Assembly (NCBI RefSeq): GCF_014279815.1
Contig: NZ_CP047941.1
Span: forward strand, 1,364,001 to 1,428,000
DNA length: 64,000 nt
Direction: 5' to 3'
Source of the DNA: Synechococcus sp. NOUM97013
Lineage (GTDB): Bacteria > Cyanobacteriota > Cyanobacteriia > PCC-6307 > Cyanobiaceae
Shown: positions 1 to 64,000 of the stretch, in pieces
How positions within the stretch are numbered: position 1 is the first letter of the stretch
Layout: each line of letters opens with the position of its first letter
Position numbers and translations under genes: made by a program
Notes under the pieces: generated by a model
Told to the model about the DNA's origin: nothing
Seen by the model: only the letters and a program-made list of their open reading frames with translations
Databases searched by the model: none

Positions 1-1
1 C

Positions 2-211
2 CCCAGCGACCCTGCCCATTACTGGAAAGGCACCATTCCACAGGTGGTCGTGCTCGATGGAGCGGGCAAGCTGCATCTGGATGCGGATGGTCAGGTTCCC
101 CTGGAAATCATCAACGCAGCAGTCAGTGAAGCCACCGGTCTTCCTGCTCCAACCCAGGGAAGCATCAGCATGAGTTTCAACGAACTCAACACCGAGGTGA
201 TCTCCCGCTGA
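2..211 (+). CDS. C-terminal part of a protein, possibly thioredoxin-like
   Basis: The frame is open from the left edge of the window and ends at TGA 209-211, so only the last 69 residues are visible. The segment TIPQVVVLDGAGKLHLDADG followed by a short helix resembles the end of a thioredoxin fold, where a cis-proline precedes a strand and a Gly-Lys turn. The catalytic Cys pair, if any, would lie upstream and cannot be seen. The assignment is an inference from this short stretch; any other alpha/beta protein is possible. Confidence 0.4.
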   Translation, partial: PSDPAHYWKGTIPQVVVLDGAGKLHLDADGQVPLEIINAAVSEATGLPAPTQGSISMSFNELNTEVISR

Positions 212-272
212 TCCCACCCCAAGAACGCTTTACGCTGCGCGCCAACAAGTCCAGCTGCAAGCCAGCGTTTCC

Positions 273-1439
273 ATGTGCGTTCTGCTCCTGATCCTTCTGC
301 TGTTTGGACTCAGCGTGCTGTGGATTGAAGCGAGGCACAGGCTGAGGCCCTCGTCTCCCCTCACGCTCCGCCAGATGGACTGGAGCGTGAACAAGGGCAG
401 TGGCGACCTTGAGCTCTCCGGTTGGCTGGAGATCGCCAACCCCCATCAAAGGATGGAGATCTTCGTCCCTGAACTGGAGGTCAAGCCGGTGTTGATCGGC
501 AGCAGTGATCTCAGCGACATCGTGATCAGCACCAAGGTCACACCGCATCACCCAGACGAAGAAACCCGACCGGACGGCTACTGGCCCGCTTACATCGTGA
601 AGGGTCACAAGCGCACCAGCATTCAGGTCAGCGTCAGCCTCAGCGGCCGCGATGGCATCGACGTGTCCAGCCGGGTCGACACCGTCTGGATGGAAGTGCA
701 CTGGGTCAACTACGGCCCCTTCGGCCGCTTGTCTCGCCGCGAAGGGGTGGTTGTTCCCCTGCGTCGACCTGCAGTGCTGCAGCAGGAGGCCGCAACGTTC
801 CGATCCGGCGATGGCTGTTCGGTGCTCCCGTTGAAAACCCATCTGCTCGGACCGCTCGACAACACCATCGACGTGTTGCGTCACTACGCCGGCGATCTCG
901 TGCAATCCGGAGACATCCTCACCATCGGTGAAACGCCGGTTGCGGTGATCCAAGGGCGTTACACCCATCCATCCATGGTGCACCCCAGCTGGATTGCGAG
1001 GCTGCTCTGCCGGGTGTTCCACCCCACCAGCAGCCTTGCGACGGCCTGCGGTTTACAGACGCTGATCGATCAGGTGGGACCCACCCGAGTGATCCTGGCG
1101 TGGTCAATCGGCCTGGCCCTCAAACTGATCGGTCTTAAAGGCTGGTTTTATCGCCTGGCTGGCGATCAGGCACGTCTGATTGATGACATCACCGGCACCA
1201 CACCTCCCTATGACCAGACGATCGTGCTCGGTCCGCAGGCTCCCAAGCAGCTTTGCGAGGAGGCTGCGGCGTCCCTGGGTGTCTCCGTGGCCATCGTTGA
1301 TGTGAATGACCTGGGCCGCGTGAAGGTGCTGGCGTCGAGCGCCGGCTGTGATGAGGAGCTGTTGCATCGGGCACTGCGCCCGAACCCGGCCGGCAACGCC
1401 AATGAGCGCACTCCCCTGGTATTGGTTCGACCCGTCTGA
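273..1439 (+). CDS. Membrane-anchored F420-0:gamma-glutamyl ligase-like (CofE family) protein
   Basis: The 388-residue product opens with a hydrophobic segment (MCVLLLILLLFGLSVLW), has a beta-rich region of about 130 residues, then a CofE-like domain from about residue 190 (DNTIDVLRHYAGDLVQSGDI, later LKGWFYRLAGDQARLIDDI, ending near VDVNDLGRVKVLASS). CofE enzymes add glutamate to coenzyme F420, but cyanobacteria of this type are not known to make F420, so the substrate is unknown. No ATG, GTG or TTG exists between the in-frame stop at 198 and the ATG at 273, so this start is used although the hydrophobic segment then begins immediately. The end overlaps the next gene by 38 bases. Confidence 0.75.
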   Translation: MCVLLLILLLFGLSVLWIEARHRLRPSSPLTLRQMDWSVNKGSGDLELSGWLEIANPHQRMEIFVPELEVKPVLIGSSDLSDIVISTKVTPHHPDEETRPDGYWPAYIVKGHKRTSIQVSVSLSGRDGIDVSSRVDTVWMEVHWVNYGPFGRLSRREGVVVPLRRPAVLQQEAATFRSGDGCSVLPLKTHLLGPLDNTIDVLRHYAGDLVQSGDILTIGETPVAVIQGRYTHPSMVHPSWIARLLCRVFHPTSSLATACGLQTLIDQVGPTRVILAWSIGLALKLIGLKGWFYRLAGDQARLIDDITGTTPPYDQTIVLGPQAPKQLCEEAAASLGVSVAIVDVNDLGRVKVLASSAGCDEELLHRALRPNPAGNANERTPLVLVRPV

Positions 1440-2565
1440 ATCTCAGCAGACGAAAGTCAGCGATACATTGAGAGGGTGGTTGAGGGCTGCCGTGGCACCG
1501 ACAGCGGGATACCGGCTCCGAGTCGAGTCCCTCAAAACCAGCCATCTGGCTCAATTGCCTAACGCACAGCCAGCCCCCTACGGACTGAACGCCAACAGTC
1601 TGCAGGGATTGATTGTTCAATCCTGGTTCAGTCGTTTTGACGATTGGTTGCCAGAACCTCTCAATGCACGACTGACACGTGCCCTGGCTTTGATCGAATC
1701 CGGCGCAGAGTCGTTGGACAGAGTCGAAGCACTGGCATTGATGCGACCGGGCAACCGTCGTCAGACCTGCTGGCATCTCGATCTGCTCGCGTTGGCATCT
1801 CCGCGTCACTTCAGCCGGCAACAGGGTCTGAGACTGCTGATTCAAGAAGCTCTCAATGATCAAACTGCACGCAACCACAGCTGGTTGGTGCGTTGCGATT
1901 CACAGGACAGGCCGCAATTGGATGTGCTGCGGGAGATGGGCTTCCAACCGCTCCGCCGTGCCCGGGTCTGGGACGCACCCATGGCTGATGCCAACGGCGT
2001 GGCAGCTCCGAACTGCGCATCGGCGATGCCGGCAGGGCTTGTCTGGTGCGATCTCACCCGAGAGAACGTTCGGCAACTGCTCGCCCTAGAACAGGCCAGC
2101 ATCAGTCCCCAGCACCGACAGATTCTGGATCGTCAGTGGAGTGACCTGCTCGATCTGCGTGGAGGAGGCTCCAAGATGCTGATGGCCGAACGGGATGGAA
2201 CCCGACAGGTCATCGCGGGGCTGATTCAACGTCCCTGGGGAATGGACGCCCCTCGACTGGAATTGATGCGTGGCCTGGCGTGGGATGAGCGGATCAGAGC
2301 TGCCATGCCCATGGCTCTTGGACTTCTCCAGCAACAGCGGCCCACGCCCTCGTTGCTGGTGACAGACGACGATCAGTCGCTTGGCGAATTACTGGAAGGT
2401 CTGGGTTGGAGGCCTGGTGGTCTTGAGGTGATGCTGGGGCGCAGCGTGTGGCGGCGTGTCAGTCAGCGCAACCTCGGGGGTATTCGTCCACTGGAATCGA
2501 TGCTTGGCCGTCTGCAGCCTCAACATCCCCCCTTACCCACGCCAACTCTGGCGCCCAGGCGGTGA
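1402..2565 (+). CDS. GNAT-like N-acetyltransferase, conserved hypothetical
   Basis: This 387-residue soluble protein starts inside the preceding gene; ATG 1402 (MSALPWYWFDP) is preferred over the more upstream in-frame ATG at 1348. The pattern QGLRLLIQEALNDQTARNHSWLVR followed by LDVLREMGFQPLRRARVW recalls a GNAT fold (acetyl-CoA-binding helix, then the late strand with a Gly-Phe motif), and a second similar half ends with LLEGLGWRPGGLEVMLGRSVW. No acceptor can be predicted. The stop overlaps the ruvX GTG start (GTGA), which suggests translational coupling. Confidence 0.55.
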   Translation: MSALPWYWFDPSESQQTKVSDTLRGWLRAAVAPTAGYRLRVESLKTSHLAQLPNAQPAPYGLNANSLQGLIVQSWFSRFDDWLPEPLNARLTRALALIESGAESLDRVEALALMRPGNRRQTCWHLDLLALASPRHFSRQQGLRLLIQEALNDQTARNHSWLVRCDSQDRPQLDVLREMGFQPLRRARVWDAPMADANGVAAPNCASAMPAGLVWCDLTRENVRQLLALEQASISPQHRQILDRQWSDLLDLRGGGSKMLMAERDGTRQVIAGLIQRPWGMDAPRLELMRGLAWDERIRAAMPMALGLLQQQRPTPSLLVTDDDQSLGELLEGLGWRPGGLEVMLGRSVWRRVSQRNLGGIRPLESMLGRLQPQHPPLPTPTLAPRR

Positions 2566-3068
2566 GCGTGAGTCCACAACCACGATCCGTATTGAGCCTG
2601 GATGTCGGTCGGAAGCGCATCGGTCTGGCCGGCTGCGATGCGCTTGGGCTGACAGTGACGCCCATCACGGCGCTTCGACGAGGGGCGTTCGAAGACGATC
2701 GAAGCCAGATCACCCGACTTTGCAACCAACGACAGGTTTCAGCGTTGGTGGTGGGCCTTCCACTCGATGATCGGGGGGAACCCACTGTGCAGGCTCGACA
2801 CTGCAGACGCTACGGACTGCGACTGGCCCAAACGCTCGCCTTACCGCTGGCTTTTGTGAATGAACACAGCAGCAGCTGGGCTGCCGGAGAACGCCACCAG
2901 CTGCATGGTGATCGCAGCGGGCGGCTCGATAGTGCTGCCGCAGCATTGCTGCTGGAACAGTGGTTAGTGGAGGGACCGGAGCCACAACCAGTCGAGGCTG
3001 CGCCTGCCCAGCGTGGCGAGAAGGATGCTGATGCAGGATCCTGTTCTGAAACCACTCCAGCGCCATGA
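2562..3068 (+). CDS. ruvX: Putative Holliday junction resolvase / pre-16S rRNA nuclease RuvX (YqgF)
   Basis: RuvX/YqgF proteins are RNase H-fold nucleases involved in 16S rRNA 5'-end maturation and were first annotated as Holliday-junction resolvases. The 168-residue product shows the first acidic strand LSLDVGRKRIGLAGCD, the TPITAL segment, the second strand ALVVGLPLDDRG, FVNEHSSSWAA and the C-terminal DSAAAALLLEQWL with the last acidic residue. GTG 2562 is chosen because it overlaps the upstream stop as GTGA; an ATG-initiated extension from 2448 would run across the previous gene. The tail (about 30 residues) is Pro/Glu/Ala-rich. The stop overlaps the next start as ATGA. Confidence 0.87.
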   Translation: MSVSPQPRSVLSLDVGRKRIGLAGCDALGLTVTPITALRRGAFEDDRSQITRLCNQRQVSALVVGLPLDDRGEPTVQARHCRRYGLRLAQTLALPLAFVNEHSSSWAAGERHQLHGDRSGRLDSAAAALLLEQWLVEGPEPQPVEAAPAQRGEKDADAGSCSETTPAP

Positions 3069-3607
3069 GCTCCAGCGGACCTGCTTCCAGCGGCGAGGTG
3101 CCCACCGTTCTCGTCAAGGACCGCGACGGGCGCGATCTCCTCTGCTTTCTTGAGCAGCTGATTCCCCTCGACGGCACCGACTACGCCCTGCTGACTCCGG
3201 TGGATACACCGGTCTGCCTGTTCCGCTTGCGTGATGGGGACGATCCAGAACTGATCGACAGCATCACCAGCAGCGAACCGATTCTCTCGGTCGCGGATGT
3301 GGTGCTTCAGGAGCACGATCTCACCCTCGTGCGGTCTGCCGTCACCCTCACCGTGAGCGGCGAACTCGATGAGCCGGATCCGGAGGATCTCGAGGACGAG
3401 GACGGTGACGATGAATCGGAAACCTATGAACTGCTGGTGAGCTTCCTCGTTGATGAACAGGAGTACGGGCTTTACATCCCCCTGGATCCGTTCTTCGTGG
3501 TGGCGCGCATGGAAGACGGTTCCGCGGTGTTGGTGGAAGGCGAGGATTTCGATCGGATCCAACCCCGCATCGAAGCCGAACTCGACGAGCGTGAGCTGTC
3601 TGAGTGA
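3065..3607 (+). CDS. DUF3727 family protein (cyanobacteria/plastid)
   Basis: The 180-residue acidic protein matches what I know of the DUF3727 family: VPTVLVKDRDGRDLLCFLEQ at the N-terminus, TDYALLTPVDTPV, and a C-terminal YELLVSFLVDEQEYGLYIPL DUF1292-like stretch. An acidic linker (DEPDPEDLEDEDGDDES) separates the halves. It has no signal peptide. It overlaps ruvX by four bases and the next gene starts within one base of its stop, so it sits in a tightly coupled operon. Its function is unknown. Confidence 0.85.
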   Translation: MSSSGPASSGEVPTVLVKDRDGRDLLCFLEQLIPLDGTDYALLTPVDTPVCLFRLRDGDDPELIDSITSSEPILSVADVVLQEHDLTLVRSAVTLTVSGELDEPDPEDLEDEDGDDESETYELLVSFLVDEQEYGLYIPLDPFFVVARMEDGSAVLVEGEDFDRIQPRIEAELDERELSE

Positions 3608-4116
3608 TGCACCGTCACTGGCTGCGACCTGACTGGGACCCGGGCCTCACCCTGGCCCACCTGCCCCTCGAACCACTTCTGGGACGTGGGATTCGGGTGA
3701 TGCTGCTCGATGTCGATCGCACCTTGCTGCCCGGCCGAGATGTGGAACTTCCCGAGGCCATGCAGCGCTGGGTGAATGACGCTTCACGGCACCTGCATCT
3801 CCACCTGATCAGTAACAACCCATCCAGAGCTCGGGTTCAAGCGGTTGCGGAACAGATGAACGTTCCCTTCACCTGTGCGGCATCCAAACCGCGTCGTGGG
3901 GCGATCCTGCAGGTGATCAATCAGCTGTCTCCTCCCCCGACGCAGATCGCCATGGTGGGTGATCGTGTGTTCACCGACGTGCTGGCCGGCAACCGTCTGG
4001 GGCTTTACACCGTGCTGGTGCGACCACCACGACAGGATGGCTCAGCCTGCAGCAACGATCGTGTGCAGCAGTTTGAGCGCCGCCTCGCCCGTTGGCTCGG
4101 TGCAGGGGGGGCATGA
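3607..4116 (+). CDS. YqeG family HAD-type phosphatase
   Basis: The 169-residue protein carries HAD-superfamily motifs: motif I VMLLDVDRTLLPG (nucleophile Asp and general acid Asp), motif II LISNNPS, a Lys in AASKPRRG, and motif III MVGDRVFTDVLAGNRLG. This combination and length fit the YqeG/phosphatidylglycerophosphatase-like group; whether it dephosphorylates PGP in the lipid pathway is inference. ATG 3607 directly follows an in-frame GTG at 3604, and either could be used. The stop overlaps proB as ATGA. Confidence 0.85.
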   Translation: MHRHWLRPDWDPGLTLAHLPLEPLLGRGIRVMLLDVDRTLLPGRDVELPEAMQRWVNDASRHLHLHLISNNPSRARVQAVAEQMNVPFTCAASKPRRGAILQVINQLSPPPTQIAMVGDRVFTDVLAGNRLGLYTVLVRPPRQDGSACSNDRVQQFERRLARWLGAGGA

Positions 4117-5231
4117 CGCTCAGAGTTGTGAAAGTGGGCACCAGCTTGCTGCGCGAGCGCCCTGAAGCATCCACGGCGGAAGCGATTTCCAAGCTTTCAG
4201 CCAGCCTTGCTGAATGCATGGCGGGGGGAGACCGTCTTGTGCTCGTCTCATCCGGGGCGGTCGGGTTGGGCTGTCAACGGTTGGGCATGGAGCGTCGCCC
4301 CGTGAGCCTGACGGGTCTTCAGGCCGCAGCCGCAATCGGCCAGGGGCATCTGATGAGTCTGTACGAGGAGGCTCTGGCCCAGCATTCAATTCCGGTGGCA
4401 CAGGTGTTGCTGACCCGGGCTGATCTGGCAGACCGACGCAGCTATCGCAGTGCCTCAGCAACGCTCCATCAGCTGCTCGAATGGGGTGTTCTGCCGATCG
4501 TCAATGAAAACGACACGGTGTCATCCGTGGAACTGCGGTTTGGCGACAACGACACCCTTTCAGCACTTGTGGCAGCAGCGATCGGAGCCGATGATCTGAT
4601 CCTTCTCACCGATGTGGCCAGTCTGTATTCGGCTGATCCGCGCAGTGATGCAGATGCCAGACCGATCACCGACGTGCTCCACCCATCTCAGATCGATGCG
4701 CTTGAAAAAGGCGCCGGAGATGGCGGCCGCTGGGGGACTGGCGGCATGACCACCAAGCTTGCTGCAGCCCGGATCGCAACGGCCAGTGGCATCACCGTTC
4801 ACCTCGGTGATGGCCGACAACCCGAAGCATTGCAAGCGATGCTGCGCGGTGGACGCGGAGGAACTGTGTTTCACCCGCATCCACAACCGCTTGGCAACCG
4901 CAAGAGCTGGTTAGCCCACGCCCTTCGACCCAGTGGTGTTCTGACCATCGATGACGGCGCCTGCCGAGCCCTGACGCAGAAAGGTGCATCGCTGCTGCTG
5001 GTGGGCATCACAGCCCTGGATGGGGAGTTCGATGCCAACCAAGCCGTGCGTCTGGTCAACTCCGCTGGCGAGGAGGTGGCCCGGGGGCTCAGCTCCATGA
5101 ACAGCACGCAACTCAGGGATCAGTTGGCCGAAGCAAGCACCGATGTCAATCACCAGGGCGGGGCCCCAGTGGTGGTTCATCGCGACGCGATGGTGCTGAT
5201 GACGCCTACGATCCGCCCGTCAGCGTCTTGA
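4113..5231 (+). CDS. proB: Glutamate 5-kinase
   Basis: ProB phosphorylates L-glutamate with ATP, the first step of proline synthesis in the cytosol. The 372-residue protein has the amino-acid kinase start [22 protein letters not shown], the glutamate-site segment [32 protein letters not shown] and [15 protein letters not shown], then a C-terminal PUA domain of about 80 residues beginning at [13 protein letters not shown]. The ATG at 4113 is supported by the ATGA overlap with yqeG; an upstream ATG at 4092 would extend into that gene. No proA is visible beside it. Confidence 0.96.
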
Positions 5232-5235
5232 TTCC

Positions 5236-6306
5236 ATGCGCTTCAGCCAGTTGGTCGCCACCCTCAAGCAGGGCGAAGCTGGGGTTCTGGATGCCGCGAC
5301 CGGTCGCGACCCGGATCTTCGCGGTGCCGCATCACTCGACCGCGCACAGGCTGATCAGCTCAGCTTCCTGGAACAGGGGAATGCCCTAATCAGCAGCCTG
5401 GAGACCAGTTCTGTCGGAGCGGTTCTGATTCCCGACCAAGCAGATCTGAAGGCGTTGGCTGAACAACGTGGTCTGGCCTGGGTCGTGTGCCGTGACCCAC
5501 GCCTGGCATTTGCGGAATCCCTTGAGCAACTGCATCCCAATCCCGCGCCTGCTTCAGGCATTCATCCCAGCGCCGTGATCGCCGATCGCGTGCAACTCGG
5601 CGCTGGCGTGAGCATCGCCGCCCATGTCTGCATCGGGGACGACACGCGCATCGGATCGCGCACCGTCATTCACCCGGGCGTGGTGATCTACGGAGATGTG
5701 GAGGTCGGAGAAGGTTGCGAGCTTCACGCCAATGCTGTTCTGCATCCCGGCAGTCGCGTGGGCGATCGCTGTGTGGTCCATTCCAATGCAGTGGTCGGAT
5801 CCGAAGGCTTTGGCTTTGTACCGACAGCCAAGGGATGGAGAAAGATGCCGCAAACCGGTCTGGTGGTGCTGGAGGACGGCGTTGAAGTGGGATGCGGAAG
5901 CACCATTGACCGACCCTCTGTTGGCGAAACACGCATCGGTGCCGGCACAAAGATCGACAACTTGGTGCAAATCGGCCATGGCGTTGAAACCGGTCGTGGC
6001 TGTGCTCTGGCCTCCCAGGTGGGCATCGCCGGTGGTGCTCAGCTGGGCAACGGCGTGATCCTTGCGGGCCAGGTGGGAGTGGCCAACCGCGCCCGCATCG
6101 GCGACCGCGCCATCGCCAGCTCCAAGAGCGGCATCCATGGCGAAGTTGCCGCCGGAGAAGTGGTCAGCGGCTACCCAGCCATTCCCAATCGTCTCTGGCT
6201 GCGCTGTTCAGCAGCATTCGCCAAACTTCCCGATCTGAACAAACAACTGCGGGAACTCAAGAAGGAGATCAGCGCCTTGAAGAGCCAGGCCCAACCGCCT
6301 CAGTAA
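5236..6306 (+). CDS. lpxD: UDP-3-O-acylglucosamine N-acyltransferase LpxD
   Basis: LpxD N-acylates UDP-3-O-acyl-glucosamine in lipid A synthesis. The 356-residue protein has the LpxD N-terminal region (about residues 1-100, [12 protein letters not shown]) followed by a long left-handed beta-helix of hexapeptide repeats ([19 protein letters not shown]... [20 protein letters not shown]) containing the family stretch [19 protein letters not shown] with the catalytic-type His region, and a C-terminal helix ([14 protein letters not shown]). It follows proB by only four bases and precedes leuB. Confidence 0.93.
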
Positions 6307-6339
6307 TCTCGCAGGCTGCACCTGCATTTCTGAGATTCC

Positions 6340-7419
6340 ATGCGTCAGCATCGCGTCGTTCTGCTGCCTGGTGACGGCATCGGACCGGAAATCACAGCAG
6401 TGGCCCGCCGTCTCCTGGATGCGGTGAGCCAACGCCACGGATTCACCCTCAGTTTTGAGGAGCATCCGATGGGGGGTGCGGCGATTGATGCCACCGGGGA
6501 GCCTCTTCCTGACAGCACCCTGGCCGCCTGTCGTGGGGCAGACGCCGTTCTGCTGGCTGCCATTGGCAGCCCACGTTTCGACACCCTTCCCAGAGAGAAG
6601 CGTCCGGAAAGCGGACTGCTGGCCCTGCGAGCAGGCATGAAATTGTTTGCCAATCTGCGGCCGGTGAAGATCGTTCCCGCCTTGATCGATGCCAGCACGC
6701 TGCGCCCGGAGGTGATCGAAGGCGTGGATCTGATGGTGGTGCGTGAACTGACCGGTGGGATCTACTTCGGACAACCGAAAGGCCGTGTTGAAGCCGATGG
6801 GGAAGAGCGCGGGTTCAACACGATGACCTACGCGAGTTCCGAAGTGGATCGCATCGCCAAAGTGGCCTTTGATCTGGCCAAGGAGCGCCGAGGCCAGCTG
6901 TGTTCAGTTGACAAGGCCAATGTGCTTGATGTCAGCCAGTTGTGGCGGGATCGGGTCGACAGGATGGCTCCGCAATACAGCGGTGTGGACGTCAGCCACA
7001 TGTATGTCGACAACGCGGCCATGCAACTGGTGCGCGCTCCGCGTCAATTCGATGTGTTGCTCACCGGCAATCTGTTCGGCGACATCCTCAGCGACGAAGC
7101 AGCCATGCTCACGGGCTCCATCGGCATGCTGCCGTCTGCGTCCCTTGGCTCTGATGGCCCGGGCCTGTTCGAACCGGTTCACGGTTCTGCCCCGGACATC
7201 GCCGGTCAGGACAAGGCCAACCCGATGGCCATGGTGCTCTCTGCCGCGATGATGCTGCGCATTGGCCTGAAGGAAGCCGAGGCTGCCACCGCCCTTGAAC
7301 AGGCCGTCGACCAGGTGCTGGCGTCGGGATTCCGGACCGGAGACCTGATGGCGGACGGATGCACTGCGCTCGGCTGTGAAGCCATGGGTGAAGCCCTGCT
7401 GAAGGCTCTGGCTTCGTAA
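6340..7419 (+). CDS. leuB: 3-isopropylmalate dehydrogenase
   Basis: LeuB oxidises and decarboxylates 3-isopropylmalate with NAD+ in leucine synthesis. The 359-residue protein shows LLPGDGIGPEI, the substrate loop ESGLLALRAGMKLFANLRPV, VVRELTGGIYFG, DKANVLDVSQLWR, the metal-site region NLFGDILSDEAAMLTGSIG, and the NAD-binding FEPVHGSAPDIAGQDKANPM. Length and motifs are standard. It is 33 bases downstream of lpxD on the same strand, and a GC-rich hairpin follows it. Confidence 0.97.
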   Translation: MRQHRVVLLPGDGIGPEITAVARRLLDAVSQRHGFTLSFEEHPMGGAAIDATGEPLPDSTLAACRGADAVLLAAIGSPRFDTLPREKRPESGLLALRAGMKLFANLRPVKIVPALIDASTLRPEVIEGVDLMVVRELTGGIYFGQPKGRVEADGEERGFNTMTYASSEVDRIAKVAFDLAKERRGQLCSVDKANVLDVSQLWRDRVDRMAPQYSGVDVSHMYVDNAAMQLVRAPRQFDVLLTGNLFGDILSDEAAMLTGSIGMLPSASLGSDGPGLFEPVHGSAPDIAGQDKANPMAMVLSAAMMLRIGLKEAEAATALEQAVDQVLASGFRTGDLMADGCTALGCEAMGEALLKALAS

Positions 7420-7432
7420 CAGCCATTGCAAA

Positions 7433-7465
7433 CGCCGGCCCCATCGCATGGGCGGAGGGCCGGCG
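7433..7465 (+). other. GC-rich hairpin between leuB and prk
   Basis: A perfect 9-bp inverted repeat (CGCCGGCCC at 7433-7441 and GGGCCGGCG at 7457-7465) encloses a 15-base loop. No T-run follows, so it is not a classical intrinsic terminator. It may be a transcript 3'-end stabiliser for leuB or a structure in the prk leader, whose start lies 37 bases further on. Confidence 0.5.
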
Positions 7466-7502
7466 ACCTGGCAAACTCGCCTGGTTCAGTCTCCCTGCGT
7501 CG

Positions 7503-8405
7503 ATGTCGAAACGCCATCCCGTTGTCGCCGTTACTGGTTCTTCCGGTGCCGGTACCAGCACCGTGAAACGGGCTTTCGAGCACATCTTCGCTCGTGAGAA
7601 CATCACCCCCGCCGTGGTCGAAGGCGACAGCTACCACCGCTTCGAGCGGATGGCCATGAAAGAGGCAATGGCTGACGCTCTTGCCAAGGGTGAGAACTTC
7701 TCCCATTTCGGCCCCGAAGCCAACCTCTTCGACAAGCTCGAAGAGCTGTTCCGCGTCTACGGCGAAACCGGTGGTGGCCAGAAGCGCTACTACCTGCACA
7801 GCGTTGAAGAGGCTGCAGAGCACAACGCCCGTTTGGGTGTGAATCTCGAGCCTGGACAGTTCACCCCCTGGGAAGAGATCCCCGGTGGTACTGACGTGCT
7901 GTTCTACGAGGGCCTGCACGGCGGTGTGAAGGGCGACAGCTACGACGTGGCTGCCCTGGCCGACCTGCTGGTGGGTGTGGTGCCCATCACCAACCTCGAG
8001 TGGATTCAGAAGATCCATCGCGACAACGCCGAACGTGGATATTCAGCGGAAGCGATCGTGGACACGATCCTGCGTCGCATGCCGGATTACATCAATCACA
8101 TCTGCCCGCAGTTCAGTCAGACCGACATCAATTTCCAGCGTGTTCCCACGGTGGACACCTCTAACCCCTTCATCTGCCGGAACATCCCGTCTCCGGATGA
8201 AAGCTTCGTGATCATCCACTTCCGCAAGGGTGCCCGCGAAAAGTGGGGGATTGATTTCACCTACCTGCTGAGCATGATCCACGATTCCTTCATGTCCAGC
8301 CCCACCAGCATCGTTGTGAATGGCGGAAAGATGGGATTCGCCATGGAACTGATTCTCACTCCGATCATTCACCGCATGATCGAAGAGAAAAACAAGCTGG
8401 CTTGA
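7503..8405 (+). CDS. prk: Phosphoribulokinase, proteobacterial (class I) type
   Basis: PRK makes ribulose 1,5-bisphosphate from ribulose 5-phosphate and ATP. The 300-residue protein has the P-loop GSSGAGTSTVKRAFE, VVEGDSYHRFER, NFSHFGPEANLFDKLEELF, VLFYEGLHGGV, NLEWIQKIHRD, PQFSQTDINFQRVPTVDTSN and a C-terminal region ILTPIIHRMIEEK. These blocks follow the proteobacterial class I enzyme, about 290 residues long. The two N-terminal cysteines used for thioredoxin/CP12 control in plant and many cyanobacterial PRKs are absent; the only cysteines lie in HICPQF and FICRNI. Start ATG 7503 gives the usual N-terminus. Confidence 0.95.
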   Translation: MSKRHPVVAVTGSSGAGTSTVKRAFEHIFARENITPAVVEGDSYHRFERMAMKEAMADALAKGENFSHFGPEANLFDKLEELFRVYGETGGGQKRYYLHSVEEAAEHNARLGVNLEPGQFTPWEEIPGGTDVLFYEGLHGGVKGDSYDVAALADLLVGVVPITNLEWIQKIHRDNAERGYSAEAIVDTILRRMPDYINHICPQFSQTDINFQRVPTVDTSNPFICRNIPSPDESFVIIHFRKGAREKWGIDFTYLLSMIHDSFMSSPTSIVVNGGKMGFAMELILTPIIHRMIEEKNKLA

Positions 8406-8442
8406 TCATTCGTCCTGATCACAAACCGCAAACGGTCCTATC

Positions 8443-8787
8443 GTGGGTCCATCTGATCAATCAGGTGGGCCCATTTCTGTGTCACCACCCTCCTTCGTGA
8501 TAGCGGGAGCCGGCGGCAACGCCAGCCTCACCCCGCGCTGGGATCGGGTGGACAGCCGCACATTGATTGCACTGGCCCGGAAAATTTATTTTCAACATCT
8601 CAGTGAATCGGGCCAATCTCTAGAACCCTGTGGCGTTGTGGTGAACATTCAGCACAACGATGGCCGAGTGGTGTTTGAAGCTCCCACCCTGCTTCCCGAT
8701 GAACAGTTCATCAGTGCCGATCTGATCGGACGTCGGCTGAGACGCCCCCGTCAACTGAAAGACCGGCTCCGTGGAGCTGGAATGTGA
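8443..8787 (+). CDS. Conserved hypothetical protein upstream of pilD
   Basis: This product of 114 residues from GTG 8443 (or 102 from GTG 8479, VSPPSFVIAGAGG) is not recognised by name. Its core DSRTLIALARKIYFQHLSE...EPCGVVVNIQHNDGRVVFEAPTLLPDEQF looks like a compact soluble domain with a basic C-terminus (RRLRRPRQLKDRLR). It has no signal peptide. The stop overlaps the pilD GTG start by three bases, so the pair is probably co-translated. Confidence 0.65.
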   Translation: MGPSDQSGGPISVSPPSFVIAGAGGNASLTPRWDRVDSRTLIALARKIYFQHLSESGQSLEPCGVVVNIQHNDGRVVFEAPTLLPDEQFISADLIGRRLRRPRQLKDRLRGAGM

Positions 8788-9608
8788 CCGCAACACTCGT
8801 ACTGATCCTGCTTCTAGGCGGTGCCTGTGTGGGGAGTTTCATCAATGTGGTCGTCTGGCGCTTGCCCCGAGAAGAGTCGGTGGTGTGGCCCGGCAGTCAT
8901 TGCCCCCATTGCGGCCATTGCATTCGCTGGCACGACAATCTGCCTGTGCTGGGCTGGATGATCCTGCGCGGTCGCTGCCGCGATTGCCATCAGCCCATTG
9001 CTGGCCGTTACCCGCTGGTGGAGGCATTCACGGCGGGCATTTGGCTCAGCGCCGGCTGGGCCGTGGGCCTTGATGCACCCAGTGCAGCCGGACTGCCGGC
9101 GACCTTGACCCTGGGCACCGGCGTGGTGCTGGCCAGCCTGCTGCTGCCGCTGGTGCTGATCGATATCGATCACCTCTGGCTGCCGGAACCGCTCTGCCGC
9201 ACTGGCGTGATTCTTGGTTGGCTTGCCACGGCGTTGATGGTGACAGCCACAGTGCTCCCCGCATCCACCCTGCTCCATCACCTGATTGCAGCCGCAGCGG
9301 GTTTGGTGATTCTTGAGTCCCTCAGCGCTCTGGCTGAGCGCCTGGTAGGCCAACCGGCCCTCGGACTGGGTGACGCCAAACTCGCTGCGATGGCAGGGGC
9401 CTGGCTTGGGCTGGCAGGGCTTGGCATGGCCATGGGCATCGCCGTGATGACGGGTGCCCTGTTTGGCAGCATCGGCAGAATCAGCGGGCGCTTGAAGCCG
9501 AAACAACCCTTTCCCTTCGGACCATTCATCGCTCTGGGGATCTGGTTGGTCTGGCTGACGGGTCCTCAGTGGTGGTGGCAGAACTGGCTGATGCTTCTCC
9601 AGTTCTGA
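8784..9608 (+). CDS. pilD: Prepilin peptidase (type 4), PilD/GspO
   Basis: PilD cleaves and N-methylates type IV prepilins in the inner membrane. The 274-residue protein has the N-terminal GGACVGSFINVVVWRLPRE segment, a zinc-type four-Cys cluster (CPHC ... CRDC, about residues 39-70), and several membrane helices. The first catalytic Asp lies in VLIDIDHLWLP and the second in the GLGDAKL (GxGD) motif. GTG 8784 is the start closest to the family N-terminus. In this group PilD serves pili for DNA uptake or adhesion; no pilin gene is visible here. Confidence 0.92.
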   Translation: MTATLVLILLLGGACVGSFINVVVWRLPREESVVWPGSHCPHCGHCIRWHDNLPVLGWMILRGRCRDCHQPIAGRYPLVEAFTAGIWLSAGWAVGLDAPSAAGLPATLTLGTGVVLASLLLPLVLIDIDHLWLPEPLCRTGVILGWLATALMVTATVLPASTLLHHLIAAAAGLVILESLSALAERLVGQPALGLGDAKLAAMAGAWLGLAGLGMAMGIAVMTGALFGSIGRISGRLKPKQPFPFGPFIALGIWLVWLTGPQWWWQNWLMLLQF

Positions 9609-9777
9609 CGCTTCTTCAAGCCTGACGGTGCATGCGGTCGTCCGCAGGCTTGGAACCCCCGTTTTGTGCTGTTGAATACCGGTCGTCGCAAGACCCCTAA
9701 GATGGAGTGAGGTTCTTGCCTTCCACTGGGGTGGATCGATCTTCGGACCATGAACAGGTGGATGTTGGCCAAGACCC

Positions 9778-9800
9778 CCTGCGATCACTGAGTTCGCAGG
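9778..9800 (+). promoter_or_regulatory. Hairpin in the accD leader
   Basis: A perfect 7-bp stem (CCTGCGA at 9778-9784, TCGCAGG at 9794-9800) with a 9-base loop sits 23 bases before the accD start. The whole 215-base gap between pilD and accD has no convincing gene. The hairpin could affect translation of the TTG-initiated accD or be chance. Confidence 0.35.
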
Positions 9801-9823
9801 CCACGCGTGAGGAGTGAAAGGCC

Positions 9824-10705
9824 TTGAGTCTGTTCGACTGGTTCGCTGACCGCCGCAAGGGTCAGTCCGTGGTCAAGGTCAACCAAGAACCGGAAGACGG
9901 CGACGGGCTGTGGAGCAAATGTCCTGAATGCGGACAGGTTGTATATCGCAAGGACTTGTTGGCCAATGCCAGCGTCTGCAGCAACTGCGGCTACCACCAC
10001 CGCATCTTCAGTGCGGAACGCATTGCGGTGATTGCCGATGAAGGCAGTTTCGAAGCTCTTGATGAAGGTCTCACCCCCACCGACCCACTGGGCTTCAAAG
10101 ACCGTCGCGCCTACGCCGATCGCCTGAGAGAGACGCAGGCCGGAACGGGCTTGCGTGATGGTGTCATCACCGGCCTGTGTCGGGTCAACGACATCCCCAT
10201 GGCTCTCGCCGTGATGGATTTCCGCTTCATGGGCGGATCCATGGGTTCGGTCGTTGGCGAGAAGATCACGCGCCTGATCGAAATCGCCACTGCCGAACGC
10301 CTTCCTCTGCTGATCGTGTGTGCCTCCGGTGGGGCCCGCATGCAGGAAGGCATGCTCAGCCTGATGCAGATGGCGAAAATTTCAGGAGCTCTCGAGCGTC
10401 ATCGTGAGGCCGGCGTCCTTTACATGCCTCTGCTCACCCATCCGACCACCGGTGGTGTCACCGCCAGTTTCGCCATGCTTGGAGATCTGATCCTTGCCGA
10501 GCCGAAGGCGTTGATCGGTTTCGCCGGGCGGCGGGTGATCGAGCAAACGCTGCGAGAGAAGCTGCCAGACAATTTTCAGACAGCTGAGTATCTCCAGGAT
10601 CACGGTTTCGTCGACACGATCGTTCCCCGAACGCAGCTGAAATCCACCCTGACCTCCCTGCTCAAGCTGCACGGTTGTCGACCTGCGGTGACTGCTCAGC
10701 CGTGA
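9824..10705 (+). CDS. accD: Acetyl-CoA carboxylase carboxyltransferase subunit beta
   Basis: AccD is the beta half of the carboxyltransferase that moves CO2 from biotin to acetyl-CoA, making malonyl-CoA for fatty acids. The 293-residue protein shows the N-terminal zinc ribbon ([10 protein letters not shown]...CSNCGYHHR, residues about 32-60) and crotonase-fold motifs [49 protein letters not shown] and [11 protein letters not shown]. The start is TTG 9824; a GAGGAG-like stretch (gaggagtgaaagg) lies just upstream. The stop overlaps the next gene as GTGA. Confidence 0.96.
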
Positions 10706-11097
10706 TCGAACAAGTCCTCCGTCCCATCCGTCGCCTGCTCCTCTGGGTGCTGCTTCCCCTGCTGCTCACCCTCCAGGGCTCGCCAGCTCTTGCAGGGCCT
10801 GTGGACTGGAGAGAAGTGCCATCCACAGGCGACGGGCAGCAATGGTGGGATGCGGGAAGCGTGCGACGCACCCGCAATGACACCGTCAGCGTCCTGAGTC
10901 GCTACAGCCTGCGCACCGAGGATGACTCGCCAGCTCTCGGCACCCTTGTGGTGATGGAGATCGATTGCGATCAAACGCTGTACCGCGACATTCAAAAGAA
11001 TGGGCTGCCCAGGTTTCGCGCTGAGTGGGAAGCACCCGCCAATGATGATCTGATCAGCGAAGTCATCCAGGCGGTCTGCAGCTCCGGCCTGGCCTGA
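10702..11097 (+). CDS. Small exported hypothetical protein
   Basis: GTG 10702 overlaps the accD stop and gives a 131-residue product with a clear signal peptide: basic RPIRR, a hydrophobic run ([13 protein letters not shown]) and an ALA cleavage-type site near residue 31. The mature part ([21 protein letters not shown]... [11 protein letters not shown]) contains two well separated cysteines that could form a disulfide. It resembles small surface-adhesion-like cyanobacterial proteins whose mature part reads W.EVP.T..G.QWWD.GS; the role is unknown. Confidence 0.7.
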
Positions 11098-11131
11098 CCC
11101 ACTTATCCACGACACAGCACTCGCGTTCACC

Positions 11132-12223
11132 ATGCCTTTCAGCCCGTCATCCAGCACTCCCATCGGGGTGGCGATCGCCGGGCTTGGCTTCGGCGAAGCC
11201 GTTCACCTGCCAGCACTGGCCGCCAATCCCGCTCTCGAAGCCGTCGCTCTGTGGCATCCGCGCCAAGAACGCCTGGATGCGGCCTGTGCCAGTTCAGGAC
11301 TCAAGGGCCACACCGACTGGGACGCGCTGCTGGCCGATCCAGCCGTTGACGCGGTGATCATCGCCACACCACCGCAGCCGCGTCATCCGCTGGCTCTACA
11401 AGCCCTGCAAGCGGGAAAGCACCTGCTGCTGGAAAAACCCGTGGCCTTGGATGCTCAACAGGTGGCGGAGCTTCAACGGGAAGCGATCCAACGCCGTTTA
11501 AGCGTTGCCGTTGATTTTGAATACCGAGCGGTTCCCCTCTTTCAACAGGCGGCACGCCTGCTGCAAGACGGAGCTGTGGGAACGCCGTGGTTGGTGAAAA
11601 TGGATTGGCTGATGAGCAGCCGTGCCAACCCCAATCGTGCCTGGAGCTGGTACTCCCAGGCTGATCAGGGTGGTGGTGTGATCGGAGCACTGGGAACGCA
11701 TGCCTTCGACACCCTGGCCTGGTTGGTGGGGCCGGTTCAACAGCTGCAAACCATCACGCGCACGGCCATCGCTGAGCGACCGGATGCACAGGGCCAACTG
11801 CGTACCGTCGATGCTGATGACATTGCACTGATCAACGCCGAGCTGTCGACCCATCAGGGCGGAACGGTGGCGGCACAAATTGCCTTGGCATCCGTGGCAC
11901 GCAACGGTCGTGGTTGCTGGCTCGAGATCTATGGATCCGAAGGAACGCTCGTGCTCGGCAGTGACAACCAGAAGGATTACGTGCACGGCTTCTCGCTCAC
12001 CTTGCATCGCGACGGCGAATCAACACGCAGCATCCAGGCCGATGAGGATCTCCGTTTTGCCACGACATGGAGCGACGGACGCGTCGCTCCCGTCTCCCGA
12101 CTGCAGGGCTGGTGGGCCGAAAGCATCGCTCGCGGCAATCCCATGGTTCCGGGACTGGCCGAAGGCCTGATCAGCCAGCAAGCCTGTGATCGCGCACTTC
12201 AGATTGCAGGAACCAGCGCCTGA
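11132..12223 (+). CDS. Gfo/Idh/MocA family NAD(P)-dependent oxidoreductase
   Basis: The 363-residue protein has the Rossmann start VAIAGLGFGEAVHLPALAAN, the VDAVIIATPPQPRHPLALQAL loop, the family signature KHLLLEKPVALDAQQV with the catalytic-type Lys-Pro pair, and a C-terminal alpha/beta domain with GGGVIGALGTHAFDTLAWLVG containing the conserved His. Family members oxidise or reduce sugars, inositols or biliverdin; the substrate cannot be told from sequence. It stands alone between the accD pair and fba. Confidence 0.88.
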   Translation: MPFSPSSSTPIGVAIAGLGFGEAVHLPALAANPALEAVALWHPRQERLDAACASSGLKGHTDWDALLADPAVDAVIIATPPQPRHPLALQALQAGKHLLLEKPVALDAQQVAELQREAIQRRLSVAVDFEYRAVPLFQQAARLLQDGAVGTPWLVKMDWLMSSRANPNRAWSWYSQADQGGGVIGALGTHAFDTLAWLVGPVQQLQTITRTAIAERPDAQGQLRTVDADDIALINAELSTHQGGTVAAQIALASVARNGRGCWLEIYGSEGTLVLGSDNQKDYVHGFSLTLHRDGESTRSIQADEDLRFATTWSDGRVAPVSRLQGWWAESIARGNPMVPGLAEGLISQQACDRALQIAGTSA

Positions 12224-12447
12224 GCCGCCGGATCCATCAGGGAGAGTTGCCGCTCCAACGAACGCACTGTTAACTAGATCACAGCAATCGGTGGTCTTCG
12301 CTGAAAACGGCCCGAATCCCAGGCAACCAGCGGCGGATGCCGGTTCCGCCCGAGCAACCGTCCAACGTGACATATTGAGCTTGTCACAGGTAAAGTCCCT
12401 GCTCTACGGACCTTGAGTCCGCTAGGGCTCTCTTTTGGACTTTTTCT

Positions 12448-13521
12448 ATGGCGCTCGTTCCGCTTCGGCTCCTGCTCGACCACGCCGCCGAGAACGGCTA
12501 CGGCATTCCTGCGTTCAACGTGAACAACCTGGAGCAGGTCCAGTCGATCATGGAAGCGGCCTACGAGACCGACAGCCCTGTGATCCTGCAGGCCTCCCGT
12601 GGTGCTCGCACCTATGCCGGTGAGAACTTCCTGCGCCACCTGATCCTGGCCGCGGTTGAGACCTACCCGGACATCCCTGTGGTGATGCACCAGGACCACG
12701 GCAACAGCCCTGCCACCTGCTTCGGTGCTGCTGCCAACGGCTTCACTTCCGTGATGATGGACGGCTCCCTCGAGGCCGACGCCAAGACCCCTGCTAGCTA
12801 CGACTACAACGTCAACGTCACCAAGGAAGTGGTGGATGTGGCCCACGCCATTGGCGTGAGCGTTGAAGGTGAGCTGGGTTGCCTGGGCTCCCTGGAAACC
12901 GGCAAGGGTGAAGCTGAAGACGGCCACGGTTTCGAGGGCGAGCTGTCCAAAGACCAGCTGCTCACCGACCCCGCTGAGGCTGCCGACTTCGTCGCCAAGA
13001 CCAAGGTTGATGCTCTGGCCATTGCCATCGGCACCAGCCACGGCGCCTACAAGTTCACCCGCAAGCCCACCGGCGAAGTGCTCGCCATCAGCCGGATCGC
13101 TGAAATCCACAAAGCCATCCCCAACACCCACCTGGTGATGCACGGCTCCTCCTCCGTTCCCCAGGAATGGCTGGAAATGATCAACAAGTACGGCGGTGCC
13201 ATTCCTGAGACCTACGGCGTTCCCGTCGAAGAAATCCAGGAAGGCATCCGCAACGGTGTGCGCAAGGTGAACATCGACACCGACAACCGTCTGGCTTTCA
13301 CCGCCGCAGTGCGCGAGGCCGCCATGGCTGATCCTGCCAACTTCGACCCCCGCCACTTCAACAAGCCGGCTCGGAAGTACATGAAGCAGGTCTGCCTGGA
13401 TCGCTACCAGCAATTTTGGGCTGCTGGCAACGCCAGCAAGATCAAGCAGCGTGACATCAACTACTACGCCGGTCTGTACGCCAAGGGCGAACTGGACCCC
13501 AAGACTGCTGTTGCTGCCTGA
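12448..13521 (+). CDS. fba: Class II fructose-bisphosphate aldolase, Calvin-cycle subtype
   Basis: The enzyme condenses DHAP with glyceraldehyde 3-phosphate or erythrose 4-phosphate in the Calvin cycle and glycolysis. The 357-residue protein shows [19 protein letters not shown], the zinc ligand region [55 protein letters not shown] and [14 protein letters not shown], then [20 protein letters not shown]. The gene is preceded by a 224-base non-coding stretch, probably promoter and leader, and followed by a strong terminator. Codon use is strongly biased to C-ending codons, as expected for a highly expressed gene. Confidence 0.97.
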
Positions 13522-13545
13522 TCATCAGGATCGAACAACTGATTC

Positions 13546-13572
13546 AAAGGGGGCCCGAAGGCCCCCTTTTTT
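13546..13572 (+). terminator. Intrinsic terminator of fba
   Basis: A perfect 10-bp stem (AAAGGGGGCC, 13546-13555, with its complement at 13560-13569) closes a CGAA loop and runs into a T tract (13567-13572). It lies 25 bases after the fba stop and also faces the end of the convergent gene. Confidence 0.95.
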
Positions 13573-13593
13573 ATGGCTGGTTGCTGGCAGGGA

Positions 13594-14733
13594 TCATGGA
13601 ATCTGGACATCCAAATCCATTCGATTATTGCCGCGATGGTTCTCCGCTTCGATCACGATCTCCTCGGGGTCTGCGATCACTGTGATCACCTGTTTTCCCG
13701 TTGGAAGGGGCAATGGCAAGGTGAATTCCTCATCATCACCTGCACTCAACCAGGGGATCCGGATGTAACGACGTGTGCTGTACCGGTCATTAATAACAAC
13801 GGCTACACCGACATCACTCACATCCATCTCGCCTGAATTCACAACGCGAAAATGAACGGATCCATTGTCATAACTCAAGTTTTCAATGGCCATATCGCTT
13901 CCGAGGGAACTGACGGACTGGAGTGGATACAACCAAAGCCGCTCCAATTGCTTGAGTCGAGTGGACGCATGTTCATGATGAAGATGTCCTCCGTAAGCCA
14001 GATCGGTGCTGCATCCATGGAGGTGCAAATGCGCACCTGGCTGCGGAACTGTGACGCGTCCTAGCTCAGGTTCGGTGTCAAAAAAACCACAGCAATCCCA
14101 GTGCATTGCACGTCCCAGATAACGGATTGGATCGATATTGTTTTCGGGTGGAAGTGGCGAGAGTCGATAGTGCTGCAACATGTCGTAGATGCTTTGACCT
14201 GCCCTTGAAGCCCCCGCTTCACTGGTGGCAACTTTCATGTTGCGCCGCTGCTGCCCCATGCAGAGCTTGGAGGCCACGGTGATCACCAATTCATGCCAGT
14301 GGGTCAACATCCGCACCCCGTAGATGGGAGCTATCTCAAGCATCCCGGAGCGCTGTCCTTGCGCAATCGCCTCAGCCACCAGAGTTTGGAGAGGCCTGTT
14401 CTCGATGGGGCCCAGCGCATCAAGCGTCACGGGGCGACGCAGGCTAGTTGCATCCCTTGTGAAGCACACATACGGGAAGTGACCACTTCCATCACCTGGA
14501 GTAAGCCGGATGATGCTGCCGTCGTGGGCGACACAACGCCAAATGGCAGATGTCGAAACGCTGTCCTGCAGAAAGGTCAGCTCCCCGTTGTCGATGCTGG
14601 TCGTGGTGCCAAGACCCAGCACGTCGCCTTTCAGCGGAATCCGTTCCAACGGGAGATGCTCGCGCACATCCCCCTGAATCAGGTCAGACACCGTGTTCGC
14701 AATGGTGAGATCGGCCACGAGAGTCAGTTGCAT
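13594..14733 (-). CDS. Acetolactate-decarboxylase-like protein with C-terminal CARDB-like domain
   Basis: The 379-residue product (ATG 14733; a TTG at 14778 would add 15 residues) has two parts. The N-terminal part resembles acetolactate decarboxylase (BudA): GDVLGLGTTTSIDNGELTFL matches the GLGT...DGEL region. HLHLHGCSTDLAYGGH contains HxH-x10-H (H237, H239, H250), the spacing of the BudA zinc ligands. From about residue 285 a beta-sandwich begins (VVNSGEMDVSDVGVAVVIN... EENHRGNN-like end) that resembles CARDB domains. A cytosolic ALDC would make acetoin; this one has no visible signal peptide and its substrate is not known. It follows the LD-carboxypeptidase on the same strand. Confidence 0.6.
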   Translation of the reverse strand: MQLTLVADLTIANTVSDLIQGDVREHLPLERIPLKGDVLGLGTTTSIDNGELTFLQDSVSTSAIWRCVAHDGSIIRLTPGDGSGHFPYVCFTRDATSLRRPVTLDALGPIENRPLQTLVAEAIAQGQRSGMLEIAPIYGVRMLTHWHELVITVASKLCMGQQRRNMKVATSEAGASRAGQSIYDMLQHYRLSPLPPENNIDPIRYLGRAMHWDCCGFFDTEPELGRVTVPQPGAHLHLHGCSTDLAYGGHLHHEHASTRLKQLERLWLYPLQSVSSLGSDMAIENLSYDNGSVHFRVVNSGEMDVSDVGVAVVINDRYSTRRYIRIPWLSAGDDEEFTLPLPLPTGKQVITVIADPEEIVIEAENHRGNNRMDLDVQIP

Positions 14734-14784
14734 TGCTCCATCGCTAGCGGCAAAGCTCGCGAAACACCACGGCTGCAACCTTGT

Positions 14785-15738
14785 TCAGGGCATCAGGCTG
14801 AGACGGCCACTCCTGCCATCCAGTTGCGCCAGAGCTCCCACAGGCAAGGCCTGGTTAGGGCGGCCATGTCCCACCGGCAGATTGAGCACGACGGGAATGT
14901 TCAGATCACCGAGGCGTTCCTCAAGGATCTCCTCCATCGTGAAATCACCAGGAAGGATGTCGTTCTCAGCCCAGCTAAAGCGACCGCAGCCCACACCTGC
15001 CAGGTGCTGCAACAGGCCTGCGCTGCGCCACTGAGTCAGCATCCTGTCCACCCGGTAAGGAGCTTCGCCCACGTCTTCCAACACCAGAATGGCTCCCTTT
15101 AAAGAAGGCAGCCAGGGCGTTCCGATCAGGTGGGTCGCCACTGTCAGGTTGGTCACCACAAGAGGGCCGCGTACGACCCCACCACGACACGGCTCACCCT
15201 GCAGGGGAGCCACCGGTCGCCCGGAAAGCAGATCCACCGTCCGTTGCCACTGGGCATCCATGCCGCCGCTGGATCCGTGGATCGCCCCCGGCAGGCCAGC
15301 AGCCCACTGGGCCAGTAGCAAGGAACTCATGTCGGAAAAGCCAAGACTCCACTTGGCAACTCGCGGAAAGCGAAAACCGGATTCGAGCACGCGGGCGGCC
15401 CCCCAGCCACCCCCAAGGGTGAGCACCGCATCGACGCTGGGATCACTCCAGGCCGCCGTCAGATCGTTGACCCGCTGCCGATCGGTGCCAGAGAAATAGC
15501 GCCATTGACGGGTGACAGCAGCGGGGATCTCCAGATGCCACTGCTGTTGATCACAACGGTCGCGCAACAGTTGAAGATCAATGGCGGGATCCATCCAGGT
15601 GCCAGGGTTCACAGCGCGGATGCGCGATCCAGGCTTCAGGGGTTTCAGCCTGCGCTGGACAGCCATAGCCCTAGGCGGGAGCAAGGCCGTGATGATCGTG
15701 GATGCCCCTGAAAGCAGCAGCGTCCGGCGGGTTGCCAT
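14785..15738 (-). CDS. LD-carboxypeptidase (peptidase family S66), exported
   Basis: S66 peptidases remove the terminal D-Ala from murein tetrapeptides. The 317-residue protein starts with [20 protein letters not shown], a Tat- or Sec-like signal ending near the AMA site. It then has the S66 pattern: LTLGGGWGAARVLE, SLGFSDMSSLLLAQW (nucleophile Ser), LVLEDVGEAPYRVDRML (catalytic Glu) and LNLPVGHGRPNQALPVG (catalytic His). The start overlaps the purQ stop region by one base. Its placement behind purine genes is probably operon convenience. Confidence 0.88.
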   Translation of the reverse strand: MATRRTLLLSGASTIITALLPPRAMAVQRRLKPLKPGSRIRAVNPGTWMDPAIDLQLLRDRCDQQQWHLEIPAAVTRQWRYFSGTDRQRVNDLTAAWSDPSVDAVLTLGGGWGAARVLESGFRFPRVAKWSLGFSDMSSLLLAQWAAGLPGAIHGSSGGMDAQWQRTVDLLSGRPVAPLQGEPCRGGVVRGPLVVTNLTVATHLIGTPWLPSLKGAILVLEDVGEAPYRVDRMLTQWRSAGLLQHLAGVGCGRFSWAENDILPGDFTMEEILEERLGDLNIPVVLNLPVGHGRPNQALPVGALAQLDGRSGRLSLMP

Positions 15739-16388
15739 CAGCCCAGAAGGGCTTCCAACATGCGGCGGCCGTCGGTTCCTCCCGTGGCCGGATCACAGGC
15801 CCGTTCCGGGTGGGGCATCAGGCCAAGCACAGTGCCGCTGGCATTGGTGATCCCTGCGATGTCGCGCACCGATCCATTGGGGTTGTCGCCATAGCTCAGC
15901 GCGATGGCGTCATCGTCCTGAAGCTGCTTCAGGGTGTCATCGCTGCACTGGTAGCGGCCCTCACCGTGGGCGATCGGCAGGGTCAGGGCCCCGTCGTTGT
16001 ACCCCCGCATCCATGCCGTGCGTTGGCTCACGACCTTGAGGACTGCGTCTTCACAGATGAAGTGCAGATCGCTGTTCCGGGTGAGTGCACCAGGAAGGAG
16101 CCCCAGCTCCGTGAGCACCTGAAATCCGTTGCAGATGCCGAGCACGCGTCCGCCCTTGGCAGCAAAGTCGATCAGGGACTGAAGGGCTGGCGCAAAGCGG
16201 GCGATCGCACCGCAGCGCAGATAGTCGCCATAACTGAAGCCACCAGGCAGAACGATGGCGTCGAAGCCGCTTAGGTCGGTCTCTTCATGCCAGACCCGGC
16301 GGGTGCTCATGCCCAGGCATCCCTCCGTTGCCCATTGCACATCCCGATCACAGTTCGAGCCAGGAAAAACGATGACCCCGATGCTCAT
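15738..16388 (-). CDS. purQ: Phosphoribosylformylglycinamidine synthase, glutaminase subunit PurQ
   Basis: PurQ releases ammonia from glutamine for FGAM formation by PurL in purine synthesis. The 216-residue class I amidotransferase shows [33 protein letters not shown], the nucleophile elbow [11 protein letters not shown] (Cys), [10 protein letters not shown], and the His-Glu end [12 protein letters not shown]. The start overlaps purS as ATGA. PurL is not in the window. Confidence 0.96.
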
Positions 16389-16639
16389 GACTGGCTCAGC
16401 TCCAGCGTCCAGTTTTCAATCACAGGATTGGCCAGCAAGCGGTCGCTGAGGAGTTCAAGACGACGGCGTGCCTCGGCTTCATCAGGAGCCTCCAGCTCCA
16501 GTTCCACAGCCTTACCGATACGCAGACGTTCAACACCATCAACGCCCAGGCGGGCCGAGGCGGCCCGTGCGGCTTCACCAGCTGGATCGAGAACCGATGG
16601 GCGCAGATGCACCAGAACACGGGCTTGATAAAGCGGCAC
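16385..16639 (-). CDS. purS: Phosphoribosylformylglycinamidine synthase subunit PurS
   Basis: PurS bridges PurQ and PurL in the three-part FGAM synthase. The start is taken at GTG 16639 ([20 protein letters not shown]), giving 84 residues, the normal size; longer frames would add about 40 unrelated residues. The family pattern [19 protein letters not shown], followed by [11 protein letters not shown] and [14 protein letters not shown], is complete. It overlaps purQ by four bases. Confidence 0.92.
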
Positions 16640-16740
16640 GAGCACCGAGCAGGGATTGTTAAATCTTGCCAGGCCAGGTGACCGCTCTTCCGCTGACGCT
16701 TGCACGTTGAAAGCAGAGCCATTCATCCCGAGGCCTGCCC

Positions 16741-17091
16741 GTGCATGCACCACTGGTTCCAGCACTGATTCGTGTGGTGCCGACGCTGGTGCTGATGAGC
16801 CTGGGGCTGACCTGCAGCGTCAACGGGCAGCCGCAGCTCTCACTGCCAATGGAGTGCCGCCAGCAGAAGCAGGCCTGGCAACCCTGCCGCTATGAAAGCG
16901 AACAACCAGGGGCCCGCTGGCGGCTGGCCTTTCAAAACCACACCGTGCACTTTCGCCATGACGGCACTGGACTGATGCACATGCAGATGGGAGATCAGGC
17001 CGCCTGGACCACTGTTCAGGCGCGATGGATCGCCGAAGGCACGCTTTGCTGGAACGACGTCTGCGCACGGGGCGACATCCCCCTCGACTAG
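16741..17091 (+). CDS. Small exported hypothetical protein
   Basis: GTG 16741 gives 116 residues with an N-terminal hydrophobic stretch (ALIRVVPTLVLMSLGLTCS) and a mature part with Cys pairs (MECRQQKQAWQPCRYE and LCWNDVCARGD). The spaced cysteines suggest disulfides in the periplasm or thylakoid lumen. It is divergent from purS. No family is recognised; a later start at ATG 16795 would remove the hydrophobic region and is less likely. Confidence 0.6.
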   Translation: MHAPLVPALIRVVPTLVLMSLGLTCSVNGQPQLSLPMECRQQKQAWQPCRYESEQPGARWRLAFQNHTVHFRHDGTGLMHMQMGDQAAWTTVQARWIAEGTLCWNDVCARGDIPLD

Positions 17092-17135
17092 TTCGACTTC
17101 TTTTCGACGCGTTCCCGCCATCAGGCGAGTCCGCG

Positions 17136-17357
17136 TCACTCCCAGGACACGGTGCAGCGATAGTGGTCAATATTGGCCACATCGATTTCCCTGCATGAAG
17201 TGTCGGTAATCGTTTTGCCCTGAGGCACGCGTGACGTGGCTCTTGTGATGGCGAGATCACGGTCCACGGCTTCAACGGTGACCTGACCTGCATGGACACT
17301 CAACACGCCCAAACCGAGAAGCGCGGAAACAGCCATCAACCGGGTGAACACAAGCAT
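17136..17357 (-). CDS. Small exported hypothetical protein (73 aa)
   Basis: The product from ATG 17357 (or GTG 17360) has a signal peptide (LVFTRLMAVSALLGLGVLSVHA) and a short mature domain with two cysteines (TSCREIDVANIDHYRCTVSW). It is convergent with the preceding plus-strand gene. The function is unknown. Confidence 0.6.
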   Translation of the reverse strand: MLVFTRLMAVSALLGLGVLSVHAGQVTVEAVDRDLAITRATSRVPQGKTITDTSCREIDVANIDHYRCTVSWE

Positions 17358-17504
17358 CACTGGTGGTGCGGATCTCCACTGGTTAGCAACGCTCTGTCCA
17401 AAAGCACGCTCAACCCACCGATCCGGTCATCCATGGCCCTTATCAAAGCCATCACGAACCGGTTCACAGTCAACATCGTTGTGTGATTCAGTTCGATCTT
17501 TCAT

Positions 17505-17858
17505 TCACTCACACAAATCACTCAAGCCTGAAAGGCGACATTGGCTCAGGGTCATTGCAAAAATGATGGTGTTGTGATTCTGCAGATTCTTCAAAGCGAA
17601 GGAACCGGCATAGCCCCGCAGAATCCATTCACCACCGCGAGAGTCGGTGTAGTAGCCAACATTTTTGGCCACACCGGGGCGTTGCAATGTGAAGACATCG
17701 CTGAGCCCATCGATCCATTCCAGCCTGAACGTGCCACAGGGTGCTTGTGTGCAAAGAAACTGGCGTCTGCAGGCAATGCTCTTGTTGTTGTAAAGACAGT
17801 TATTCCAGGCCTCGTGTTCCCCCAGTGAAAGCAACACCGAAACCAACAACGTCAGCAT
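17505..17858 (-). CDS. Small hypothetical protein, cysteine-containing
   Basis: ATG 17858 yields 117 residues beginning MLTLLVSVLLSLGEHEAW, a short hydrophobic N-terminus that could be a signal peptide, then NNCLYNNKSIACRRQFLCTQAPCGTF with four closely spaced cysteines, and a C-terminal pair (QCRLSGLSDLCE). The alternative in-frame start at 17888 adds 10 residues. It is the third small secreted-looking protein in a row here. It is not recognised as a known family. Confidence 0.55.
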   Translation of the reverse strand: MLTLLVSVLLSLGEHEAWNNCLYNNKSIACRRQFLCTQAPCGTFRLEWIDGLSDVFTLQRPGVAKNVGYYTDSRGGEWILRGYAGSFALKNLQNHNTIIFAMTLSQCRLSGLSDLCE

Positions 17859-17950
17859 GACCTGCCCATCGGAGCGTTGATGGAACAAGTAGCGACGCTG
17901 AGATCCATCGCAGCCTGATGGCTGGTTTGTCTTTTGTGATTCCCACCAGA

Positions 17951-18658
17951 TCAGCCGCGCTCCAGCGAGGCATTGACCGCCAACTCAAACGGCACAGCGG
18001 AGTCAGGAAGCGTGAGCAGGTGTGCTGACAAGCGACCGAGATCCTCTGGCTGGGTCATGGCTTCAGGAGCCATGGACTGAACCGCCGATGCCATGTCGGT
18101 GTTGACCCAGCCAGGACAGATCGCAGTGATGCGGATCCCCTGCTCCCAGCCTTCGTTGCGCATGGCCTGACAGAGCCCCATCAAGGCAAATTTGCTGGCG
18201 GTGTAACCCGCCAACGTTCCCTTGCAGCGCTTGCCGCTCATCGACACCAACACCTGAATCCGTCCCTGCGATGACGCCACCAGCGCTGGCCATGCGGCAC
18301 GGGTCAGCAACCAGGGCCCCATCACGTTGACGCGCCAGAGCTCATCGGGCTCCCCAATCTGATCGTCACTGAATACCAGAGGAGTGCGACGCAGAATCCC
18401 GGCGCAGTGGACCACCGTGTCGAGTCCACCGAAATGGGCCAGGGTGGTTGTGATCATCCGCTCGGCATCATCAGGATCTCGGGCGTCGTAGCGGCAGGCG
18501 ATCAGACGATCGCCATGCCGTTGAGGGTCAAGGTCAGTACCAACCAGCGTCTCTGGATCTCGAACGGCCAGGCACAGACGATGACCATCCGCCAACAGAG
18601 CGCGGGCCACGGCGGCACCAATCCCCCGATTCGCACCGGTGATTACTGCGGTTCGCAT
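17951..18658 (-). CDS. Short-chain dehydrogenase/reductase (SDR)
   Basis: The 235-residue protein has the classical SDR layout: TGANRGIGAAVARAL (TGxxxGxG cofactor motif), CRYDARDPDDAE, HCAGILRR in place of NNAG, SMSGKRCKGTLAGYTASKFAL with the Ser, Tyr and Lys of the active site, and ICPGWVNTDM. The absence of an N-terminal basic motif leaves NAD/NADP preference open. ATG 18658 begins at MRTAVITGANRG; the upstream extension is unlikely. It is divergent from the membrane methyltransferase. Confidence 0.9.
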   Translation of the reverse strand: MRTAVITGANRGIGAAVARALLADGHRLCLAVRDPETLVGTDLDPQRHGDRLIACRYDARDPDDAERMITTTLAHFGGLDTVVHCAGILRRTPLVFSDDQIGEPDELWRVNVMGPWLLTRAAWPALVASSQGRIQVLVSMSGKRCKGTLAGYTASKFALMGLCQAMRNEGWEQGIRITAICPGWVNTDMASAVQSMAPEAMTQPEDLGRLSAHLLTLPDSAVPFELAVNASLERG

Positions 18659-18729
18659 GCTGGCGTGTGCGTCAGGATCGCAGCATGGTCCCACTGATGG
18701 GATCTCGAAGCTCTAGAGCTGACGTTGCC

Positions 18730-19266
18730 GTGTCTGACTGGAAACAAGCCTTCACGGGCTGGGGACTGAGCTGGGATGGATGGCTTCACAACCGTCGAGG
18801 CGAGTGGTGGTTGCTGGCCCAGCTGATCCTGATCGCCGCCCATCTGGCGCCAACCTGGCCGTCACCGGATGGCTTCGGTGTGCACTGGCCGACTCCGCTT
18901 CGTCTGATTGGCCTAATGGTGTTGATACTGGGCCTGGCCCTGGCGCTGCAGGGATTTCTGACACTGGGGGCCAGCCTTTCGCCCCTTCCCGATCCCAAAC
19001 CGGGAGCAGCGCTTGTCATGGACGGGGTCTATCGGCAGTGCCGGCATCCCCTCTATCGCGCCGTGCTGGTGTGTTCGCTCGGGGTCGTGATCGCCCTGGG
19101 AAGTGTTCTGCACCTGCTGCTTCTGCTGATGCTCTGTGGATTGCTGGTGGGCAAGGCACGACGGGAGGAGAAGGCCCTGCTGAGCATCCTTCCCTCCTAT
19201 GCGACCTACCGGACGGAGACGCCTGCAATCGTTGCCCACATCCCTGGACTGGACTGGCGCGACTGA
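18730..19266 (+). CDS. Isoprenylcysteine carboxyl methyltransferase-like membrane protein
   Basis: About 178 residues from GTG 18730 (an ATG at 18685 would add 15). There are four predicted membrane segments (WWLLAQLILIAAHL, LRLIGLMVLILGLALALQGF, YRAVLVCSLGVVIAL, LHLLLLLMLCGLLVG). Between helices 2 and 3 comes the family motif MDGVYRQCRHPLYRAV, followed by ARREEKALLSILPSYATYR, as in ICMT/phospholipid methyltransferase-like proteins. The substrate is unknown; a role in lipid or tocopherol-type methylation is only a possibility. Confidence 0.78.
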   Translation: MSDWKQAFTGWGLSWDGWLHNRRGEWWLLAQLILIAAHLAPTWPSPDGFGVHWPTPLRLIGLMVLILGLALALQGFLTLGASLSPLPDPKPGAALVMDGVYRQCRHPLYRAVLVCSLGVVIALGSVLHLLLLLMLCGLLVGKARREEKALLSILPSYATYRTETPAIVAHIPGLDWRD

Positions 19267-19347
19267 TCGGCCAGCTAGAAAACCGTTTATCCGTCCTTGA
19301 AGGGATAATCATTGCCTCTAGGACTGGCACGATTTTCCGCCAGCAGG

Positions 19348-19962
19348 ATGCTTTTGACCGCTCAGCGCCTTCCGTTCACCAACGTGATCACTGGCCTGAG
19401 CGTGGCGGCGTTTGTGGTCTCAGCAGGAGCTCTGACCCCGAGGAAAGCCGAAGCCAGACCCCAGCAACGGCAATCGTTGATGGCCTTGCTGGAGCCACAA
19501 CCGATGGAAGCGGAACAGGAACCGACTTCCAAGCTGCTGCTCAGGCGCACGGATCGCCGCATTCCCAGAACGGGTGATCCCATCTGGGAGCTGATGCTGG
19601 AGATCCCCGGCGAGCCTCAGCGACGCTTCGATGCCGTCAGTGGGCGGGCCAACCGTCAGAACGCGGACCGAGACCGCATGGGCAGCCGAGCACCTCTACC
19701 CACCGGTTCCTACAGCGTCGGCGTTGTGGAACCACTGGCAGCAGGTGCTTATCCAGAACTCGGTCCGGTGTGGATCAGCATTGAGCCCAACTTCATCACC
19801 GGACGGCGGGTTTTGGGGATTCATCAAGATCCCAGCGCCGGCATCAACAACACCCAAAGCGGCACGCTCGGATGCATCGGTCTCGTGCGTAGGGCGGACA
19901 TGCTTGAACTGGCCCGCCTGATCGACAGCAACGGCACCACCCAACTAGACGTGATCGATTAA
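19348..19962 (+). CDS. L,D-transpeptidase (YkuD)-like exported protein
   Basis: The 204-residue product from ATG 19348 has an N-terminal hydrophobic segment (FTNVITGLSVAAFVVSAGALT), a basic/acidic spacer, and a C-terminal domain with LGIHQDPSAG and SGTLGCIGLVRRADMLELA. This reproduces the YkuD catalytic layout (His, then Ser/Gly-x-x-Gly-Cys) that cross-links peptidoglycan. The usual Arg after Cys-Ile is Gly here (GCIGL), so the substrate site may differ. An in-frame TTG at 19312 would add 12 residues. Confidence 0.72.
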   Translation: MLLTAQRLPFTNVITGLSVAAFVVSAGALTPRKAEARPQQRQSLMALLEPQPMEAEQEPTSKLLLRRTDRRIPRTGDPIWELMLEIPGEPQRRFDAVSGRANRQNADRDRMGSRAPLPTGSYSVGVVEPLAAGAYPELGPVWISIEPNFITGRRVLGIHQDPSAGINNTQSGTLGCIGLVRRADMLELARLIDSNGTTQLDVID

Positions 19963-20040
19963 GGAATCGCGCTAAGGCTGAACGTCGCAGGCGTCGAGGG
20001 TGACAGTCCAGTCAGCCTGTCGATGCCGAAGCGAGAGCGA

Positions 20041-21171
20041 TCAGGTGGATGCGGGAGCGCATGCCATCAGAGGTTGAAGGCTGTCTTCCAGCCGGGCTGC
20101 GGCATCGGCCTGAAGACCGATCACCACCAGCTCGATGCCCGTGCCGCCTGCAGGCTGCCAAGCCAGATCCGGCGCAGCTTCGAACCAGCTGTCTAGACGC
20201 GGACCCACCATCTGAATCTGCAGCGGCAAGGACTTGCCTTCCAGCCAGACACGGCCCTTGAGCCGAATCACGCCATGCTCGCGCACAAAGTCAGGCAGCA
20301 ACTGCTCCAGCTGCTGCCGCGACACGGAGCCTTCGCAACGAACCTGACCGCTGAGAGCCTCCACATGGGTGTGATCGTGATGATCGTGCCCATCACCGTG
20401 ATCGTGGTGGCTGTGATCGTGGTGGCTGCTATGGCTGGGATGCTCGTGCTCGTGGTGATCAGAAACCACGTTCTTCCCATCGCTTGTGGCGTCGATTCCA
20501 AGCACCAGGCCGGGATCCAGAACGCCGCGGCTGATGGCCAGGGTTTCAGTCCCGGCTCTCAACTTCGAGGCAAGGTCCTGCCGCACAGTCTTGAGCTGAT
20601 CCGGCTGGAGACGGTCGCTACGACTGATCAACACCAGATCAGCTGACGCGAGCTGGTTCTCAAATAACTCATCGATGGCGGTGAGGTGATCAAGGCTGGG
20701 GTCGTCCTGGCGCTGGCGCTCCAGAGCAGCAGGGTCTCCGACCGGGCTGCCTGCACTCAACGCCTCACCATCCACCACCGTGACCACGCCATTGACATGG
20801 ACACGTTTGCGAATCTCCGGCCATTCCAAGGCCTGCAACAGCGGTCTTGGAAGCGCAAGCCCACTAGTTTCAACGACGATGCCATCCAGCTGGTCGGAAC
20901 GCTGCAGCAGCGTCTCCATCGTGGGCAGAAAATCGTCCTGAACGGTGCAACAAAGACAGCCGTTGTTCAGTTCCACCAGACGCCCATCAACCTCCTCCTC
21001 AGGGCAGAACCCACAGCTGCGGATCAGATCGCCATCCAGGCCGACCGTGCCGAACTCGTTGACCATCACAGCCAGACGCTGACCACTGGTGGTGAGCAGA
21101 TGGCGGAGGATTGTTGTTTTACCGGCACCAAGAAAACCGGTGATGACGGTGACAGGCAGTCGAGTCGCCAT
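20041..21171 (-). CDS. cobW: CobW-type GTPase / putative zinc or cobalt metallochaperone
   Basis: The 376-residue P-loop protein shows Walker A GFLGAGKTTILRHLL, the metal-binding CxCC-type motif NNGCLCCTVQDD, the switch segment GIVVETSGLALPRPL and the G4-like SRSDRL. About residues 240-275 form a histidine-rich linker (HEHEHPSHSSHHDHSHHDHG and more) before the C-terminal CobW domain. Such proteins load Zn or Co into target enzymes; the true client cannot be told. The ATG at 21171 overlaps the preceding stop as ATGA, so it is coupled to the pentapeptide protein. Confidence 0.9.
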   Translation of the reverse strand: MATRLPVTVITGFLGAGKTTILRHLLTTSGQRLAVMVNEFGTVGLDGDLIRSCGFCPEEEVDGRLVELNNGCLCCTVQDDFLPTMETLLQRSDQLDGIVVETSGLALPRPLLQALEWPEIRKRVHVNGVVTVVDGEALSAGSPVGDPAALERQRQDDPSLDHLTAIDELFENQLASADLVLISRSDRLQPDQLKTVRQDLASKLRAGTETLAISRGVLDPGLVLGIDATSDGKNVVSDHHEHEHPSHSSHHDHSHHDHGDGHDHHDHTHVEALSGQVRCEGSVSRQQLEQLLPDFVREHGVIRLKGRVWLEGKSLPLQIQMVGPRLDSWFEAAPDLAWQPAGGTGIELVVIGLQADAAARLEDSLQPLMACAPAST

Positions 21172-21695
21172 CAGCGGCAACCAAGCGATTCACGGGTGCT
21201 GACGCCACTCTTGGTGTTCACTCCATTGGCCCGGGCACAGAGCGCCTTGAGCTGAGGAAGGTCAATCACGGCATTGGTGAAATCAGCCCCTTCAATTTCA
21301 GCATCGTTGAAACGACTTTGCATCAGCATGGCGTTGGTGAAGTTGGCGTCACGCAGATCGGCGCCATCAAAACGGCTGGAGAAGGCCACAACATCTTGCA
21401 GATCGGCCTCGCGCAGATCAGCGTCCTGAAGTTGCGAGGTATTGATCACGGCTCCGCGCAGGTCAGCGGCACTGAGGTCCACCTCACGCAGATCAGCCTT
21501 GAGGAACTCCTTTTCTTTGAGGTCGCGACCATGCATGTCCTGGCTGATGTCCTGCACGGCGCGCTGGCCTCTGAGCTCAGGAGCGGTGATTGCTTCAGCC
21601 GCACCGCCATTGCTCAACAAACCCACCATCAGAACCAGGGCGATAGCCATGGACGCCACGACGCGGCGGAACAGAAAACGAGAACGAGCTAGCAC
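21171..21695 (-). CDS. Exported pentapeptide-repeat protein
   Basis: The 174-residue protein has a signal peptide (RRVVASMAIALVLMVGLLSNGGAAEA) and a pentapeptide-repeat domain with A(D/N)LxxA(D/N)L-type units (FLKADLREVDLSAADLRGA ... ADLRDANFTNAMLMQSRF), roughly residues 58-145. It ends with a short tail holding two cysteines (LCARANGV ... LGCR). Similar thylakoid-lumen pentapeptide proteins of unknown role occur in cyanobacteria and plastids. It is transcribed first in a two-gene unit with cobW. Confidence 0.85.
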   Translation of the reverse strand: MLARSRFLFRRVVASMAIALVLMVGLLSNGGAAEAITAPELRGQRAVQDISQDMHGRDLKEKEFLKADLREVDLSAADLRGAVINTSQLQDADLREADLQDVVAFSSRFDGADLRDANFTNAMLMQSRFNDAEIEGADFTNAVIDLPQLKALCARANGVNTKSGVSTRESLGCR

Positions 21696-21787
21696 GGGAG
21701 TGATATGGGATCGGTCGGCAGTTGCTGGGTGCAGTTGCCGTAACTTGAACGGTCACGTTATGGCAGACAACTGCCCAGCCACGTGCC

Positions 21788-22405
21788 ATGGCCAAGACTC
21801 TCCGGGTGGTGGTACCGCCCCACCCCCTCATTGCCCACTGGCTGACGGTGCTGAGGCATCAGGGAACGCCGGCTCCGTTATGTCGTACGGCAATGGAAGA
21901 ACTTGGCCGCTGGCTCACCTATGAGGCTTTGCGTGACTGGCTGCCTCATCGACGCGACACCGTTCAGACGCCTTTGGCCAGCACGGAGGGCACGGTGATC
22001 GAGGCAGGAGTTCCCCTGCTCGCGGTGCCGATCCTTCCGGGGGGATTGCATCTTTGGGAAGGAGCACGGCAGGTGCTTCCCAGCACTGAGCTCTGCCTTG
22101 GAGGGCTTCCTGAAGCAATTGAAACCCAGGCCGGTGTTGTGCTGCTGATCGATCAGATCAGCCTGGGGGACGAACTAATTGGATTGTTGAGATCACTGGA
22201 GCGACTCGGTGTTGAGGCACCACGCCTACGCGTAATCACCGCCCTCGCTGCCAGCCCAGGTCTGAAGCAGATCGGGGAAACCTATCCCGAGATCACCATT
22301 CACACGGCCTGCATCGATGCTGAACTGGATGAACAGCAGCGCATTCTTCCCGGGATCGGTGATCCCCTGCAACGACTGGGAATCAGAACGTCTCAGGCGC
22401 CCTAG
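21788..22405 (+). CDS. Uracil phosphoribosyltransferase-like protein with diverged PRPP site
   Basis: The 205-residue protein aligns in outline with Upp: VVVPPHPLIAHWLTVLRHQG, RTAMEELGRWLTYEALRDWL, and the C-terminal uracil-site end ILPGIGDPLQRLG. The PRPP-binding loop, DPMLATGGS in active enzymes, is IDQISLGDEL here (about residues 121-130), and the other active-site stretch (LRAGL-type) is replaced by ILPGGLHLWEGARQV. Loss of the PRPP consensus suggests a changed or lost activity. It is divergent from the pentapeptide protein. Confidence 0.8.
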   Translation: MAKTLRVVVPPHPLIAHWLTVLRHQGTPAPLCRTAMEELGRWLTYEALRDWLPHRRDTVQTPLASTEGTVIEAGVPLLAVPILPGGLHLWEGARQVLPSTELCLGGLPEAIETQAGVVLLIDQISLGDELIGLLRSLERLGVEAPRLRVITALAASPGLKQIGETYPEITIHTACIDAELDEQQRILPGIGDPLQRLGIRTSQAP

Positions 22406-22429
22406 TCTGGGAGGACTCAACGAAAGCCC

Positions 22430-22726
22430 ATGGTGCGGCAGCAGGACTCGACCTCAGGAACCCTGGCAACTCTGGTGAGTGGTGCGGTCCTCGGGGCCGC
22501 AGGATTGGGGTGGTGGCTGCTGTCAGAAGCAGACCGCCGCAGACGACTTCGTAACCAACGCTCCATGCTCTACGCCCCGCGGATGCAGGACGGCAGCGAA
22601 GCAATCAGTGCTGGCGATCAGCCAACGGTGGAAACAGAAGGTCACCTCGAAGCCCGCGTTGAACAATTGAATGCCGCCATCGCTGATGTGCGCCGCCAGC
22701 TCGAGGATCTCGGCTCCAGGGACTGA
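22430..22726 (+). CDS. Small membrane-anchored hypothetical protein
   Basis: The 98-residue protein has one hydrophobic segment near the start ([21 protein letters not shown]), a basic patch (RRRRLRNQR) and a C-terminal amphipathic helix ([22 protein letters not shown]) that could form a coiled coil. ATG 22430 follows the UPRT-like stop by 24 bases. The function is unknown. Confidence 0.65.
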
Positions 22727-22779
22727 TCAGGACGGCCGGTAGGTTGTTCGAAATGGTTCGCCCAAGGGCGGAATTCAAC

Positions 22780-24453
22780 ATGCTTCGATCCGACGCCGTC
22801 ACCCAAGGGATCCAACGCTCCCCGAACCGCGCCATGCTGCGCGCCGTCGGTTTTGGTGACGAAGACTTCGGCAAGCCGATCCTTGGCATCGCCAACGGCT
22901 ACAGCACTATTACTCCCTGCAACGTCGGCCTCGACGATCTGTCCAAGCGTGCTGTCGAAGCAGCCCGTGCAGCAGGAGGCATGCCTCAGATGTTCGGGAC
23001 CATCACCGTCAGTGATGGCATCTCGATGGGGACGGAAGGGATGAAGTACTCCCTGGTCAGCCGCGAGGTCATTGCTGATGCGATTGAAACAGCCTGCAAC
23101 GGCCAGAGCATGGATGGCGTGCTGGCCGTGGGTGGCTGCGACAAGAACATGCCCGGCGCCATGCTGGCGATGGCCCGCATGAACATCCCATCCATCTTTG
23201 TGTATGGCGGCACGATCAAACCGGGAAAACTGGGCGGCTGTGATCTGACCGTGGTGAGCGCCTTCGAGGCCGTGGGTCAGCTCACCAACGGCAACATCGA
23301 TGAGGAGCAGCTCACAGCGGTGGAGAAGAACGCCTGCCCAGGAGCCGGCAGCTGCGGCGGCATGTTCACTGCCAACACGATGAGTGCGGCGATCGAAACC
23401 ATGGGCCTGAGCCTGCCCTACAGCTCCACCATGGCTGCGGAGGACCAGGAAAAAGCTGACAGCGCTGCACGCTCGGCGGAAGTGTTGCTCGACGCCGTGA
23501 AGGCCAACATCCGCCCCCTCGATCTGATGACGCGAGAGGCCTTTGAAAATGCCATCAGCGTGATCATGGCCGTGGGTGGATCCACCAACTCCGTGCTGCA
23601 TCTGCTGGCCATCGCTCGCACAGCAGGTGTTGAGCTGAGCATTGATGACTTCGAACGCATCCGCCAACGCGTTCCTGTGTTCTGCGACCTGAAGCCCAGC
23701 GGTCAATACGTCACGGTGGATCTGCACCGCGCCGGTGGCATTCCTCAGGTGATGAAGCAGCTGCTGGATGCCGGCTTGCTGCACGGCGATTGCCGAACGA
23801 TCGAAGGCAAAACGCTTAAGGAATTGCTGGCGGATGTTCCCTCCACACCGCCCGCAGACCAGGATGTGATCCGACCGATTTCCAATCCCCTCTATCAGAA
23901 GGGTCATCTAGCCATCCTCAAGGGAAACCTGGCCAGCGAGGGCAGCGTGGCCAAGATCAGCGGTGTGAAGACACCTGTGCTCACGGGGCCCGCTCGCGTG
24001 TTCGAAAGCGAGGAAACCTGCTTAGCCGCGATTCTCGATCGCCAGATCAAGCCCGGTGATGTGGTGGTGGTTCGCAATGAAGGACCCGTGGGTGGTCCGG
24101 GGATGCGGGAAATGCTCTCGCCCACCTCTGCCATTGTCGGTCAGGGGCTTGGTGAAAAGGTGGCGCTAATCACCGACGGACGCTTTAGCGGAGGCTCCTA
24201 CGGACTCGTGGTCGGCCATGTGGCGCCTGAAGCTGCCGTTGGAGGCACCATTGGCCTTGTGCAAGAAGGCGACAGCATCACCGTCGATGCCAATCAACTG
24301 CTGCTGCAGCTGAACGTGGATGAGGCTGAACTTGAACGCCGGCGTGCCGCCTGGACGAAACCGACACCTCGCTACCGCACAGGCATCCTTGGCAAATACT
24401 CGAGACTTGTCGCATGTGCCAGTCGTGGTGCGACGACCGACCACTGCGACTAA
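22780..24453 (+). CDS. ilvD: Dihydroxy-acid dehydratase
   Basis: IlvD dehydrates dihydroxy-acids in valine, isoleucine and leucine/pantothenate synthesis. The start is taken at ATG 22780 ([20 protein letters not shown]), giving 557 residues, the usual length; TTG 22744 and ATG 22753 would add a short tail. Conserved iron-sulfur and metal motifs are present: [66 protein letters not shown], and [21 protein letters not shown]. Confidence 0.97.
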
Positions 24454-24789
24454 TCAAAACGACGACGTGAGCATGCGTCGTCGCTGCCGCTTCTGGCTGT
24501 TGCAGCCCAATTCCCTCGGAACTTGGCTGACATGGGAGCGGCTGTGCGCGAACGAGCAGAACGCAGGACCACTCCATGAGCGAGTGACCTCATCTCAACA
24601 CCGTCGGTGACAGTGCTCACGGATGAGTTTCAAGACCGATGCAACAAGTTCAGGGCTGCGCGCTTGGAGGATCAGAGCGCATTCAAGGCCCATTGCAAAA
24701 GACAGATCGCAACGTGGTATCGAGAAACCCCTGGGGCGCTCCAGACCCCGTGTCGTCCCTCAGCGAGGCGCCGAGCCACGGCAGTTCAG
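24454..24789. other. No confident gene between ilvD and the 58-residue ORF
   Basis: In this stretch only weak open frames occur. One runs from ATG 24472 to a stop at 24610 (45 codons), overlapped (GTGA) by a second frame from GTG 24607 that continues to 24993. The second frame loses protein-like composition after about 40 codons and conflicts with the minus-strand ORF at 24790-24966, so I do not annotate either. Confidence 0.4.
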
Positions 24790-24966
24790 TCAGTCCGAGA
24801 GCTTTCTTCTGTTCCTGGGGATGATGAACTCATCTGCCAGGGCAAGGGCATCACTGCCACGCTGTTCTGCGATGAGCTGCTCAACCCGGTCATCCCACCA
24901 TCGAATGGTCTCGGGTTTCAGTCCCTTGCCCTCGTCGTTGCTTGGATTGTTTTCTCCGCGAGCCAT
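24790..24966 (-). CDS. Small hydrophilic protein of 58 residues (candidate)
   Basis: A complete minus-strand frame runs from ATG 24966 to TGA 24790-24792. It reads MARGENNPSNDEGKGLKPET, then a helix-like stretch with IRWWDDRVEQLIAEQRGSDA, and ends with a basic IIPRNRRKLSD. Composition (charged, few codons typical of antisense noise, a central amphipathic helix with a WW pair) is that of a real small soluble protein. The only odd point is the weak ribosome-binding site (GCGGCG just upstream). No family is recognised. Confidence 0.5.
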   Translation of the reverse strand: MARGENNPSNDEGKGLKPETIRWWDDRVEQLIAEQRGSDALALADEFIIPRNRRKLSD

Positions 24967-25030
24967 CGCCGCGTTGCATCAGCCAATAGTTAAGAGAGAG
25001 AGGGTTGCAGACCGTGGCTGGTGTCGCTCG

Positions 25031-25063
25031 ACCGTGACCGTGACCGTGACCGTGACCGTGACC
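25031..25063 (+). repeat. Tandem hexamer repeat ACCGTG, 5.5 copies
   Basis: Five perfect ACCGTG units (25031-25060) are followed by a final ACC. It lies in the non-coding part between the small minus-strand ORF and the candidate sRNA. Such perfect microsatellites are uncommon in compact picocyanobacterial genomes and may vary in copy number. Confidence 0.95.
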
Positions 25064-25107
25064 AAGTGTGCGTGCCCCGTCAGCCAGCCGTCACACCACA
25101 TCTAGCG

Positions 25108-25189
25108 TTGACTTCCCGATCTCGGGTTGGGATGATATGGATCCCCATCACCCGGCCACCGCAGGCACTATTGCTAGCGGTGGTTTTTT
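25108..25189 (+). ncRNA. Candidate small RNA with promoter and intrinsic terminator
   Basis: A -35-like TTGACT (25108-25113) is followed at 17 or 19 bases by GATGAT (25131) or TGATAT (25133). A start near 25143-25145 would give a transcript of about 45 bases ending in a strong terminator: stem CCACCGC (25156-25162) with GCGGTGG (25177-25183), 14-base loop, then TTTTTT to 25189. A CCCGA-TC-TCGGG hairpin lies in the spacer of the promoter. The terminator reads only on the plus strand, where no protein gene ends. The size is like Yfr1, but the Yfr1 motif ACUCCUCACAC is not present. Confidence 0.5.
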
Positions 25190-25208
25190 ATTGATCCGTT
25201 CGCAGACC

Positions 25209-25583
25209 TCAAGCCAGCAAGGCCCTGAGTCGACGGGCCAAGGCCTCCAACGGTGCACCATCGGCAGGTGCCGAACAACGTTTGCCGCTTTCACCATCCA
25301 TCCACACCGGATGCTGGCCGTGCCACAGCATCGGTCTATCGGGTTGGTCAGCCCAGGCCAACGTGAGATTGAGTTCCACACCACTCCGGTACACCTCCAG
25401 TTCGAGGTCCAGCTCACGCATGCGCTCACCTTCACCATTGCGGCACTCGATCCGACCCTGGTAGTCCTCGGGTGTGGCGTCTTCAGCTGAGAGCACAGCA
25501 TGCAGATAAGGCTTGCTGCAGACGTCCGCGGCTGCGGCAATCAGCGTTTCCAACGCAGCGCACGGTCCGAGCTCAGAAGGCAT
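25209..25583 (-). CDS. Conserved hypothetical protein (124 aa)
   Basis: ATG 25583 gives MPSELGPCAALETLIAAAAD with ICRNGEGERMRELDLELEVY-like central strands and a C-terminal helix (APLEALARRLRALL). It begins inside the end of the CIA30-like gene (11-base overlap), so the two are probably co-translated. The longer in-frame start at 25652 would overlap that gene more deeply. No family is recognised. Confidence 0.6.
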   Translation of the reverse strand: MPSELGPCAALETLIAAAADVCSKPYLHAVLSAEDATPEDYQGRIECRNGEGERMRELDLELEVYRSGVELNLTLAWADQPDRPMLWHGQHPVWMDGESGKRCSAPADGAPLEALARRLRALLA

Positions 25584-26145
25584 CAATGGAACGCAACAAC
25601 ATCCGAATGGGGCCCGCTTTGTAGCCGGGGTTGGCCTGGCCATCATCACCAAAACGGGAATGAAGCAGCTGCAAACGGGTAATGCAGGACGGGTCGAAAC
25701 GCACGGGCAAGCTGACCGGACTGGCCCTCACCACAGGCCGGAGCTGTTCAAAAGGAATGTCGACCACGGTGGTCGACGATGGCTGCGTCGCGACCGTGGT
25801 CACCCAACGCAAACCCCCAGGGATCAGCTCGGTGAGTCCAAGCACCCCGTCCCGGCAGGCCACAGCCACCTTGAAACTGCGGCCCTCTCCATCGAGGGTC
25901 AAGCGCAAACCGTTGAAACCACTGAGATCCAGGGGCGGACGAAACACGGGTGATCGGCAACTGACGAAACCACCGCCTTCACTCACCACCTCGCCTTCGA
26001 GCATCAGCCCCTGGTCCGTGACACGACACCCGGCTCGGCTCGCCCCACCCATGATCGTGTCGTTGAGACTGGCCCACTCTCGAAATCCTTGACCGGCAAC
26101 AACCGTTCTGATCTCAGGCGCGGGCTGGGAGGGGGGAATCGTCAA
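25573..26145 (-). CDS. CIA30-like (complex I intermediate-associated protein 30) domain protein
   Basis: The 190-residue protein shows the CIA30/NDUFAF1-type beta-sandwich pattern: WASLNDTIMGGASRAGCRV near the N-terminus, SEGGGFVSCRSP, LDLSGFNGLRLTLDGEGRSFK, and the VDIPFEQLRPV segment. In mitochondria this family assists complex I assembly; cyanobacterial members are not assigned, though NDH-1 assembly is a reasonable guess. The start is TTG 26145, which overlaps the pgl stop as TTGA. Confidence 0.8.
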   Translation of the reverse strand: MTIPPSQPAPEIRTVVAGQGFREWASLNDTIMGGASRAGCRVTDQGLMLEGEVVSEGGGFVSCRSPVFRPPLDLSGFNGLRLTLDGEGRSFKVAVACRDGVLGLTELIPGGLRWVTTVATQPSSTTVVDIPFEQLRPVVRASPVSLPVRFDPSCITRLQLLHSRFGDDGQANPGYKAGPIRMLLRSIDAF

Positions 26146-26858
26146 AGCCCTTGGGAAGCAGCCTGATCAGCAAGCACAAGAATCTCTGATCCTGGCTGCA
26201 CCAGCTTGGCAGGTGTGCGTTCCGGAGACTCCTCGGGGTCGAGCAGACGCGACAACGCCTGACGTTTGCCTTCGCCACTCACCAGAAACACCACCTGACG
26301 AGCAGCACTGAGGACGGGTGCGGTCAACGTGATCCGATCCAGTCCTTTGCCACGACCGATGGTGGTCCAGCGATCGCAGACCGCAGGTGCCTCCGTGCCA
26401 GGAAACAAGGACGCGGTATGTCCATCATCCCCAAGACCCAGAAGCATGAGGTCGAAGACGGGCGGTTGCCCGTCACAGAGGGTACCCAGTAGATCCGAGA
26501 AAGCATCTGCACTGGCTTCTGCCGACGGCAGTGACGTGGTTGGCACCGGATGAAAACAGGCTTTTGCTCCAGGCTGTCCCGCTATCAGCAGAGTTTGACG
26601 GAGCATGCGGGCATTGCTGGATTCGTCGTCAGCAGCCACCCAGCGTTCATCGCCGAGCAGCACATCCACCCGATCCCAAGGAAGGTGCTCTTGAGCGAGC
26701 AAAGCGTAGGCCTGCGCTGGAGTGGTTCCACCGGACAGGGCCACCTGAGCCCTGTCACGCTGATCCAGAGCAAGGTCGATGGCAGCACCAATGTGCTCGG
26801 CAGCGCGCCGGGCAAGTGCATCTTTGGAATTGGCGCGTTCAAGGCGATAGGAGCTCAT
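26142..26858 (-). CDS. pgl: 6-phosphogluconolactonase
   Basis: Pgl hydrolyses 6-phosphogluconolactone in the oxidative pentose phosphate pathway. The 238-residue protein from ATG 26858 has VALSGGTTPAQAYALLA, VLLGDERWVAADDESSNARML, and LMLLGLGDDGHTASLFPGTE with the family catalytic His. An in-frame extension to 26933 adds unrelated residues and overlaps gnd. It directly follows gnd on the same strand, linking the two steps of NADPH production at night. Confidence 0.94.
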   Translation of the reverse strand: MSSYRLERANSKDALARRAAEHIGAAIDLALDQRDRAQVALSGGTTPAQAYALLAQEHLPWDRVDVLLGDERWVAADDESSNARMLRQTLLIAGQPGAKACFHPVPTTSLPSAEASADAFSDLLGTLCDGQPPVFDLMLLGLGDDGHTASLFPGTEAPAVCDRWTTIGRGKGLDRITLTAPVLSAARQVVFLVSGEGKRQALSRLLDPEESPERTPAKLVQPGSEILVLADQAASQGL

Positions 26859-26868
26859 CGGCCCGACC

Positions 26869-28287
26869 TCAGTCCAACCACTCGGTATGGAAGATGCCGT
26901 CCTTATCGACCCGCTCGTAGGTGTGAGAGCCAAAGCAATCGCGCATGGCCTGCACGAGGTTCTGGGGAAGGCGCGCAGTGCGGTAACTGTTGATGTAATC
27001 GAGGGTGTTGCTCAGACAAGGCACTGGAATACCGGCTGCGGCAGCGCCCGCAACAATCTTCGCCAACCCGGGAAGACGACGATTCACCTGATCGGCGAAC
27101 CAAGGGTCGATCAACAGGTTGACGAGCTGAGGATCGGCGTTGAAGGCATCCTGAATGCGCTGCAGAAGACGGGCACGGATGATGCAGCCCCCCTTCCAAA
27201 TCTGTGCGATCGACGGCATGTGCAAGTTGTAGTCATGCTCCGCTGACGCGATGCGCAACAGTTCCATGCCCTGGGCATAACTGGCCATGCAAGCCAGAAC
27301 CATGGCATCCATCAGAAGTGCCATGCCATCAGCTGGAGTGCCCATATCAAAGGGCTGGATGACGGGCCCCTGAAGGATCGATTCGGCCTTGATGCGTTGA
27401 CCCTTCATGGAGCTCATCACCCGACCATTGAGTGCGGCATAGATCGTTGGGACGGAAGCCCCCATCTGCAGCGCACTCACCACGGTCCAAAGCCCCGTTC
27501 CTTTCTGACCGGCCTTGTCCTGAATCTTCTCGACTAGATCGGCTCCATCCTCGGGATCTTTGGTGCGCAGACAAACCTCCGTGATCTCCACCAGATACGA
27601 GGCAAGCTCCTCGGTGCTGTTCCAGTGAGCGAACACATCGGCCATCTGCGTACCGGTCATGCCGCCGACCCGTTTCATCAGGTCGTACCCCTCGGCAAGG
27701 ATCTGCTCGATGCCGTATTCAATGCCGTTGTGGACGGTCTTCACAAAATGACCGGAGCCACCCGGGCCGATGTAGGTGACACAAGGTCCGTCGTCGACCT
27801 GAGCCGCCATCTTGGTGACAAGGCTTTCGATCGCGTCGTAAGAGGCTTTTGTTCCACCCGGCATCATGCTCGGCCCTTCAAGCGCTCCTTTGGCGCCACC
27901 GGACACACCCATTCCGATGAAACCGAAGCTCTTGCTTTCCAGCTCGGCGACACGACGTTCGGTGTCGTGATATTCGGAATTACCTCCATCGATGAGCAGA
28001 TCCCCCTGCTCCAGCAGTGGAGAGATCTGCTCGATCACAGCATCAACCGGCCCACCAGCCTTAACCATCATCAAGATGCGGCGGGGCCGCTCCAATTTAT
28101 TGACGAAGTCCTGAAGATCCGTTGCACCCTGGATGTTTTTGCCGACGCCGCGACCTTTAAGAAATTCCTCCGTCTTGGCGTAGGTGCGGTTGTAGACAAC
28201 GCTGGAGAACCCATTGCTCTCGGCATTGAGGACCAGGTTTTCCCCCATCACGCCGAGACCAATCAAACCGAAATGGGCCTTGGACAT
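26869..28287 (-). CDS. gnd: 6-phosphogluconate dehydrogenase (decarboxylating)
   Basis: Gnd oxidises 6-phosphogluconate to ribulose 5-phosphate with NADP+. The start at ATG 28287 gives 472 residues, the family length, with GLIGLGVMGENLVLNAES, IDGGNSEYHDTERR, GMGVSGGAKGALEGPSMMPGG, GSGHFVKTVHNGIEYGIEQ and the C-terminal CFGSHTYERVDKDGIFHTEWLD-like end. The next in-frame ATG (28329) would extend into the repeat region described separately. Confidence 0.97.
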   Translation of the reverse strand: MSKAHFGLIGLGVMGENLVLNAESNGFSSVVYNRTYAKTEEFLKGRGVGKNIQGATDLQDFVNKLERPRRILMMVKAGGPVDAVIEQISPLLEQGDLLIDGGNSEYHDTERRVAELESKSFGFIGMGVSGGAKGALEGPSMMPGGTKASYDAIESLVTKMAAQVDDGPCVTYIGPGGSGHFVKTVHNGIEYGIEQILAEGYDLMKRVGGMTGTQMADVFAHWNSTEELASYLVEITEVCLRTKDPEDGADLVEKIQDKAGQKGTGLWTVVSALQMGASVPTIYAALNGRVMSSMKGQRIKAESILQGPVIQPFDMGTPADGMALLMDAMVLACMASYAQGMELLRIASAEHDYNLHMPSIAQIWKGGCIIRARLLQRIQDAFNADPQLVNLLIDPWFADQVNRRLPGLAKIVAGAAAAGIPVPCLSNTLDYINSYRTARLPQNLVQAMRDCFGSHTYERVDKDGIFHTEWLD

Positions 28288-28353
28288 GGTCAGCTGAACC
28301 CTGCACTGAACACAGTGTGACCATGGCAACCGAAGTCGGCTGCAACATGGTCA
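28285..28353. promoter_or_regulatory. Three CATGGTCA boxes upstream of gnd
   Basis: The 8-mer CATGGTCA occurs on the plus strand at 28285-28292 (overlapping the gnd start codon) and 28346-28353, and as its complement TGACCATG at 28318-28325. The last two form an inverted repeat with a 20-base spacer. The arrangement, in a 113-base gap between gnd and glgC, fits an operator for a dimeric regulator, but no known cyanobacterial consensus is matched. Confidence 0.4.
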
Positions 28354-28400
28354 ATGTGTGTCAGGAATGAGGCATCAGATCGACGAGTCAGAGCGTCGAA

Positions 28401-29696
28401 TCAAATCACGGTGCCGTCAGCAATCGAGGCGTTTTTCACCACGACGACGATGCCATTGCGGATGTAGAAGCCAAGCTCCGGACGATCCGCCTCTTCAACG
28501 TGATCCTTGTTGACGATGGTGACGTTGCGACCAATCCGGGCATTTTTATCGAGGATGGCTCGCTTCACCGTGGTGCCTTGGCCCACACCAAGAGGAATCC
28601 CGCCCCGCTCGGAGAGAACAGCCCGTTCCTCGCTGGATTCAAAGAAATCGGCACCCATCACCAGAGTGTCCTGGAGCACCACATCGGATTCGAGGCGACT
28701 ACGCACACCGAGCACACAGTGGTGAACACTGCAGGACTTGAGAATCGACCCTTCACCCACAATCGAATTGGTGATCTGCGCATCCACCAACTTGCTCGGC
28801 GGCAGATAACGCGGACGGGTGTAAATGGGGAACTTCTCGTCGTAAAAACTGAAAGGTGGCTTCGGCTGCTGGGTCAGAGCAAGATTGGCTTCATAGAAAG
28901 CACCAATCGTTCCGATGTCTTCCCAGTAGTCATCGAAGACATAGCTCTGGAGCTTGTCACCGCGCGCCAGTGATGCCGGAATGACCTCCTTGCCGAAATC
29001 TTTGTGATCGGTGTTCGTGTCAAGCAGATCGAACAGCGTCTTGCGACTGAAGACATAGATGCCCATCGACGCCAGGTAAGGGCGCTCCTGGGCGGATTCG
29101 GAACTCAAGCCGAAACGGGAGGTGTCAACAGCCATTTCCCGCAGCGAGTCACCCTTGGGCTTTTCACGGAATTCCAGGATGTTGCCATCCCCATCCGTGC
29201 GCATCAGCCCGAAGGCCTCGGCTTGTGCGGGGTCGACGGGTAAGGCCGCAACGGTGAGATCAGCACCGGTCCTGCGGTGGTGCTCGATGAACCGGCTGTA
29301 GTCCATGCGGTACAGCTGATCACCGGAAAGGATCAGGTACTCATCGACGTCCCATTCCTGGAACAACCACTGGTACTTCCGAACCGCGTCAGCGGTGCCC
29401 TCAAACCAAGAGGGACTGTCGGGAGTCTGCTGAGCAGCGAGAACCTCGACGAAACCACCGCCGAAGGAATTGCTGAGATTGAAGGTTTGGCTGAGGTGCC
29501 GATTGAGTGACGCACTGTTGAACTGCGTCATCACGTACATCTTGTTGATGTCGGAATTGATGCAGTTGCTGATCGGAATATCAATCAGTCGATATTTGCC
29601 CGCCAGCGGCACAGCTGGCTTGGCCCGCATCTTGGTGAGTGGGTAGAGACGCGTCCCCGCACCTCCCCCGAGAATGATGGCCAGAACGCGCTTCAT
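28401..29696 (-). CDS. glgC: Glucose-1-phosphate adenylyltransferase (ADP-glucose pyrophosphorylase)
   Basis: GlgC makes ADP-glucose for glycogen. The 431-residue protein has the N-terminal [48 protein letters not shown], the sugar-phosphate region [26 protein letters not shown] and [12 protein letters not shown], a left-handed beta-helix at the C-terminus ([19 protein letters not shown]) and an allosteric-type end [22 protein letters not shown] that suggests 3-PGA activation as in other cyanobacterial enzymes. Confidence 0.97.
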
Positions 29697-29828
29697 GCCG
29701 CCCCCGAAGATCGGCTTTGCGGGGCAAACCTACCGGACTTTTCCTGATCTCAGCACACCCTTGGACCAGATCAATCAAGACTGCTGGGAATCAGTTTTAG
29801 ACAAGCGTCAGAGATGCCTTGTGAAGCA

Positions 29829-31142
29829 TCAGCGATCTTGATCATCGTCCTGTGCGAGATCGAAAAGGCGCTCCACAACCAACAGCGAATTCTGACGTTC
29901 ACTGCGTTGCTGAGGCGCACGCAACGCCGTTACCGGGGTGTGCAGAACTTTGTTGATGATTCCTTTGCTCAGGGCTTCAACAACCTTGCGCTCACGAGCC
30001 GAGAAATCGGGGCCCATGCGACTCAGCGCCTTCTGCAACTCTTCAGCGCGGATCGACTCCAGTGACGAGCGCAGCCTGTTGATGGTGGGTACCGCTTCGA
30101 GGCTGTCCCACCATTCAAGGAACAACCGGCTTTCCTGATCCAAAAGCCCTTGTGCTTCACGCGCGACCTGCTGACGAGCTTCCTGGTTGCGCTCGACAAC
30201 CTCCTTGAGGTCGTCAACGTCGAAGGACTCGACACCGGTGATTCCCTCCACATCCGCGGCGATGTTGCGGGGAACGCCAATATCAATCAGACGCAGGGAA
30301 CTGCGGCGGTTCAGACGTTGCAGGCGGGCAGCGTCGATGATCGGGTCATCAGCAGCCGTGCTGGTGAAGACCAGCGAACAGGTGCTCAGACAGTGATCCA
30401 AATCCTCAAGAGGACGACACTGCACAGGGAGATCGGGGAAATCCGCTGCAAGGGCTTCAGCGCGAGACACGGTTCGGTTCAGAACCACAACACCTGACGC
30501 GCCTTTGGCCTTCAGGTGTTGCAGGAGCAGGCGACTCATCCGGCCTGCACCGACCACTGCCACCTGCTCATCTTCGAGGGTGACGAGATCATCAACACCT
30601 CGGCTCTGACCGAGTTTCAGCTGGGCCAGCTCAACGGCCGCTGAACTGATCGACACCGCACCGGTACCGAGGTTGGTTTCACTGCGAACGCGCTTGCCGG
30701 TGCTGACCGCCTGCGTCAGCAGGCGATTGAGGATGGGCCCGAGCGACTTGTGCTCCTGACCCAAGCGCATCATTTTCTTGACCTGGGAAAGGATCTGCCC
30801 CTCGCCAAGAACAAGGCTGTCAAGACCGGCAGCCACCCTGAGCAGGTGAGCGACCGCGTCTTCATGGTGGTAAGCGAACAGATGAGGTTTGAGATCTCCG
30901 GTCTCCAAACCGGAATGGCCACTCAAGAACTCTCTGACCGCTGAAATGCCGAGTTCGGGGTTGCGAACAAGGGTGTAAATCTCAAGTCGGTTGCAGGTGC
31001 TGAGGATTGATGCCTCCAGCACCTGGTCATGCCCCCGCAAATTATGCAGGGATTCCTCCATGGTCTGCTCAGGAATGCTGAGCTTCTCGCGCACTTCGAC
31101 CGGTGCCGTTCGATGACTGAGGCCGACAACGGCGATATGCAT
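29829..31142 (-). CDS. hemA: Glutamyl-tRNA reductase
   Basis: HemA reduces glutamyl-tRNA to glutamate-1-semialdehyde, the first committed step to haem, bilins and chlorophyll. The 437-residue protein shows [16 protein letters not shown], the nucleophile Cys50 in [28 protein letters not shown], the NADPH site [19 protein letters not shown] and a C-terminal dimerisation region. It sits between glgC and glpX on the same strand. The other visible tetrapyrrole gene in the window is chlH. Confidence 0.97.
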
Positions 31143-31173
31143 AGAGGAATCCCTGGTAGTTGAACAGGAAAGG

Positions 31174-32178
31174 TCAGCTCAGAGCGATGCTCTGGGCGCC
31201 GTCTTTGATGTGCACGGTGTTGGTGAATCGACAAGTGTTGTCCAGGTTGCTGATCACCAGGCTGCTTGTGCGGGTGCAGTCCTTTTCGAACTTAACGCCG
31301 TTGAAGAGCAGACCATCCGTGATGCCGCTGCCAGCGAAACAAACATGCTCGCCGCAGGCCAGCTCCTCTGCTTCATAGACCTTGTCGGGATCGCTGATGC
31401 CCATCTCAGAGAGACGCTCCAGGTTGCCCTCTTTGGTCATGTCAGCCCATTCAGAGGTCTGAGCAATCGCAGGGTCGTAAACCAGTTGACCCTGGAAGTG
31501 ACCACCCAGAGCGCGCATGGCAGCGGCGGAAATCACACCTTCAGGGGCTGCACCAATGCCCATCAGGCAGTGGGTGCCGGTGCCTGCGAAACCACACGCG
31601 ATGGCTGCCTGAACGTCGCCGTCGGAGATGGGCTGAATGCGAGCTCCGGTTGCACGGATTTCAGCGATCAGATCCTTGTGACGGGCACGATCCATCACCA
31701 CGATGTTCAGCTCGTCGACGGGGAGACCCAGACACTCGCTGAGGATCTTGATGTTTTCAGTAGCCGATTTGCGGATGTCCACCTTGCCCTTGGCAGCCGG
31801 AGGAGCAGCCAGCTTCTTCATGTAGAAGTCCGGAGCGTTGAACAGACCGCCACGATCGGAAGCGGCGAGAACAGCCATGGAGCCGCGCTGGTTGAAGGCG
31901 CAAAGATTGGTGCCTTCGCAGGGATCAACAGCGAAATCCACGCCAGGGCCAGTTCCGGTGCCGACCTCTTCTCCGATGTAAAGCATCGGGGCTTCATCAC
32001 GTTCCCCCTCACCAATCACGATGCGCCCCTGCATCTGGATCTGGTTCATGCGCTTGCGCATGGCATCGACTGCCAATGCATCTGCTTCATCCTTCAGACC
32101 TTTGCCGGAGAGCGAGGCGGAAGCGATGGCGGCCTGCTCGACGATCTCGAGAATTTCCTGAATGAGGGTCTGATCCAC
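31174..32178 (-). CDS. glpX: Class II fructose-1,6-/sedoheptulose-1,7-bisphosphatase (GlpX)
   Basis: This dual-function enzyme dephosphorylates FBP and SBP in the Calvin cycle. The 334-residue protein has the GlpX motifs [78 protein letters not shown] and [15 protein letters not shown]. Plant-type redox cysteines are not obvious. It is divergent from rpe, with 150 bases between, suggesting separate or shared control of two Calvin-cycle steps. Confidence 0.96.
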
Positions 32179-32328
32179 GGGACTCCGGATGAGGTGGGAT
32201 GGGTTGGCGAGATCTCCTGGACGGGCAGTTGGCCGTCGCCGCAGTGGATCTCGACGTATGAGCGCGGCTCACTGTATCAGTGGTTGCAGGAGTCCCTAAA
32301 ATCTCCCCGCAAACCGCGCATCTCATCC

Positions 32329-33012
32329 ATGAGCACCAAGCCCCTGGTGATCTCGCCTTCGATCCTGTCGGCTGACTTCTCACGCCTCGGAGAAGAAGTG
32401 AAAGCCGTGGACGAAGCCGGTGCAGATTGGATCCATGTGGACGTGATGGACGGCCGCTTTGTTCCAAACATCACCATTGGACCGCTGATTGTTGATGCGC
32501 TGCGTCCGGTGACCCAGAAGCCTCTGGACGTTCACCTGATGATCGTTGAGCCGGAGAAGTACGTCCCTGATTTCGCCAAAGCCGGCGCCGACATCATTTC
32601 TGTTCAGGTTGAGGCCTGCCCTCATCTGCACCGCAACCTGGCCCAGATCAAGGATCTCGGCAAAATGGCTGGTGCAGTACTGAATCCCGGCACGCCTCTG
32701 GACACCCTCGAGTACTGCCTTGAGCTGTGCGATCTGGTGCTGATCATGAGCGTCAACCCAGGCTTCGGCGGGCAGAGCTTCATTGAGAACCAGGTTCAGA
32801 AGATTCGTGATCTGCGCCGCATGTGCGACGAGCGTGGTCTCGATCCCTGGATTGAAGTGGATGGCGGCATCAAAGGCGGCAATGCCTGGAAGGTGATCGA
32901 AGCTGGCGCCAACGCGATTGTGAGCGGTTCCGGCGTGTTCAACCAATCCGATTACGCAGCCGCAATCCAGGGCATTCGTGACAGCAAGTGCCCGGAGCCT
33001 GCACTGGTCTGA
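32329..33012 (+). CDS. rpe: Ribulose-phosphate 3-epimerase
   Basis: Rpe interconverts ribulose 5-phosphate and xylulose 5-phosphate. The start is ATG 32329 ([20 protein letters not shown]), giving 227 residues; a much longer in-frame opening begins at 31210 but spans glpX on the other strand. The TIM-barrel motifs are [48 protein letters not shown] and [15 protein letters not shown] strong terminator follows. Confidence 0.96.
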
Positions 33013-33039
33013 GCCATCGTCCGCTGACCACAACCCAGC

Positions 33040-33067
33040 AAGGCTCTTCCTCGGAAGAGCCTTTTTT
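33040..33067 (+). terminator. Intrinsic terminator of rpe
   Basis: A perfect 11-bp stem (AAGGCTCTTCC at 33040-33050 and its complement from 33053) with a 2-base apparent loop and a T6 tract to 33067 lies 28 bases after the rpe stop. It also separates rpe from the convergent minus-strand gene. Confidence 0.95.
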
Positions 33068-33099
33068 AATGACTAGGACTTCACAAAAGTCCGTTGGCG

Positions 33100-33414
33100 T
33101 CAACCGTCCTGATCAGCCACATCGGCACCTGAACCGAGGTCACCATCGAGCTGTTGACCAGGCTTCCATCCGCTGGCCCAGATCTCACGGCAACGGAGAT
33201 TGAGAGCCTGCGCATCCAATCCCCAGGAGGAGACCACCTTCTGAATGTCAGCTTTGATGTCTTCAGCCCCAGGAAAGTCGCCGTAACGCATCACCAATCG
33301 AGCAGCGACCGTGAGTTGCTCGGGTCCAGGATCACCCTGATGCCCCAGCAGAGCATCGACAAGATCGCGATCCGCTGCATAGAGAGGATGGGTCTGTTCG
33401 GCGTTTTCACTCAT
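33100..33414 (-). CDS. DUF3288 family protein
   Basis: The 104-residue acidic protein matches the cyanobacterial DUF3288 pattern: HPLYAADRDLVDALLGHQGD, LTVAARLVMRYGDFPGAEDI, and VVSSWGLDAQALNLRCREIW. It is soluble and has a Gly/Asp-rich tail. Its ATG at 33414 is divergent from the next hypothetical gene. No role is known. Confidence 0.75.
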   Translation of the reverse strand: MSENAEQTHPLYAADRDLVDALLGHQGDPGPEQLTVAARLVMRYGDFPGAEDIKADIQKVVSSWGLDAQALNLRCREIWASGWKPGQQLDGDLGSGADVADQDG

Positions 33415-33493
33415 CGGAAACAGGCATCAAGGACAACGAAACGCGACGGTGAAGAGCGTCACACTGGCGGTGTCGAGCAGCCAAGCACGGGAT

Positions 33494-33928
33494 ATGCCGC
33501 CCACCTCCCGTCAGCCACGTCATCTCGTCATTGCAACGGGCATCGTGCTGATTGTGCTGCTTTTGGCGGGTGCTGCAGGGCAACAAGCCTGGAGTCGACA
33601 AACCCAGCTGACCGCACGATTCGAACAGTGCATGGAGCAAGCTCCGTTCAAACAGTCATTGAAAACGGCACAACCTGAGCATCAGCTTCAGCCAGACGAT
33701 CTGCAGAGGCATTTCGATCAGTTCAACAAGATGTATGAATCGACTGGTCTACCGCCCATCTGGGATGGCCATCAGCTGGTTGCCTGGACGACGTTTCATC
33801 GCGACTCCATCCAGGTGGCGAAAGCCTGCCATCAGTCACTGAACATTGAACGGCCGCAACAACAACTACGCGGGACATACGCCAAACCTGTGTGGGATCC
33901 CGATTCAGCGATCTGGAGGAATTCCTGA
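33494..33928 (+). CDS. Membrane-anchored hypothetical protein
   Basis: ATG 33494 gives 144 residues beginning MPPTSRQPRHLVIATGIVL with one hydrophobic segment (LVIATGIVLIVLLLAGAAG), followed by a periplasmic or lumenal domain with spaced cysteines (FEQCMEQAPFKQ and AKACHQSLNIE). The alternative start at 33449 adds 15 residues. Family unknown. Confidence 0.6.
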   Translation: MPPTSRQPRHLVIATGIVLIVLLLAGAAGQQAWSRQTQLTARFEQCMEQAPFKQSLKTAQPEHQLQPDDLQRHFDQFNKMYESTGLPPIWDGHQLVAWTTFHRDSIQVAKACHQSLNIERPQQQLRGTYAKPVWDPDSAIWRNS

Positions 33929-33954
33929 TTCCCCGGAAAGAAGACGGTGTTACG

Positions 33955-34194
33955 TCAGTCAGGAATGGACGATGCAGCAACCTGCTCAGACGTGGAATGC
34001 AAGGCTTTGGCCTGGAGTTGTTCCACAGCGGCCAAGGCTTCGTGGGCGGGCCAGCCATGCGTGTCCATCAGCTCCTTCACCAGTGAATCGGGTGTCCCCT
34101 GGATGCAGGCCCGCATCTCCGCCAAGTCGTGATGGTCTCGAGCGAGAGCATCGAGGCGCAAACCAAGGAGTTGCTGCGTTGTGGGTTGGTTCAT
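33955..34194 (-). CDS. Small soluble hypothetical protein (79 aa)
   Basis: The protein is helical and hydrophilic (QQLLGLRLDALARDHHDLAE ... LVKELMDTHGWPAHEALAAVEQL). The motif DTHGWPAHEAL looks conserved-like but I cannot assign it. It overlaps nothing and is convergent with the preceding plus-strand gene. Confidence 0.55.
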   Translation of the reverse strand: MNQPTTQQLLGLRLDALARDHHDLAEMRACIQGTPDSLVKELMDTHGWPAHEALAAVEQLQAKALHSTSEQVAASSIPD

Positions 34195-34341
34195 GGACGC
34201 ACTGTGAAAGACAGCGCGGTCCTCTGTGGCTGCAATTGATGCATTGCCAGAAATCGAATGAACCGAGGATGTGACCAGCCGCGATGTGCCTCAGGAGCTG
34301 CTGCGCTCTACTGGAGGCATGACAGGCGTCGCATCACCAGC

Positions 34342-34587
34342 ATGAGAAAAGATGTACCTGGTCAAGAGGAACCAAGAAAATGGTTTCGCAGCCATCTTCT
34401 CGGTCGGGAAGTTGAACTGCAGGAGCTCTATGAGCTCAGCCTCTCCGAGCTGGACTTGCTGATGGCAGAAACGGCTGAGATCCGATCCGATCTGGAGAAC
34501 CGAGCCCGTAATCACGGACGCTGGTGCACAGCCGGTTACATGCTCGAATTGGCACGCATTATTGATGCACGGCGCATGCGTGATTGA
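34342..34587 (+). CDS. Small hypothetical protein (81 aa)
   Basis: The start at ATG 34342 (MRKDVPGQEEPRKWFRSHLL) is preferred to the in-frame upstream codon at 34258, whose extra residues look random. The rest is a charged helix-rich sequence (SELDLLMAETAEIRSDLENR ... GYMLELARIIDARRMRD). It is soluble; family not recognised. Confidence 0.55.
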   Translation: MRKDVPGQEEPRKWFRSHLLGREVELQELYELSLSELDLLMAETAEIRSDLENRARNHGRWCTAGYMLELARIIDARRMRD

Positions 34588-34703
34588 GCATCAATACAAA
34601 CCAAAACAAGCCATACCTTGTTCCTTGAAAGCGCCAGAAGACAAGGGTGCAAGACTCAAAGCCCGACTTCACACATACCAACATCAACTTCAAATCACTA
34701 GTC

Positions 34704-34720
34704 CGACCATTGCATGGTCG
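34704..34720. other. Hairpin between convergent genes
   Basis: A perfect 7-bp stem (CGACCAT at 34704-34710, ATGGTCG at 34714-34720) with a 3-base loop lies between the preceding gene and the end of ppk2. There is no clear T-run, so terminator function is uncertain. Confidence 0.35.
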
Positions 34721-34735
34721 AGGACAGTTTCTTGA

Positions 34736-35689
34736 TCAATAAGGATACGCATTGGGCACGAAAAACTGCTCATTAATGGGTGGCCTGGTGTAATCACCTT
34801 TCTTCGGGCGTGGGGGCAGTTCAATCGCAGGTGGGGTCATATCTTCCCAAGGCACTTTGGCGAGCACATGCCGAAGACAGTTAAGACGTGCTCGTCGTTT
34901 GTCATCCGCTTCAACAGTGAACCAGGGAGCTTCAGGAATGTTGGTGCGGTTGAACATCTCGTCCTTCGCCCTTGAAAAATCCACCCAGCGATTGCGCGCT
35001 TCAAGGTCCATGGGGCTCAGTTTCCAACGACGGGTGGGATCGTCGATCCGGGATTGGAAGCGAACTTCCTGCTCGGTGTCACTGACCGAGAACCAATACT
35101 TCAACAGCAGAATGCCGCTTCGGACCAGCATGCGTTCAAACTTGGGCGCATCCTCCAGAAACTGCTCGACTTGTTCCGGGGTACAGAACCCCATCACCCG
35201 TTCCACGCCGGCACGGTTGTACCAACTGCGATCAAAGACAACGATCTCCCCTGCTGCAGGGAAATGTTCCACATAACGCTGGAAATACCACTGACTTTTC
35301 TGGCGTTCCGTCGGCGTTCCGAGGGCAACAACGCGGCAACCCCGTGGATTGAGTGGTTCCGTCAGCCGTTTGATCGTGCCCCCTTTTCCGGCGGCATCAC
35401 GCCCTTCAAACAACACGATCATCCGGTAACCCGTGTCCCGGATCCAGTACTGCATCTTCACCAGATCCGTCTGAAGACGAACGAGTTCCGACTCGTAGAG
35501 CTTCTTGTTCAACCGCTCGGGTTTTGGTTGACCACCTTCCATCAAGTCATCCAACAGCTCAGCAGGGTGGTCGATATCGCGTTCACTGCCACCCAGGCTG
35601 TCCAGAACGTGATCGGGAACCTTCGCTACAGCCGATTCCTTGCTGGATTTGCCGTGTTTCTTGTCCTTGGCTTTGTGCTTCTGCCCCAT
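34736..35689 (-). CDS. ppk2: Polyphosphate kinase 2 (PPK2)
   Basis: PPK2 enzymes phosphorylate nucleotides from polyphosphate. The 317-residue protein has the PPK2 core: Walker A FEGRDAAGKGGTIKRL, NPRGCRVVALGTPTERQKSQWYFQRY, the Walker B-type IVVFDRSWYNRAGVERVM, and lid helices with SDTEQEVRFQSRIDDPTRRWK. The N-terminus is Lys-rich. It is a single-domain (class I-like) form; whether it prefers GDP or ADP cannot be read. Polyphosphate use fits a phosphate-limited marine lifestyle. Confidence 0.93.
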   Translation of the reverse strand: MGQKHKAKDKKHGKSSKESAVAKVPDHVLDSLGGSERDIDHPAELLDDLMEGGQPKPERLNKKLYESELVRLQTDLVKMQYWIRDTGYRMIVLFEGRDAAGKGGTIKRLTEPLNPRGCRVVALGTPTERQKSQWYFQRYVEHFPAAGEIVVFDRSWYNRAGVERVMGFCTPEQVEQFLEDAPKFERMLVRSGILLLKYWFSVSDTEQEVRFQSRIDDPTRRWKLSPMDLEARNRWVDFSRAKDEMFNRTNIPEAPWFTVEADDKRRARLNCLRHVLAKVPWEDMTPPAIELPPRPKKGDYTRPPINEQFFVPNAYPY

Positions 35690-35758
35690 GACCGCAGATT
35701 GTTCCTTTCCCCATTGGAGGGCCTGGATGCGTGAAGGCTCCGAGTGCGCCGGTTTTTC

Positions 35759-37108
35759 TCAGATTTGCGACGACCCGATCTCGGACTGGCGCATCGGCAA
35801 AGGCAAGCTGAGGCGGATGGCAAATGTGCCTGGAGTCGTACCGCCAGGTTCCGGGTACAAACACTCCAGTTGGCCGCCATGCAAACGGGCGACGTGGGCA
35901 ACGATCGCCAGTCCAAGGCCGCAATGACCTTGCTGGCCGCGGGAAGAATCCAAGCGATGAAACGGTTGCAGGGCCTCAGTCCATTGCTGAACCGGCATTC
36001 CTTCCCCCTGATCCCAGACGTCGATGCAGCAGCGATCCTCGATCGCATGCAACTTGAGGATCACCGGAGATGCGCCGTAGGAGAAGGCGTTGTCAATCAA
36101 GTTGGCGACTGCGCGGCCGAGGGCAACGGGTTTCACCGAGAGACCAATCGAGGCCAACTGCAACTGCAACTGATCCGCCGGATGGCTGCTGGCCACTTCA
36201 GCCAGCAGCTGATCCAGGGGAACCTCCACGGAGGTCTCGCTGTCACCTCCCCCGGCAAACAGCAGAAACTGACCCGTGATTCTCTCCAGCGATTGCAGGT
36301 CACCAGCGCAGCGTTCGCGTTCGTCCGCTGAGAGTTGTGGCATGGAAAGCCGGAACTGAAGCCTGGTGATCGGTGCGCGGAGATCGTGGGCGATCCCGGC
36401 CAGCATCGTGGCTCGCTCACGGCGGTTCTGCGCCAGCCTCTGCACCATGGCATTGAAGCGTTGGGTGAGGCGCTGGACTTCGGGAGCTCCGCGAGCAGGT
36501 ACGGCATCAGGATCCTCGCCCTCACCAACTCTGGACAGTGCCTTTTCCAAACCACGCAGGGGCGCTTCCACCTCGATGAGCAGGAACAGGCCACCGCAGA
36601 TCACCCCGGCGCCCACCAGCGACAGTCCGAGCAGTGTCGGTTCAGGCGGCCAACGCATCATCGACGGCACATCCACCCGCAACCAAATCGGCTCCAGCGG
36701 GGAAATCAATTCGATCCACACCCGCCTTTCGCCCCTGGCCGCCCGATCCGGTAGCACCATCGGACAATGCGACAACCGCTGACAAAGCTGTTGCTGCAGG
36801 GCATCCGCCTGACGTTTGAAAGCTGCCGATGGAGGCAGTGAAGCAGGCTTCGGTCGCACCGCTACCTCGAGATCAAGCCCTGTCAGCTCGGCCACCAAAT
36901 GGGGTGGGTAGCGCTCCAAGGCCAGTTCGGTGAGGCGCACGTTCAACGCCAGTTCTCTGCCGAGCTGAATGGTCTGCAATTGCTCCAGCTGCCGGCCAAA
37001 CAGGGCTTGCAGCATCACCAGACAGAACGCTGAACTGCCAACTGCCAGTCCACCCCAGATAATCAGCGCACGCAGGCGCTTCTGCCAGGGGAGAGATGGC
37101 ATCAGCAA
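35759..37108 (-). CDS. Sensor histidine kinase, EnvZ-like
   Basis: The 449-residue protein has two membrane segments (about 13-35 and 158-180) around a periplasmic domain of about 120 residues, a HAMP-like linker (APLRGLEKALSRVGEGED), the dimerisation helix AGIAHDLRAPITRLQFRL with phospho-accepting His241, the N-box NLIDNAF, and ATP lid motifs DQGEG and GHCGLGLAIV. The HDLRAPITR sequence resembles proteobacterial EnvZ (HDLRTPLTR). It is co-oriented with the response regulator, 17 bases apart. Confidence 0.9.
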   Translation of the reverse strand: MLMPSLPWQKRLRALIIWGGLAVGSSAFCLVMLQALFGRQLEQLQTIQLGRELALNVRLTELALERYPPHLVAELTGLDLEVAVRPKPASLPPSAAFKRQADALQQQLCQRLSHCPMVLPDRAARGERRVWIELISPLEPIWLRVDVPSMMRWPPEPTLLGLSLVGAGVICGGLFLLIEVEAPLRGLEKALSRVGEGEDPDAVPARGAPEVQRLTQRFNAMVQRLAQNRRERATMLAGIAHDLRAPITRLQFRLSMPQLSADERERCAGDLQSLERITGQFLLFAGGGDSETSVEVPLDQLLAEVASSHPADQLQLQLASIGLSVKPVALGRAVANLIDNAFSYGASPVILKLHAIEDRCCIDVWDQGEGMPVQQWTEALQPFHRLDSSRGQQGHCGLGLAIVAHVARLHGGQLECLYPEPGGTTPGTFAIRLSLPLPMRQSEIGSSQI

Positions 37109-37125
37109 GGAACGGAAATCAGTGA

Positions 37126-37890
37126 TCAGCGGGATCGCGGTTGACCATCAGGCACAAAGACATACCCGTAACCCCACACTGTCTGCAGATAGCGCGGCCG
37201 CGTCGGGTCAGGCTCCACCAATTTGCGAACCCGCGACACCTGTACGTCCATGCTGCGGCTATCGGTGTCACAGCCAGGCCCCCTGGCCAACTCAATCAGC
37301 CGTTCGCGGGACAGCGGACGATGCGGATGTTGAACAAAAGCGGCCAACAAGCTGAATTCGCCGCTGGTGATCACCACAGGCTGTCCCTCGCGGATCAACG
37401 TCCGTGCAGCAAGGTCGAGCACATTCTCACCGAACACCACATCACCACCCTCGGCCAACGGCGTCCCAGCGGGGAGCGCACTGCGACGCCTCAGCACCGC
37501 TTCAATGCGGGCCGACAGCTCACGGGGAAGGAAGGGCTTAGCCAGGTAATCATCCGCTCCCTGTTCCAAACCAATGATGCGATCCACTCCATCACCACGG
37601 GCCGTGAGCATCACGACGGGAAGATCATCCCCCGCATCCCGCAGACGACGCAGCGCGGTGAGCCCGTCATCTCCCGGCATCATCAGATCGAGCACAATCA
37701 GATCAGGACGCTGAAACTCGAGGCGCGCCTCCAGCTGCTTCACATCACTGAGACTGCGAACGTCATACCCCTGATCAATTAAATACGTGCCGACCATCTG
37801 GCGCAGATCGGGATCATCGTCCACGACCCAGATCATCGACGGTTTCTTCGCCGCAGGCTTGGCTGATGAGTTGGCGGTGGAGGTCATCAT
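37126..37890 (-). CDS. OmpR-family response regulator
   Basis: The 254-residue protein has a receiver domain (VVDDDPDLRQMVGTYL, phospho-acceptor Asp in IVLDLMMPGDDG, TARGDGVD, and Lys in LAKPFLPREL) and a winged-helix DNA-binding domain ending QTVWGYGYVFVPDG. The stretch LSRERLIELARGPG followed by DVQVSRVRKLVEPDP is very close to proteobacterial OmpR (LSRDKLMNLARG, DVQISRLRRMVEEDP). It is the first gene of the pair with the EnvZ-like kinase. ATG 37890 or 37887 could start it. Confidence 0.92.
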   Translation of the reverse strand: MMTSTANSSAKPAAKKPSMIWVVDDDPDLRQMVGTYLIDQGYDVRSLSDVKQLEARLEFQRPDLIVLDLMMPGDDGLTALRRLRDAGDDLPVVMLTARGDGVDRIIGLEQGADDYLAKPFLPRELSARIEAVLRRRSALPAGTPLAEGGDVVFGENVLDLAARTLIREGQPVVITSGEFSLLAAFVQHPHRPLSRERLIELARGPGCDTDSRSMDVQVSRVRKLVEPDPTRPRYLQTVWGYGYVFVPDGQPRSR

Positions 37891-38065
37891 TCGAGCACCC
37901 AGTTCGTCGCGTACACAGCCATGGCTTTCGGTCCATCTTGATCTTGATCCGATGGTATGAATGTCGCCACTGGATGTCTCGCAGGAAAGGACCCTGTCAC
38001 AGCTGATCGAAGGACTGTCACGACTCAGACATGTCCTTCACGCCCAGCCTCCATAAGCTCAAGGA

Positions 38066-38533
38066 ATGCTGAAGCCCTTGTCCCGGTCAAGCTGGAGCGC
38101 CATCGGCGTCATCGGAATCGAGAGCCTGTTGTTGTTATCGACCGCTGTTCTGGCGGATCCGCGGCCAGTGCAGATCTACGGGCAACGGATGGAAGCGATG
38201 TTCGTCCGGCTCGACGTCAACGGTGATGGGCGACTGGAATCCGGTGAAGTTCAGGGCCAGCCTTATCTCGAACGACGGCTGCAGCGTCGCGATTCACGCG
38301 GCTTTCTGTTGTTGGAAGATCTCAAACCCAGAAGCACCCATCCAAGCGGTGCACGCTTGCAACAACGTTTTCACCAGGCTGACCGCAATGGTGATGGGCG
38401 CATCGATCGCCATGAATGTCAGGCCATGCCCTGGCTGAGCAGAAACTTCACCAGTTTCGATCTCGATGGTGATGGGGCGCTCACACTGGCTGAGCTCTGG
38501 ACCGTGCAGCGTTCTCTGGCGCCACGTCCGTAA
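38066..38533 (+). CDS. Exported EF-hand calcium-binding protein
   Basis: The 155-residue protein has a signal peptide (SAIGVIGIESLLLLSTAVLA, about residues 11-30) and three EF-hand loops: DVNGDGRLESGE (about 50-61), DRNGDGRIDRHE (about 106-117) and DLDGDGALTLAE (about 132-143). Each has the Asp/Asn-Gly-Asp-Gly signature, so Ca2+ binding is plausible. It is divergent from the response regulator. The role, perhaps calcium sensing or surface structure, is unknown. Confidence 0.85.
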   Translation: MLKPLSRSSWSAIGVIGIESLLLLSTAVLADPRPVQIYGQRMEAMFVRLDVNGDGRLESGEVQGQPYLERRLQRRDSRGFLLLEDLKPRSTHPSGARLQQRFHQADRNGDGRIDRHECQAMPWLSRNFTSFDLDGDGALTLAELWTVQRSLAPRP

Positions 38534-38537
38534 CGCC

Positions 38538-38948
38538 CTAGCGACGCTTGCGCCGACGGCGCGGTGTTGATGAAACCGACTTGGGGGCTCGCGTGCCGAA
38601 GGTGCGTTTGAGCGAGCGAAACAAGCGGATCACTCCTGAAACCAAGGCCAACAGAGCGCCAACCAACAGAAGTGCGACCACGATTACGACGGTCAGACCC
38701 AGCAGCCCTTCCAGCAGCTGTCCAATGCCGGCGATCAGGTCGGCGATGGCCTCACTGACCACCAACAGGCCCTCATTTTTTTGCGGCAACCAGCTCAGGA
38801 ATGCCAGGGTTCCAGCCCCGAGGGCTAACAACAAAACAGCTTCCCCGAACTGCCTGCCGATCGATGGCTGACGGCGAGGCTGACGGTTCGTGAACACACG
38901 ACGGGTCTTCGACACCGGGCGCAGAGGACGAAGGTTCCGAGAGCTCAT
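38538..38948 (-). CDS. Membrane protein, hypothetical
   Basis: The 136-residue product has a basic N-terminus (LRPLRPVSKTRRVFTNRQPR), two membrane segments (AVLLLALGAGTLAFLSWL and LTVVIVVALLLVGALLALVSGV) and a very basic tail (RRRRKRR). It is convergent with the EF-hand gene, four bases apart, with no terminator seen. It starts at ATG 38948 or 38954. Confidence 0.6.
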   Translation of the reverse strand: MSSRNLRPLRPVSKTRRVFTNRQPRRQPSIGRQFGEAVLLLALGAGTLAFLSWLPQKNEGLLVVSEAIADLIAGIGQLLEGLLGLTVVIVVALLLVGALLALVSGVIRLFRSLKRTFGTRAPKSVSSTPRRRRKRR

Positions 38949-39069
38949 GGACATTGCTGACCAGCAACGGTCAAATACGGCCGAGCAGATGCTTCCTTAG
39001 GGCAATTACAGCGAGAACGCATCAAGAGGCAAGGCGCATCGAGACATTCTGGTGATGCCTTGCGTTAGG

Positions 39070-39705
39070 TCAACGCTTCGCGTCCTCTTGTGAAGGATCG
39101 CTGATCGGAGCCTCTGTGCTCGATGGCTCTGCGGTCTCCTGACGACTTGGCTCAAGCTGCGGAACTGGGAGCAGCAATGCGACAAGACCAAGAGCCGCAA
39201 ACGTCACTCCACCCAGAAGCGGAGCAGCCAGGCGTTTGGTCAGGGGGATGCGCTCGACAAGATCGCGCCGATGCAGTGGTTCATGCTGAATCGCTGGCCA
39301 GTCCAGTCGGACACGGGTGTCCAGTCGTAGAGCATCAAGACAGCGCACCAGATCAGCGAGTTCCGCATCATCCAGGCGAATGGACAGGGGCGGAACATCG
39401 GGCTGACCGCTGGTGAGATCCAACCGATGCTGAATGCCATCCGCCACGATTCTGACGGGATCCCCCTCCTCTCCAATGGACCGGACGACGCCTGAGAGCC
39501 GCAAACGCACGTAAGGAATTACCACACGCATCAGCGACTCCAGATGTTCGCGACGACCCTCGACTTCTGTTCCGCCGACGATCATCAACCGCCAAGACGA
39601 CAGGATGCCGATGGCCTGATCACCCTGACCGGCAGACAGGTCAGGAAGTCCCTCCACCTCCAGGCGGGTCGAGGTTTGGTCATAGCGGTAGGACTGTTTC
39701 AGCAT
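39070..39705 (-). CDS. DUF4335 family membrane-associated protein
   Basis: The 211-residue product has an N-terminal beta-rich domain (LKQSYRYDQTSTRLEVEGLP, ILSSWRLMIVGGTEVEGR), a hydrophobic segment near 160-185 (LAAPLLGGVTFAALGLVALLLPV) and an acidic Ser/Glu tail. This fits the cyanobacterial DUF4335 family, normally found beside DUF3038 as here. The partner is just upstream on the same strand with 13 bases between. Function unknown; a link to membranes is inferred from the segment. Confidence 0.78.
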   Translation of the reverse strand: MLKQSYRYDQTSTRLEVEGLPDLSAGQGDQAIGILSSWRLMIVGGTEVEGRREHLESLMRVVIPYVRLRLSGVVRSIGEEGDPVRIVADGIQHRLDLTSGQPDVPPLSIRLDDAELADLVRCLDALRLDTRVRLDWPAIQHEPLHRRDLVERIPLTKRLAAPLLGGVTFAALGLVALLLPVPQLEPSRQETAEPSSTEAPISDPSQEDAKR

Positions 39706-39718
39706 CACCGTTCAACGT

Positions 39719-40276
39719 TCAGGGGGTGGGGTCAAGCAGGCTGGCGCGCAGGCGATCGACTCCTTCAGGACCCGACGCCAGAGCCAAGGTGAGAACCAGT
39801 TGGCGCTGGATAGCGTCTCCGGGCTCAACGCCCAGCAAGCGTTGAATCGCACCACGGCGTGGGTTCATGCGTTCCTCGATCAAATCGCGCAGACGCTGAT
39901 CGACCAGGGTCCAGCGCTCACGCGTGAGCTGTTCCGGCTCGCGACTGGACAGAAGCTGATGAAGCATCGGATAAAGCCGATCTGCCATGACGCAGAGAAT
40001 CCTGATCAAAGCCTCGGTTTCCACTGCGCTGAGCTGCCCCCGACGGGTGGACCGTCGCAGCGGGTTGTGGCAACGACGTTTCCAGAGCTCAACGCGATTG
40101 GGAAAAATCGAGTCGAAGCCCAGTTGGCGTGTTGCCCACAGCATGGCCTCACCACCATTGAGATCGAGCGCCTCAACGGTGAGCAACAACAGATCCAGGC
40201 GCTCGAGCGCACGGCGGCCAAGGACGGCATCTGGCAAGGACGGATCAGGGGCCGCCTGAGCAGTGACTTCAGTCAT
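39719..40276 (-). CDS. DUF3038 family protein
   Basis: The 185-residue soluble protein has the family blocks LGRRALERLDLLLLTVEALD, MLWATRQLGFDSIFPNRVELW and RLYPMLHQLLSSREPEQL. It is followed by DUF4335 in the usual order. The start codon lies 83 bases left of the repeat-bracketed insertion described below, so its promoter is close to the insertion edge. Confidence 0.8.
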   Translation of the reverse strand: MTEVTAQAAPDPSLPDAVLGRRALERLDLLLLTVEALDLNGGEAMLWATRQLGFDSIFPNRVELWKRRCHNPLRRSTRRGQLSAVETEALIRILCVMADRLYPMLHQLLSSREPEQLTRERWTLVDQRLRDLIEERMNPRRGAIQRLLGVEPGDAIQRQLVLTLALASGPEGVDRLRASLLDPTP

Positions 40277-40385
40277 GGCTCCAATGACAATAAAAGCAGT
40301 GTCTGACTGGGATCTGCCCAGTTACTGCAACGATTTCGCAGAACCCTTCGCAGTTCAGACCGTCGCAATACCTCTGTAGAAGCCA

Positions 40386-40949
40386 ATGGGCCGTCCAAAG
40401 AAACCAATCCAACGACGAAAGAATGGCATCTACTTCGTCCAGCTGCACGAAGCCGGGAGACGGGTTGTAAGGAGTCTGGAGACCAGAGATCCAATCAAGG
40501 CAGCACCCAGAGCCGAACAGGCCATCAGGGAGCTTCAAGAGGCAGAAACAGGACCGAGGTGGACAGCAGATACGCCTGTCTTGGTTCCGGCAGGTGACCA
40601 CCCCATTGACGAACACACCCCTGCCATCGAGACCACATGGTCTGAAGTCGCTCAATCTCAGGAAGAGATCAAGACCTTGGCTTGGATCGATCTCATAAGA
40701 GAGGCCGACAACGTCAGGAAACGAAAAGAAGGCAAGCCTTACGGCAGCTCATGGCACCGGAACATCGGGATTGCCATACGTGGCGTCCCGTTCACCCTTC
40801 AAGAAGCATCACCTCAAACGATCCGGGCATGGATCAAGGAGCTTCAAGACGCTGGCTTGTCTGGCCTCACCATCAACAACAAGTGCTCACTGTTGAGCGA
40901 AGAGGAAGCGGATCGGATGGTTGGCTGTAACTGGGGAGTGAGCCTTTGA
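40386..40949 (+). pseudogene. Truncated phage-type (tyrosine recombinase) integrase
   Basis: The 187-residue frame begins MGRPKKPIQRRKNGIYFVQL, the N-terminal arm-binding type domain (three-stranded), followed by a core-binding helical segment (WRDLIREADNVRKRK... SPQTIRAWIKELQDAGLSGLTINNKCSLLS). It then ends with a short unrelated tail and a stop at 40949. The catalytic Arg-His-x-x-Arg-Tyr domain is absent, so it cannot recombine. The truncation point lies near 40895. A full integrase would be about twice as long. Confidence 0.75.
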
Positions 40950-41064
40950 TCCATCAGAAATTGGGGGGACTCTCAGTTATTCATTTGATTGAGTGATGGG
41001 ACTTGAGCCTGGAAAGGATATGGTGTTTTGATGGGGCGAGAGCCTCACAAATCACTCATAACTA

Positions 41065-41310
41065 ATGAGGCTCTTCAACACAATCGCTACCTCTTCTCTA
41101 GTCGCGGGGGTATTTTTTATACCTGTAACTCCTGCCAAAACAGCTCCTCGCTTACTTCAATGCTCTGAACTTGCGAAGCGTTTCGCTATTGGTGACGTCA
41201 ATTTTGACGAGAGTTTAAAGTGCAGTGCAGGGCAAACCGAAATGACTTATGGAAAGTATTGCTCACGCACACAAGGAATCGTTTGCACTAGGGGAAGAGG
41301 TTGGAGTTGA
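41065..41310 (+). CDS. Small exported cysteine-containing protein (islet)
   Basis: The 81-residue product has a signal peptide (LFNTIATSSLVAGVFFIPVTPAKTA) and a mature part with four cysteines (LLQCSEL, LKCSAGQT, YCSRTQGIVCTRG), which suggests two disulfides. The coding sequence is visibly A+T-richer than the flanking core genes. It is probably foreign in origin. No family is recognised. Confidence 0.55.
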   Translation: MRLFNTIATSSLVAGVFFIPVTPAKTAPRLLQCSELAKRFAIGDVNFDESLKCSAGQTEMTYGKYCSRTQGIVCTRGRGWS

Positions 41311-41448
41311 GAGTTTTGTAGTCATCGTCTTTTGATGACACCAAGAAACCCCCAGAGGCTTGCTCCAGGGGCATACAGAAGGGTCTCAGATTTTAGGCAT
41401 CACTAGGTGCGTCGTGTCGTAACGCAAGTTGGCTTGGATTAATCCTTA

Positions 41449-41919
41449 TCATTCCTGAGCTTTCCCTTCTGCATGTTCTTCTTCAGCTTTAGCTGCATCC
41501 CTTTCTCTTTGCTTTTCAACTTTTTGGACCTCTTCTAAAGCCTTTTCAGCTGCGATCTCTTGTTTTTTGTCATTTATCAAAGCCAACCCTTCCTTGCTTG
41601 TGATTTCATCCCAAGAAGACGGAAAGTTGTCTGCAACATCTCTGCAGGCCACCACATCGCCTCTATTGCACGAATTAATAACTTGATTCACCTCACGGCT
41701 TATGCCTGGCAAGACCGCAATGATTCCAGCAATCAACGACAAGAGAGTTCTGACTAGTCTTCCTTTAATTTTGTACTCTCGGGAAAATAAAAATGCAGTT
41801 AGAAGTGGTAAAGCAAAAACGCAGAGAACAACTCCAAGCGTAGCATTTGAGAGGGCAATAGCTCCAAAGAAAAGCGCAGTAAATAGTATTTTTTTGGTCG
41901 AATTAAATGAATTGAACAT
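41449..41919 (-). CDS. Membrane protein with coiled-coil tail (islet)
   Basis: The 156-residue protein has two hydrophobic regions (ILFTALFFGAIALSNATLGV running into VVLCVFALPLLTAFLF, then LLSLIAGIIAVLPGI), a short domain with two cysteines (INSCNRGDVVACRDVADNF) and a charged C-terminal helix of Lys/Glu/Ala repeats predicted to form a coiled coil. Base composition is the most A+T-rich in the window. Function unknown. Confidence 0.6.
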   Translation of the reverse strand: MFNSFNSTKKILFTALFFGAIALSNATLGVVLCVFALPLLTAFLFSREYKIKGRLVRTLLSLIAGIIAVLPGISREVNQVINSCNRGDVVACRDVADNFPSSWDEITSKEGLALINDKKQEIAAEKALEEVQKVEKQRERDAAKAEEEHAEGKAQE

Positions 41920-42016
41920 TTCAGTCTCTACTTTTGACGTAACGAATTTAATTCTATCAACTTGAGTTTAGGTTGTCCACAAAATCCGCTATTGGAGGCG
42001 TGTTATCTATAAAAAA

Positions 42017-42310
42017 TTAAACAGGGTTTTCTTTCTCCCCACCCACTAGTTCCTTAATCTTCCTGATCTGGTTTGGTGAGGGTTCACCACAGCTAGGGCC
42101 GCCTACCCATTCACCACCATCAGGAGGCAGGGGAGGTCCACCCTTCAGGGCCACCAGGGGAGGGCCAGGGAAGCACGTTCTGGACCAGGTCATCACAACA
42201 ATGACCGCATCAAGGGTCAAATCAACTGGTATGACTGGCTGATCATCAGAGACAGCATCTAGAGCACTACGACACCGTCGTAATGCGCCCTGATTCCGTT
42301 GGTACTGCAT
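42017..42310 (-). CDS. Hypothetical protein (97 aa), doubtful
   Basis: The frame MQYQRNQGALRRCRSALDAV has a plausible helical N-terminus, a mid-section of hydrophobic residues, and a Pro/Gly-rich part (PPLPPDGGEW). I do not recognise it. The composition is less biased than its neighbours. It could be a remnant of islet cargo or a chance frame. Confidence 0.35.
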   Translation of the reverse strand: MQYQRNQGALRRCRSALDAVSDDQPVIPVDLTLDAVIVVMTWSRTCFPGPPLVALKGGPPLPPDGGEWVGGPSCGEPSPNQIRKIKELVGGEKENPV

Positions 42311-42479
42311 CAGGTGCTGACAGCAGGCACGGGGCGACCAAGGCCAGGGAGCAGCGGCTTAACAATCGGAGGTGCAGATGAGCCGTGTCCAGGTCTCTAT
42401 TTCTGCCCATCTGTTGCGCTTTTTTCTGCGTCACCTGTGGTTAAACCGTCGTAGAACCCCACCAACCGTCGTAATAAAA
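42272..42479 (+). repeat. Repeated ACCGTCGTA boxes at the islet's right edge
   Basis: ACCGTCGTA occurs at 42274, 42445 and 42465, in the contexts ACACCGTCGTAATG, AAACCGTCGTAGAA and CAACCGTCGTAATAAAA. A one-mismatch copy, ACCGTCGCAATA, is at 40359 at the left edge. They could be recombinase arm sites, attachment-core remnants or regulator boxes. All copies read on the plus strand. Confidence 0.6.
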
Positions 42480-42534
42480 CCTGACCAGCACTTGACAGTT
42501 AGCCAAGGCTGCGATGATGGCAGGGTTGAGGCCT

Positions 42535-43068
42535 ATGCGTCACCACCCTGTGGATCTTCGTCAGTTCATTCGTGATGTCCCCGACTTTCCGAAGCCGGGA
42601 ATCCTGTTTCGCGACATCACGCCACTGCTGCGTGCTCCCGAGGGCTGGGCTGAGGTGATGCGTCAGTTTGATGCGATCTGTGAGCGTCTCAAACCCGATC
42701 TGATCGTTGGCATTGAATCGCGGGGATTCATTGTTGGCACCGCCATTGCGACGCGACGCAACCTCGGCTTCGTCCCCATTCGCAAGCCTGGGAAGCTGCC
42801 TGGTGAGGTTGTCGGTATCGACTATGCCCTCGAATACGGCACCGATCGGCTGGAAATCCATGCTGATGCACTTGCCGACGGCTCCAGAGTTTTACTGGTA
42901 GATGATCTCCTCGCCACCGGAGGAACAGCAGAAGCCAGCGCTCAGCTAATTGAGCGTGCCGGTGGAGAACTGCTCGGTTGTGCCTTTGTCGTAGAACTGG
43001 CTGCCCTTGAAGGTCGCAAGCGACTGCCTGAAAGCGTGGCAGTGGACGCGTTGATCACCTACGGCTGA
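42535..43068 (+). CDS. apt: Adenine phosphoribosyltransferase
   Basis: Apt salvages adenine to AMP with PRPP. ATG 42535 ([20 protein letters not shown]) gives 177 residues, the normal size; ATG 42514 or 42517 would add a short tail. The family blocks are [28 protein letters not shown], the flexible loop [20 protein letters not shown], and the PRPP motif [24 protein letters not shown] box is at 42492-42497, only 43 bases before this start. The gene is immediately right of the islet. Confidence 0.95.
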
Positions 43069-43096
43069 TTCACGCTGAAGCGAGCTGGGAAAGTGT

Positions 43097-43312
43097 TCAG
43101 GACTGGTGTTGCAGCTGCCAGTCGAGCACGTCTTGGTATTGCGTCAGGTTGAGCAAACCGAAACTCCAGAGCACCACCGGCAACGGCGCCTGTTCGAGTT
43201 CAGCCTGACGAAGCCCCAGATTGATGGCGTTGTCACTCAACCCGAGTTTCTGGTGAAGAAAGTCAATCAGCGCCCGGGATACCGCAGGTTGTGGATCACT
43301 GCTGATAACCAT
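43097..43312 (-). CDS. DUF2949 family protein
   Basis: ATG 43312 gives 71 residues with ALIDFLHQKLGLSDNAINLG, APLPVVLWSFGLLNLTQYQD and VLDWQLQ, the DUF2949 pattern of cyanobacteria. It is a small soluble helical protein. It lies just left of the convergently oriented apt and downstream of the FAD hydroxylase on the same strand. Confidence 0.8.
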   Translation of the reverse strand: MVISSDPQPAVSRALIDFLHQKLGLSDNAINLGLRQAELEQAPLPVVLWSFGLLNLTQYQDVLDWQLQHQS

Positions 43313-43331
43313 GCCGAAAGAATGATTGAAC

Positions 43332-44552
43332 TCACTCTGGCAGTGAAGTGAGCAGTGTGCCCGGACCATCGGTCATCGCGGACAGGCTTAAACGACGAAC
43401 CCAACCAAGGTGGGCGAGCGCGACCAACGCCACACGACGGATTGGCAGCAGCAGCGGGTGACGATTGGAGAAGAAACGAATCAGCAGATCGGTGGCAAGC
43501 AAGACACCGATGAGGTCCCATCTCCGCCGGCGCGTGTAACGACGGGGCAGTACGCGTGGCTTCAGAGCTCCATCGCGCAGCTGCTGGGTCAAATCCAACA
43601 GATCACTGACATCTCGCCAACAAAGATTCAATCCCTGACCACCAACCGGATGGCAGCGATGCCCTGATTCCCCTACCAACAGCAAGCGTTGGCGATCCAG
43701 TCGTGGTGCAAGGCTCAACTCCAGTGGGAATGCACCAGGCTGGTCCAGCAGTTCCGTAGCCGACAGTTCCTGCGGGAGAAGGGATGTGAGGGCTGTCAGG
43801 AGCTCATCGCTCTTGGACCCTGCACGGTCGCGGCACAGACTGAACGGCGCACTCCAGACGACCTGATAACGATCGTCTCCAATGGGGAGCACGGCCATCG
43901 GGCCTTCAGGACGAAACAGCTCATAGGCCGTAAACGGTTCAGCACCGCTGAGACGAACTTTGGCGGTCAGACATCCCTGTTGATAGCGATGCGACCAATG
44001 CAAAGCCCCTGAACGTTGACGCAGGGAGGAGCGCGGTCCATCAGCAGCAATCATCCAATCCTCAGGAACTAAGAAAGAGGAAGGGCTCAGCTCAATGTCG
44101 GCGACGCCGAATCGCATCGCAACCCGCGGGGACTGCGCAAGACGATCGAGCAGCAGGCGCATCAAAGGACGATGGTCCAGGATCCAACCAATGGCTTCGG
44201 CCTTGCGGTTGGCGTCTCTCAGATCATCGAGAGTGAACCAGGAGGTTTGATGGGTGGCTCGGTCATCGAGCCGCAGCGCTGAAAACGGCGTGAGATTTGC
44301 AGTCAAATCGGACCAAAGTCCTAGCCGTTGAAGCAAACGCCGAGAGGAATGCGTGATGGCGTAGGCACGACTCCGATTAAGAAGCGCTTGGCGGGGAAGT
44401 GAGTCGACTAAGTCAACGGAATGGCCTTGATGAGCCAGCCCCAGCGCCAGTAGTGCTCCGGTAGGGCCAGCTCCAATAACCCTGAAATGACTCAGACCTG
44501 TGGTGGCCAGTGAATCTCGAGCTGGAGAAGCAGTCGTCACCACAGCAGTCAA
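43332..44552 (-). CDS. FAD-dependent monooxygenase (UbiH/Coq6-like)
   Basis: The 406-residue flavoprotein shows the FAD Rossmann motif FRVIGAGPTGALLALGLAHQ, the DG-type motif WMIAADGPRSSLRQ, and the family motif LLVGESGHRCHPVGGQGLNL. C-terminal helices include a membrane-associating stretch (LLIRFFSNRHPLLLPIRRVALVAL). Relatives hydroxylate ubiquinone precursors; here a quinone or carotenoid substrate is possible, but none is shown. It is transcribed just after the hli gene, with 5 bases between. Confidence 0.86.
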   Translation of the reverse strand: MTAVVTTASPARDSLATTGLSHFRVIGAGPTGALLALGLAHQGHSVDLVDSLPRQALLNRSRAYAITHSSRRLLQRLGLWSDLTANLTPFSALRLDDRATHQTSWFTLDDLRDANRKAEAIGWILDHRPLMRLLLDRLAQSPRVAMRFGVADIELSPSSFLVPEDWMIAADGPRSSLRQRSGALHWSHRYQQGCLTAKVRLSGAEPFTAYELFRPEGPMAVLPIGDDRYQVVWSAPFSLCRDRAGSKSDELLTALTSLLPQELSATELLDQPGAFPLELSLAPRLDRQRLLLVGESGHRCHPVGGQGLNLCWRDVSDLLDLTQQLRDGALKPRVLPRRYTRRRRWDLIGVLLATDLLIRFFSNRHPLLLPIRRVALVALAHLGWVRRLSLSAMTDGPGTLLTSLPE

Positions 44553-44557
44553 ATCGT

Positions 44558-44809
44558 TCAGCCGATACCCAGGAGACCACGCGTGAAGGCTTCACCACCC
44601 AGGGCGAGCTCAGTGGCGAGGAGGGCAATGAAGCCGAGCATGGCCATGCGACCGTTCAGCTTCTCGGCGCGCTCGTGGAAACCCCAGCCGCTTTCAGTGT
44701 CGACCACCTCCATGCGGGGCTCAGTGGCGAAAGCATTCAGGCGGCCACCATCCTCGGTAGTGACGCTGGCACCGCGAATGGTGGGAGCGTTGGAAGGAGC
44801 CTGGGACAT
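44558..44809 (-). CDS. hli: High-light-inducible chlorophyll a/b-binding-like protein
   Basis: The start ATG 44809 (MSQAPSNAPTIRGASV) gives 83 residues. The single membrane helix carries the Hlip/CAB motif ERAEKLNGRMAMLGFIALLATELAL with chlorophyll-binding Glu, Asn and Arg. Hlips bind chlorophyll and carotenoid and protect photosystem intermediates under high light. A longer start at 44887 would run through the upstream gene. A near-consensus HLR1 box lies 16 bases upstream, consistent with light-stress control. Confidence 0.93.
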   Translation of the reverse strand: MSQAPSNAPTIRGASVTTEDGGRLNAFATEPRMEVVDTESGWGFHERAEKLNGRMAMLGFIALLATELALGGEAFTRGLLGIG

Positions 44810-44824
44810 GATGAACCTGTCTTC

Positions 44825-44840
44825 TTTACACAGCTTAACA
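44825..44840 (+). promoter_or_regulatory. HLR1-like motif upstream of hli
   Basis: TTTACACAGCTTAACA at 44825-44840 fits (G/T)TTACA-WWNNW-TTACA in 14 of 16 positions: the first half is exact (TTTACA), one W is C, and the second half is TAACA. HLR1 is bound by RpaB at hli and other light-responsive genes in cyanobacteria. Here it is on the plus strand, 16 to 31 bases upstream of the hli start, closer than typical promoter sites. Confidence 0.4.
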
Positions 44841-44846
44841 CGCTTA

Positions 44847-45500
44847 TTAAGAACTTTTACGCAACCGCATTCGGCAAAGATCCTCAAAGGCAGGACGCAG
44901 CAAGAACGGATACTCGCCGACCCAAAGTCTCAGCTCGGGCAACCAGGCATCACTCAATGCCCCGACGCGGGAAAAGTCTTTGCGTTCGCTGAGCACCAGA
45001 CAACGAATCAGCACTCCGGCTCGAATGGCGGAATGGGTTTTGGCCATTGGAAAACTGACGCGACCCAGATATCCGTCTTCATCCGCCAGCTCAAGGATCA
45101 TCCAGGTCCTCCGGTTCTCCACCAGCTCCAACCGGCCGTTGGCGTCTGCCTGCTCACGCTGATTCTCAACGCGCTCACGGGTGTAGGCATCGACCACCTC
45201 CCCTTCAAACAACGCAGCTGAGGGGTAACGCCGCAAGGTGGCATTGCGCCGACCCGCCTCAAGAATGGGCCCCCAGAGGATGTACAGCAGAAGCACCACA
45301 CCCGCCACCAGCCATACCGATCCCCAACGGTTAAAAGACAGGCTCTGACTGATCAACAGGGTGATCACGCCGCCGATGCCTGAAATCAGAAGTCGCTGCA
45401 GAATCTTGCGGGGATCTCCGAGCATGGCCTGGAACTGCGTTCCAGTGGCCACAGCCGGAATCAGCCTCTGCAGTTCACCGGGCCTTAGAGGAATGAGCAT
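44847..45500 (-). CDS. Conserved membrane protein of unknown function
   Basis: The 217-residue protein has two or three hydrophobic stretches (RLLISGIGGVITLLISQSL, VWLVAGVVLLLYILWGPIL) and a soluble C-terminal half (LFEGEVVDAYTRERVENQRE ... GRVSFPMAKTHSAIRAGVLI). Similar proteins in cyanobacteria are sometimes labelled phosphate ABC transporter permease, which I do not support from sequence. Its stop lies just upstream of the HLR1-like box, within 40 bases of the hli start. Confidence 0.65.
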   Translation of the reverse strand: MLIPLRPGELQRLIPAVATGTQFQAMLGDPRKILQRLLISGIGGVITLLISQSLSFNRWGSVWLVAGVVLLLYILWGPILEAGRRNATLRRYPSAALFEGEVVDAYTRERVENQREQADANGRLELVENRRTWMILELADEDGYLGRVSFPMAKTHSAIRAGVLIRCLVLSERKDFSRVGALSDAWLPELRLWVGEYPFLLRPAFEDLCRMRLRKSS

Positions 45501-45506
45501 GACGAC

Positions 45507-46358
45507 TCAGAGCAGGCGTTCGAGGCCGTAGACAAGTGCCGAAAGCTGGCGGACCTTGCGCACGCAAAGCAGAACCCCTGGCATATAAGCGGATCGGTCA
45601 ATCGTGTCGTGGCGAAGGGTGTAGGTCTCACCAGGGGCACCGAACATCACTTCCTGATGGGCCACAAGACCAGGAAGACGAAGGGAGTGAAGCCGGAGAC
45701 CGCTGGGGCGCTGACCACCACGACTGCCTTCGAGGGACTCGTGCTCTTCCACTTCCGCAGCATTGAAGGTTTTCCCCAGTTCCTCCATCAGCTCTGCTGT
45801 CTTGATGCAGGTGCCACTGGGGGCATCCGCCTTGCGGTTGTGGTGAAGTTCCGTCAGTTCCGCATGGTCATAGAAACGCGCCGCTGCGGCCGCTGCCTGC
45901 TGAAGCAGCACCATGCCCACCGAAAAGTTTGGAATCACAGCTCCACCCACCGAAGCCTTCTCGGAAAACGTCTGCAGATCCTGCAGCTGCTCAGGCGAAA
46001 GTCCGGTGGTACCGATCACGGGATGCACCCCATAGGCGATTGCAGCCCTGGTGTTGCCGTAAACAACCGATGGATGTGTGAAATCCACCATCACCGCCCC
46101 CTGCCCAGGGCCCGCATCCCGCACAGCCTGGCTCGTAGCACAAAGACAACCTTCAAGGTCGGCGGTGACAGCGACCTCAAGTTCCCCCAGTCCAAGCAAC
46201 TCGCCGACATCGGCTCCTTCCTTGCCCGGTGTCGTATCAACCGCCCCTACCAGGTGACAGTCGGGAGATGCCTGCACGGCGCGAATCACCTCAGCTCCCA
46301 TGCGCCCCAGGGCTCCAGTCACCAGCACTGGGATCGAAGGATTGGAGGAAGCGCTCAT
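45507..46358 (-). CDS. dapB: 4-hydroxy-tetrahydrodipicolinate reductase
   Basis: DapB reduces hydroxy-tetrahydrodipicolinate in the lysine/diaminopimelate pathway. The 283-residue protein has [53 protein letters not shown], the catalytic [14 protein letters not shown] and [15 protein letters not shown]. It is divergent from chlH, with 118 bases between. It ends 7 bases from the following gene on the same strand. Confidence 0.95.
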
Positions 46359-46376
46359 GCGGGAGATGGATCTCGG

Positions 46377-46405
46377 TTGAGCCTATGGGGCTGCCGGGTT
46401 GTAAC
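46377..46405 (+). promoter_or_regulatory. Possible sigma70-type promoter for chlH
   Basis: TTGAGC (46377-46382) and TGTAAC (46400-46405) are separated by 17 bases, giving a 5' leader of about 65 bases to the chlH ATG at 46477. The match is moderate; other start sites in the gap are possible. Confidence 0.3.
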
Positions 46406-46476
46406 ACCGAGGTTGTGGAACAACGCAGTGATGGCCTGTCGGCCGTAAGGTTCTTCACATAGCTAAAAGTGCGCCG

Positions 46477-49400
46477 ATGTTCACACAGGTCCGCTCCGCC
46501 GAACGCCGCGTTGCTCCTGTGGAGGGTCAAAACCACAAATCCGTGATGAAAGCGGTGTACGTGGTTCTTGAGCCCCAGTACCAGAACGCACTCACCCAGG
46601 CGGCAACGGCACTCAATGCTGCCAACGGAGATCTTGGCATCGATCTCTGCGGCTACCTGATTGAGGAGCTGCGGGACGAAACCAATTACGAAAACTTCAA
46701 GCGCGACGTATCCGAAGCGGATGTGTTCGTTGCTTCCTTGATCTTCATCGAGGATCTGGCGCAAAAGGTGGTGGATGCCGTCGCTCCCCATCGCGATCGC
46801 CTGAAGGCTGCAGTGGTCTTCCCCTCGATGCCGGAGGTGATGCGCCTGAACAAGCTGGGCAGCTTCTCGATGGCTCAGCTGGGTCAGAGCAAGAGCGCCA
46901 TCGCAGGCTTCATGAAGAAGCGAAAGGAAGCCGGTGGTGCCGGTTTCCAGGACGCGATGCTCAAGCTCTTGAACACGCTCCCAACCGTTCTCAAGTACCT
47001 GCCGGTTGAGAAGGCCCAGGACGCCAGAAGCTTCATGCTCAGCTTCCAATACTGGCTTGGCGGCACCCCGGACAACCTCCGCAACTTCCTGCTGATGTTG
47101 GCGGATAAATACGTGTTCCCTGCGGCCGAAGGTGAGGATCGGCCCGAGATGCAGGTGGCTGACCCCGAGGTGTTCCCCGACCTTGGCATCTGGCACCCCC
47201 TCGCACCAACCATGTTCGAGGACCTGAAGGAGTACCTCAACTGGACCGCAAGCCGCACCGATCTCTCCGAAGAAGCCCGCAAAGGACCGGTGATCGGCCT
47301 GGTGCTGCAGCGCAGCCACATCGTCACTGGTGACGATGCCCACTACGTCGCCACCATCCAGGAGCTGGAATTCCGCGGCGCCCGGGTGATTCCGGTTTTC
47401 TGTGGTGGCCTGGACTTTTCTAAGCCAGTCAACACTTTCTTCTACGACCCGTTGAATCCGGAACAGCCACTGGTGGACGGCACCGTCTCCCTCACCGGTT
47501 TTGCGCTGGTCGGTGGCCCCGCTCGTCAGGATCACCCCAAGGCGATCGAGTCGCTCAAGAAGCTAAACCGGCCCTACATGGTGGCTCTTCCCCTGGTGTT
47601 CCAAACCACCCAGGAATGGGAAGACAGTGACCTGGGACTGCACCCTGTTCAGGTGGCACTCCAGATCGCGATTCCCGAACTGGATGGCGCCATCGAACCA
47701 ATCGTGCTCTCCGGTCGCGACGACGCCACCGGTAAAGCCCACACGCTTCAGGATCGCGTCGACGCCATTGCGGAGCGAGCTATTCGCTGGTCATCCCTGC
47801 GGATCAAGCCGCGCGTCGAGAAGAAACTGGCAATCACAGTGTTCAGTTTCCCTCCCGACAAGGGCAACGTCGGCACAGCGGCCTACCTCGATGTGTTCGG
47901 CTCCATCCACCGCGTGATGGAGGAAATGAAGGCCCAGGGCTACGACGTGCAGGATCTGCCGCCCAACCCACGCGCCCTGCTGGAAGCGGTGATTAACGAT
48001 GCCGACGCCATGGAGGGTTCACCAGAGCTGTCGATCGCCCACCGCATGAGCGTTGAGGAATACGAACGCCTCACGCCCTATTCCGAACGACTCGAGGAGA
48101 ACTGGGGCAAGCCACCTGGCAACCTCAACAGCGACGGCCAGAACCTGCTCGTTTTCGGTCGCCACTTCGGCAACGTTTTTGTTGGCGTTCAGCCCACCTT
48201 CGGCTACGAGGGTGATCCCATGCGCTTGCTCTATTCCCGTAGTGCCAGCCCCCACCACGGCTTCGCGGCTTATTACACCTATCTCCAGAAAATCTGGAAA
48301 GCGGATGCGGTGCTGCACTTCGGCACCCACGGCTCTCTTGAGTTCATGCCTGGCAAGCAGATGGGCATGAGCGAAACCTGTTACCCCGACTCCCTCATCG
48401 GAGCCCTGCCGAACCTCTATTACTACGCAGCCAACAACCCTTCAGAAGCGACGATCGCCAAGCGACGCGGCTACGCCTCCACGATCAGCTACCTCACCCC
48501 TCCCGCAGAAAATGCTGGTCTTTACAAAGGTCTGAAGGAGTTGGGAGAGCTGGTGGGCTCCTATCAGCAGCTGCGTGAAGGTGGCCGCGGTGTGCAGATC
48601 GTCAACACCATCATCGAAACGGCACGTCAGTGCAATCTCGATAAAGACGTCGACCTGCCTGACGACGATTCCTCGACCCTTGATCTCGAAGGACGTGATG
48701 CTCTGGTCGGTGCGGTGTATCGCCAGCTGATGGAGATCGAAAGCCGGCTGCTCCCCTGTGGTCTGCACACCATCGGCAAGCCTCCAACAGCGGAGGAAGC
48801 GATCGCAACGCTGGTCAACATCGCTGCGCTCGAGCGCGAAGAGGACGAATTGCGCTCCCTTCCCGGCCTGCTCGCCGAGGCCATGGGCCGCACCATCGAA
48901 GACATCTACAAAGGCAACGACGAAGGCGTTCTCGCCGATGTGGAGCTCAACCGCACTATCACGGAGACATCCAGGGCAGCCATCGGCGCGATGGTTCGCA
49001 GCCTCACTGGCAGCGACGGTCGCGTGAGCATGCGCAACAGCTTCGGTTGGTTCTACGACCTGCTGGCCAAGTTCGGCTTCAAACTTCCCTCCCCCTGGCT
49101 GCGTGCCTGCTGCAGCGCAGGCTTTGTTCAGATCGATTCCACCGAGCTCGACAAGCTGTTCGCTTATCTGCGTTTCTGCCTCGAACAGGTGTGTGCCGAT
49201 ATGGAAATGGAGAGTCTGCTCAAGGCTCTTGATGGCGAGTACATCCTTCCTGGCCCAGGTGGCGATCCGATCCGCAACCCCGGGGTGCTGCCCAGTGGCA
49301 AGAACATCCACGCTCTCGACCCCCAAGCCATTCCCACCCGTGCTGCAGTGGCCGCAGCCAAAGGTGTTGTCGACAAATTGATCGAACGTCAGCGTGAAGA

Positions 49401-50487
49401 GCAGGGCACCTGGCCTGAAACCATCGCCTGCGTGCTTTGGGGAACCGACAACATCAAGACCTACGGCGAATCGCTAGCTCAGATCCTCTGGTTTGTGGGT
49501 GTCAAACCGATGCCGGACTCCGTTGGTCGCGTCAACAAGCTTGAGCTGATTCCCCTTGAAGAACTCGGACGCCCCCGCATTGATGTGGTGGTGAATTGTT
49601 CTGGTGTGTTCCGCGATCTGTTCATCAATCAGATGGCCCTGATCGATCAGGCCGTGAAGATGGCCGCAGAAGCGGACGAACCTCTTGATCAGAACTTTGT
49701 GCGCAAGCATGCGCTCGAACAGGCTGAAAAAGAGGGAACTTCGCTGCGTGACGCGGCCTGCCGTGTCTTCTCTAATGCCAGCGGCAGCTACAGCTCCAAC
49801 GTGAACCTCGCGGTGGAGAACAGCACCTGGGAAGAGGAAGGTGAATTGCAGGAGATGTATCTCTCCCGCAAAACCTTCGCGTTCAACGCCGACAATCCCG
49901 GTGAAATGAACCAGAAGCGGGAGGTCTTCGAGAATGTGATGAAGACTGCCGATGTGACCTTCCAGAACCTCGACTCCGCGGAGATCTCCCTCACGGACGT
50001 CAGCCACTACTTCGACTCCGACCCCACCAAGCTGATTGCTGGCCTCCGGGACGACGGCAAGGCACCCACCAGCTACATCGCGGACACCACCACCGCCAAC
50101 GCGCAGGTTCGCTCGCTCAGTGAAACGATCCGCCTGGATTCACGCACCAAGCTGCTGAATCCCAAGTGGTACGAAGGCATGCTCGACTCCGGTTACGAAG
50201 GCGTGCGTGAAGTGGCCAAGCGCCTCAACTTCACCCTCGGTTGGAGTGCCACCAGCGGCGCCGTCGACAACTTCGTCTACGAAGAAGCCAACGAAACCTT
50301 CATCAATGACCCAGAGATGCGCAAGCGTTTACTGGAGCTGAACCCCAACAGCTTCCGCCAGATCGTTGGCACGCTGCTCGAAGTGCACGGTCGCGGCTAC
50401 TGGGAGACGTCCGATGAAAACATCGAACAGCTCCAAGAGCTCTACCAAGAGGTTGAGGACCGGATTGAAGGTGTCACGACAGCCTGA
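46477..50487 (+). CDS. chlH: Magnesium chelatase subunit ChlH
   Basis: ChlH is the porphyrin-binding subunit that, with ChlI and ChlD, inserts Mg2+ into protoporphyrin IX at the branch to chlorophyll. The 1336-residue protein is near the family length. It shows [36 protein letters not shown], the central [28 protein letters not shown] (metal-chelatase core), and the C-terminal [21 protein letters not shown]. Start ATG 46477 gives the usual N-terminus. The chlI and chlD genes are not in the window. Confidence 0.98.
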
Positions 50488-50515
50488 TGTAGGTCGACCG
50501 CAAAACAGTGATCTC

Positions 50516-50543
50516 AGGCCGGTGAGCAATCACCGGCCTTTTT
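50516..50543 (+). terminator. Intrinsic terminator of chlH
   Basis: A 10-bp stem (AGGCCGGTGA, 50516-50525, and its complement from 50530 to 50539) with a GCAA tetraloop is followed by T4-5 to 50543. It lies 29 bases after the chlH stop. Confidence 0.92.
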
Positions 50544-50578
50544 GATGTCCATCAGATTGAGGCCTGAGCCAATTCAGA

Positions 50579-50983
50579 TCAGAGAGGACGCGCACAGCGC
50601 TGATCACAGAGCTGATCCAGGGTCTGACGCCCTGTGATTCTGAGCCGGAAGCGGGCCCACACCCCATAGGCAGCATTCAGCACTTCACCCAACACAGGCC
50701 AGGTCGTGGGTGCATAAATCCAACCGAGGCCGATCAAGCGGTAGGCCTCACGGAACACCGCGACATCGGTGAGCACGGTGCCATCGGCCTGGATGGCATG
50801 GATCCTGGCCATAGCCTGCCGATAGGTGATCCCTGACCAGTGCTCAGGACGGTAATCCTGTGCGTCAACATCCACGAAACGGATGGATCCCTGACGATCA
50901 CGGCGGGTCAAAAACGTCACTTCACGGACGCAGAGAGGGCAACCTCCGTCGTAGAGGAGCGTGAGCTCCGGGCTCGTGCTCAT
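50579..50983 (-). CDS. DCC family thiol-disulfide oxidoreductase (DUF393)
   Basis: The 134-residue protein carries the family motif LLYDGGCPLCVREVTFLTRR near the start, then VDVDAQDYRPEHW, ARIHAIQADGTVLTDVAVFR and a hydrophobic C-terminal helix (GLGWIYAPTTWPVL). The Cys-Pro-Leu-Cys pair suggests thiol-disulfide exchange, but the client is unknown. It lies after the chlH terminator, convergent. Confidence 0.87.
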   Translation of the reverse strand: MSTSPELTLLYDGGCPLCVREVTFLTRRDRQGSIRFVDVDAQDYRPEHWSGITYRQAMARIHAIQADGTVLTDVAVFREAYRLIGLGWIYAPTTWPVLGEVLNAAYGVWARFRLRITGRQTLDQLCDQRCARPL

Positions 50984-51023
50984 GCAAGAAGTTCAGCAAC
51001 GGCAACAGTTCTAGCCAGTTCGC

Positions 51024-51857
51024 TCATGCGGTCCGCTGTACCGCCGCTGCCATCCTGACCACCTGGCTGATCGGCCCGACATCGTGAACGCGCAACACCT
51101 GCACACCGGCAGCGACAGCCCTGGCACAGACGGCAGCGGTTCCCCAGATCCTGGCCCGAGCCCGTGGCTCATCGAGTACTGCACCGATGAAGCGTTTGCG
51201 AGACGGACCGAGCAGAAGAGGAATGTCATCCCGTTGCAGCTCCTCCAATCGGCACAAGAGTTCCAGGTTCTGCGCATTGGTCTTGGCGAACCCAAGACCT
51301 GGATCCCAGATCAGTTGCTCCCGCCGCAGACCGGCAGCCAGGGCACGATCCCTGCTTTGGCGGAGCTCATTGAGCACACCTGTCACAACTCCCTGAGCGC
51401 CGTAGTCCGTGCACGCATCCATCGTGCTGCTGTCACCCCTGCTGTGCATCAACACATAGGGGCAACCGGCCTCCGCCACCAGAGGATGCATTGCGGGGTC
51501 CCGCCGGCCACCGCTGACATCATTGATCCAGTCAGCTCCAGCTTCCAGAGCAGCTTCCGCCACCGGTGCCAGAAAGGTGTCGACGGAAATGATCAGCTGG
51601 GGATGGGCTGATCGAATCGCACTGAGAGAGGGAAGCAAGCGCCTGATCTCCTCTTCAGCACCCACCTCCTCTGCTCCCGGTCGTGTGCTCTGAGCCCCGA
51701 GATCCAACACATCCGCCCCAGCAGACACCTGCTTGGAGACCTCTTTGAGGGCCAGATCAAGCCGGTTGAAGCGGCCACCGTCACTGAAGGAATCAGGGGT
51801 GAGGTTGACCACCCCCATCACAGCCGGACGTTCACCCCAGCAAGCCGGACGTCGCAT
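51024..51857 (-). CDS. folP: Dihydropteroate synthase
   Basis: FolP joins p-aminobenzoate to dihydropterin diphosphate in folate synthesis and is the sulfonamide target. The 277-residue TIM-barrel shows VMGVVNLTPDSFSDGGRF, LDLGAQSTRPGAEEVGAEEE, ISVDTFLAPVAEAALEAGAD, WINDVSGGRRDPAM, and DPGLGFAKTNAQNLELL with the Lys. The product ends near HDVGPISQVVRMA. tpiA lies immediately upstream on the same strand, 6 bases away. Confidence 0.95.
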   Translation of the reverse strand: MRRPACWGERPAVMGVVNLTPDSFSDGGRFNRLDLALKEVSKQVSAGADVLDLGAQSTRPGAEEVGAEEEIRRLLPSLSAIRSAHPQLIISVDTFLAPVAEAALEAGADWINDVSGGRRDPAMHPLVAEAGCPYVLMHSRGDSSTMDACTDYGAQGVVTGVLNELRQSRDRALAAGLRREQLIWDPGLGFAKTNAQNLELLCRLEELQRDDIPLLLGPSRKRFIGAVLDEPRARARIWGTAAVCARAVAAGVQVLRVHDVGPISQVVRMAAAVQRTA

Positions 51858-51862
51858 CCGGC

Positions 51863-52594
51863 TTAGGCGGCTTGGTAGTTCGCGATGCGAGCGAAGCTTT
51901 CCGGGTCCAGCGACGCGCCACCCACCAGCACGCCATCAATGTCACTCATGCCCATGAGCTCATCGATATTGCCGGGCTTCACGGAGCCGCCGTACTGGAT
52001 CACGAGGTCCGGAGCTCCCACCCAGCTGCGGATCAAGCCGCAGATTCGATTGGCCTCAGCAGACTCACAGGTCTTGCCTGTACCGATGGCCCAGATGGGT
52101 TCGTAGGCCACCACCAGACGGCTGGGATCAAGACCTTCCAGTCCCTGCTCCACCTGACGACGGATCACACGCTCGGCCTCACCACGGCTGCGCTGTTCAT
52201 CACTCTCACCCACGCAAACGATCGGAATCAGTCCGTTGGCCTGGGCAGAACGCGCCCGGTGATTGATCTGTTCGTCGCTTTCGCTGAAGTATTTGCGCGG
52301 TTCGCTGTGACCGACGATCGCGTAACGGACCCCGTGCTCCTCGAGCATCGCTGGAGAAATCTCGGCGGTGAAGGCCCCCTGAGCTTCCCAGTGAACGTTC
52401 TGACTGGAAATCTGCACGCGCGAACCTGAACTCGCTTCCGCCATGGTGCTGATGGCCGTAAAGGGAGGGGCCACCACCACATGGCGATCGTCAGGGGTCT
52501 CGGCGATCAGTGGAAGGAACGTGCTCAACCAGTCCCGGGTCTGGGCACAGGTCATGTGCATCTTCCAGTTTCCAGCGATCACCGGTTTGCGCAC
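51863..52594 (-). CDS. tpiA: Triose-phosphate isomerase
   Basis: TpiA interconverts DHAP and glyceraldehyde 3-phosphate. The 243-residue protein has [19 protein letters not shown], the catalytic His region [16 protein letters not shown], the catalytic Glu in [21 protein letters not shown], and the phosphate-loop [16 protein letters not shown]. It lies upstream of folP on the minus strand and belongs with the Calvin-cycle and glycolytic genes of the window. Confidence 0.97.
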
Positions 52595-52653
52595 TCTTGC
52601 GTCCTCTGCAGTTCAGCAGCAGCCAACTTACGTTCCAGCGCGGGAAATCTGAC

Positions 52654-52836
52654 TCAGATGTCGGTGACGATGGCCTGATCGGTGCCCATCGACACATGAT
52701 CGCCCACATGAAGCTGGCGACCGCGCTGGGTGATGACGCAGTCATTCACCGCCACTTCACCTGCTTGGATGCGCATCTTGGCCTCACCACCCGTACCGAC
52801 CCAGCCTTTCCATTTCAGGAACTGATCAAGGCGCAT
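52654..52836 (-). CDS. S4-domain RNA-binding protein
   Basis: ATG 52836 gives 60 residues: MRLDQFLKWKGWVGTGGEAK, MRIQAGEVAVNDCVITQRGR and LHVGDHVSM, the S4/YbcJ-type RNA-binding fold in which the Arg-Leu-Asp-x-Phe-Leu-Lys segment and the tight turn bind structured RNA. An in-frame ATG at 52860 would add a hydrophobic octapeptide. It is divergent from the ABC exporter, 39 bases apart. Confidence 0.85.
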   Translation of the reverse strand: MRLDQFLKWKGWVGTGGEAKMRIQAGEVAVNDCVITQRGRQLHVGDHVSMGTDQAIVTDI

Positions 52837-52875
52837 CGGGAGAAAAACGAGAAAGACCATTGATAGTGTGACGCG

Positions 52876-54618
52876 ATGCTGAAACCGTCCGAAGCAGGAT
52901 TCCGCAGGCTTCTGCCCCTGCTCCGTCCCCACCTCCGTCAACTGGTGGTCGGGCTGATCTGCATGCTCGTGTACGTCAGCAGCTTCCTGCTGCTGCTCAA
53001 TCTCGCCGGTGACCTGTTCCCAGCACTCGGTTCCCGGGATCTCGGACGCGTGCTCAGCCTGATCGGACAGGGTGTGCTGATCTTTGCCGTTCAGAAACTG
53101 GCTCAGTTCGGCCAGGACTCACTGCTGGCCGGACCTGCACTGCAGGTGAGCAAAACCCTGCGCAGTGACCTGTTCAGCAAGCTCCAGACCGTGGAACTGG
53201 GGGCGTTGGAAAAACTGTCTGCAGGCGATCTCACCTACCGCCTGACCGAGGATGCGGACCGGGTGAGCGAAGTGCTCTACAAGTCGGTGCACGACACCCT
53301 GCCCAGCGTGCTGCAGCTGTTCGCGGTGCTGGGTTACATGCTCTGGCTCGACTGGAAGCTCACGGCATCGATCCTGTTGCTCGCACCCCTGATCATCTGG
53401 CTGATCAGCATGTTCGGCGCACGGGTGATGACCGCCACCGAACGCAGTCAAAAGAAGGTGAGTGAACTGGCTGGCCTTCTGGGCGAAGCCATTGAAGGAC
53501 TCCCACTGGTGCGCGCCTTTGCTGCCGAGCCATGGCTGCAAGGCCGCTTCGAAGAGGAGATCGACGAGCACAGGAAAGCGCGGCACCGCACCTACAGCCT
53601 GGTGGCCCTGCAGCACCCTGTTGTGGGCATGATCGAGGTGATAGGCCTCTTCTCCGTCCTGGGTCTCGCCGCCTGGAGAATTCAGAGCAACGACCTGAGC
53701 ATTGCCGGACTGAGCAGCTATCTCACCGGGCTAGTGGTGCTGATTGATCCGATCGCCCACGTCACCAACAACTTCAACGAGTTTCAGCAAGGCCAAGCGT
53801 CGTTGCGTCGTCTGCGCCAGATCGAACGCCAACCGCAGGAAGCAGCCGACCCGAACCCTGCTATTCCGATCGGACGCCCAGCCGGTCACCTCAACCTGCG
53901 GGACGTCAACTTTGCCTATGGCAACGGTGAACCGGTGCTGCGCGAGATCAACCTGACCATTCAGGCGGGTCAAGTGGTGGCCTTGGTCGGCCCCTCGGGT
54001 GCCGGCAAGAGCACCCTGTTCTCATTGCTGCTGCGCTTCAACACAGCGCAATCGGGTGAGATTGAACTCGATGGCGCCAACCTGTCGCAAGTGAGAGCAC
54101 GGGAACTGCGCAAGCAGGTGGCGCTTGTGCCTCAGCGCACCACCGTATTTTCAGGCAGCATCGCGGACGCGATTCTGTTTGGCCGTGAGGCCAGCCATCA
54201 GCAGCTGATCGAAGCCGCCCATCTAGCCAATGCCCATGACTTCATCATGGCGTTACCCGATGGCTACGACACCCAGCTGGAGGAACGCGGTACCAACGTA
54301 TCCGGCGGCCAGCTGCAACGGATTGCCATCGCAAGGGCTGTGCTGGGCAACCCTGCTGTTCTGCTGCTTGATGAAGCCACCAGTGCCCTGGATGCCGAAG
54401 CCGAGGCGGCCGTTCAACTTGGGCTGCGCCAGGCAATGCAAGGACGCACGGTGCTGGTGATCGCCCATCGCCTGGCGACGGTGCAGGAGGCCGACCAGAT
54501 TGTTGTTCTGGATCGGGGCCGCATCAGTGAACAGGGAACCCACGATCAGTTGATGGCGAGCAATGGTCGCTATCGCGATCTGTGTGAACGTCAGATGATT
54601 CGCGATGGACGCAGCTAG
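52876..54618 (+). CDS. ABC exporter, fused permease and ATPase (MsbA-like)
   Basis: The 580-residue half-transporter has an N-terminal domain with six membrane helices (LRQLVVGLICMLVYVSSFLLLL onward to about residue 300), then an ATPase domain with Walker A GPSGAGKSTLFSLLLRF (about 372), signature VSGGQLQRIAIARA (about 475), Walker B VLLLDEATSALD (about 494) and the switch His in LVIAHRLAT (about 529). The set resembles lipid or multidrug exporters; the substrate is unknown. It probably dimerises. Confidence 0.92.
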   Translation: MLKPSEAGFRRLLPLLRPHLRQLVVGLICMLVYVSSFLLLLNLAGDLFPALGSRDLGRVLSLIGQGVLIFAVQKLAQFGQDSLLAGPALQVSKTLRSDLFSKLQTVELGALEKLSAGDLTYRLTEDADRVSEVLYKSVHDTLPSVLQLFAVLGYMLWLDWKLTASILLLAPLIIWLISMFGARVMTATERSQKKVSELAGLLGEAIEGLPLVRAFAAEPWLQGRFEEEIDEHRKARHRTYSLVALQHPVVGMIEVIGLFSVLGLAAWRIQSNDLSIAGLSSYLTGLVVLIDPIAHVTNNFNEFQQGQASLRRLRQIERQPQEAADPNPAIPIGRPAGHLNLRDVNFAYGNGEPVLREINLTIQAGQVVALVGPSGAGKSTLFSLLLRFNTAQSGEIELDGANLSQVRARELRKQVALVPQRTTVFSGSIADAILFGREASHQQLIEAAHLANAHDFIMALPDGYDTQLEERGTNVSGGQLQRIAIARAVLGNPAVLLLDEATSALDAEAEAAVQLGLRQAMQGRTVLVIAHRLATVQEADQIVVLDRGRISEQGTHDQLMASNGRYRDLCERQMIRDGRS

Positions 54619-54653
54619 GTTGCGCTGGAATCAGGCACTTTCAGCCGCTTTCC

Positions 54654-54884
54654 ATGACTGCCACTCCCAGCGAAAACCCTGTGCTCACCTTCGAGGGCAA
54701 GCGCTACGACCTCAATGCCCTGCCTGACGAGCTGAAAGAGCTGGTGCGCGGCATGCAGGTTGCCGACGCTCAGTTGAGAATGCATGAAGACACGCTGAAG
54801 GTGTTGGCGGTTGGACGCCAGTCCCTGGCGATGCAGCTGAATGAACGGCTCAAGAACGTGACTCCCCTGCCCGATAACGGCTGA
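54654..54884 (+). CDS. Small DUF6447-like protein
   Basis: The 76-residue protein reads VLTFEGKRYDLNALPDELKE LVRGMQVADAQLRMHEDTLK (two segments), a soluble helical sequence similar to small cyanobacterial/phage DUF6447 members. That assignment is from memory of the pattern, with moderate confidence. It follows the ABC exporter by 36 bases and ends before a terminator. Confidence 0.6.
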   Translation: MTATPSENPVLTFEGKRYDLNALPDELKELVRGMQVADAQLRMHEDTLKVLAVGRQSLAMQLNERLKNVTPLPDNG

Positions 54885-54921
54885 TCTTCATTGGATCGAC
54901 AACGACACGCGTGTGTTGTCC

Positions 54922-54955
54922 AAAAAAAAGCCTCCGCAGACGCGGGGGCTTTTTC
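54922..54955. terminator. Bidirectional intrinsic terminator
   Basis: AAAAAAGCCTCCGC (54925-54938) pairs with GCGGGGGCTTTTT across an AGAC loop, with an A-run on the left and a T-run on the right. It can end the plus-strand DUF6447-like unit and, in reverse, the minus-strand symporter unit. Confidence 0.88.
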
Positions 54956-54962
54956 GTGAATC

Positions 54963-55037
54963 GCGGTTTTTCAGTCAGCAGTTTTTCAGTCTGCGGTTTC
55001 TCGATGAGCTGTTTCTCAATCAGCGGTTTCAACGGAA
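54963..55037. repeat. Five imperfect 15-bp tandem units at the symporter 3' end
   Basis: Consecutive 15-mers start at 54963, 54978, 54993, 55008 and 55023, each near GC(G/A/T)GTTT(T/C)TC followed by five variable bases. The last two units cover the end of the symporter coding sequence, and the other three lie beyond its stop. On the minus strand they encode, one frame off from the symporter, the pentapeptides PLIEK, QLIEK, PQTEK, LLTEK and PRFTK. Confidence 0.7.
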
Positions 55038-56389
55038 CGGTTGAAATAGTTGCGGCTGAGCTGGAACACCGTTCCGGACAGCAGCAACAACGCAATCAGG
55101 TTGGGAATCGCCATCAGGCCATTGAGCGTGTCGGCAACACCCCAGACCACACCACGGTCGCCCACAAGGCAACCCACCACGACCACCACAACCCACACCA
55201 TGCGGAACGGCAGGATGGCACGCACTCCGAACAGGTATTCGGTGCAGCGCTCGCCATAGAAACTCCAGCCGAGAACTGTGGTGAACGCAAAGATCAGCAG
55301 TCCCAAGGTCACCACCAGACCGGATCCGTTCATGGCCTGGTTGAAGGCGGCGATGGACAGGTCGGAACCGGAAAGGACGCCATCCATGGCACCACTCACC
55401 AGGATCACCAAAGCGGTGAGGGTGCAGATGATCATGGTGTCGATGAACGTGCCCAGCATGGCCACGGTGCCTTGACGTACAGGGTCATTGGTTCGTGCTG
55501 CCGCATGGGCGATAGGAGCACTGCCCAGACCGGCTTCATTGGAGAAGACCCCCCGTTTGAAGCCCATCAGGATCACCTGAGTCAGGGTGCCAGTGGCTGC
55601 TGCTTTCCCCGTGAAGGCATTGGCAAAGATGCTGCCGAAGGCTTCCGGCAAGGCGCTGATGTTGGTCAACAGGATGATCACGCAGGCCAACACATAGGCA
55701 ATGGCCATGATTGGCACGATCGCGGAGGCGACCTCGGAAATCCGACGCACACCACCAATGATCACGGCAAACACCAGAACGCCGAGAACAACAGCCGTGT
55801 AGACGCGGGGAATGCCCAGGGTCAGCAGAGCACTCGACACCTCAAAACACTGCACGCCATTGCCGATCCCAAACCCGGCGAGCATCCCGAAGAGCGCAAA
55901 GAGGCCAGCGAGCCACATCCAGCGGGGACCGAGGCCATTGCGGATGTAGTACATCGGACCGCCGACGTGGTTGCCCAGTTCATCCACCTCGCGGTAATGA
56001 ACAGCGAGCACCGCCTCGGCGTATTTGGTCGCGATTCCAAAGAAGGCGATCAACCACATCCAGAACACGGCACCGGGTCCACCGATGGCAATCGCCGAGG
56101 CCACCCCGGCGATATTGCCGGTGCCCACCGTTGCCGCCAAGGACGTCATCAAGGCCTGGAAAGGGGTGATATCGCCCTCACCCGCCTGATCAGGTTTGGA
56201 CAACATCATGCGAACGCCGTAGGGCAGACGCAGGATCGGCATGAATCCCAGGCCGACCATCAGCAGGATGCCGGTGAAGGAGATCAACGCAATCGTGGGC
56301 CAGCCCCAGGCGAAGGCGTTGATCGGATCATTGATCGACGAGATCAGACGATCCAGCCCCGAAGGAGCTTGCGCAAAAACAACCATCAC
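55016..56389 (-). CDS. Alanine/glycine:cation symporter (AGCS family)
   Basis: The 457-residue transporter has about ten membrane helices and the AGCS motifs: ALMTSLAATVGTGNIAGVAS, GGPGAVFWMWLIAFFGIATK, YAEAVLAVHYREVDELGNHVGG-type segment and ILMGFKRGVFSNEAGLGSAPIAH. Members carry L-alanine or glycine with Na+ or H+; Na+ is likely in a marine organism. Its 3' end lies within the 15-bp repeat. It overlaps the DUF3386 gene by four bases (ATGA). Confidence 0.93.
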   Translation of the reverse strand: MMVVFAQAPSGLDRLISSINDPINAFAWGWPTIALISFTGILLMVGLGFMPILRLPYGVRMMLSKPDQAGEGDITPFQALMTSLAATVGTGNIAGVASAIAIGGPGAVFWMWLIAFFGIATKYAEAVLAVHYREVDELGNHVGGPMYYIRNGLGPRWMWLAGLFALFGMLAGFGIGNGVQCFEVSSALLTLGIPRVYTAVVLGVLVFAVIIGGVRRISEVASAIVPIMAIAYVLACVIILLTNISALPEAFGSIFANAFTGKAAATGTLTQVILMGFKRGVFSNEAGLGSAPIAHAAARTNDPVRQGTVAMLGTFIDTMIICTLTALVILVSGAMDGVLSGSDLSIAAFNQAMNGSGLVVTLGLLIFAFTTVLGWSFYGERCTEYLFGVRAILPFRMVWVVVVVVGCLVGDRGVVWGVADTLNGLMAIPNLIALLLLSGTVFQLSRNYFNRSVETAD

Positions 56390-57054
56390 AGCGCTTCCAA
56401 ATCGGTGAACTGGAACACCTGAACGCTGTCGTTGCCATCGGCATCTTTGGTCTGAATGGCACGACGCTCGAGCACCCAGCGCCCCTGATCACCCAGGGCG
56501 ACGAAGGTGTCTTCAAAGGAACTGGCAGGTCCTTTGGCTTCACCCGTGGTGGGATCCGAGTACTGACTGGTGTAGTTGCGGCTTAAATAACCGGCACCGG
56601 TATCGGTGGTGCTGCCGGTGTGAATCGTCACCACCGTGCCGTGAATATGACGGTGGACCATGGTGACCACGTCATCCTTGATGCGATAGCGGTCGCCTTC
56701 TCCTTTGCCGCCGATCAGCACTTCAAGGCCTTCGTCGGTGGTGTCGCCGGCAGTGAAGGTGTTGTCGCCATGCACCTGTTCAAAGGGACGACGCACACGG
56801 TGAATAGCCACTTCCCATAGCTGTGAGGCAACGGCTTTTTCCACCTCGGCATCGTCAATGCCTTCCACACTGGCTTTCAGATCAGCCCCCACCTGGAATC
56901 GGCCTTCCACGGTGCGCTCTCCCTGCTGCCAGATGCAACGCCCCTGGTAGCCACCAAACCCGGGGTCCCAGGTGTAGCGGTTTTCATAGGCAGCACGGAA
57001 TGCATCGCGGCAGTCGCTGCCGGCGGCAATGGTTGGAAGGCTGGAGACGGTCAC
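56386..57054 (-). CDS. DUF3386 family protein
   Basis: The 222-residue beta-rich protein has the DUF3386 core: CRDAFRAAYENRYTWDPGFG, GYQGRCIWQQGERTVEGRFQ, VHGDNTFTAGDTTDEGLEVL and YLSRNYTSQYSDPTTGEAKG. It is soluble and without a signal peptide, as is usual for the cyanobacteria/plastid family. It overlaps the symporter start and is 27 bases from carB. Function unknown. Confidence 0.87.
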   Translation of the reverse strand: MTVSSLPTIAAGSDCRDAFRAAYENRYTWDPGFGGYQGRCIWQQGERTVEGRFQVGADLKASVEGIDDAEVEKAVASQLWEVAIHRVRRPFEQVHGDNTFTAGDTTDEGLEVLIGGKGEGDRYRIKDDVVTMVHRHIHGTVVTIHTGSTTDTGAGYLSRNYTSQYSDPTTGEAKGPASSFEDTFVALGDQGRWVLERRAIQTKDADGNDSVQVFQFTDLEAL

Positions 57055-57080
57055 GGGAAGTCACGCAAGCTCCCGCGACC

Positions 57081-60000
57081 TTACCGGGCCTGCACCTGAC
57101 CATGAACATCCTGCAAAGCATGGATTCCAAATGCCTGGGACTGAAGCGCCTCGATTGCCTGCACGGCAGAGCGTGCTCCCGCCAGCGTGGTGAGGGTGGG
57201 CACGGAGTAATCCAGCGCAGCGCGTCGAAGATAACGATCGTCATGGGCGGCCTGACGGCCGATGGGCGTGTTAATCACCAACTGCACATCGCCGGAACGG
57301 ATCTGATCCTCGATGTTCGGACGTCCTTCATGCACCTTCAATACCGGCTCGACGGCGAGACCGGCCTCTTTCAATGTGGAAGCGGTTCCTGACGTGGCCG
57401 TCAGCGAGAAACCCAGATCAAGCAGTTGCTTCGCCACGGGAACCAGAGCGGGCTTGTCACGGTTGTGGGTGGACAGGAAGACCGTTCCCTGAGTGGGGAG
57501 TGCATCACCAGCGGCCTGCTCGGCCTTGGCGTAAGCCATGCCGAACTGAGGCGCCCATCCCATCACCTCACCGGTGGAACGCATTTCAGGACCGAGCAAC
57601 GAATCGGCACCCGGGAAACGGCGGAAGGGAAGCACGGCCTCCTTCACGGCCTGCAGTGGAGGCCGTGGCTCATCCGTGATGCCCACATCAGCCAACGTTT
57701 CACCAGCCATCAGACGGGTCGCGACCCGCGCCAACGGCACACCCGTGGCTTTGGCCACGAAGGGAACCGTGCGTGACGCACGGGGATTCGCTTCGATGAT
57801 GAACACCCGTTCTTCTCCAGTTTCGGTGCGCTGAACCGCGAACTGAAGATTGATCAGGCCCTGAACCTGCAGTCGCAGAGCCAGGTCTCGAGCCCAGGAG
57901 CGAATGGTGGCGAGAGCCTCATCACCCAGCGAGATGGACGGCAGACAGCAAGCGGAGTCTCCGGAATGGATTCCCGCTGGTTCGATGTGCTCCATCAAGC
58001 CGCCGATCACCACCACTCCATCGCGATCGCAGAGTGCATCCACATCCACCTCGATGGCGTTCTGCAGGTACTGGTCAATCAGCACAGGGTGATCGGGTTC
58101 CACTTGCACGGCTTCACGCATGTAGCGATGGAGTTCCGATTCGTCGTACACCACTTCCATGGCACGACCGCCGAGCACATAGGACGGCCGCACGACAACG
58201 GGATAGCCGACGGATTCGGCCACAGCGAGGGCTTCCTCTTCGCTGCGGGCCAGGCCGTTGCGGGGCTGACGAATCTCCAGTTCGCGCAGGATCGCTTCGA
58301 ACTGTTCCCGATCTTCCGCACGATCGATCGATTCCGGTGATGTTCCCCAGATGCGCGTTCCTGTGGCCTGCCCCTCCGCAGATTGCAGCCAACGCAGCAG
58401 CGGCATGGCCAGCTTGAGCGGCGTCTGGCCACCGAACTGAACGATCACACCATCGGGACGTTCAGCCTCAATCACATTCAGCACATCCTCAAACGTGAGG
58501 GGCTCGAAATACAGCCGGTCGCTGCTGTCGTAATCCGTGGACACGGTCTCCGGATTGCTGTTGACCATCACGGTGGCGAAACCGAGGTCTTGTGCCGAGA
58601 AGGAGGCATGACAGCAGCAATAGTCGAATTCAATGCCCTGTCCGATTCGATTCGGACCACCGCCGAGAATCATCAACTTGCGCCTTGATTCCTGCGACAC
58701 CTCGGTGGCCGTCGGCAGAGACACCAAGGCACCGGATGCATCAAGGCGTGCCACCGGACGCTCGTAGGTGGAGTAGTGGTAAGGCGTCGTCGATGCGAAT
58801 TCAGCCGCACAGGTGTCGACGGTTTTGAAGACGGGCCGGACGTCCAGCGATTGGCGTGCCGCGCGTACCGCAAGTTCATCAGCCTTTGTGAACCAGGCGA
58901 TCTGACGATCGGAGTAGCCCAGCTGTTTGAGACGCAGGAAGTCATCGCCACTGAGGTCCGACAGTGCACGCCCCTTGAGCAGCTCAGCCTCTGCCTCAAT
59001 CAGCAGCCGCAGCTTCGCCAAGAACCAGGGATCAATCCGGCTGAGCGCGTGGATCTGCTCATCCGTGCGTCCAGCGACCATCGCCGCACGCACGGTGATG
59101 ATGCGATCCGGCGAAGGCGTCCGCAACGAACGCTCCAGTTCGGCATCCGAGAAGACAGGCTCATCACGGTCACCACCCCATCCGTACAGGCCCGTTTCCA
59201 GGGAACGAAGCGCTTTCTGAAACGACTCCTCAAAACATCGGCCGATGGCCATCGCTTCACCGACCGACTTCATCGCCGTTGTGAGCACCGCAGGAGATCC
59301 GCGGAATTTCTCAAAAGCGAAACGGGGAATCTTGGTGACGACGTAGTCGATCGTGGGCTCGAAACATGCCGGAGTTTTGCCGGTGATGTCGTTAAGGATT
59401 TCGTCGAGGGTGTACCCCACCGCCAGACGGGCGGCGATTTTGGCAATGGGGAAACCGGTCGCCTTGCTGGCCAGGGCCGACGAGCGACTCACTCGGGGGT
59501 TCATCTCAATGACCACCACCTCACCATCAGCAGGGTTGATGGCGAACTGAATGTTGCTGCCGCCGGTGGCCACACCGATCTCGCGAATGATGGCGATCGA
59601 CTGATCTCTCAGGCGCTGGTACTCACGGTCGGTGAGGGTCTGGGCCGGCGCCACCGTGATCGAATCGCCGGTGTGAACCCCCATGGGATCCAGGTTTTCA
59701 ATGCTGCAGACAATCACCACGTTGTCTGCCAGATCACGCATCACCTCCAGCTCGAATTCCTTCCACCCCAGCAGGGACTTTTCAATCAGGATCTGGGAGA
59801 CAGGGCTGGCATCGAGACCGCTTTTGCAGATGGCGGCGTACTCCTCAGGGTTGTAAGCGATGCCACCGCCGCTACCACCCAGCGTGAACGCCGGTCGAAT
59901 GATGCGCGGAAAGGCACCGATCGCAGCGCCCACCGCTTCGGCTTCCTCCATAGACGAAGCGATTCCTGAGGGACAGACCCTCACACCAATACGCTCCATG

Positions 60001-60404
60001 GCCTGCTTGAACAGCAGGCGATCCTCGGCTTTGCGGATGGCCTGAAGATCCGCTCCGATCAGCTCGACTCCGAAACGCTCAAGGGTGCCGTTCTCGGCCA
60101 GAGCGACCGCCAGATTCAGTGCCGTCTGACCACCCATCGTCGGCAGGAGAGCATCGGGGCGCTCCGTCTCGATCACCCGAGCCACCACTTCGGGAGTGAG
60201 AGGCTCCACATAGGTGCGATCCGCCATGTCCGGGTCGGTAATGATCGACGCCGGATTGGAATTCACCAGGACCACTTCGTAGCCCTCGGCGCGCAGCGCT
60301 TTGCAAGCCTGCGTCCCCGAGTAATCGAACTCGCAGGCCTGTCCGATCACGATCGGCCCCGAACCCAGCAGAAGGATGCGACGAAGATCGTTCCGCCGGG
60401 GCAT
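57081..60404 (-). CDS. carB: Carbamoyl-phosphate synthase, large subunit
   Basis: CarB makes carbamoyl phosphate from ammonia, bicarbonate and two ATP for arginine and pyrimidines. The start ATG 60404 ([20 protein letters not shown]) gives 1107 residues, the family length; TTG 60422 would add six. It has two ATP-grasp halves: [40 protein letters not shown], then [40 protein letters not shown], and a C-terminal MGS-like allosteric domain ([20 protein letters not shown]). It is divergent from DUF3318; carA is not present. Confidence 0.97.
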
Positions 60405-60515
60405 GAGCTTCTTTGCGGCCAAACATTTTCAGTCTCCCACGCAGCCTCCGCAACAGAAAGAACCGCTTGCACAGCGCGTGCCGGTCAGTCGCTAGCGTTG
60501 AGGGTCAGGAGCTTG

Positions 60516-61160
60516 ATGACAACCATGAGCGAACTCCAGCGCCTGAAAGGGTTGCTGCCACCCGAAATGCAGAGCTGGGTGTTCGTCGAGGCGGCCGCAG
60601 CTGTGGATCCTTCGCTGATCACACTGGAGGAGATCGGGCGGGATGAGGTGGAGATCCAGGTGGATCTCGACTCTTGGGACAGCCTTGCACTGGACCATCG
60701 CAACCTTCTCTTCTGGCACGAGGTGGGTCGGATTCAGAACGACACCATTCCTCGGGATGGCTGGGAGATGGCCGCTCTGGCGATCGGCCTCGGCGGAGCA
60801 ATCGGTGAACTCTGGGTTCAAGACGGCCTGTTGCTGATGATGGCTTTGGGGCTCTCAGGCTTCGCTGGCTACCGCCTTTACTTAAAAAACAATTCGGAGA
60901 AGCGTCTGCGTGATGCCATCGCAGCCGACGAACGCGCCATCGACCTGGCTTGCCGGTTCGGATACAGCGTCCCCAATGCCTACAAGAGCCTCGGAGGCGC
61001 TCTGAAAGACCTAGTTGAGAAAACGCGCAAGAAGAAAAAGCGTGGTTTCTACGAGGATCGTCTCGAGGCGTTGCGCAAGAGTGCTGGGAAGGCCCGGGCT
61101 GAAATGGCTCAGCAGCAGGGTTCCCGACAGTCCGTCACCAGCGAAAACGTTTATGGATAG
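60516..61160 (+). CDS. DUF3318 family membrane protein
   Basis: ATG 60516 (or 60525, MSELQRLKGLLPPEMQ) gives about 214 residues. There is a soluble N-terminal part (VEIQVDLDSWDSLALDHRNL LFWHEVGRIQNDTIPRDGWE in two segments), a hydrophobic region (LLLMMALGLSGFAGYRLYL) and a basic C-terminal helix (KTRKKKKRGFYEDRLEALRK). This matches the cyanobacterial DUF3318 family of unknown function. It overlaps rsfS by eight bases. Confidence 0.85.
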   Translation: MTTMSELQRLKGLLPPEMQSWVFVEAAAAVDPSLITLEEIGRDEVEIQVDLDSWDSLALDHRNLLFWHEVGRIQNDTIPRDGWEMAALAIGLGGAIGELWVQDGLLLMMALGLSGFAGYRLYLKNNSEKRLRDAIAADERAIDLACRFGYSVPNAYKSLGGALKDLVEKTRKKKKRGFYEDRLEALRKSAGKARAEMAQQQGSRQSVTSENVYG

Positions 61161-61518
61161 TGAGCAGCTTGCGGAGCTCGCAGCCGATGCCTGCGATGAC
61201 CGCAAGGCCGTCGACATTCAGCTCATCCGCGTTGATGAAGTGTCAAGCCTGGCCGACTGGATGGTGATTGCCGGCGGGCAGAGTGATGTGCAGGTGAAGG
61301 CCATTGCCCGATCTGTCGAAGACCGCATCGAGCAGGCATTGCATCGCCTCCCCCTGCGCAAAGAGGGCCTCAACGAAGGTCGTTGGGCGTTGCTCGACTA
61401 CGGCGAACTGATCGTTCACGTGCTGATGCCCGAGGAACGTCGGTTCTATGACCTTGAAGCGTTCTGGAGTCACGGCGAACGGCGTCCCTACCTAGCCTCG
61501 AGCACAACTGACGCTTGA
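61153..61518 (+). CDS. rsfS: Ribosome silencing factor RsfS
   Basis: RsfS (Iojap-like) binds ribosomal protein L14 and blocks 50S joining when nutrients are scarce. ATG 61153 (MDSEQLAELAADACDDRKAV) gives 121 residues with IQLIRVDEVSSLADWMVIAG, VKAIARSVEDRIEQAL, GRWALLDYGELIVHVLMPEE and RRFYDLEAFW. An in-frame opening to 61015 is not protein-like. The stop overlaps the next gene's TTG as TTGA. Confidence 0.94.
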   Translation: MDSEQLAELAADACDDRKAVDIQLIRVDEVSSLADWMVIAGGQSDVQVKAIARSVEDRIEQALHRLPLRKEGLNEGRWALLDYGELIVHVLMPEERRFYDLEAFWSHGERRPYLASSTTDA

Positions 61519-62027
61519 GCGTGAACCCCGGCATGGAAGCGAGCATCGCCTGCCCGGTTCCTCCTGATCAGCGTCCTCAGGAGGAATACGCCCAACTCTG
61601 CAGTTCCTGGTTTTTCGCGTGGCCCTGCACGGCTCAGGTGTCCCTCGACCGCGCTCTGCTGATCAGTTGGCTTCTGATTTCACCCATCACCGTTCTGGTG
61701 GCCAGTGGCAGCTGGACCTTGCGCCATGACCCGGTTCGCCTGCTGATTGCCGGCGGCGTTGCCGCCCTTGTGTTGCCCATGTTGCTGCTGACACGCCAGT
61801 GGCTGGGTTGGACTTATGTGCACAAGCGCCTGCTCTCCGAGAAGGTGGAATACGAAGAATCGGGGTGGTACGACGGTCAGGTCTGGGAAAAACCCCTGGC
61901 GTGGCGTGAGCGAGACCTCTTGCTTGCTCAGCATGAGGTTCGTCCGATTCTTGGCCGACTCGGACGTGCCATGGCACTGGTGACGGGGCTGATGCTGGGC
62001 GGGGCGAGCATCTGTCAGGCTCTCTGA
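61515..62027 (+). CDS. CGLD27 (DUF1230) family membrane protein
   Basis: The 170-residue protein has the CGLD27 pattern CPVPPDQRPQEEYAQLCSSW FFAWPCTAQVSLDRALLISW (two segments), then membrane segments (LLISPITVLVASGSWTL, LLIAGGVAALVLPMLLLTRQW, MALVTGLMLGGASICQAL) and YEESGWYDGQVWEKPLAWRE. It is conserved in cyanobacteria and chloroplasts, and in algae it is linked to photoprotection or iron stress. TTG 61515 is the overlapping start; GTG 61521 or ATG 61533 are also possible. Confidence 0.87.
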   Translation: MSVNPGMEASIACPVPPDQRPQEEYAQLCSSWFFAWPCTAQVSLDRALLISWLLISPITVLVASGSWTLRHDPVRLLIAGGVAALVLPMLLLTRQWLGWTYVHKRLLSEKVEYEESGWYDGQVWEKPLAWRERDLLLAQHEVRPILGRLGRAMALVTGLMLGGASICQAL

Positions 62028-62046
62028 ATCTGAACAGCAGGCGGGC

Positions 62047-63018
62047 ATGTCGATCCCATCCGGATACCGCGGTACGGGCCGGGCGGTGAGTTCACCACCT
62101 CTCGAGGTGCATCTCAGACGTGGTTCGTCGATCGAATCAACCCATCGCGTGCACGCCGTGGTATGCGACAGCCGCGGCCGCGTGCTGATGCGAGCCGGAC
62201 AGCCCGACTTTGAGACCTTCATTCGCTCCGCACTGAAACCCTTTCAGGCACTGCCGCTGATCAGCAGTGGAGCCTCGGAAGCCTTCAATTGCGGAGAGCG
62301 CGGCATCGCTATCAGCTGCGCCTCCCATGCGGGTACCCCCAGCCACGCACGCGAAGCCTTTCGAATGCTCTGGAATGCGGAGCTTGAAACCGAAATGCTG
62401 CAGTGTCCGGTGCCAGCCGGTCGCACTAGTCCGCTGGAACACAACTGCTCTGGGAAGCATGCCGGCTTTCTGGTGACCGCCCGCAAGATGGGCTGGCCTC
62501 TCGACAGTTACCTGCAGGGGGATCACCCCGTGCAGCAGGAAGTGACTCGCCGTGTGGCAGAACTTCTGGGGCTTCCTCAGGAGGAACTGGTCGCAGAGCG
62601 GGATGACTGCGGCGCTCCAACCCTGCGCCTTGAGCTGGCGCAGATGGCACTGCTCTTTGCACACTTGGGATCCTCAACCCATGCCGAGCTCGAACAGATC
62701 AGTCGAGCGATGCTGACCCACCCCGAACTGGTGGCAGGTGAGGGTCGCTTCGACACGGAGTTGATGCGTCGTTCGCATCGACAAGTGATCAGCAAGGGAG
62801 GCGCAGAAGGCATCCAGTGTCTGAGCCGCACAGGTGAAGGCCTGGGGGTCGCCATCAAAGTGGAAGACGGTGCGCGTCGCGCCAAGCAAGCCGTGGCCTT
62901 GCACCTGCTTCGCCAGCTCGACTGGATGACCCCCGGCGGCTTGGAAGAGCTGGAAGAAGACTTGCTGGTTCTCAATCCGGGCGTTCATCTCTCCGTGGAG
63001 GGCGAGCTGCGCTCCTGA
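62047..63018 (+). CDS. Asparaginase (asparaginase II-type)
   Basis: The 323-residue protein resembles the Rhizobium-type asparaginase II family: IRSALKPFQALPLISSGASE, ISCASHAGTPSHAREAF, HNCSGKHAGFLVTARKMGW, ERDDCGAPTLRLELAQMALLF and SKGGAEGIQCLSRTGEGLGV. The two Cys (HNCSGKH and DDCGAP) are typical of this family. It hydrolyses asparagine to aspartate and ammonia. It is 19 bases after CGLD27 on the same strand and precedes the tRNA. Confidence 0.85.
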   Translation: MSIPSGYRGTGRAVSSPPLEVHLRRGSSIESTHRVHAVVCDSRGRVLMRAGQPDFETFIRSALKPFQALPLISSGASEAFNCGERGIAISCASHAGTPSHAREAFRMLWNAELETEMLQCPVPAGRTSPLEHNCSGKHAGFLVTARKMGWPLDSYLQGDHPVQQEVTRRVAELLGLPQEELVAERDDCGAPTLRLELAQMALLFAHLGSSTHAELEQISRAMLTHPELVAGEGRFDTELMRRSHRQVISKGGAEGIQCLSRTGEGLGVAIKVEDGARRAKQAVALHLLRQLDWMTPGGLEELEEDLLVLNPGVHLSVEGELRS

Positions 63019-63069
63019 GGCAGAGCCGGTGGTCGAGTCGCCCACGGAGTTGTATGATTTAAGGGTCGA

Positions 63070-63146
<77 letters not shown>

Positions 63147-63150
63147 AATC

Positions 63151-63179
63151 AAAAAGCCTCACTTCGGTGGGGCTTTTTT
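63151..63179 (+). terminator. Intrinsic terminator after tRNA-fMet
   Basis: The stem AAAAAGCCTCAC (63151-63162) pairs with GTGGGGCTTTTT (one G-T) across a TTCG tetraloop and is followed by a T-run to 63179. It starts five bases after the tRNA CCA end. Confidence 0.95.
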
Positions 63180-63500
63180 GTTGCCAAATTGCCTGATCGC
63201 GATCAAGAACACAACAGGGAGTTCACTGTTGGCACAGCCACGCTGACGACAGCGTCCCGTCCGATTGATCAGTGCATTCGGCGTTGTGTCTGTGGGGACA
63301 ACAAGCGATCTCTCGTCCTCTGATCAGCCTCAAAAACCCACAATCTGCGATCAAGGGATGTTGAAGACTTCGTGTCGAGCGATGGCAACAGAGGCTATGG
63401 ATTGATTGCACGACTGGGAGCATATTCACGGCCAACTGCAACATCGTGGGCACGCTGATCCGGTCACATCGGAAACTATCGGGAGGTTGTTGCTGCTGCT
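63180..63500. other. Intergenic region before the GMC oxidoreductase
   Basis: About 320 bases between the tRNA terminator and the next gene contain no supported gene on either strand. A minus-strand frame (63223-63627) crosses into the oxidoreductase and has low-complexity Gln/Arg/Ser composition, so I reject it. A GGGAGG stretch (63481-63486) 14 bases before the GTG start may be the ribosome-binding site. Confidence 0.6.
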
Positions 63501-64000
63501 GTGCCCCTGCATCCCTTCGAAGCGATCGTGATCGGCTCGGGAGCAACCGGTGGGGTTGCCGCGATGACCTTGGCCGAAGCCGGCGTGAGGGTGCTGGTAG
63601 TTGAAGCCGGACCCGACCTGTCTGCAAGGGAGGCCCTGGGAGGTGAACCTGCCAACAGCCTTCGCCGAGCGGAGGGGTTGCTCAGTGGACGCCATCGACT
63701 GCAAGCTCAGCATCCGGGCTACTGGAAACAGAACCCCGCGCTCTACGCCGATGAACGGGCTTTCCCCTACCAGACACCGGAGGATCAGCCCTTTCTCTGG
63801 ACACAGGGCCGGCAGGTGGGGGGACGCAGCCTCACCTGGGGTGGCATCACGCTGCGGCTGTCGGACTACGAATTCAAGGCTGCTGATCACGATGGGTATG
63901 GCCAGAACTGGCCGATCAGTCACAACGATCTAGATCCTCACTACACCGCCCTCGAACAGCTTCTCAAGGTGCGTGGAGCGCGCGATGGCCTCAGCCATCT
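63501..64000 (+). CDS. GMC family oxidoreductase, N-terminal part
   Basis: The reading frame runs off the right edge, so about 166 residues are visible. They include the FAD-binding start VIGSGATGGVAAMTLAEAGV, VVEAGPDLSAREAL and the GMC pattern QGRQVGGRSLTWGGITLRLS with ADHDGYGQNWPISHNDLDPH. These belong to glucose-methanol-choline oxidoreductases, but the substrate cannot be inferred. The start GTG 63501 follows a GGGAGG sequence. Confidence 0.88.
   Translation, partial: MPLHPFEAIVIGSGATGGVAAMTLAEAGVRVLVVEAGPDLSAREALGGEPANSLRRAEGLLSGRHRLQAQHPGYWKQNPALYADERAFPYQTPEDQPFLWTQGRQVGGRSLTWGGITLRLSDYEFKAADHDGYGQNWPISHNDLDPHYTALEQLLKVRGARDGLSH

Follow-up and report, generated by a model that had tools for sequence, protein, structure and literature searches.

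The window, that is, the whole stretch of 64,000 nucleotides of Synechococcus sp. NOUM97013 DNA analysed here, carries on one strand and in this order purS, purQ, a peptidase S66 gene and a gene that joins an acetolactate decarboxylase (ALDC)-like domain to a CARDB domain, with a class II fructose-bisphosphate aldolase gene facing them (all names except S66 were given by eye). The features of this locus, together with four canonical ALDC genes used for comparison, are listed in Table 1. In our alignment of the fusion proteins, the column of V6, which is a GTG codon in the window gene, holds Met in 11 of 37 rows. Accordingly, the true start may lie at 14718, giving a protein five residues shorter, and we regard the start codon as uncertain.

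Table 1. Features of the fusion locus and canonical ALDC genes examined for an N-terminal segment
Feature	Position	Strand	Evidence or remark
ALDC-CARDB fusion CDS	13594..14733	minus	379 aa; intact, open ORF; alternative GTG start at 14718
ALDC-fold domain, residues ~8-276	13906..14712	minus	PF03306 sub-threshold, Foldseek, VIA-align, hhalign
CARDB domain, residues ~277-379	13597..13905	minus	PF07705 above cut-off; Z 14.5 to 3idu
E51 codon, ALDC Glu65 equivalent	14581..14583	minus	identical in 37/37; aligned to E41, E in 24/24 canonical ALDCs
T152 codon, place of ALDC catalytic Arg145	14278..14280	minus	T in 37/37; opposite R121, R in 24/24 canonical ALDCs
K156 codon, invariant Lys, candidate arginine substitute (inference)	14266..14268	minus	37/37; 21/21 in wider alignment
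Residues 157-210, stretch making the fusion ~32 residues longer than ALDC	14104..14265	minus	AlphaFold, hhalign, conservation
H237 and H239 codons, proposed zinc ligands	14017..14025	minus	identical in 37/37
H250 codon, proposed zinc ligand	13984..13986	minus	identical in 37/37
LD-carboxypeptidase (peptidase S66), neighbour only	14785..15738	minus	PF02016 and PF17676; Tat-like leader by eye
Canonical ALDC	L132:5339-6190	plus
Canonical ALDC	L131:5249-6100	plus
Canonical ALDC	L129:5715-6554	plus
Canonical ALDC	L136:5513-6325	minus

In the Pfam search, CARDB (PF07705) was matched at residues 287-364 above its gathering cut-off (E 9.7e-7, 29.4 bits against 22.7), and AAL_decarboxy (PF03306) at residues 12-92 below its cut-off (E 3.2e-4, 20.5 bits against 25 bits). 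The NCBIfam ALDC equivalog TIGR01252 gave 15.4 bits against a cut-off of 180.65, which places the fusion protein outside this curated family. Since both ALDC scores lie below threshold, the ALDC part is only suggestive by sequence alone. When all 37 aligned sequences were matched to Pfam at E 0.1, CARDB was found in 37 and AAL_decarboxy in 35. A PDB sequence search with the fusion protein or its alignment returned chance-level matches only.

The window protein was modelled twice with AlphaFold, once from a 37-sequence and once from a 21-sequence alignment; the mean pLDDT values were 86.7 and 87.4, and the pTM was 0.85. ALDC structures head the structure-search lists with both models. In the Foldseek search with the first model, ALDC 6inc came top (E 1.6e-8; TM 0.70, normalised to the target length), and rank 6 went to the CARDB domain 2kl6. 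In VIA-align, the two models matched ALDC 6j92 with Z scores of 19.5 and 19.9 (18.5-19.9 over the ALDC crystal structures) and CARDB 3idu with Z scores of 14.5-14.6 (rmsd 1.9 at Z 14.5), and the next enzyme fold after ALDC in the list was human PTD012/C11orf54 (Z 13.5-13.8). Comparison by hhalign of the fusion profile with 24 canonical cyanobacterial ALDCs scored 43.0, and 100 column-shuffled controls reached at most 27.8. Considering this margin and the leading position of ALDC in the structure searches, the resemblance to ALDC is not due to chance. Both the ALDC and the CARDB fold are present in the fusion protein as modelled, and the pTM suggests that CARDB has a fixed place on the enzyme domain. 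The initial annotation had proposed an ALDC-like and a CARDB-like domain in one ORF, and Pfam, the structure models and the profile comparison agree with it: the predicted fold resembles that of BudA, and the C-terminal CARDB domain is recognised both by its Pfam score and by its fold in the model.

For the analysis of conservation, we aligned the window protein with 36 relatives that are 56-88% identical to it. These represent 36 of the 52 other loci; the remaining 16 were for the most part duplicates of a gene already retrieved, with a few unneeded and one partial. Fusion matches without a locus, namely G062, G048, G032 and G081, the broken or partial G045, G035, G087 and G102 and a second G127 copy, were not aligned. 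The fusion protein contains GLGT at residues 40-43, N-G-E-L at residues 49-52 and the pattern H237-x-H239-x10-H250. The zinc triad and the GLGT/GEL motifs named in the initial annotation thus hold up, the triad being kept in every aligned relative, and loss of the ligands in close relatives did not occur. On the other hand, in every one of 10 settings hhalign matched the first two histidines of ALDC to H235 and H237, not to H237 and H239. Since H239 is kept in all 37 rows and H235 in just 32, and since the x10 spacing then fits exactly, we prefer H237 and H239 as the zinc ligands. Around the triad, 21 of the 46 positions in residues 211-256 are invariant over the 37 sequences; H253 and H255, as well as H188, are identical in all of them. 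Residues 157-210 are partly modelled with low confidence, yet C158, G160, R164, N165, Y183, L186, H188 and R190 within them are also invariant in 37/37. In a 21-row alignment that includes two relatives from other cyanobacterial families, E51, T152, K156, H188, H237, H239, H250, H253 and H255 are unchanged. These two relatives share 41% and 46% identity with the window protein and are about as similar to it in one domain as in the other. Accordingly, because distant relatives are similar in both domains and share the same invariant residues, the fusion seems to be old and to have been kept as one protein.

ALDC is a beta-keto-acid decarboxylase. In the Bacillus brevis enzyme, we take the zinc ligands to be His194, His196 and His207, with Glu65, the catalytic Arg145 and the C-terminal Glu253 as further active site residues; these numbers fit a single offset of 24 on L070. 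For the canonical set, we used 24 of 37 loci (four fragments and nine others were left out) and compared the tails of 19 of these 24 rows. The two catalytic residues to be compared with BudA fared differently. The Glu65 equivalent is retained as E51, and the arginine is replaced by T152, which stands opposite Arg145 in all 8 of the 10 hhalign settings that cover the region. Four residues downstream, K156 stands opposite a position at which 20 of 24 canonical ALDCs have K or R. After the last core strand, 18 of the 19 canonical tails carry the glutamate that corresponds to Glu253 by count on L070. In the fusion, CARDB starts at about residue 277, about the point where the canonical tail would begin, and a conserved glutamate at a distance matching Glu253 was not found in the fusion sequences, although a CARDB residue could sit there in space. 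With both models, the structural aligner carries all nine ALDC entries listed to residues 359-367, inside CARDB, which hints that a CARDB loop is placed where the ALDC tail runs.

As a separate observation, some canonical cyanobacterial ALDCs have about 42-52 extra N-terminal residues resembling a ribbon-helix-helix (CopG-type) DNA-binding domain. Pfam RHH_1 scored above its cut-off in L132 (20.9 against 20.5 bits) and just below it in L131 (18.3), and it was not found in L129 and L136. The N-terminally extended protein is possibly a DNA-binding ALDC fusion.

Homologs of the CARDB fusion in cyanobacteria, a point raised together with the original domain assignment, were found in 38 of the 201 genomes sampled from the family to which the window belongs, among which G035, G087 and G102 hold fragments only and G045 has the gene split in two frames. 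In a sample of the phylum, 14 of 386 genomes matched, three of them outside the window's family (G236, G308 and G317), and order-level searches added one further genome, G664; the fusion is present in two other cyanobacterial genera. A pattern scan of the genome contig collection, with patterns taken from a single protein, gave 23 loci, all titled cyanobacteria. Relatives of the fusion were found neither in plasmids, searched with the G308 protein, nor in viral contigs. Some copies are broken by an internal stop or a split frame, namely L107 (in G317), G045:C1:1618324-1619438 and a second copy in G127:C13.

We compared 43 loci of the fusion, some of which were fetched from two collections or are cut by contig ends. 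An S66 match occurs in 10 of the 43, and in 7 it is the immediate neighbour of the fusion. In L034, S66 and the fusion are separated by a gamma-glutamyltransferase gene, and in G141 by an ORF of 720 aa (L108:3942-6104, minus strand) without a Pfam match at E 0.01 or an NCBIfam match at E 0.001. The initial annotation had linked the fusion to the LD-carboxypeptidase beside it; with a match in just 10 of 43 loci, we rejected this partnership as a general rule. In a second large group, the fusion lies by gyrA (named by eye) and lycopene cyclase. Clustering of 42 loci (L053 was left out), in which pairs above 95% identity were ignored and shadow ORFs were included, gave clusters that cover 22 and 20 of the loci for these two neighbours. 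In G308 and G317, which belong to one other genus, the fusion follows an MFS exporter and a thiamine-diphosphate (TPP) enzyme on the same strand, with a gap of 107 bp in G308; the families were assigned from the G308 proteins, and in G317 by eye. The TPP enzyme of G308 resembles indolepyruvate decarboxylase, with a score below the curated cut-off. Confined to one genus, this arrangement is the only one of those seen that is chemically reasonable for an acyloin-type route. No partner gene common to all clades was found, the loci lying by purS-purQ-S66 or by gyrA/lycopene cyclase, neither of which is a metabolic partner.

From the fold, the triad and the Glu65 equivalent, a mononuclear metal site is to be expected, one that chelates a keto or hydroxy acid. 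Considering that the arginine is lost and that CARDB stands in place of the ALDC tail, we argue for a changed substrate and against acetolactate. Our preferred reading, which we hold tentatively and at slightly less than an even chance, is that the fusion is a zinc-dependent enzyme with the ALDC fold, located in the cytosol, and that the compound it decarboxylates is not acetolactate but another beta-keto acid, such as an alpha-hydroxy-beta-keto acid or similar compound. What we infer in this reading is that the protein binds zinc and works in the cytosol, and also its chemistry, its substrate and what CARDB does. In such an enzyme, substrate chelation and enolate stabilisation would fall to a metal bound by H237, H239 and H250, and E51 would serve as the acid/base. 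The ALDC arginine and tail glutamate may be replaced by T152 and K156, by conserved residues of the longer stretch, R164 and H188 among them, and by CARDB, which would form a fixed lid on the enzyme domain or a support for it.

The related human protein provides a precedent. According to excerpts of the commentary PMC12435205, C11orf54/PTD012 is a decarboxylase of 3-dehydro-L-gulonate, a beta-keto acid, with a three-His zinc site; it is conserved in eukaryotes and also occurs in some bacteria, and a function was assigned to this human member of the zinc fold only recently. Since C11orf54 acts on 3-dehydro-L-gulonate, as these excerpts report, acetolactate is not the only beta-keto acid that the ALDC/C11orf54 fold decarboxylates. 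A stronger form of the reading, in which the fusion would represent a third activity of this zinc fold, so far seen in cyanobacteria only, with CARDB built in as an intramolecular lid, replacing the ALDC tail and completing the active site, appears unlikely to us.

The missing ALDC residues could equally mean a different reaction. The fusion might use the same metal site as an ester or lactone hydrolase, a tautomerase or an aldolase-type lyase, which we consider somewhat improbable while giving it serious weight. The same excerpts of PMC12435205 describe in vitro hydrolysis of p-nitrophenyl acetate by PTD012, whose fold is related. The loss of the arginine and of the ALDC tail and the extra invariant residues H188, H253 and H255 would also suit a change of reaction. 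However, the physiological reactions of ALDC and C11orf54 are both beta-keto-acid decarboxylations, and no hydrolase context kept across clades was seen in the loci examined.

A true acetolactate decarboxylase, with K156 or R164 in the role of Arg145 and that of Glu253 taken by a residue from the longer stretch or from CARDB, seems distinctly unlikely. The shared fold, triad and Glu65 equivalent are in its favour, as is the alignment of K156 with a mostly basic position of canonical ALDCs; against it stand the uniform threonine at the Arg145 position, the tail glutamate without a conserved counterpart in sequence and the TIGR01252 score far below its cut-off. The distribution of canonical ALDC (PF03306), encoded separately in the same lineage, bears on this question from both sides. 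The PF03306 search found no other ALDC in 34 of the 38 fusion genomes, that of the window included (no match at E 0.001 in the latter), as would be expected if the fusion served as ALDC. However, canonical ALDC occurs in 31 of the 201 family genomes, four of which also carry the fusion, and in G064 and G082 both proteins are apparently intact. We also considered that the fusion replaces canonical ALDC; mutual exclusion was not borne out, the canonical gene being present in 4/38 fusion genomes and 27/163 others (Fisher p 0.46).

Gene context can be weighed in the same way. In eight canonical loci that we read, an acetolactate-synthase-like ORF stands beside ALDC in L130, L132 and L133 (by eye), with a remnant in L137. 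L137 (G181:C1:460000-471000) is a decayed acetoin locus that holds ALDC fragments only; the CARDB fusion is still present in this genome. The acetolactate-synthase-like ORF of L137 has just 120 aa and runs into one of the ALDC fragments. That G181 retains the fusion alone may be counted for acetolactate decarboxylation. On the other side, none of the 13 fusion loci read has an acetolactate-synthase-like ORF beside the fusion, except for the indolepyruvate-decarboxylase-like TPP enzyme just upstream of it in G308 and G317. A TPP enzyme of this type lies close to canonical ALDC in G064; searched with the G064 protein, a relative was also seen in the window's genome, outside the window (G000:C1:1010840-1012525). 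Across the 201 family genomes, the association of such an enzyme with the fusion is weak: it is present in 8/38 fusion genomes compared with 10/163 others (Fisher p 0.008), and in 8/31 genomes with canonical ALDC compared with 10/170 without (p 0.002), the related genomes being not independent in either comparison. Because the association with canonical ALDC is stronger and related genomes are not independent, we take a functional link between the fusion and the TPP enzyme as a hint only.

CARDB domains are often found on exported proteins and are usually thought of as adhesion modules. The initial annotation accordingly suggested an exported or adhesive protein, and a surface or periplasmic enzyme acting with the LD-carboxypeptidase on cell-wall material would suit the Tat-like leader of the S66 product whose gene precedes the fusion in the window. 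We find this very improbable: the ALDC fold begins at about residue 8, no signal peptide or strongly hydrophobic N-terminus was seen (maximum 15-residue Kyte-Doolittle mean 1.3), Pfam found no anchor or second surface domain in the fusion protein, and S66 adjoins it in few loci. Lacking a strongly hydrophobic N-terminus, the exported protein was set aside. Least credible of all is a non-catalytic regulator or scaffold derived from ALDC that binds a metal or metabolite, for which the ribbon-helix-helix-like segment of some canonical cyanobacterial ALDCs makes sensing roles of the fold conceivable, but against which it speaks that the triad, E51 and the residues around them are strongly conserved, as is typical of catalysis.

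In summary, the fusion represents a picocyanobacterial protein family in which the metal site is kept and the key catalytic arginine is not, and which is best read as a related enzyme with a different substrate. In the open-access literature, we found no report of a fusion of CARDB with acetolactate decarboxylase and, among the matches listed, no structural paper on ALDC. Domain-based annotation would name such proteins either "CARDB protein" or "acetolactate decarboxylase", and either name could mislead. Excerpts of PMC6776005 and PMC8955281 discuss picocyanobacteria as possible fermenters, and the fusion gene could be miscounted in these organisms as a gene of acetoin fermentation, although its product lacks the arginine of ALDC. 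A new activity, should it be one, would add a reaction to a small zinc fold and show CARDB used inside an enzyme.

Compared with known systems, the new element is the ALDC-fold/CARDB fusion as a variant; the fold itself is already known, and the system is not of a new kind. Over its last 103 residues, the protein matches CARDB (PF07705; PDB 3idu and 2kl6 of PF1109) in sequence and fold, and CARDB is present here in a single copy, on an enzyme fold and without a visible signal peptide. With C11orf54/PTD012 (DUF1907, PF08925; PDB 1xcr), the fusion shares a related fold, the three-His zinc site being that of C11orf54; unlike C11orf54, it carries a CARDB domain and has no DUF1907 Pfam match at E<=1. 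A PF08925 search of 146 genomes gave no match, and as the controls were equally silent, it is uninformative. On the one hand, the fusion is like ALDC (BudA/AlsD; PF03306, TIGR01252; PDB 6inc, 5xne, 6j92 and 4bt3) in fold, in the HxH-x10-H, G-L-G-T and G-E-L motifs and in the Glu65 equivalent. On the other hand, it differs from ALDC in having threonine for Arg145, CARDB instead of the Glu253 tail, about 32 more residues between the Arg/Thr position and the zinc motif, and family scores below threshold.
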